From positions 20,414-41,424 of IMG/VR virus record IMGVR_UViG_3300012012_000690: a stretch of 21,011 nt of DNA; one strand, given 5' to 3'. Below the pieces are notes generated by a model, which was not told where the DNA came from, did not search any database, and worked only from the letters and a program-made list of their open reading frames with translations. This stretch comes from a virus. The translations under genes were made by a program, and so were the position numbers. Shown here piece by piece: positions 1 through 21,011 of this stretch; position 1 is the first letter of the stretch, and each line of letters starts with the position of its first letter.

Positions 1-632
1 ATATAAGCCATCTGCTTCAAACCCTTTAAAAAGTTTCCTTGTGAGAATTCTCCAACTGCTTTCAATGCTGGCCCTATTATAGGAAGCTGTAAAACTAATT
101 TCCCAATCTTTTCAGAGGCCCACGCACCTAGAGATTTAATTAGTCCCCAAACGCTTCCAAGAGCACCTTGAACCCCTTTAGTAGCAGGAACGTCTTCATC
201 CCCTAATAAAGCACCTACAAGCTCAAAAATTGGGACTATATAAGCCATCTGCTTCAAACCCTTTAAAAAGTTTCCTTGTGAGAACTCTCCAATTGATCTA
301 ATTAATGGCCCAATAACTGGCAATGCGACTATCACATCACCAAACTTTTCACTTGCCCATTCACCTAGAGATTTAATCATGCCCCAAACGCTTCCAAGAG
401 CACCTTGAACAGCAGGAGTAGCAGGAACGTCTTCATCGCCCAATAAAGCACCTAGAAGCTCTAATGGTGGTAATATATAGGCCATCTGCTTCAAACCTTT
501 CAAATAGTTACCTTGCGAGAATTCTCCAATAGACCTTGTTAATGGCCCTATCACTGGCAATTGGACTATCACATCACCAAACTTTTTGCCCATCCATTTT
601 CCAGCATCCTTAATCCAGCCCCAAATCATGGA
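1..632 (-). repeat. In-frame 237-bp tandem repeat (79 aa units)
   Basis: Landmarks recur at exactly 237 bp: gccatctgcttcaaacc at 7, 244 and 481, and ccccaa at 145, 382 and 619. Two full units and part of a third are inside the window; the array continues leftwards beyond position 1. The protein unit includes FGDVIV, LPVIGPL, SIGEFSQGN, LKGLKQMAYI and GALLGDEDVPAT. The first ~48 bases of the two leftmost copies are nearly identical, while other parts have diverged, mostly conservatively. The third copy in protein order (leftmost on the map) and the first are the most diverged at their N-terminal ends. The length is a multiple of three, so copy-number changes keep the frame. Confidence 0.9.
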
Positions 633-1727
633 GCCTTTGCCTTTCCCTCCTGCATCTGGTGTTCCTCCAGCTTTATAATCCAAAAACGCATTTAATGCAT
701 CTATCCCTAGAGATATCCCAAGTCCAATCAAATTCCCTCCTCCAAGCAAATTTACCGCACCGGAAAGCAAGTCCAACACTCCACCCAACATATCACCCTT
801 CATGAATCTAGATATTGCAAACCCTATACTGATAATCGTTCCCACCAACGGAATAAACTTTGCAACCTTGGCAAATGCTTTTGCTATCCATCCACCCATT
901 TTAGCGAATATTCCCTTTCCTGCACCCTTTCCAATTATTTCTACACCCTCCTTAGCTGCATCTTTTCCAGCAATGCCAAAGAAACTAGAAATACCTCTCA
1001 ACATTCCACCAGCAAATTTTTCCAATCCATTAATAGCCATAGCCCCCACTTTATGAAGCAGTGATAATCCACCTTGAACACCAAATCTGCTTACAAGTTT
1101 TAGCAAACCTTTGAATGGCCCATCGGTTTTTAACCCCTCATATAACGCAAATAAACCTCCTGCCAATAAAGCCAATCCTCCGAACATCATTTTAAATACC
1201 GTAGAACCCTTTTTAGGTTCTTCGTCTTTTTCCTTTTCCGTTTTATCTTTTCTTTTTGTTACGCTTTCCCCTATTATTTTATGCAACACCTTTTGAGCAT
1301 TTGGAGATAACCCATCAATTATAGTTAATGCTGGTTTATTTTCTTCCTCTAGAGTTTTTTTCTCCCCGTCTTTAGTCTTATTAGACGCAAAAAATTGTCC
1401 GACATATGACAATAACTCCTTGTTATCTGGTTCTTTCTTATCTACAACTTTTTCTTTCTTATCTTCTTTTTTGCCTTTATCTTTAGATGTTAATCCTATA
1501 TCCTCTAAAAGAGTTTTTAACATTCCTTTAGCTGTGGAATCTTTGGATAAACCCTTAATACCATCTGCCAATGTTTCAGATTTATCTTTAGAACCAGTAG
1601 ATGCTTTTATTGCTAATATCTTATTCCCTATGGAATTAGACAAATTTTGCATGAAACTATCAGCCAACCCTTCAAAAAATGAAGGAGGTAGATATTTTGA
1701 CACATCAAGTGGAACAGAATCAGCCAT
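1..1727 (-). CDS. Large repeat-bearing tail protein, possible tape measure (3' end outside window)
   Basis: An open frame starts at the ATG at 1727-1725 and stays open to the left edge, giving 575 codons with no stop. The first ~165 residues are Lys/Glu/Asp-rich and look disordered. They are followed by Gly-rich amphipathic or hydrophobic helices (for example around FIPLVGTIISIGFAISRF) and then by a 79-residue unit repeated in tandem into the window edge. The gene lies downstream of the tube, sheath and gp26-like genes and has an NATAAATA motif 17 nt before the ATG. Size, helical hydrophobic character, internal repeats and position would suit a tail tape-measure or central baseplate protein. 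I see no clear similarity to T4 gp29, so the role is inferred. It could instead be another structural protein with membrane-active helices. No Shine-Dalgarno sequence is visible. Confidence 0.7.
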   Translation of the reverse strand, partial: MADSVPLDVSKYLPPSFFEGLADSFMQNLSNSIGNKILAIKASTGSKDKSETLADGIKGLSKDSTAKGMLKTLLEDIGLTSKDKGKKEDKKEKVVDKKEPDNKELLSYVGQFFASNKTKDGEKKTLEEENKPALTIIDGLSPNAQKVLHKIIGESVTKRKDKTEKEKDEEPKKGSTVFKMMFGGLALLAGGLFALYEGLKTDGPFKGLLKLVSRFGVQGGLSLLHKVGAMAINGLEKFAGGMLRGISSFFGIAGKDAAKEGVEIIGKGAGKGIFAKMGGWIAKAFAKVAKFIPLVGTIISIGFAISRFMKGDMLGGVLDLLSGAVNLLGGGNLIGLGISLGIDALNAFLDYKAGGTPDAGGKGKGSMIWGWIKDAGKWMGKKFGDVIVQLPVIGPLTRSIGEFSQGNYLKGLKQMAYILPPLELLGALLGDEDVPATPAVQGALGSVWGMIKSLGEWASEKFGDVIVALPVIGPLIRSIGEFSQGNFLKGLKQMAYIVPIFELVGALLGDEDVPATKGVQGALGSVWGLIKSLGAWASEKIGKLVLQLPIIGPALKAVGEFSQGNFLKGLKQMAY

Positions 1728-1744
1728 ATAATAGTATTATATAT

Positions 1745-1752
1745 TATTTATG
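1745..1752 (-). promoter_or_regulatory. T4-like late promoter motif CATAAATA
   Basis: The minus strand reads CATAAATAAT 17 nt before the start codon of the repeat-bearing tail gene. It matches the NATAAATA core of gp55-dependent late promoters in T4-like phages. With the usual spacing, transcription would start roughly 10 nt before the ATG. The gene for the sigma-like factor gp55 is not in this window. Confidence 0.5.
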
Positions 1753-1772
1753 GTAGAAACCTAGTTTAACAG

Positions 1773-2603
1773 CTATTCGTTAAAGAATGTCGTATCGAAT
1801 GGTATCTTTTCTTCTAGTTTAACAACCTTACCTTCTGAATCGTAACACGTAAAATTGCAAGTTGTTATCTTTTCTGATATTGTCTTATATGCTTCCATAT
1901 ACTTCAAGATTTTGTTTATTATAGTAGATGGAAGTTTAGATACTATCGTAATTCTAGATTTAAAATCTAAAGCGTTAAAGTCTATGTTTTCAGCACTTAA
2001 TGATATACTCTTAACATATTTAGTAATCTCATTTATGAAAGTATCACCTACAAGCTGTCTAAGTTCTTCTGGTGTTTTAATCTCCACATCTAAGTTTTTA
2101 TGAAGTTCATTCTCTAAAGTGTTCTCCACTTTTATATTAGGCAAGCAACAAATCACTTTATACGGAGATATTTCAGATATTTCCAGTTCTTGAGGTGATT
2201 CTACAGTGTTCACAACATTTTCTACGTGATAATTCAAATCATAACCATAAGAATCATCGATAACCTTGGAATTCTCCGATAGATCAATGGTATAAATATC
2301 CGATATACTGTTAATTCTCAACTTTATAAAATATACCAATTTATCTAAGATTGTAAAGTTGCTAACATCCTCATTCAAAATATTTTCCTCCATTATAGAG
2401 TTAAATGTTTGAGTAAAAAGAGAGGTTTGTGATGGAGATTCTATAATGCTCTTGAAAAGTCTCTTCAATTGATCAGTATTTAAAATTTTAGATGAGTATT
2501 CTTTGTCCGAAGATGGGACTGAAAAGGAGAATGTAATATCTTTGTTGATATCGTCCAGTGTTTTTAATACTGTATTAAGATATGTAGGGTTTTTCTGTGT
2601 CAT
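1773..2603 (-). CDS. Putative gp26-like baseplate protein (276 aa, copy 2)
   Basis: This 276-aa protein has no signal peptide or membrane segment. Its N-terminal half contains an acidic helical region leading to LDKLVYFIKLRINSIS (about residues 86-101), which resembles LDFIDYLIILAKIRNISLS in the preceding gene. It ends with a helix (ILKYMEAYKTISEKI) followed by beta-like sequence ending IPFDTTFFNE. That layout, plus position between the tail tube genes and a possible tape-measure gene, fits the T4 gp26 baseplate-hub family. The match is judged by pattern and not by a search. It starts 8 nt after the stop of the upstream paralogue-like gene, so the two are probably co-transcribed and translationally coupled. 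Alternative: another hub component or hub chaperone such as gp51. Confidence 0.5.
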   Translation of the reverse strand: MTQKNPTYLNTVLKTLDDINKDITFSFSVPSSDKEYSSKILNTDQLKRLFKSIIESPSQTSLFTQTFNSIMEENILNEDVSNFTILDKLVYFIKLRINSISDIYTIDLSENSKVIDDSYGYDLNYHVENVVNTVESPQELEISEISPYKVICCLPNIKVENTLENELHKNLDVEIKTPEELRQLVGDTFINEITKYVKSISLSAENIDFNALDFKSRITIVSKLPSTIINKILKYMEAYKTISEKITTCNFTCYDSEGKVVKLEEKIPFDTTFFNE

Positions 2604-2611
2604 GGTATTAA

Positions 2612-3559
2612 TTAAGGGGTGAATTCACTATTTTCAACTGTTTGTTCAAAATTATTCATAGGGGAAGGTTCTATATTATTAACATTTTGTGGATTACTAT
2701 TCTGCTGTTTAAGCTTGGATTCATATATTTTTATAAACATCCCAAATTCGCCGGGAGTGCAATTATCTAAATATTCTGGAGACATTTTTTCAGACATTGT
2801 GTAAAAACTCTCATACATAGACATCAAATCATCAGAAAACAACATTTTAATTAAAAATGTAATGTTACGTATATTAAAGTCGAATGGAAGAATACATTTT
2901 TCTCCAATATCAGGATGATTTAAAAGGTTTATCAGGTTTATTTTCTTCAATTTGTCATCCAATGCTTTTATATCCTTTACAACCTTTAAGGAATATTTTG
3001 CTGGCAATCTGTTAAACAATTCATTTCTATCATTGATCGGAAGATTCTTTTGTATTACACAAATATTTTCAGAATTGTGATATATTTTGTCTATGAATAT
3101 TGTAGCATCTAACTCGAAACGATCATCATATTGACATGACTCCAACTCTGATAATGTAGGCAATCTGTATACTATTTCATATTTTCCGAAATTGTTTTTT
3201 TCACTTTTCAGAAAATCTTTTTTTATGTCATAGAACGTTTGTATCACATCAGACAATGATAGATGTAAAGTTGCTATTTTTCCTTCATCGTCCATTCGTA
3301 ATTTCAAAACACCACTCAAACTTATATTTCTGATTTTGGCTAATATAATCAAATAATCTATGAAATCTAATTCTTCTATCTCATATAAATGCAAACTGCT
3401 GTATTTCTCCATTATTATATCAATATTCTCAAATAGGTTTTTCACGTTTGGTGTGTCACCCAACAAACACTTTAAGATGGTTCTATAATCTTTTAATAGA
3501 AGTTCTTTTATCCGAACTTCCTTTCCAAATACATCTAAAACATTAAAAAAACTATTCAT
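2612..3559 (-). CDS. Putative gp26-like baseplate protein (315 aa, copy 1)
   Basis: This 315-aa protein starts MNSFFNVLDVFGKEVRIKEL, a beginning reminiscent of T4-type baseplate hub proteins, in which a short beta segment is followed by a helical domain. The central part carries the LDFIDYLIILAKIRNISLS helix shared in outline with the next gene, and a later YEIVYRLPTLSELESC segment. The C-terminal ~35 residues are Asn/Pro/Gln-rich and look disordered (from about residue 281). It sits between the tube-like gene and the second gp26-like gene in an unbroken tail gene series. Family membership is an inference from layout and context. No catalytic motif is visible. The start is in an A-rich context without a Shine-Dalgarno sequence. 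Confidence 0.5.
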   Translation of the reverse strand: MNSFFNVLDVFGKEVRIKELLLKDYRTILKCLLGDTPNVKNLFENIDIIMEKYSSLHLYEIEELDFIDYLIILAKIRNISLSGVLKLRMDDEGKIATLHLSLSDVIQTFYDIKKDFLKSEKNNFGKYEIVYRLPTLSELESCQYDDRFELDATIFIDKIYHNSENICVIQKNLPINDRNELFNRLPAKYSLKVVKDIKALDDKLKKINLINLLNHPDIGEKCILPFDFNIRNITFLIKMLFSDDLMSMYESFYTMSEKMSPEYLDNCTPGEFGMFIKIYESKLKQQNSNPQNVNNIEPSPMNNFEQTVENSEFTP

Positions 3560-3573
3560 TTTTATTGTCTAGG

Positions 3574-4356
3574 TTATTTTTTGCCAAATAAGCCATTTAA
3601 CAGTTTACCAGCAGCATTTCCTACTTCATTAGCAATAGTTCCCACTTTTATTACTAAATTCTTACCCGCTTCAATTACGTTAATTGTATTTCCTCGGTTA
3701 GAATCTATAGTATAATAATTATACGCAAACTCGACTTGTCTTATTTGTGGGGCTGTAGTAGCACCATAGTTGTATTCTTCGCTTCCAACATTTATTGGAC
3801 AAACGCCATAGTATGTAATTTTATGTCTTACGTATGGAGGTTCGTAGGGATCGGTGACACCAATTTGATAAAACGTTACATTAGTTCTATATTGATTTTC
3901 AGAATCTTCAGGATAAGCTATCATTCCCAAATGTGCAGTGACGATAACCCACGGTCTTATAACGTTTTCCACGAAACTAACATTAGTGTCGATAAAACTA
4001 ATTCTCAGATTCTCCGAATTTCTTCCTCCGCTGTTAATTGTGGGTCTTAACAATCCTCCATATTGTGTTCCTTCATTAGTAGTTGCAAAAGAATCTCCCG
4101 GAACTGATACTGCGTGTGCTAACAAACACCCTTTTGTTTTTTGTATGGGGGCTGTTGTTATAGCGTCAAATGCAGCAGTATTATTCCATCTTGCGTTTTC
4201 AAATTCCGCTATCTTTTTTATAACAGCAGGAAATTTTTCAAATTCAACAACCCATTGAGCACCTTTAGGTAATGAACTTGCTGGATTTCCTAAAATCTCA
4301 GATAGGAAAAAGGGTATTTGCCCTATAAATGATTTATCTGTTGTTTCTAATGCCAT
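3574..4356 (-). CDS. Tail tube-fold protein (gp19 or gp54-like)
   Basis: This 260-aa protein begins MALETTDKSFIGQIPFFLSE and has the segment LGMIAYPEDSENQYRTNVTF followed by beta-rich sequence with an FAYNYYTID strand near residue 210. Such strands are typical of the phage tail-tube fold (gp19, gp48 and gp54 in T4). The last ~35 residues form a helix with Gly/Ala and end LLNGLFGKK. It lies directly after the gp19-type tube gene and before the baseplate-like genes, which would suit a tube initiator (gp54-like) or a tube paralogue. I cannot tell these apart by eye. A perfect TATAAATA lies 5 nt before the ATG. Confidence 0.6.
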   Translation of the reverse strand: MALETTDKSFIGQIPFFLSEILGNPASSLPKGAQWVVEFEKFPAVIKKIAEFENARWNNTAAFDAITTAPIQKTKGCLLAHAVSVPGDSFATTNEGTQYGGLLRPTINSGGRNSENLRISFIDTNVSFVENVIRPWVIVTAHLGMIAYPEDSENQYRTNVTFYQIGVTDPYEPPYVRHKITYYGVCPINVGSEEYNYGATTAPQIRQVEFAYNYYTIDSNRGNTINVIEAGKNLVIKVGTIANEVGNAAGKLLNGLFGKK

Positions 4357-4361
4357 ATTAT

Positions 4362-4369
4362 TATTTATA
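4362..4369 (-). promoter_or_regulatory. T4-like late promoter motif TATAAATA
   Basis: The minus strand reads CTATAAATAATAATATG, so a perfect T4 late-promoter core ends only 5 nt before the start codon of the 260-aa tube-like gene. At normal -10 spacing the transcript would begin at or next to the ATG, giving a leaderless or nearly leaderless message. It may instead act in translation initiation. Confidence 0.55.
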
Positions 4370-4392
4370 GCATCAATCCGTGATTTTAATTG

Positions 4393-4965
4393 TTATCCTA
4401 CAGAATTACCTAATTCGGGGCATCTCCAATATTGATATGCTATAGTTGCTGCAATAGTAACAATAGAGCCACCATCTTTAATGTCATAAGCAAAATCTCC
4501 AAGAGATTGTAAATACGCTCCAATCAAGTAATAATTCCTTATGCCTTTCATTTTGGAATCTACTAATTGTAGTTGTATCGTGTTCTCGGCTGCATTAGCC
4601 ATATCACTAGTACCCGCGCCATCGCCAATCGAATAGTTTCCTGTGCTAGTATCATCATCAAATGTGTCAAACAGTTTACTTTCCAGTCTATCTCTCAAAT
4701 TATAACTAGCATCGCATCTAAATGTAACTGGATATGAAGCAGAGCCGGGATAATTTGCAGTTCCGGGAACATTGAATTGTAATCCCATAAAAGGAACTTG
4801 AACATTATTTATAGCACGTCCGGGAAGTGTTGCAGCTTCTACATATATTAGGTCGTCTGAAAATCTATCGTCGAAGAATTGAATCAATCTAAATTGAAAC
4901 AGTCTCGCAAAGTCTAATCTTTGAACTTTATCATAAAAACTTGTAATTGGTGGTTGATCTGGCAT
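4393..4965 (-). CDS. 19: Tail tube protein, gp19-type
   Basis: This 190-aa protein matches the size and layout of T4-like major tail tube subunits (T4 gp19 is 163 aa). An N-terminal helix and strand (DFARLFQFRL) lead to YVEAATLPGRAINN and a beta-rich core (VPFMGLQFNVPG, YPVTFRCDASYNLRDRLE), with a C-terminal strand ending YQYWRCPELGNSVG. The pattern of a 'LPGR' turn followed by a glycine-rich strand pair and 'F..D..Y..R' is characteristic of the T4 gp19 family. It directly follows the sheath gene, as gp19 follows gp18 in T4. Subunits would stack as hexameric rings inside the sheath to form the DNA conduit. An AATAAATA motif lies 5 nt before the ATG. Confidence 0.8.
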   Translation of the reverse strand: MPDQPPITSFYDKVQRLDFARLFQFRLIQFFDDRFSDDLIYVEAATLPGRAINNVQVPFMGLQFNVPGTANYPGSASYPVTFRCDASYNLRDRLESKLFDTFDDDTSTGNYSIGDGAGTSDMANAAENTIQLQLVDSKMKGIRNYYLIGAYLQSLGDFAYDIKDGGSIVTIAATIAYQYWRCPELGNSVG

Positions 4966-4970
4966 ATTAT

Positions 4971-4978
4971 TATTTATT
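4971..4978 (-). promoter_or_regulatory. T4-like late promoter motif AATAAATA
   Basis: The minus strand reads AATAAATAATAATATG before the gp19-type gene. The NATAAATA core and the 5-nt gap to the ATG are the same as at 4362-4369, and the whole ATAAATAATAATATG string is shared by the two sites. Confidence 0.45.
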
Positions 4979-4991
4979 GTTAATTTTTAGA

Positions 4992-7169
4992 TTATCCTAT
5001 TAATTCTGCAAAATTAGCTGATGTTCTTGTTGCTATGAAGTTCACCAATATGAATTCTGCTGAACGAACTGCTTTAATGTAAATATCTACGTTCAATTCG
5101 TTGGCATCAATAGTGTCAGGTGTGTTGTTTCTTTCATCACACACAATCAAGTAATCATAAACACCTTCAGTGTTTTTAGCTCTCTCGAAAATAGGTGTTA
5201 ATGAATTCACCAACCTAGCTCTGGTAAACACTGTGTTAGGTTCGAACACAAAATATTTCAAATTCTGCATTGTAGCTTTTTCCAATGTTAAGAACAGTCT
5301 TCTAACGTTCACTCTGTCGAAAGCAGATGGTTTCTTTTGTAGAGTTTTCTGACCATATACTATGTATCCATCACTTGGGAAGAACACAACAGGGTTTATG
5401 GATATAGTATATAGGAAATCTCTCTGTTTTTGAGTTGGATTGAATGCCAAGTCTGTGATTCCTGTCACAACACCTCTAGTAAGTCCAGCAGGAGCAAACC
5501 AAGGATATGTGGCTCTATCACTATTTGCATATATTCCTGCGGCGAATCCAGAGAATGGCAACCAAACTTGCGTATCGCTAGTTTTGTCGTATGCTTTTAC
5601 CCAATTAGCATAAGTAGCGCAATAATTGCTATTTGCACTGCCAAATGTGTTTTTAAGCGGCGTGTAAACGTATTGAGAAAAATTGTATGCGTTAACAGAT
5701 GTAACTTTAGTGTTTTTTCCGTTGATGAAATTCTGTCTCAAAGGATCAACAATAGCCATACAGTCTTTTCTCTGAACTCCTGCAAAGTTTTCGAACAAGT
5801 TATAGATAGAACTCCATCTATTGTAATATACTGAATAGTCTCCTTCAGGATTTTGAAGCGTTGAAAGATTGTAATATGTTGTATCGTCGTATGATCCTGC
5901 TGAACAGTTAGCATAAACTGTTGTAAGACCAGAATCAGCTATAATATCCAAAGGATAAATTTCAGGATTTTCAACTAATGACAATGCTCTTTCAAGTTTG
6001 GATGGAACAGAACCTATAACTTTAGATGTCTGTTCGGTGATGTTACTATTGAACACACCATCACCGAATAATCCATGTGCTGACAAATCAACCGTAACGG
6101 AATACGAAGGATTTACAGAACTTGCAGTCACCCAAGATGTTTTCTTAGAAATATTTGGATTTACCAATATTTTAACGTTTGGAGATTTATCATTTACAAC
6201 GTCTTCAATGAAGAACGAAGTCTGAACACCACCACTATTAGATGCAGCCTTTTTAGAAGCATCTAAAGACCCTATATATGATTCAGCAAGACCTACAGAT
6301 AGCAATTCTGGTTGATATATAGATGCGCGGATTTTGAATAAAGTGAATACTAAACTGTCAGAATAATAAACATCACCGAAATTAAATTGTGGTATTTTTT
6401 CTATGTTTTCTGAAATACTGTTATTGTTTTGATTTGCAGTTCCAGAAAGACTTACTGTTAATTTAGTAGTAGGCAGATTATACCAATTCACACCATTCGA
6501 GTTTGATGTTATAGAATTAACCGTTACAATAGAATTAAAATCTGAATTTGCGCCGAATTGTGAATTGTCTACTAATCCGACATAGTATCCTTCAAATCTT
6601 TCATTTATGATGGTCTGACTTTCGTTTATTACAACAATACCTGCGTTTATGAAAGAATTATCTCCTCCCCATCCTTCTTGTGTAACCGCGCTTGCCCCAT
6701 AAGAGTATAGCCCCGGCGCACTTAAACCTGTTAATGAAGATGAACGAACTGTATCCCAAGTAAAATCATTCTGTTGTAATTTTTCAAATTGACTCTCGTT
6801 TAGTGAATAATGAGAAGGTTTTCCAATAGTGAAACCGCTTGCAGATGAAGCTACAGGGTAAAATAGTGCGCTATATTTGTCAGAGAAATCGGCACCGGAG
6901 GCAGAACCATATGGCATTCTAGTAACGTATAGATTACCTGCTGAATTTAAAACTTGTTTAGCGGAATGGTAAAAATATCTTTCTGCTGGTGTTGAAGGCA
7001 CCCCATAAATCTGCTCAAATTCTGATAAAGTTGATACTGGTATTACCTCGTCTGTTGGCCCCTGAGAAGCAAATCCTGTGATGAAAATATTCGTTCCGAC
7101 AACTTGTGTAGTCGTTTGTGATAAGTCAACTTCAGTAATTTGAACTCCGGGAGAATTAATTGTTCTCAT
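4992..7169 (-). CDS. 18: Contractile tail sheath protein, gp18-type
   Basis: This 725-aa protein is somewhat longer than T4 gp18 (659 aa). It opens with the sheath signature SPGVQITEVDLSQTT and GTNIFITGFASQGPTDEVI, followed by FEQIYGVPS. The middle is a long, variable, surface-exposed beta-rich region. The conserved C-terminal domain includes GYIVYGQKTLQKKPSAFDRV, NVRRLFLTLEKAT, FEPNT and DIYIKAVRSAEFILVNFIAT; it forms the handshake strands linking neighbouring subunits. The protein polymerises around the gp19 tube and contracts to drive the tube into the host envelope. It sits between two tube-like genes. A GATAAATA motif lies 10 nt before the ATG. Confidence 0.95.
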   Translation of the reverse strand: MRTINSPGVQITEVDLSQTTTQVVGTNIFITGFASQGPTDEVIPVSTLSEFEQIYGVPSTPAERYFYHSAKQVLNSAGNLYVTRMPYGSASGADFSDKYSALFYPVASSASGFTIGKPSHYSLNESQFEKLQQNDFTWDTVRSSSLTGLSAPGLYSYGASAVTQEGWGGDNSFINAGIVVINESQTIINERFEGYYVGLVDNSQFGANSDFNSIVTVNSITSNSNGVNWYNLPTTKLTVSLSGTANQNNNSISENIEKIPQFNFGDVYYSDSLVFTLFKIRASIYQPELLSVGLAESYIGSLDASKKAASNSGGVQTSFFIEDVVNDKSPNVKILVNPNISKKTSWVTASSVNPSYSVTVDLSAHGLFGDGVFNSNITEQTSKVIGSVPSKLERALSLVENPEIYPLDIIADSGLTTVYANCSAGSYDDTTYYNLSTLQNPEGDYSVYYNRWSSIYNLFENFAGVQRKDCMAIVDPLRQNFINGKNTKVTSVNAYNFSQYVYTPLKNTFGSANSNYCATYANWVKAYDKTSDTQVWLPFSGFAAGIYANSDRATYPWFAPAGLTRGVVTGITDLAFNPTQKQRDFLYTISINPVVFFPSDGYIVYGQKTLQKKPSAFDRVNVRRLFLTLEKATMQNLKYFVFEPNTVFTRARLVNSLTPIFERAKNTEGVYDYLIVCDERNNTPDTIDANELNVDIYIKAVRSAEFILVNFIATRTSANFAELIG

Positions 7170-7179
7170 ATTATATTAT

Positions 7180-7187
7180 TATTTATC
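7180..7187 (-). promoter_or_regulatory. T4-like late promoter motif GATAAATA
   Basis: The minus strand reads GATAAATAATAATATAATATG before the sheath gene. It has the same ATAAATAATAATAT string as the gp19-type gene, with the ATG 5 nt further downstream, leaving 10 nt between motif and start codon. Confidence 0.5.
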
Positions 7188-7203
7188 AAAAACGGTAAAT
7201 TTT

Positions 7204-7779
7204 TTATGTTATGGCTGGATTTATCAGTTTAAAATCTAATTTATTGAATTGGAAAGTCGCATTAGATTCAATCCATGTGCTATCTCTGTAGTTATATGTT
7301 ATCCCTCCTAGTCCTGTTATTGTGGCATTATAATAAGTCCATGATGCGACTCTTTGATTATACTCATTGACTGCAAAAATTGAAAATATTGTTTGATATT
7401 CAGGCAATCCCATCTTAGAGGTAGGACTATCACCGCCATATATGCTACCATGAGTAGTATTCAACACATTTAACCAATTCCAAAGTATCCAATAATTGAG
7501 AAACGTGTTATCCACTACAAAATTTAACGTTAAAGGAGCATAATTGGGTCTAGTATAACTAGTTACATTTAATGTTTGTCCAGCAAAAGGAACAGCTATT
7601 GTAGGAATTATAACATCTGGAACGATAGAACCGAAAACTGCGAATTCGATTGGTGAAGTTCCTTGAGTTACAATAGGAGTGTAAACCCCTCCTCTCAAAG
7701 CATTAGGCAAATCTAGAACCAATATAAACTTGTCTTTACTGGCTTTATTTAAAACTGATTGTTGAGTAGGGTTAGACAT
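7204..7779 (-). CDS. Tail tube-like protein between TerL and sheath
   Basis: This 191-aa protein is beta-rich, with FGSIVPDVIIPTIAVPFAG, a central helix (LNYWILWNWLNVLN) and a C-terminal strand set ending FNKLDFKLINPAIT. The order of 'P.I..P.I.VPF.G' strand, 'Y.PLTLNFVVDN' strand, helix and closing strands follows the gp19-like tube fold. It lies just upstream of the sheath, a slot where several marine T4-like phages are thought to carry an extra tube-fold protein (from general memory). It may be a tail completion or terminator subunit, or a second tube protein; I cannot decide. A weak TAAGG lies 12 nt before the ATG. Confidence 0.6.
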   Translation of the reverse strand: MSNPTQQSVLNKASKDKFILVLDLPNALRGGVYTPIVTQGTSPIEFAVFGSIVPDVIIPTIAVPFAGQTLNVTSYTRPNYAPLTLNFVVDNTFLNYWILWNWLNVLNTTHGSIYGGDSPTSKMGLPEYQTIFSIFAVNEYNQRVASWTYYNATITGLGGITYNYRDSTWIESNATFQFNKLDFKLINPAIT

Positions 7780-7794
7780 TAATGATATTTAACC

Positions 7795-10062
7795 TTATGG
7801 GCGGAATATAGTATATCCTAAATCTGTTAAATCCTCCATGTTAAGATCGTCTTCTCCGTATATGTCCAAATTACCGAGTAAAGGTTCATACTTCTTTTGA
7901 ACTTTTTCGTTGGATGGTATTACCACATTTCCACCTATTAAATCTTTCAATTCATATAAACTCTCATCATTAGGGAAATATTCACCTCTAGTTATCTTCA
8001 AAGGCTTCTGTTGCTCGTCTGTCTCTTCTATGTTAAAATATTGCTGACAAACATCAGGGTCTAATGTAAACAATCCCCAAACTAATCCCATGACATAATC
8101 ATCAAAAAATTTTTCCCCTTTTTTCCTATATGTTCCATTTGGATATCTAATAAAAGTCTCTAATTCAGATATTGTTTGAGAATCGTATATTTTAACCACT
8201 TGTAAGAAATTGATCCAATATCTCAAATTGCTAACAGCATTAAACCTAAGATTGTTATGGCTAAAAATACCCAAATTTTTGGTGGATTTATATTCTCCAG
8301 TCTGAGTCAATTTACTATAACTTACCAATTTCTCGTAACTCAGTTCATGTGATAGTGCATCCAGCGTTTGAGCACCACAGTTATTTCTTTCAATCAACAA
8401 TGGAGGATTACCCCAAGAAGAACAAAGGTTTATTAATCGATTTGCGAAATGATATGGTTCTATCGTGTTTGAACCATAAACAGCAACTTGAGTTATATTA
8501 GATAAGTCTGTCACATCCAAAACCTGCGCTGTAGATGAAGCCCTCCCTACGCCTTCGCCAACATCGCAACCCACAACATATAAATTATCCTTCTTAGGCA
8601 TTTCATAAACTCTGTAAGAACCATCATCAGACTTCCATATAGGTGCTTTTTTATTAACCTTAAAAGCCTCTAAAACATCATAACCTACTGCGGCTGTTGC
8701 GGAATCCAAAAATACATTGCCAAACTCCTGAGAAAAAGACTCTTCCGATCCTAAAGTGTTAACCATGTCATTCTTCCACTTCTCGTTTCTTCCCGGAACA
8801 TCCCACCAATCAATTCTTTCATTGTTCCACCCATTATCTCCCTTTTCAGCACCATTATACATCTCATAGAACTTGTTTCCTATTCCATTAGGTGTGCTAA
8901 CCATGAAGATTTTCGATTTTTTACCAGATGATATAGTAGGAATAACAGACTTCCAGAAATCATCTAAAAGGTGTGTATTATGATTTAAAATACCATTAGC
9001 ATAATATCTGTGATTCTTTTCAACATCTACTATATCATATACATAATCCTCATCATCAATTTCTTCAACACTAATAACTTTATCTATTCCATTTTCTGTT
9101 ATAATGTTCGAACCTAAAGAATTTACAGCGTGTATAATATCCCCCGATTCTAATATAAATCCATGTTTTTCAGAAACTATTATGTTTTTGCCGCACCCTA
9201 AAAGCACTTTCACCAATTTCTTTTTATCGTATTTCGAAACACCTTTAAAATCTGACCATCCACAATCCGTCCACACTTCCAAATTTTCATTTGTTTCATA
9301 ACATATTAAATCGTTTTCAATACCTGAAACATTAGTATTGAACTTAAACATTTCTCCGATCTTTTTCTCATATTCTTTTTTAGTAAATACATCTCTCAAT
9401 TTCACAACAGATTCCCCATGTAAACATTCTATATGTGCAGCCTCATCTATAAACAAACAATTTATTGACTGGCCACGAGCCGCTGTGGATGATGTAGTGC
9501 TAACTTTGATAGAACTTCCATTAGCTAACGCCATTCCTGTTTTTCCCCACTCTTTTACTCCGGGTTTTAGGTAATTCGGAAGTAATTCATATGCTAGTCT
9601 TATTCTACTAAAAATTGATATTGCTGTGTCTTCTTTGTTCGCAACTATCAACATGCTTTGATCTGAAGAGAAACAGCAAATCCATAATGCGAAAATAGTA
9701 GCCAATGTGGAATTATGACTTAATATTCCATTCGTATAAAAAGTATGATTTTCTGAATCTATAGACAAATCATACATATTCTCAGGAGGACAGTCTAATT
9801 TAACCACACTATTCACCTTCTCAATTCCATTTTCAGTTATTATACCATCACCAACTTTTAAGTCTTTGACATATATCTCAATACCATCCTCTCCAATCAC
9901 TATATGTTCATCAGCACACTCTAAAAAGAAATTTGAGGTTTCTATCCTCCAAACATCAAATGGCACTGTTTTATGCACTTCTTGAATGTCCACCCACCCT
10001 TCATCTGTCCATACTTCATAATCTTCAACTTTTTTAGAGTCTATAAACTTTTCTGCTTCCAT
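7795..10062 (-). CDS. 17: Large terminase (TerL, gp17), C-terminal half: IntC, ATPase, mini-intein, nuclease
   Basis: The 755-aa product has five parts. Residues 1-117 are the C-fragment of a split intein ending SHN. Residues 118-212 resume the ATPase at STLATIFALW just after the P-loop lysine and end with Walker B, LFIDEAAHIE. Residues 213-362 are a complete mini-intein. Residues 363-452 resume at THLLDDFW, with coupling motif STPNG at 389-393. The rest is the RNase H-like headful nuclease, with likely metal-binding D500 (GCDVGEG), E558 (LLIERN) and D654/D655 (FFDDYVMG). Protein trans-splicing with the product of 11379-11810, plus cis-splicing of the second intein, would give a TerL of about 596 aa (T4 gp17 is 610). 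TerL pumps DNA into the prohead and cuts concatemers. The start follows the endonuclease stop by 11 nt. Confidence 0.93.
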   Translation of the reverse strand: MEAEKFIDSKKVEDYEVWTDEGWVDIQEVHKTVPFDVWRIETSNFFLECADEHIVIGEDGIEIYVKDLKVGDGIITENGIEKVNSVVKLDCPPENMYDLSIDSENHTFYTNGILSHNSTLATIFALWICCFSSDQSMLIVANKEDTAISIFSRIRLAYELLPNYLKPGVKEWGKTGMALANGSSIKVSTTSSTAARGQSINCLFIDEAAHIECLHGESVVKLRDVFTKKEYEKKIGEMFKFNTNVSGIENDLICYETNENLEVWTDCGWSDFKGVSKYDKKKLVKVLLGCGKNIIVSEKHGFILESGDIIHAVNSLGSNIITENGIDKVISVEEIDDEDYVYDIVDVEKNHRYYANGILNHNTHLLDDFWKSVIPTISSGKKSKIFMVSTPNGIGNKFYEMYNGAEKGDNGWNNERIDWWDVPGRNEKWKNDMVNTLGSEESFSQEFGNVFLDSATAAVGYDVLEAFKVNKKAPIWKSDDGSYRVYEMPKKDNLYVVGCDVGEGVGRASSTAQVLDVTDLSNITQVAVYGSNTIEPYHFANRLINLCSSWGNPPLLIERNNCGAQTLDALSHELSYEKLVSYSKLTQTGEYKSTKNLGIFSHNNLRFNAVSNLRYWINFLQVVKIYDSQTISELETFIRYPNGTYRKKGEKFFDDYVMGLVWGLFTLDPDVCQQYFNIEETDEQQKPLKITRGEYFPNDESLYELKDLIGGNVVIPSNEKVQKKYEPLLGNLDIYGEDDLNMEDLTDLGYTIFRP
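8977..9426 (-). other. Contiguous 150-aa mini-intein in TerL after Walker B
   Basis: Residues 213-362 of the downstream TerL polypeptide interrupt the conserved sequence DEAAHIE/THLLDDFW. The insert starts with Cys (CLHGESVVKL) and ends NGILNHN before extein Thr+1. A block B-like SEKH with its His is at insert residues 85-88, and the block F-like region reads YDIVDVEKNHRYYANGIL. I checked the boundary codons: TGT at 9426-9424 and AAT at 8979-8977. No room is left for an endonuclease domain. The site lies next to the catalytic Walker B acid, so unspliced protein should be inactive. All standard splicing residues (Cys1, His, penultimate His, Asn, +1 Thr) are present, so it is probably active. 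Confidence 0.92.
9712..10062 (-). other. Split intein C-fragment (IntC, 117 aa)
   Basis: The first 117 residues of the downstream TerL polypeptide are intein, from the ATG to the terminal Asn before extein Ser+1. Visible features are EVWTDEGWVDIQEV, a block B-like ECADEHIVI (His kept, the usual Thr replaced by Ala), VKDLKVGDGI, and a C-terminal YDLSIDSENHTFYTNGILSHN-type block with penultimate His. The last codon, AAT, is at 9714-9712 and the Ser+1 codon TCC follows. It carries most of the Hint fold, the reverse of the canonical long-IntN/short-IntC arrangement. The layout is like the atypically split AceL-TerL intein (IntN about 25 aa, IntC about 104 aa) known from Ace Lake metagenomes. Confidence 0.92.
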
Positions 10063-10073
10063 ATAGGTATAAC

Positions 10074-11372
10074 TTATCCATTCCTTATGAAATTAATGCA
10101 GTCTTCTAAAACTTTCTGCTTGTTTAATTTATAATCGAATTCATTAACAGTATATATTTTACATCCTATACTATCAATTAAATCTTTATCTCTCTTCACA
10201 TCTCTTTCGATTGTATATTTACCTCTAATATTTCTCGGAGAGTGCCAGTATTCACCATTAAATTCTATAACTTTATTCAATTCTTTAATGTAGAAATCCA
10301 ATGATCGTGTTGTGAGATTGGTTCTTATTTTATATTCATTGTTTTTACCATTATTCGACTTTTCTCCATTTAATATTGTGGCGAAATATACTTCTTTATA
10401 TTCATCTTTTATTTCCTCGTAAATATACCAAAAAAGTTCCTGTGAAATTAATGAATAGTTCAATTTTGGGAAAGAATTCAACCATTTTTCAGTGATTGTT
10501 TTCCTTTTTTCTATGGCCTCTATTTCTGAGCATCCTGTCTGTTTCATGATACTAGGAATTGAATTTGTGTTTTGTCGCTCACTAACTTTCTTTTTCGCTT
10601 CGTCGAAAGAAACCCCTAGTCTAGTCCAATATCCTATTTGATTTGGCATATTTTGGTTTTTTATTTGTCCCTCTGATATTTTTTTACCACATAAATGTCT
10701 TCCATTTTTCTCATTGTAATATCTCACATTACAATCTTTATTATAACAAAATTTGTCATATCCTTCCCATATATTATTAAATTTGACATTTTCTTCACAC
10801 CATAAGCATTTTCCTACCGCTTCTGAGTTTATGTGTTTCAAATAATATTTTTCATCACTATCATGAGATTCGTTAATATGTATTGTCAAGTGAGCTTTAC
10901 TGGCATATTTCATATCGCATTCAAAGCATCTATATATGTAATCGATTGTCTTAGTTCCCCCTGATCTTATTTTCCAACTTTGATTATAATGTGTCATGCA
11001 ACATGCATTATATCGCACAAATTCAAAGGGTATATCGTTTTTACATTCTGTTATGCAACATTCAGAAAAGGGCTTAAAATATTTATTATAAATGGTTTCT
11101 TTATCGGCGTTTTTACCACATCTATACAAAGCCACCGATACAGCTTTCCAAGACTCAAAATAAGCATTCAACTCTTCCACAAATGGATATCTCATCAATT
11201 CTCTCAAAGTATATTCTATTACATTATTATTTTTTCGGTATAAATTTTTAACTAGTGAACCCGCGAAAAGGCCATACGTTTTATGTTGATGTTCAGTCAA
11301 TTGCTTCCCTGTTACTTTACATAGTCGTTTTTTCATATGCTTATATTTAAGCATGTTAGCAGAAATTGTCAA
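10074..11372 (-). CDS. Homing endonuclease between split-intein halves, zinc-finger and Vsr-like
   Basis: The frame gives 432 aa from a TTG at 11372-11370. ATG codons at 11354 (residue 7) and 11336 (residue 13) are equally plausible starts. The N-terminal half is Cys/His-rich, with pairs near residues 105-110 and 124-125, a C2H2 finger (C149-x2-C152-x12-H165-x4-H170) and a Cys cluster at 189-214 (CLWC, FCYNKDC). Residues 250-300 form a helical linker of the kind used for DNA contact. The C-terminal ~90 residues match the Vsr-like nuclease fold of fractured-gene endonucleases: SLDFYI (D359), KVIEFNGEYWH (E370, H377), ERDVKRDKD (D391) and YTVNEFDYK. It probably cuts intein-free terL and spreads the split intein. 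It overlaps neither half, and gaps on both sides are only 6 and 11 nt. Confidence 0.85.
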   Translation of the reverse strand: MTISANMLKYKHMKKRLCKVTGKQLTEHQHKTYGLFAGSLVKNLYRKNNNVIEYTLRELMRYPFVEELNAYFESWKAVSVALYRCGKNADKETIYNKYFKPFSECCITECKNDIPFEFVRYNACCMTHYNQSWKIRSGGTKTIDYIYRCFECDMKYASKAHLTIHINESHDSDEKYYLKHINSEAVGKCLWCEENVKFNNIWEGYDKFCYNKDCNVRYYNEKNGRHLCGKKISEGQIKNQNMPNQIGYWTRLGVSFDEAKKKVSERQNTNSIPSIMKQTGCSEIEAIEKRKTITEKWLNSFPKLNYSLISQELFWYIYEEIKDEYKEVYFATILNGEKSNNGKNNEYKIRTNLTTRSLDFYIKELNKVIEFNGEYWHSPRNIRGKYTIERDVKRDKDLIDSIGCKIYTVNEFDYKLNKQKVLEDCINFIRNG

Positions 11373-11378
11373 ACTCTA

Positions 11379-11810
11379 TCAGGGTTGCCTAAGACTTAGT
11401 AGATCAACAAAACTTTTCAGTTTCACACATTCGATTTCACCAGTTTTCTTATTCCTTATTTTAATCTCTGAATCACTTCTCAAACATTTTCCGGCTTGTC
11501 TAGAACTCAATAAAACGACGAACCTATTGTTCTGCAAGCTCTTTAAAACCCTTTTTTGGGCTGGATAAAGTTCGATGGTTTCTTTACCTCTATCTAGATT
11601 TACAATCGTGAAATGATTTTCTGCGAAGTGGACTATATTATCCCTACATTTTTTCAATTCTTTAACCATTGCTGGTGTAAAATTAAATTGAGCATTTTCC
11701 TTCGGGAGTTTTTTGTCACCCCTATAAAAATCCCTCTCGTTTATCGGAACGTTATTGATAACATCGTCCGCATTTACCAATTCTAATTTAGTTGCGTCAT
11801 CTTCTGACAT
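11379..11810 (-). CDS. 17: Large terminase (TerL, gp17), N-terminal half with IntN
   Basis: This 143-aa polypeptide has 108 residues of terminase and 35 of intein. The terminase part holds an acidic leader, FAENHFTIVNLDRG, the adenine-binding-like IELYPAQKRVLK and the start of Walker A, LLSSRQAGK, ending at K108. C109 opens the intein fragment. The frame ends at TGA 11381-11379, directly followed by TAG. The remaining Walker A residues (Ser-Thr) are encoded 1.7 kb downstream at the start of the extein in the next TerL polypeptide, so neither half can bind ATP properly until trans-splicing joins them. A weak SD-like TAAGG precedes the ATG by 4 nt. The upstream neighbour is an intein-free copy of the same ATPase region. 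Confidence 0.92.
   Translation of the reverse strand: MSEDDATKLELVNADDVINNVPINERDFYRGDKKLPKENAQFNFTPAMVKELKKCRDNIVHFAENHFTIVNLDRGKETIELYPAQKRVLKSLQNNRFVVLLSSRQAGKCLRSDSEIKIRNKKTGEIECVKLKSFVDLLSLRQP
11382..11486 (-). other. Split intein N-fragment (IntN, 35 aa)
   Basis: Residues 109-143 of the upstream TerL polypeptide start with the Cys1 nucleophile (CLRSDSEIKIR) right after the Walker A lysine and run to the stop codon. Thirty-five residues is far shorter than the roughly 90-100 of typical split-intein N-fragments. Adding the 117-aa C-fragment gives 152 aa, almost the size of the contiguous mini-intein in the same gene (150 aa), so no part of the Hint domain appears lost. Confidence 0.9.
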
Positions 11811-11826
11811 ACAACCTTATTTAACA

Positions 11827-12525
11827 TCACACTTCAAATTCTTCTTCGAAATGTGACTCCCCTCCTACACATTTAATCATAGCATTTTTCCATTTTTCGT
11901 CTCTGTGAGGAACATCTTGCCAACGCATTTTAGCCTTTCTCCACACCGTTTTGCGTTTATTTTTATGAATTTTATTTAGAAACCTTGATTTCGATATTTT
12001 ACCAGTTGAGAATATAGAAACGTTAGAGCATGTAAAAAGAGGGTATAAAGATTCCAATTCATCATCAGTATAGAATGATCCTTCATCAACCAATAATACA
12101 TCTGGTCGCAATCCTCTGATATTAGAATCCAATGAAGTTTTAGAAATAAATTTTATAGAAGAGAGATTATCGAAAACTATCCCATCTTTACCATATCTCA
12201 ATACGCCACATTTTAAAAAGTGCGGCAAATTATCATATGCAAGCTTGATACCTTTTAACGAACATGATGCATGTTCAGAGGTATTTGTTGTGATTACAAC
12301 ATTACATCCGTTTTTCGTGATACAATTCCATAATGCGTATATATTCAACAGTGTAGTCTTTCCGCATTGTCTTGGGAATCTAATAGCGTTTAAACGATTA
12401 TTAGAAATTCTTTTTAATATCCTTTTTTGTGCTGGATAAAGTTTAATAATTCCTGCACCTCTATCTAGATTTACATTCGTGAAATAGTTTTCCGCGAATG
12501 TTATTATATCAATTTTCTCACTCAT
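11827..12525 (-). CDS. Intein-free TerL ATPase-domain paralogue lacking the nuclease
   Basis: This 232-aa protein aligns with TerL from FAENYFTNVNLDRG (TerL FAENHFTIVNLDRG) to WQDVPHRDEKWKN...HFEEEF (TerL WWDVPGRNEKWKN...SFSQEF). Walker A is intact (PRQCGKTT, K56) and so is Walker B with its catalytic Glu (VLLVDE, 143-148). A Ser-Thr-Gly coupling motif follows at 173-175. It has no intein at either TerL insertion site. It lacks the acidic ~55-residue TerL leader and ends where the RNase H-like nuclease would start. At DNA level the stretch 12422-12499 is about 82% identical to 11551-11628 by hand count (64 of 78). It is probably a duplicated ATPase module. It may be functional (regulator, decoy or partner of TerL) or a decaying relic, though the intact frame and ATPase residues favour selection. 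Confidence 0.85.
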   Translation of the reverse strand: MSEKIDIITFAENYFTNVNLDRGAGIIKLYPAQKRILKRISNNRLNAIRFPRQCGKTTLLNIYALWNCITKNGCNVVITTNTSEHASCSLKGIKLAYDNLPHFLKCGVLRYGKDGIVFDNLSSIKFISKTSLDSNIRGLRPDVLLVDEGSFYTDDELESLYPLFTCSNVSIFSTGKISKSRFLNKIHKNKRKTVWRKAKMRWQDVPHRDEKWKNAMIKCVGGESHFEEEFEV

Positions 12526-12528
12526 AAA

Positions 12529-12948
12529 TTACATTTCATCACAATCTCCGCTCATATCATTCATATCACCAGCTTGATTGTTCATAATATTGAAAAAAGC
12601 GAATCTGAAATTTTCCATTAATGCATCTTTATCCTTTGTATTTTCAGCGTGCATTAAAAATACTCTGTTGTCAGTTAAATCGTAACCAACCGTGATATAA
12701 CATTTCAAATACTCCCTGTTTATATTGTGTAAATGTGCTATATCCGCTTTTTTTACGTTTTCGACAGATACAGTCTCGTAAAATTGATTGAATGCTTGCT
12801 GAATCAGCTTTTGAATCTCAGGGTCTATTATTTTAGGTTCTGGCTCAACCTTACTAAGTTTATCAGTCACCTTTTTTTCTGGTTTCAATATTTTTTTGAG
12901 GGAATTATTTTTTTTACCCTTTGGAGAATTTTCAGAATCTTTAGGCAT
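12529..12948 (-). CDS. Unknown 139-aa protein upstream of terminase; possible small terminase by position only
   Basis: I do not recognise this protein. The first ~35 residues are very Lys/Ser-rich (KGKKNNSLKKILKPEKK). The middle has a helix (PEIQKLIQQAFNQFYETV) and a more conserved-looking part, AHLHNINREYLKCYITVGYD, then NRVFLMHAENTKDKDALMEN. The end is Met/Asp/Asn-rich and acidic. The gene ends 3 nt before the TerL paralogue start, so the two are likely co-translated. In T4 the small terminase gp16 lies directly before gp17; size and position here would allow that role, but no DNA-binding motif or convincing similarity is visible. GATAAG lies 8 nt before the ATG. Confidence 0.65.
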   Translation of the reverse strand: MPKDSENSPKGKKNNSLKKILKPEKKVTDKLSKVEPEPKIIDPEIQKLIQQAFNQFYETVSVENVKKADIAHLHNINREYLKCYITVGYDLTDNRVFLMHAENTKDKDALMENFRFAFFNIMNNQAGDMNDMSGDCDEM

Positions 12949-12973
12949 ATAATTACTTATCTATAACGGTGGT

Positions 12974-13309
12974 TTATTTCTTTCCCCTTTTATTATATTC
13001 TGAGGTTTTATTATTGATCCCGTATTTCATCAATAATTCCGCCAAAACTTCAAAAGATAAAGTTTTAATCTTTAGTTTATGCGGTAAAAATTGACCACCA
13101 TCAGTCAACTCTAAAAATGGTTCTCTGTCTCCGAAAATAGGATCGCCCAAATATGCTGTGCAAAACAAAGTGCTCACTTTAGGATCGATTATTATCGTCC
13201 AAAGTCTAGAATCACTTTCGCCATACTCATCAAACACCTTAAACGCATAATATCCACTATCTCTTAATCTTTTAAGGAAGTATCCCAACGTTGTTAACTT
13301 GTTAGCCAT
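12974..13309 (-). CDS. Conserved-looking unknown 111-aa protein
   Basis: I cannot name the family. The protein starts MANKLTTLGYFLKRLRDSGY, then FDEYGESDSRLWTIIIDP and STLFCTAYLG, which suggests a small mixed alpha/beta domain. It ends with a helix (LSFEVLAELLMKYGI) and a basic tail (SEYNKRGKK). It has no membrane segment. It sits between the sliding clamp and the packaging genes, with 41 nt to the clamp stop and 25 nt to the next start. The regular composition and compact spacing support a real gene. GATAAG lies about 12 nt before the ATG. Confidence 0.65.
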   Translation of the reverse strand: MANKLTTLGYFLKRLRDSGYYAFKVFDEYGESDSRLWTIIIDPKVSTLFCTAYLGDPIFGDREPFLELTDGGQFLPHKLKIKTLSFEVLAELLMKYGINNKTSEYNKRGKK

Positions 13310-13350
13310 AATATATTAACTTATCAATTTCTATGTCTATTTCAACTATA

Positions 13351-14091
13351 TTATTTAGTCAGAGCAGAGATTATGAATTTTATCAAAACATCACCTTCTT
13401 TGATTTCGAAAATGGTTATTTTGAATTTACTGTTAAATGAAACCTTTATCTTCGATGTTTTAAGTCCGCTTATCATCCTAACAGAATCTAATTTAAGCGG
13501 TATCGGCGTTGTTATATCATCCCCCTCAAACTCTGTAGATATTTGATACGTTATATTGTTTATATTAGGTGTTTCTCTGTCGTTAAGTTCCGCATAAACT
13601 TTACCTTCTTTGGTGAAAAGATATAACTTGTTAGAATCTGAAGTTATTGCACATCCCTTCATAACATCATTAAATTTAGATATTGTCAAATCGAAACTGG
13701 TTTGATAATCTAAAGAATTTATTTTGTTTATGTTTAAAGTATTTTTAGGTATATAACCATCTTCTAAAAGATAATAAACGAAATTGAAACTGCCATCGTC
13801 TTTATACGATATATTGTTATCGTTTATAGTCACCTCGAAAACATCCTTTTCTACAAAATCTAAAAGTCTAACAAACTTTTTAAGGTCTGGTATATTCAAT
13901 TTCAATGGTTCTGCAATTTTCGATTGCATTTCCATTTTTGCATATACTACAACATCACCATTTTGGGAATTGCATATAGTATTAACATTATCTGATTCTA
14001 AATTCAGACATATATTATCTGCTAGTCTACTAACAGGATTCAGCAATTTTTCGATGAAAGATTCTTTTTCTACGATAATATGTTCGCTCAT
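13351..14091 (-). CDS. 45: DNA polymerase sliding clamp, gp45-type
   Basis: This 246-aa protein is close in length to T4 gp45 (228 aa) and has the two-lobe clamp pattern: LKLNIPDLKKFVRLLDFV near residue 65-82, VTINDNNISYKDDG, a mid-protein connector, then a second domain with KLDSVRMISGLKTSKIKV and a final strand, VLIKFIISALTK. Trimeric gp45 encircles DNA, tethers gp43 and also activates late transcription with gp55 and gp33 in T4. It follows gp32 and a small unknown gene in the same operon; the start lies 2 nt after the previous stop, which suggests translational coupling. No clamp loader genes (44, 62) are in the window. Confidence 0.8.
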   Translation of the reverse strand: MSEHIIVEKESFIEKLLNPVSRLADNICLNLESDNVNTICNSQNGDVVVYAKMEMQSKIAEPLKLNIPDLKKFVRLLDFVEKDVFEVTINDNNISYKDDGSFNFVYYLLEDGYIPKNTLNINKINSLDYQTSFDLTISKFNDVMKGCAITSDSNKLYLFTKEGKVYAELNDRETPNINNITYQISTEFEGDDITTPIPLKLDSVRMISGLKTSKIKVSFNSKFKITIFEIKEGDVLIKFIISALTK

Positions 14092-14093
14092 CG

Positions 14094-14507
14094 TTACAGT
14101 ATAACAGAATCAGTTTGTTTATCAAGTTTATTACACAACGATTTACTTACTCTATCTATAGCTTTAGCAAAAATCAAAGCAGCGTCAGCTATTTTAGCCA
14201 TTGTTTTAGGGTCTAAATTTATCGGTGCTGCATTCACAAAGGGGGTATGTGCTATTTGTTGTGTATCGACAGGAGGAGCAGAAGGAGGAGGCATTGGATA
14301 TCGCTCCAATGCCTCCTTGTTTATTTGATCTTGTATAATTTGCCTCTGTTGATTTACTTGAGGCTGATGCCCTTTTATGAACGACTGGGGGTTTAATTTA
14401 TTGGCAGGGCCAGTAGAGGCTTGTTGTGTAGTGTTTTTGTCTATCTCACGCAGGTTAGCACTAGCTAATCCTGCCATCATTACTGCTGCAATATCGTCTT
14501 CGTTCAT
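14094..14507 (-). CDS. Unknown 137-aa Gln/Pro-rich protein between gp32 and gp45
   Basis: I do not recognise this protein. It has a short N-terminal helix (MNEDDIAAVMMAGLASANLR), a long low-complexity middle rich in Gln, Asn and Pro including the run MPPPSAPPVDTQQIA, and a C-terminal helix (KTMAKIADAALIFAKAIDRV) that could be amphipathic. The disordered centre with two end helices resembles an adaptor or tether more than an enzyme. It lies 18 nt after the gp32 gene and 2 nt before gp45, so a link to replication or to clamp-dependent late transcription (a gp33-like role) is possible but unproven. Confidence 0.6.
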   Translation of the reverse strand: MNEDDIAAVMMAGLASANLREIDKNTTQQASTGPANKLNPQSFIKGHQPQVNQQRQIIQDQINKEALERYPMPPPSAPPVDTQQIAHTPFVNAAPINLDPKTMAKIADAALIFAKAIDRVSKSLCNKLDKQTDSVIL

Positions 14508-14525
14508 AATATCTTATTTAACTGC

Positions 14526-15428
14526 TTACGTTAAATCTGCAAGTAAAGCTTTCAATTTAGCATCAGTATCGTCATCTACATCTGCTGTTTCTGAGGTTTC
14601 TACTGATTCAGTTAGAGCTTCAGTTGCATCTTCAGTTTTGGTTTTCTTGGTTGATGCTTTAACTTCAGTTTTCTCGTCTTCTTCCGTTTCAGTGTTTTCA
14701 ACATCCTTTGTGCAGAAGAAATGTTCGTCTAACATTCTTTGTAGTTCTGCTGAAGACTTTTTCTTGTTGAATTTTGTCATGTCAATAACTCCAGCATGAA
14801 TCTCAGCAAGTTTTTCATCTGTGATTTCCTCAAGTGTAGAGGGTGACATGAACTTAGAAGAAACATATGTGGTGTATTTAGATTTACCAGCAACAGCAGA
14901 CTTTGCTTCGCATTTAATCTTTAAAGTGCAACCGTTCTGCACATCAAAAACTTTAATACCGAACTCTTCAGCGTCTTCACCACTAATAGCAGAGTCTATG
15001 ATCTTAGCTAACTCTTTACCATAACGAACCACTTTGATTTTTCCGTTATTTTCAGGGTTTACAGGATCAGAAACAATATATGCGTTTACCATCCAGTTTT
15101 CCTTTCTTGAAATGGCTTTATTGGCCAATTTCTCTGCCTCGTCGCCATTCCTGTATATTTTCAATACGTAATTATCTATAGGGCAACTCTCTCCGTATGT
15201 AGTAGGACATAAAGCCGTCACAAACTGTCCTGTGGAGTTGCTAGTCCATGAGTGGTGAAAGTAGTGATATCTTGTCTTTCTTCCTTCTGCTAGGTTAGGA
15301 ATCAATCTAACTAGATATGTATTTCCCGCTTGAAACTTCATGATATCCTTAAATGAAGATTCTTGTTTTTCACCTTCAGAGTTTTTAATGTCGTCAAATG
15401 CGTCGAGTAGTGTTTTAATGTTTGTCAT
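14526..15428 (-). CDS. 32: Single-stranded DNA-binding protein, gp32-type
   Basis: This 300-aa protein equals T4 gp32 (301 aa) in length and has its three parts. A short basic/helical N-terminus for cooperativity leads to an OB-fold core starting at KFQAGNTYLVRLIPNLAEGR and containing YHYFHHSW, CPTTYGESCPIDNY and RKENWMVNAYIV. After about residue 240 comes a strongly acidic Glu/Asp/Thr tail ending LKALLADLT. It coats ssDNA at the fork and recruits UvsX, gp41 loading factors and polymerase. In the zinc region His58/59, Cys74 and Cys82 remain, but the position of T4 Cys90 is Asp85. An AATAAATT stretch precedes the start; no SD is seen. Confidence 0.9.
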   Translation of the reverse strand: MTNIKTLLDAFDDIKNSEGEKQESSFKDIMKFQAGNTYLVRLIPNLAEGRKTRYHYFHHSWTSNSTGQFVTALCPTTYGESCPIDNYVLKIYRNGDEAEKLANKAISRKENWMVNAYIVSDPVNPENNGKIKVVRYGKELAKIIDSAISGEDAEEFGIKVFDVQNGCTLKIKCEAKSAVAGKSKYTTYVSSKFMSPSTLEEITDEKLAEIHAGVIDMTKFNKKKSSAELQRMLDEHFFCTKDVENTETEEDEKTEVKASTKKTKTEDATEALTESVETSETADVDDDTDAKLKALLADLT

Positions 15429-15487
15429 ATTTTTAATTTATTGTTGAGTTAGTATTGTATATCAGTTTTTAGGTTTTTCAAGTGCTT

Positions 15488-16141
15488 TTAAGAACTTTTA
15501 AGAACTTTTTCTACGAAACTTCTAATTTTTTCGTAGGCAGTCCTTAAAAAAGGTTTTAATTTAGAATGTATATAATTAGTCTTTAACGTGAAAAAATCTT
15601 GATTTGTTTTTCCGAAAAATAATTGCTGTTCTTCTTCTGGAATCTCGTTTAGATGCTCTAATATATTCGGAAACTCCATCAAAGAGTATATATTAATATC
15701 ACCATTCTTGATATGATATACCCAAACTGGATGAATACCTGTTTTAGTATATCCAATATAATCATCGAATTGTATTTTATTAGATATGCAATATTTACCG
15801 ATAAAACTCAAAGATTTTTTCACATCTTCAGAATGTTGTTCAGGAGATAACTTACTCAATTCTTGTTTATATATAGTATATGTTTTGATGGCTCTTGGGG
15901 ATGCAAAGTATTGTAAATCGAAATAATCAACATCCAAATAAAGTTTATATGGTGCGCTAAAATACATGTCCATATTAACTTCAGGATATCTAGAAAAGAA
16001 TATTGCTAATTTTTTGACATATGGATATTTGGAATCCTCTTCAAAATCTTTAAAATTTTCTCTAAGTCTATAAGCCTTTTTCCTAATCGATCTGGAAATA
16101 GCCATATGCTTATTGTAAATTCTTTTTTCTAATTCTGTCAT
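15488..16141 (-). CDS. Possible gp59-like helicase loader (217 aa)
   Basis: The protein has the same length as T4 gp59 (217 aa) and lies just upstream of gp32, as gene 59 does in T4. By eye, KKLAIFFSRYPEVNMD and IHPVWVYHIKNGDINIYSLM fit the two helical domains of gp59 (T4: LALIFISNL and the YIFKLLQ region). The N-terminus is basic and helical (RSIRKKAYRLRENF), suited to fork DNA. The assignment is based on size, order and a loose pattern and needs a profile search. If right, it loads the gp41 hexamer on gp32-coated DNA; all three partners are in this window. It overlaps the upstream gene by 4 nt (ATGA). Confidence 0.5.
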   Translation of the reverse strand: MTELEKRIYNKHMAISRSIRKKAYRLRENFKDFEEDSKYPYVKKLAIFFSRYPEVNMDMYFSAPYKLYLDVDYFDLQYFASPRAIKTYTIYKQELSKLSPEQHSEDVKKSLSFIGKYCISNKIQFDDYIGYTKTGIHPVWVYHIKNGDINIYSLMEFPNILEHLNEIPEEEQQLFFGKTNQDFFTLKTNYIHSKLKPFLRTAYEKIRSFVEKVLKSS

Positions 16142-16476
16142 GTTTTCTTTTGTTTCTTAGATTTCTCGAATAACTTTTTAGTGTTTTTAGATTTTATCAA
16201 AATCGGATATAATTTCAAAACCCCTAAAAAAGCATCCCTTTCGGATTCTGCACCTGTCATCTCGACAAATATATCACGTAATCTATAATTTTCAAGTATT
16301 GTTAGAAACAAAACGGACGAATTCACTCTTTTATTATTTATCATCGATAAATAAGAACCAAATTTTAAAACGTTGATAATAAATTCTTTGCCACATATAT
16401 TATCAAGCGGATCACTATTGCTTATGAAATTCTCTAATATTTTATCATTTAACATATGTTGGTAGTAATTAACCAC
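16138..16476 (-). CDS. Unknown 112-aa helical protein
   Basis: I do not recognise this protein. It is predicted to be mostly helical (ILENFISNSDPLDNICGKEF, VLKFGSYLSMI, DAFLGVLKLYPILIK) and ends in a very basic Lys/Ser tail. The frame opens at GTG 16476-16474; an ATG seven codons in (16455-16453) is the other likely start, and an in-frame stop blocks any longer form. It ends in a 4-nt ATGA overlap with the possible gp59 gene, so the two are translationally coupled. T4 carries gene 33 in this slot, but the sequence shows no gp33 features I can recognise. Confidence 0.6.
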   Translation of the reverse strand: MVNYYQHMLNDKILENFISNSDPLDNICGKEFIINVLKFGSYLSMINNKRVNSSVLFLTILENYRLRDIFVEMTGAESERDAFLGVLKLYPILIKSKNTKKLFEKSKKQKKT

Positions 16477-16485
16477 ATATAAATA

Positions 16486-17367
16486 TTAAATCAAATTCAA
16501 AGTTTTAGAAAATGTTTTGAATGCTTCTGTCGTTGCTGAACCACCAGAAGCACAAGCATGTCCACCACCATCACACAGTTTTTCAGCCAATTTGGACAAG
16601 TCTAACTTGCAACCGTCTTTTTTCCTCATGGAAACCTTTCCACCTCTAGGCATTATGATAAATACTATATCAGACTCATATTTATTTAAAAGATGTTCGG
16701 ATAATTCCTGTATATAATCATTTGAAATAGCGGAAACCACTTTATATTTCTCTTCTTTGGTTTCCAATAAGCCAGAATAAACCTCTCTCTTAGTATTCAA
16801 AAACTCGTCTTTAGCATTAATATAAAGATTGATCATATTCTTTTGAAATTTGTCGAAAGGTTTAAACCCTTTACTGTAATTCTCTATGAAAGAGTTTATC
16901 TTGTCATTAGTGCCATGAAATACTACATTCAATTCATAGGATAATGGGGTTTTTTTAGATGCTGAATCATAATCATCTGCTAACATTATTAATATTTTTT
17001 GAGCATCCGTAAATTGAAATTCTTTGCCTAATGTATCCTTCAAAAGCTTTGCACAAGAAGTATAATTCTCTATTTTAGTTTTAGCCTTCTTATATTCAAA
17101 TGTGTTAGTGGCATGATGATCTATGATAACAACATTTTCAACATCTATAATGTCACCTAAATCGGACGTATCTAAATCTAGGAAAAACACCTTTCTATAA
17201 TCCTCAAATTTATTATTCTTCAACCAACCAGCAACATTCTCTCTCATTGTTGCTGGTGTTGTGGGGTATATAGACGGTTTATATCCCAATATCCAACTTA
17301 ACGTTAAATACGAGGCTACTCCGTCTAAATCTTTGTGTGTGAATATAATATCTTTAGAATTTGACAT
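16486..17367 (-). CDS. DHH/DHHA1 phosphoesterase (NrnA/RecJ-like)
   Basis: The 293-aa protein has all hallmarks of the DHH superfamily. Motif I is THKDLDG (H11, D13, D15), FFLDLD lies at 61-66, DHH at 83-85 and LADDYD near 130-134. The DHHA1 substrate domain ends with CDGGGHACASGG (265-276). DHH enzymes use two Mn2+ ions to cleave short oligonucleotides, cyclic dinucleotides, 3'-phosphoadenosine phosphate or ssDNA ends. At under 300 aa it resembles the NrnA group more than the long RecJ exonucleases. It sits between helicase gp41 and the helicase-loader candidate, so a role in primer/flap removal, nanoRNA recycling or countering cyclic-nucleotide defence is possible; the substrate cannot be read from the sequence. 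Confidence 0.85.
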   Translation of the reverse strand: MSNSKDIIFTHKDLDGVASYLTLSWILGYKPSIYPTTPATMRENVAGWLKNNKFEDYRKVFFLDLDTSDLGDIIDVENVVIIDHHATNTFEYKKAKTKIENYTSCAKLLKDTLGKEFQFTDAQKILIMLADDYDSASKKTPLSYELNVVFHGTNDKINSFIENYSKGFKPFDKFQKNMINLYINAKDEFLNTKREVYSGLLETKEEKYKVVSAISNDYIQELSEHLLNKYESDIVFIIMPRGGKVSMRKKDGCKLDLSKLAEKLCDGGGHACASGGSATTEAFKTFSKTLNLI

Positions 17368-17378
17368 ATTTTTTATAA

Positions 17379-18758
17379 TTATTCTATATCTTCCATTAGG
17401 TTTTCTAGGTTTGTTAAAGTGTCATTAGCACCTGAAACAACAGAATCAGTAGAATTCTCCGCAAAACAATCTTTGTTTGTTTCGATCATGGTCAATGTTT
17501 CATACTTAACCTTAAATGCCCAATTTCCAAAATTAGAACCGAATCTATTTTTCTGCATACCCATATTCAAAATCCCTAACTCTTTATCTTCGTCAGATTG
17601 CCATATAGAACATAGAATATCGCATGTTGCTGCTAATCCTATACTTTCAGATATGTTTTCCATTCCGGGATTATCTTTATTAAAACCTGCACGATTCAAT
17701 TGACTGGCTGAAATGAATGGAATATTATACTTGAACGCTAGTGCTCTCAATTGTTCTGCTATTTCCTTAACGGATTCATACGAATTGAGTCCCTTAGTTG
17801 AAGGATTTATCAGGTTCAAATAATCTATAATTACAACATCTGGTTTGAATCCATTATGTCTTAGTTTGTTTATGTAAGCATCTATTTGCCTAACTGTTAC
17901 AGCTTTAGGAGGAAATTCTTTAACAACTAATTTGCTGTCCAGTTTGGCCCCCACTTCCTGAATAGAGTTTTTCAACTCTTCAGAATATAATTTGAGATTG
18001 CTATGAGGAATTTGGGATATTTGAGAACTTATTCTTTTCGAATACATGAACTCAGACATTTCTAAAGATATTAACAACACGTTTTTACCTTTAAGTGTCA
18101 TATTAGCTGCCAGATTTCCTAGAACTATACTTTTACCTACGTTAACTTGTCCTATAAAACAGGTTAAAGTTTTTGGAAACACACCACCTTCTAGCCTTGA
18201 ATCTAAACTATTCCATCCTGTAGGGATAGGATGATATGTCGTTGTTAAATCTGTGATGTGTTTTTCAACGTCTTCAAAATACCAATGACCTAAACTTTCT
18301 TGGAGAGAAATAGCATAAATTTTTTCAATGGATTTTAGAGTTTCATCTAAATCTATCACGCCTAATGTGTGTTGTTCAGCGGCAGTATCAATGGTTTTGT
18401 ATAAACCTCTATCTTTCAGAAACTTTTCAGTATTAGCAAAAAGTTCTTCTTTATTAAATTCTACAATGAGAAGTTTCTGTGTTAATATTTTAGTTATTAC
18501 GTTTTTATAAGAATTTTTATCTTCTGTTGTAGATAACCTCGACTTTAACTCTTCCAATGCTGGACATTCTCCTCTCTCCACAAAAAAACGGAAAATGTTT
18601 TTTATGAATTCTCTATTATTAGCATCCTTAAAATATTCTAAATCTACGTGATCTATTATAGCAGATAAGTATTCCTTATTTTTAAGGGCATTAACTATTA
18701 TAACTAATTCATAGTATTCATAATCTAATTTCTTAGGCTCTTCTTTTTTAGGAATCAT
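17379..18758 (-). CDS. 41: Replicative DNA helicase, gp41-type (DnaB family)
   Basis: This 459-aa protein is close to T4 gp41 (475 aa). An N-terminal helical domain (residues 1-150) is followed by the RecA-like motor: HPIPTGWNSLDSRLEGGVF, Walker A GQVNVGKS (203-210), VLLISLEMSE with the catalytic Glu, Walker B VVIIDYLNLI (308-317) and the SASQLNRAG motif (350-358). It forms a hexameric ring that unwinds the fork 5' to 3' on the lagging strand and normally pairs with primase gp61, which is not in the window. The start lies 2 nt after the uvsX stop, implying tight translational coupling. Confidence 0.92.
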   Translation of the reverse strand: MIPKKEEPKKLDYEYYELVIIVNALKNKEYLSAIIDHVDLEYFKDANNREFIKNIFRFFVERGECPALEELKSRLSTTEDKNSYKNVITKILTQKLLIVEFNKEELFANTEKFLKDRGLYKTIDTAAEQHTLGVIDLDETLKSIEKIYAISLQESLGHWYFEDVEKHITDLTTTYHPIPTGWNSLDSRLEGGVFPKTLTCFIGQVNVGKSIVLGNLAANMTLKGKNVLLISLEMSEFMYSKRISSQISQIPHSNLKLYSEELKNSIQEVGAKLDSKLVVKEFPPKAVTVRQIDAYINKLRHNGFKPDVVIIDYLNLINPSTKGLNSYESVKEIAEQLRALAFKYNIPFISASQLNRAGFNKDNPGMENISESIGLAATCDILCSIWQSDEDKELGILNMGMQKNRFGSNFGNWAFKVKYETLTMIETNKDCFAENSTDSVVSGANDTLTNLENLMEDIE

Positions 18759-18760
18759 AT

Positions 18761-19930
18761 TTATGCCTCATCTTCAGCACTGTCATCTAATTCACCTTCA
18801 TCTAACTCGTCTAACTCTTCTTTAATTGTGGTCGATACTAAAGCTTTCTCTCCACCATATCTCAATTTGTCGTTTAGCACCTTTTCCAATTCTGGCATTA
18901 TTTTCTCCCATACTTCAGCGTTCTTCTCGATATTCTTTCTAAATCCTAACGATTCACCATTATAAGAATATGATCTTCCTTCCTTTTTAATTACTTCAAA
19001 CGCTTCAGCTATATCAAACAATCCAGCATATGGGTCTAATCCAGTTTGAAAATTTAAATATAATTCAGTCTTTAAAAACGATGGTATGAATCTATTTTTC
19101 ACTGTTAACGCTCCTAATGTAACACCTGAAACATTATGAGATATAGCTATAGAGTTCTCGTCTGGATTCTCCGAGGTTTTTTCTTGTTTAGTGCTCAACT
19201 GAACCAACACAGAAGCCAAATAAACTGGCCCCTTACCACCACTCTGAGTCTTTACTAGAGTTGGATACATTTCCATTCCATCGTATATGTGGTTACTAAA
19301 CATTATAGGAACTCTTGCTTTAGCCGCTTTATAAGTCAATGCTCTCATCATAGACTTAATAGCTTTTGCTCGTTGTCCCATATCAGATGCACTTTTATCG
19401 TTTTCAGCATCTTTAATTTCCTTAGCAGACGCCAAATTACCCAAAGAATCTATAGATATAATAAATTTATTCCTCTTTCTGTTTTCTGGATTTTCATCAT
19501 TAGATTTTATGATATTATCTAAAAATTTACTAATCTGGTTTCGACACTCTTCGATGGTTTCTATCGGGTAATACTTCACTCTCTTGGGATTAACACCGAC
19601 TGCTACTGCCCCTTTTTTATCTACTGCAACCTCAGAATCCCAAATAACTCCTACATATCCATCTTTTTGAGCGTTGGCTATGACTTTATTCATGATAAAT
19701 GTCTTACCAGTTTGACTTGGCCCCGAAAATCCTGTTATTCTTCCTGTAGGAATTCCACCATATAGAGAACCTGATATGATCGCATTCAATGCATAACATC
19801 CAGTAGATATAAACCCATCAGGCGTAGATAATGTAGTAGAATCTAATGTTTCTGCGTCAGGATTCATCTTGTCAACATCACCAAAGATGCTGTTGAACCC
19901 TGATAAGTCGTCTTTTTCTTTTTTTGCCAT
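18761..19930 (-). CDS. uvsX: RecA-like recombinase UvsX
   Basis: The 389-aa length equals T4 UvsX (391 aa). The ATP site shows Walker A GPSQTGKT (70-77) and Walker B IISIDSL (157-163). TGCYALNAIISGSLYGGIP upstream of the P-loop, VPIMFSNHIYDGMEM, and the DNA-binding loop around TQSGGKGPVYLAS are all typical of UvsX. The final ~20 residues are an acidic tail (DELDEGELDDSAEDEA), as in RecA proteins. It coats ssDNA, displacing gp32 with mediator help, and drives recombination-dependent replication. It has its own upstream terminator-bounded leader (19931-20018), so a promoter just before the gene is likely although none is clear. It is followed 2 nt later by gp41. Confidence 0.93.
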   Translation of the reverse strand: MAKKEKDDLSGFNSIFGDVDKMNPDAETLDSTTLSTPDGFISTGCYALNAIISGSLYGGIPTGRITGFSGPSQTGKTFIMNKVIANAQKDGYVGVIWDSEVAVDKKGAVAVGVNPKRVKYYPIETIEECRNQISKFLDNIIKSNDENPENRKRNKFIISIDSLGNLASAKEIKDAENDKSASDMGQRAKAIKSMMRALTYKAAKARVPIMFSNHIYDGMEMYPTLVKTQSGGKGPVYLASVLVQLSTKQEKTSENPDENSIAISHNVSGVTLGALTVKNRFIPSFLKTELYLNFQTGLDPYAGLFDIAEAFEVIKKEGRSYSYNGESLGFRKNIEKNAEVWEKIMPELEKVLNDKLRYGGEKALVSTTIKEELDELDEGELDDSAEDEA

Positions 19931-19960
19931 AATATATAATTTTGTAATAACCTAATATTG

Positions 19961-19994
19961 AAAAAGGGTGGTGGGGTTATTATCCACCACCCTT
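19961..19994 (-). terminator. Intrinsic terminator upstream of uvsX
   Basis: On the minus strand an 11-bp perfect stem AAGGGTGGTGG / CCACCACCCTT (arms 19984-19994 and 19964-19974) encloses a 9-nt loop and is followed by TTTTTC. It is among the most GC-rich features in the window and lies 24 nt after the 123-aa gene. It should end transcripts from the polymerase side and so separate them from uvsX and the genes beyond. Confidence 0.9.
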
Positions 19995-20018
19995 CATTTT
20001 CTAATTTCTTAGAGTTTA

Positions 20019-20390
20019 TTAATTGTTATCATCAAACAATTTTATTATCGGTGTATCATTCCCTGTTTGTTTAGGGGTGATTATGGCAGATGGATTAAAC
20101 ATCTGCTTGTATTGTGCTGCAACCTTAAAGTCATATACAATAGGTGCATACAGCGAGATTATATTTCTGTTATAATGAACAATGGTATCTGCTTCTTTAT
20201 CAGCCTGAAACTCCTTGAAGAAGAGTGGCAGAATCTGAAGTCTTATTTGTCCAGTTCTTTCATCTGGCATGATGTGAATCACAGCAGGATTGGTTATTGC
20301 TAATGTTTTATCGGTTGATAAAGAAGTATTCTCAATTCCGATGATTGTTCTTTGTAGACTGTCTAGTAATGTTGTTAATGTTGGTTCCAT
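20019..20390 (-). CDS. Unknown 123-aa protein between gp43 and UvsX
   Basis: I do not recognise this protein. It begins MEPTLTTLLDSLQRTIIGIE (helical), then has beta-like stretches (AVIHIMPDERTGQIRLQILP, IVHYNRNIISLYAPIVYDF) and ends acidic (IIKLFDDNN). It has no membrane segment and no metal or nucleotide motif. It lies 44 nt after the polymerase gene and directly before a strong terminator, so it closes the polymerase transcription unit. It is not obviously UvsY, which is helical throughout. Confidence 0.65.
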   Translation of the reverse strand: MEPTLTTLLDSLQRTIIGIENTSLSTDKTLAITNPAVIHIMPDERTGQIRLQILPLFFKEFQADKEADTIVHYNRNIISLYAPIVYDFKVAAQYKQMFNPSAIITPKQTGNDTPIIKLFDDNN

Positions 20391-20434
20391 ATGTTCAGAT
20401 TGTATCTTACCATAAAATTATCATTTTTCAAGTC

Positions 20435-21011
20435 TTAGAGTGAAAATAAATCCATTAAATTCGTCTCAACTTCGTTTTTCAAATCTGGTATTCTCCAACC
20501 AATACATTCATACACACGTTCTAGTTCTTGTGCCATTAATTTGACGAACATTGTATCTATATCAACCTGCAATTTGAATTCTGTTGGGTATTTTCCTATA
20601 TAAGCTATTCCATTTAAATTATATGGGTTTTTCTTCACGTAGAACCATTTAATTTTCTGTTCCGATGCAATACCTTCATATTTATCATCTATTTTAAGCT
20701 GTTTCAGTAATATATTATACGCTATACTGGCTTTAACATGAACTGGACTACCAGATTCAAATTTTTGAAGCGATGAAGTTTTAGCGAACTTATCTAAATT
20801 GTGAACTGCTGTTCTAAAAGCCATTTCATCAATATTCAAGTTTTTAAACTCTTCATATACTTGTTTATAAGCCTCATTAGTTTTTTTCTCATCTTTAGTG
20901 GTCAAGGCTACTTCAACCACCTTTTTAATACCTGTTTTAATAGTTTTCGATATTGTAGATTTTGCTACCTTAACACCAACATATTTAAATTTGTCCACCT
21001 TTTTACCTTCT
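20435..21011 (-). CDS. 43: DNA polymerase gp43, C-terminal fragment (5' end outside window)
   Basis: The frame is open to the right edge of the window, so this is the end of a longer gene. A GTG at 20998-20996 is an internal Val codon and not the start, because coding sequence continues upstream of it (EGKK). The sequence matches the thumb and C-terminus of T4-like family B polymerases: VDKFKYVGVKVAKSTISKTIK, then QVYEEFKNLNIDEMAFRTAV, SPVHVKASIAYNILLKQL, KIKWFYVKKNPYNLNGIAYI (RB69: NKVMVLPLREGNPFGDKCIA) and the end ETNLMDLFSL, which resembles the clamp-binding C-terminal peptide of gp43. The gene replicates the phage genome together with gp45, gp41 and gp32 encoded downstream. Polymerase and exonuclease active sites lie beyond the window. 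Confidence 0.85.
   Translation of the reverse strand, partial: EGKKVDKFKYVGVKVAKSTISKTIKTGIKKVVEVALTTKDEKKTNEAYKQVYEEFKNLNIDEMAFRTAVHNLDKFAKTSSLQKFESGSPVHVKASIAYNILLKQLKIDDKYEGIASEQKIKWFYVKKNPYNLNGIAYIGKYPTEFKLQVDIDTMFVKLMAQELERVYECIGWRIPDLKNEVETNLMDLFSL

Follow-up and report, generated by a model that had tools for sequence, protein, structure and literature searches.

A selected, nuclease-less paralogue of the large terminase ATPase encoded beside split terL in an uncultured T4-like phage

An uncultured T4-like phage encodes, directly upstream of its split large terminase gene (terL), a second terminase ATPase of 232 aa that has no nuclease domain. This protein, hereafter the TerL companion, is a real, selected, and recently acquired member of an arrangement that is known, but uncharacterized. 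The window, that is, the whole stretch of DNA that was analyzed, comprises 21,011 nucleotides (positions 20,414 to 41,424) of a viral record of 41,424 bases (IMG/VR record IMGVR_UViG_3300012012_000690).

The packaging motors of tailed phages are regarded as homomeric rings of TerL. If the companion is a true partner of TerL, some motors would be heteromeric or would work with a dedicated TerL partner; alternatively, phages may produce look-alikes of a target of bacterial immune sensors. A selected, nuclease-less TerL relative beside TerL spans three phage groups (that of the window, the RaK2-like phages, and phages of rhizobia), and phiM12, which has this arrangement and is in culture, would allow either reading to be tested directly.

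Identity and genomic context of the companion

The companion ORF opens with an ATG codon; gaps of 3 nt and 16 nt separate it from a 139-aa gene upstream and from the N-terminal part of terL downstream, in a minus-strand series that runs from genes of 246, 111, and 139 aa through the 232-aa companion to a two-piece terL around an endonuclease-like ORF:

12529..12948, minus strand: 139-aa gene upstream of the companion; in relatives, this gene is conserved ahead of terL (synteny in about 45 loci)
11827..12525, minus strand: TerL companion, an ATPase-only TerL paralogue of 232 aa (ORF, Pfam, PHROG, AF2 model, selection)
11379..11810, minus strand: N-terminal part of terL, a paralogue of the companion, with the leader, the start of the ATPase, Walker A as far as GK, and the N half of an intein
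10074..11372, minus strand: homing-endonuclease-like ORF between the split-intein halves (weak matches to phrog_3339/559, homing/HNH endonuclease)
7795..10062, minus strand: C-terminal part of terL, with the C half of the intein, the rest of the ATPase, and the nuclease domain (Pfam Intein_splicing and Terminase_6N, phrog_2)

Several comparisons bear out the initial annotation of this ORF as a second TerL ATPase directly upstream of split terL. The protein matches Pfam Terminase_6N (24.7 bits against a cut-off of 22) and the terminase family phrog_5989 (1.7e-30), profile comparison with the PDB recovers T4 gp17 (6.6e-14), and identity to residues 58-282 of the phage's own spliced TerL is 39%. 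An AF2 model from 44 homologues has a mean pLDDT of 86 and finds its best solved match in the ATPase domain of T4 gp17 (TM 0.85), a TerL-like fold being expected here because the alignment behind the model is mostly TerL. By sequence and by model, the companion is a T4-type TerL ATPase domain. It has the fold and the catalytic residues in common with the T4 gp17 ATPase domain (2o0j/2o0h); in T4, however, this domain is part of a two-domain, nuclease-bearing motor protein, whereas the companion is a separate gene. The ORF stops at the ATPase boundary, without the C-terminal RNase H-fold nuclease domain, and contains neither an intein nor a leader, as had also been claimed at the outset.

Three motifs mark the ATP site and the putative finger arginine:

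12352..12372, minus strand: Walker A, RQCGKTT, residues 52-58 (alignment; the Walker A of T4 gp17 falls at the same position)
12112..12117, minus strand: Arg-Gly, R137-G138, counterpart of R139 in P74-26 TerL (profile alignment; invariant in the TerL alignment)
12082..12087, minus strand: Walker B Asp147 and catalytic Glu148 (invariant in the TerL alignment)

The Walker A site is the one that carries the split intein in TerL; the Walker B segment of the companion reads LLVDE. At companion Arg137, the P74-26 alignment shows LRG in the wild-type structure (4zni) and LAG in the R139A entry (4znj); we take R139 of P74-26 TerL to be a trans-acting (arginine) finger. In an alignment with 41 TerLs, the companion keeps 47 of the 77 near-invariant columns, including Gln33 (the Q motif), Arg52, Gly55-Lys56, Arg137-Gly138, Asp147-Glu148, and Ser173-Thr174. 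The 30 that are lost include the Ala-x-Lys-Glu after the second strand and the Phe-Trp after Walker B. The coupling segment, STPNG in TerL, is STG in the companion, the Pro-Asn-Gly being gone. The motifs had been described as intact, which is accurate for Walker A, the Walker B glutamate, and the coupling Ser-Thr; the description of the coupling motif holds for Ser-Thr only, because the segment is STG and not STPNG.

The 139-aa gene occupies the slot of the small terminase in T4 and has a long predicted helix in a low-confidence model; no family in Pfam or PHROG matches it, and we regard it as a small-terminase candidate. The 246-aa gene, also without a family match, is read as sliding-clamp-like. 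No mobility gene lies inside the companion insert, a scan for promoters and terminators gave hits at chance level, and PADLOC and Rfam returned nothing useful.

Selection and distribution among close relatives

Companion orthologues were found in IMG/VR in only two contigs, L001 (96% identical) and L002 (92%), in the same place. Among the three alleles, dN/dS is 0.22-0.35, and it is 0-0.11 for flanking genes. In a neutral simulation that placed the observed substitutions at random, the two informative pairs, with 18 and 21 amino-acid changes, fell well below the neutral means of 32.3 and 35.8 (P<0.0002); for the closest allele pair, P was 0.018. None of the three alleles contains a stop or an indel, where the simulated probability of a stop was 0.64-0.89; for the two informative pairs, 88-89% of runs produced one. 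The deficit of amino-acid changes therefore shows that the companion protein is kept, less strictly than its neighboring genes. The companion is a selected, working-looking gene and not a dead duplicate, and the suggestion that it is a duplication relic does not survive the three intact alleles, their dN/dS, and this significant deficit.

Between the window and L002, dN is 0.040 for the companion versus 0.007 for the C part of terL, and dS is 0.18 for the companion versus 0.07-0.12 for its neighbors; the raised dS therefore suggests allele exchange by recombination.

Some 45 relatives with sequence across the junction have the clamp, the 111-aa and 139-aa genes, and terL, and no companion. Since no other relative with junction sequence has it, the companion is not essential in this group. 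The initial annotation had pointed to related phages and to dN/dS: two orthologues under purifying selection were recovered, with absence from the other relatives with junction sequence and with no decay. No second ATPase was found elsewhere in the long relatives (contigs up to 218 kb), no relative in cellular genomes, and no near match in cultured phage DNA. The window companion is a recent, patchy acquisition in its clade.

Two relatives (L011:5105-5344 and L012:1266-1502) carry an unrelated 79-aa ORF in the companion's slot before terL; the gap before terL therefore resembles an insertion hot spot.

Companions in other phage lineages

The arrangement is already in print. CBB_274 has been described as a truncated large terminase beside the TerL CBB_275, an unusual feature common to other RaK2-like phages, and phiM12 and phiN3 are also credited with a truncated TerL beside TerL, in the parts of a 2017 paper considered here (PMC5259590). 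The initial annotation knew of no described role for such a partner; this holds for the literature surveyed, the considered parts of PMC5259590 included, none of which assigns a role to a truncated TerL adjacent to TerL, and it is the arrangement itself that had already been noted. Relative to those passages, the contrast in evolutionary rate and the dead ATP sites described below are new.

In the Sinorhizobium phages phiM12, phiM7, phiM19, and phiN3 (Emdodecavirus), gp17.2, which in phiM12 is SmphiM12_113, is a 196-aa ATPase-only TerL encoded between gp16 and gp17. It is 25% identical to the window protein and resembles it in its intact Walker A, Asp-Glu, and Arg-Gly, and in the replacement of STPNG by STG. 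Unlike the window companion, which has the last ATPase subdomain, gp17.2 ends at the coupling motif; it abuts or overlaps gp17, and gp17 has no intein. Between phiM12 and phiN3, gp17 is 99.1% identical versus 81.6% for gp17.2, which has a dN/dS of 0.205.

Among RaK2-like jumbo phages, a companion lies directly upstream of TerL in CBB, GAP32, XbC2, Kaldavass, SNUABM47, and BF, and a degenerate one, recognized by weak profile matches and position, in 121Q, RaK2, and Hallingskeid. These truncated terminases (CBB_274, GAP32_268, and BF_0272; degenerate in 121Q gene 3 and RaK2 ORF110) have an ATPase fold of ~230 aa with the same extent as the window companion, the last ATPase subdomain included, and are 22% identical to it. 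All nine have lost both the Walker A lysine (to Leu, Ile, or Thr) and the catalytic glutamate (to Ser, Asp, Met, or Asn), whereas the Arg-Gly is kept in eight, the arginine being lost in RaK2. The RaK2-like companion is old and retained in its group, in contrast to the recent window copy. Three of the loci (L157:1507-2190, which is 121Q gene 3; L158:1092-1772, which is RaK2 ORF110; and L159:1404-2162) are annotated as hypothetical and are degenerate TerL ATPase-like genes without the Walker A lysine.

Rates in these lineages follow the same direction. CBB and GAP32 are 96.5% identical in TerL versus 57.4% in the companion, at a dS near saturation; XbC2 and Kaldavass are 96.0% identical versus 86.5%; and the genes of SNUABM47 and BF show no synonymous differences. 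In these other lineages, dN/dS is 0.15-0.22 for the companion versus 0.04-0.05 for TerL. In each of the three lineages, the companion is under purifying selection and changes several times as fast as TerL. The reading frames of companion and TerL overlap in phiM12 and in a number of RaK2-like phages, which suggests that the two are expressed in a coupled way. T4 also makes shorter forms of TerL alongside the full protein, annotated as internal-start products of gp17; unlike the companion, they are products of gene 17 itself, with the nuclease retained and only N-terminal parts missing.

Origin of the companion and probable exchange with terL

In the terminase tree, the window companion branches inside the clade of local TerLs, its stem being 2.9 changes per site long, gp17.2 falls near its own relatives on a stem of 3.3, and the CBB-type copies stand beside RaK2-like TerLs with weak support. 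A single clade of the window companion and gp17.2 was not rejected (p 0.136), the branches being long and weakly placed. We favor separate origins for the companions, the placements being unsure from long branches.

A simple duplication of the resident terL in the recent past was also considered; a clade of the companion with its own terL lineage was rejected (p 0.027), a value to be read with caution given the very long stem. A possible route to a companion-like copy is offered by T4 gene 17 amplification mutants, in which recombination around genes 16 and 17 yields extra copies beside terL (cited in PMC3012670). Those amplifications, however, are selected copies of the resident gene, whereas the window copy is truncated and 39% identical.

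One stretch of the companion is closer to terL than the rest:

12421..12510, minus strand: 5' segment of the companion (codons 6-35), closer in DNA sequence to the resident terL than expected (72/90 nt)

The initial annotation had put the likeness at about 64 of 78 bases. The segment is real, a recount giving 66 of 78, and its identical codons exceed chance: where residues are identical, 17 of 21 codons are the same as in the resident terL, compared with 45% on average for other TerLs, and in the remaining companion gene about half of the codons are identical (Fisher p 0.022 versus the segment). Within the segment, the resident terL itself shares 17 of 29 codons with its nearest relative, L011, and 20 of 28 with L013. 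The companion is the likelier recipient, because the resident terL is an ordinary L011/L013 relative there and the companion is nearer to the resident terL. The simplest reading is that a short gene-conversion tract probably passed from terL to the companion after the split from L011, a direction drawn from these codon comparisons. The companion had been proposed as a reservoir for gene conversion; conversion over a short tract is supported, with the roles apparently reversed, terL as donor and the companion as recipient. Contigs L007 and L009 start at terL residues 59-61, inside this segment, as if assembly had broken there.

Putative function and alternative explanations

The explanation that we tentatively prefer, plausible if somewhat short of probable, is that the companion is a functional accessory partner acting on TerL or on the motor. 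Such a protein would use its ATPase-to-ATPase face to bind TerL itself or one of TerL's own partners (the portal or the small terminase), and its arginine would reach into a neighboring TerL site. As an occasional hetero-subunit or a competitor, it could tune how the motor assembles, how packaging starts, or when TerL changes between cutting and translocating DNA; lacking a nuclease, it would have no means of cleaving DNA. The shared role can probably be performed without ATP turnover by the companion, because the ATP site is gone from the nine RaK2-like companions examined, most of which keep the finger. T4 motors are built from monomers at the portal and tolerate defective subunits, which alter their engagement and speed and make them work less well (PMC8589836); a mixed ring is therefore physically plausible. 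The initial suggestion of a regulator that mixes into the motor ring is compatible with these data and strengthened by the comparative evidence, at the level of what sequences can suggest.

The companions have in common a place next to TerL, where reading frames often overlap, the nuclease-less ATPase fold, the finger arginine, which is retained even in copies with a dead ATP site, and fast change under constraint. A partner at the TerL interface would explain the position, the fold, and the kept arginine; an arms-race role would better explain the fast, constrained change. Against a motor partner stand the faster change than in TerL, unlike a stoichiometric ring subunit, the loss of 30 of the 77 near-invariant columns, and the one RaK2-like copy without the arginine. 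A wider generalization, in which companions form a recurrent class of motor accessory subunits with at least three origins in T4-superfamily phages, acting as ring hetero-subunits that lend or withhold an arginine finger and as pseudo-ATPases in some lineages, seems rather unlikely.

The main rival explanation is a decoy or inhibitor of host defense, a TerL look-alike that would bind an Avs1-3-type sensor silently or otherwise shield TerL. Avs1-3 sense the large terminase (PMC12724215), and an Avs3-terminase complex (8dgc) is among the fold matches of the companion. An accessory, patchy gene that changes several-fold faster than TerL, with raised dS of its own in two lineages, as in arms-race allele exchange, fits this role, and a dead ATP site, as in the RaK2-like copies, is what might be expected of a silent mimic. 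We nevertheless consider a decoy unlikely, as it does not require the constant position against TerL, and a sensor might be set off, not blocked, by the intact ATP site of the window copy.

Quite improbable, in our view, is a passenger of the insertion hot spot between the 139-aa gene and terL, that is, a horizontally moved terL fragment with a weak or transient function. The unrelated 79-aa ORF in the same slot in L011 and L012, the long stem branch, and the recent arrival are in keeping with a passenger; but the protein is under significant constraint with three intact alleles, the companions of distant lineages use the same position, and the insert has no mobility gene. More doubtful again is a weapon that enters and poisons the motors of co-infecting phages or satellites, or excludes them, its own TerL being tolerant. 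Defective subunits doped into the T4 motor do impair packaging (PMC8589836), and competition among relatives could account for the patchy presence and the fast change; self-harm would nevertheless be expected, because the TerLs of the closest relatives are nearly identical to the resident TerL. A dead or dying terL duplicate, to which the truncation, the faster change, and the 30 lost columns might point, is very improbable and strongly disfavored by the deficit of amino-acid changes (18 and 21 versus 32.3 and 35.8), the lack of stops and indels, and the kept catalytic residues.

Inteins and split terL genes

Besides the split intein at Walker A, the C part of terL in the window has a second intein after DEAAHIE, past the Walker B segment. 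The companion had been proposed as a splice-independent substitute for the intein-bearing TerL, an idea that its distribution, which is not tied to inteins, does not uphold: intein-split TerLs occur without a companion in L011-L015, L018, L052, L055, L061, and L069, and phiM12 and phiN3 have a companion, yet an uninterrupted TerL.

Near-identical TerLs differ in intein content. L002 (4561-7233) has a third TerL intein at SINC/LFIDE (the break marked before LFIDE), just before Walker B, which the window does not have. At the split-intein site, L001 (6716-8445) and L007 (1-1600) have another endonuclease ORF, of a 421-aa type, between flanking genes nearly identical to those of the window, and in L001 the N half of the intein also differs; this suggests a swapped homing cassette. 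In L007 (1-300), the intein N half appears broken by a stop at the expected first intein residue, which may be an assembly error because it lies close to the contig end. Further T4-like terL genes, in L129 (366-4133), L135, L137, L138, L067, and L068, occur in at least two ORFs and are broken at the Walker A and Walker B sites, like split-intein fractured genes.
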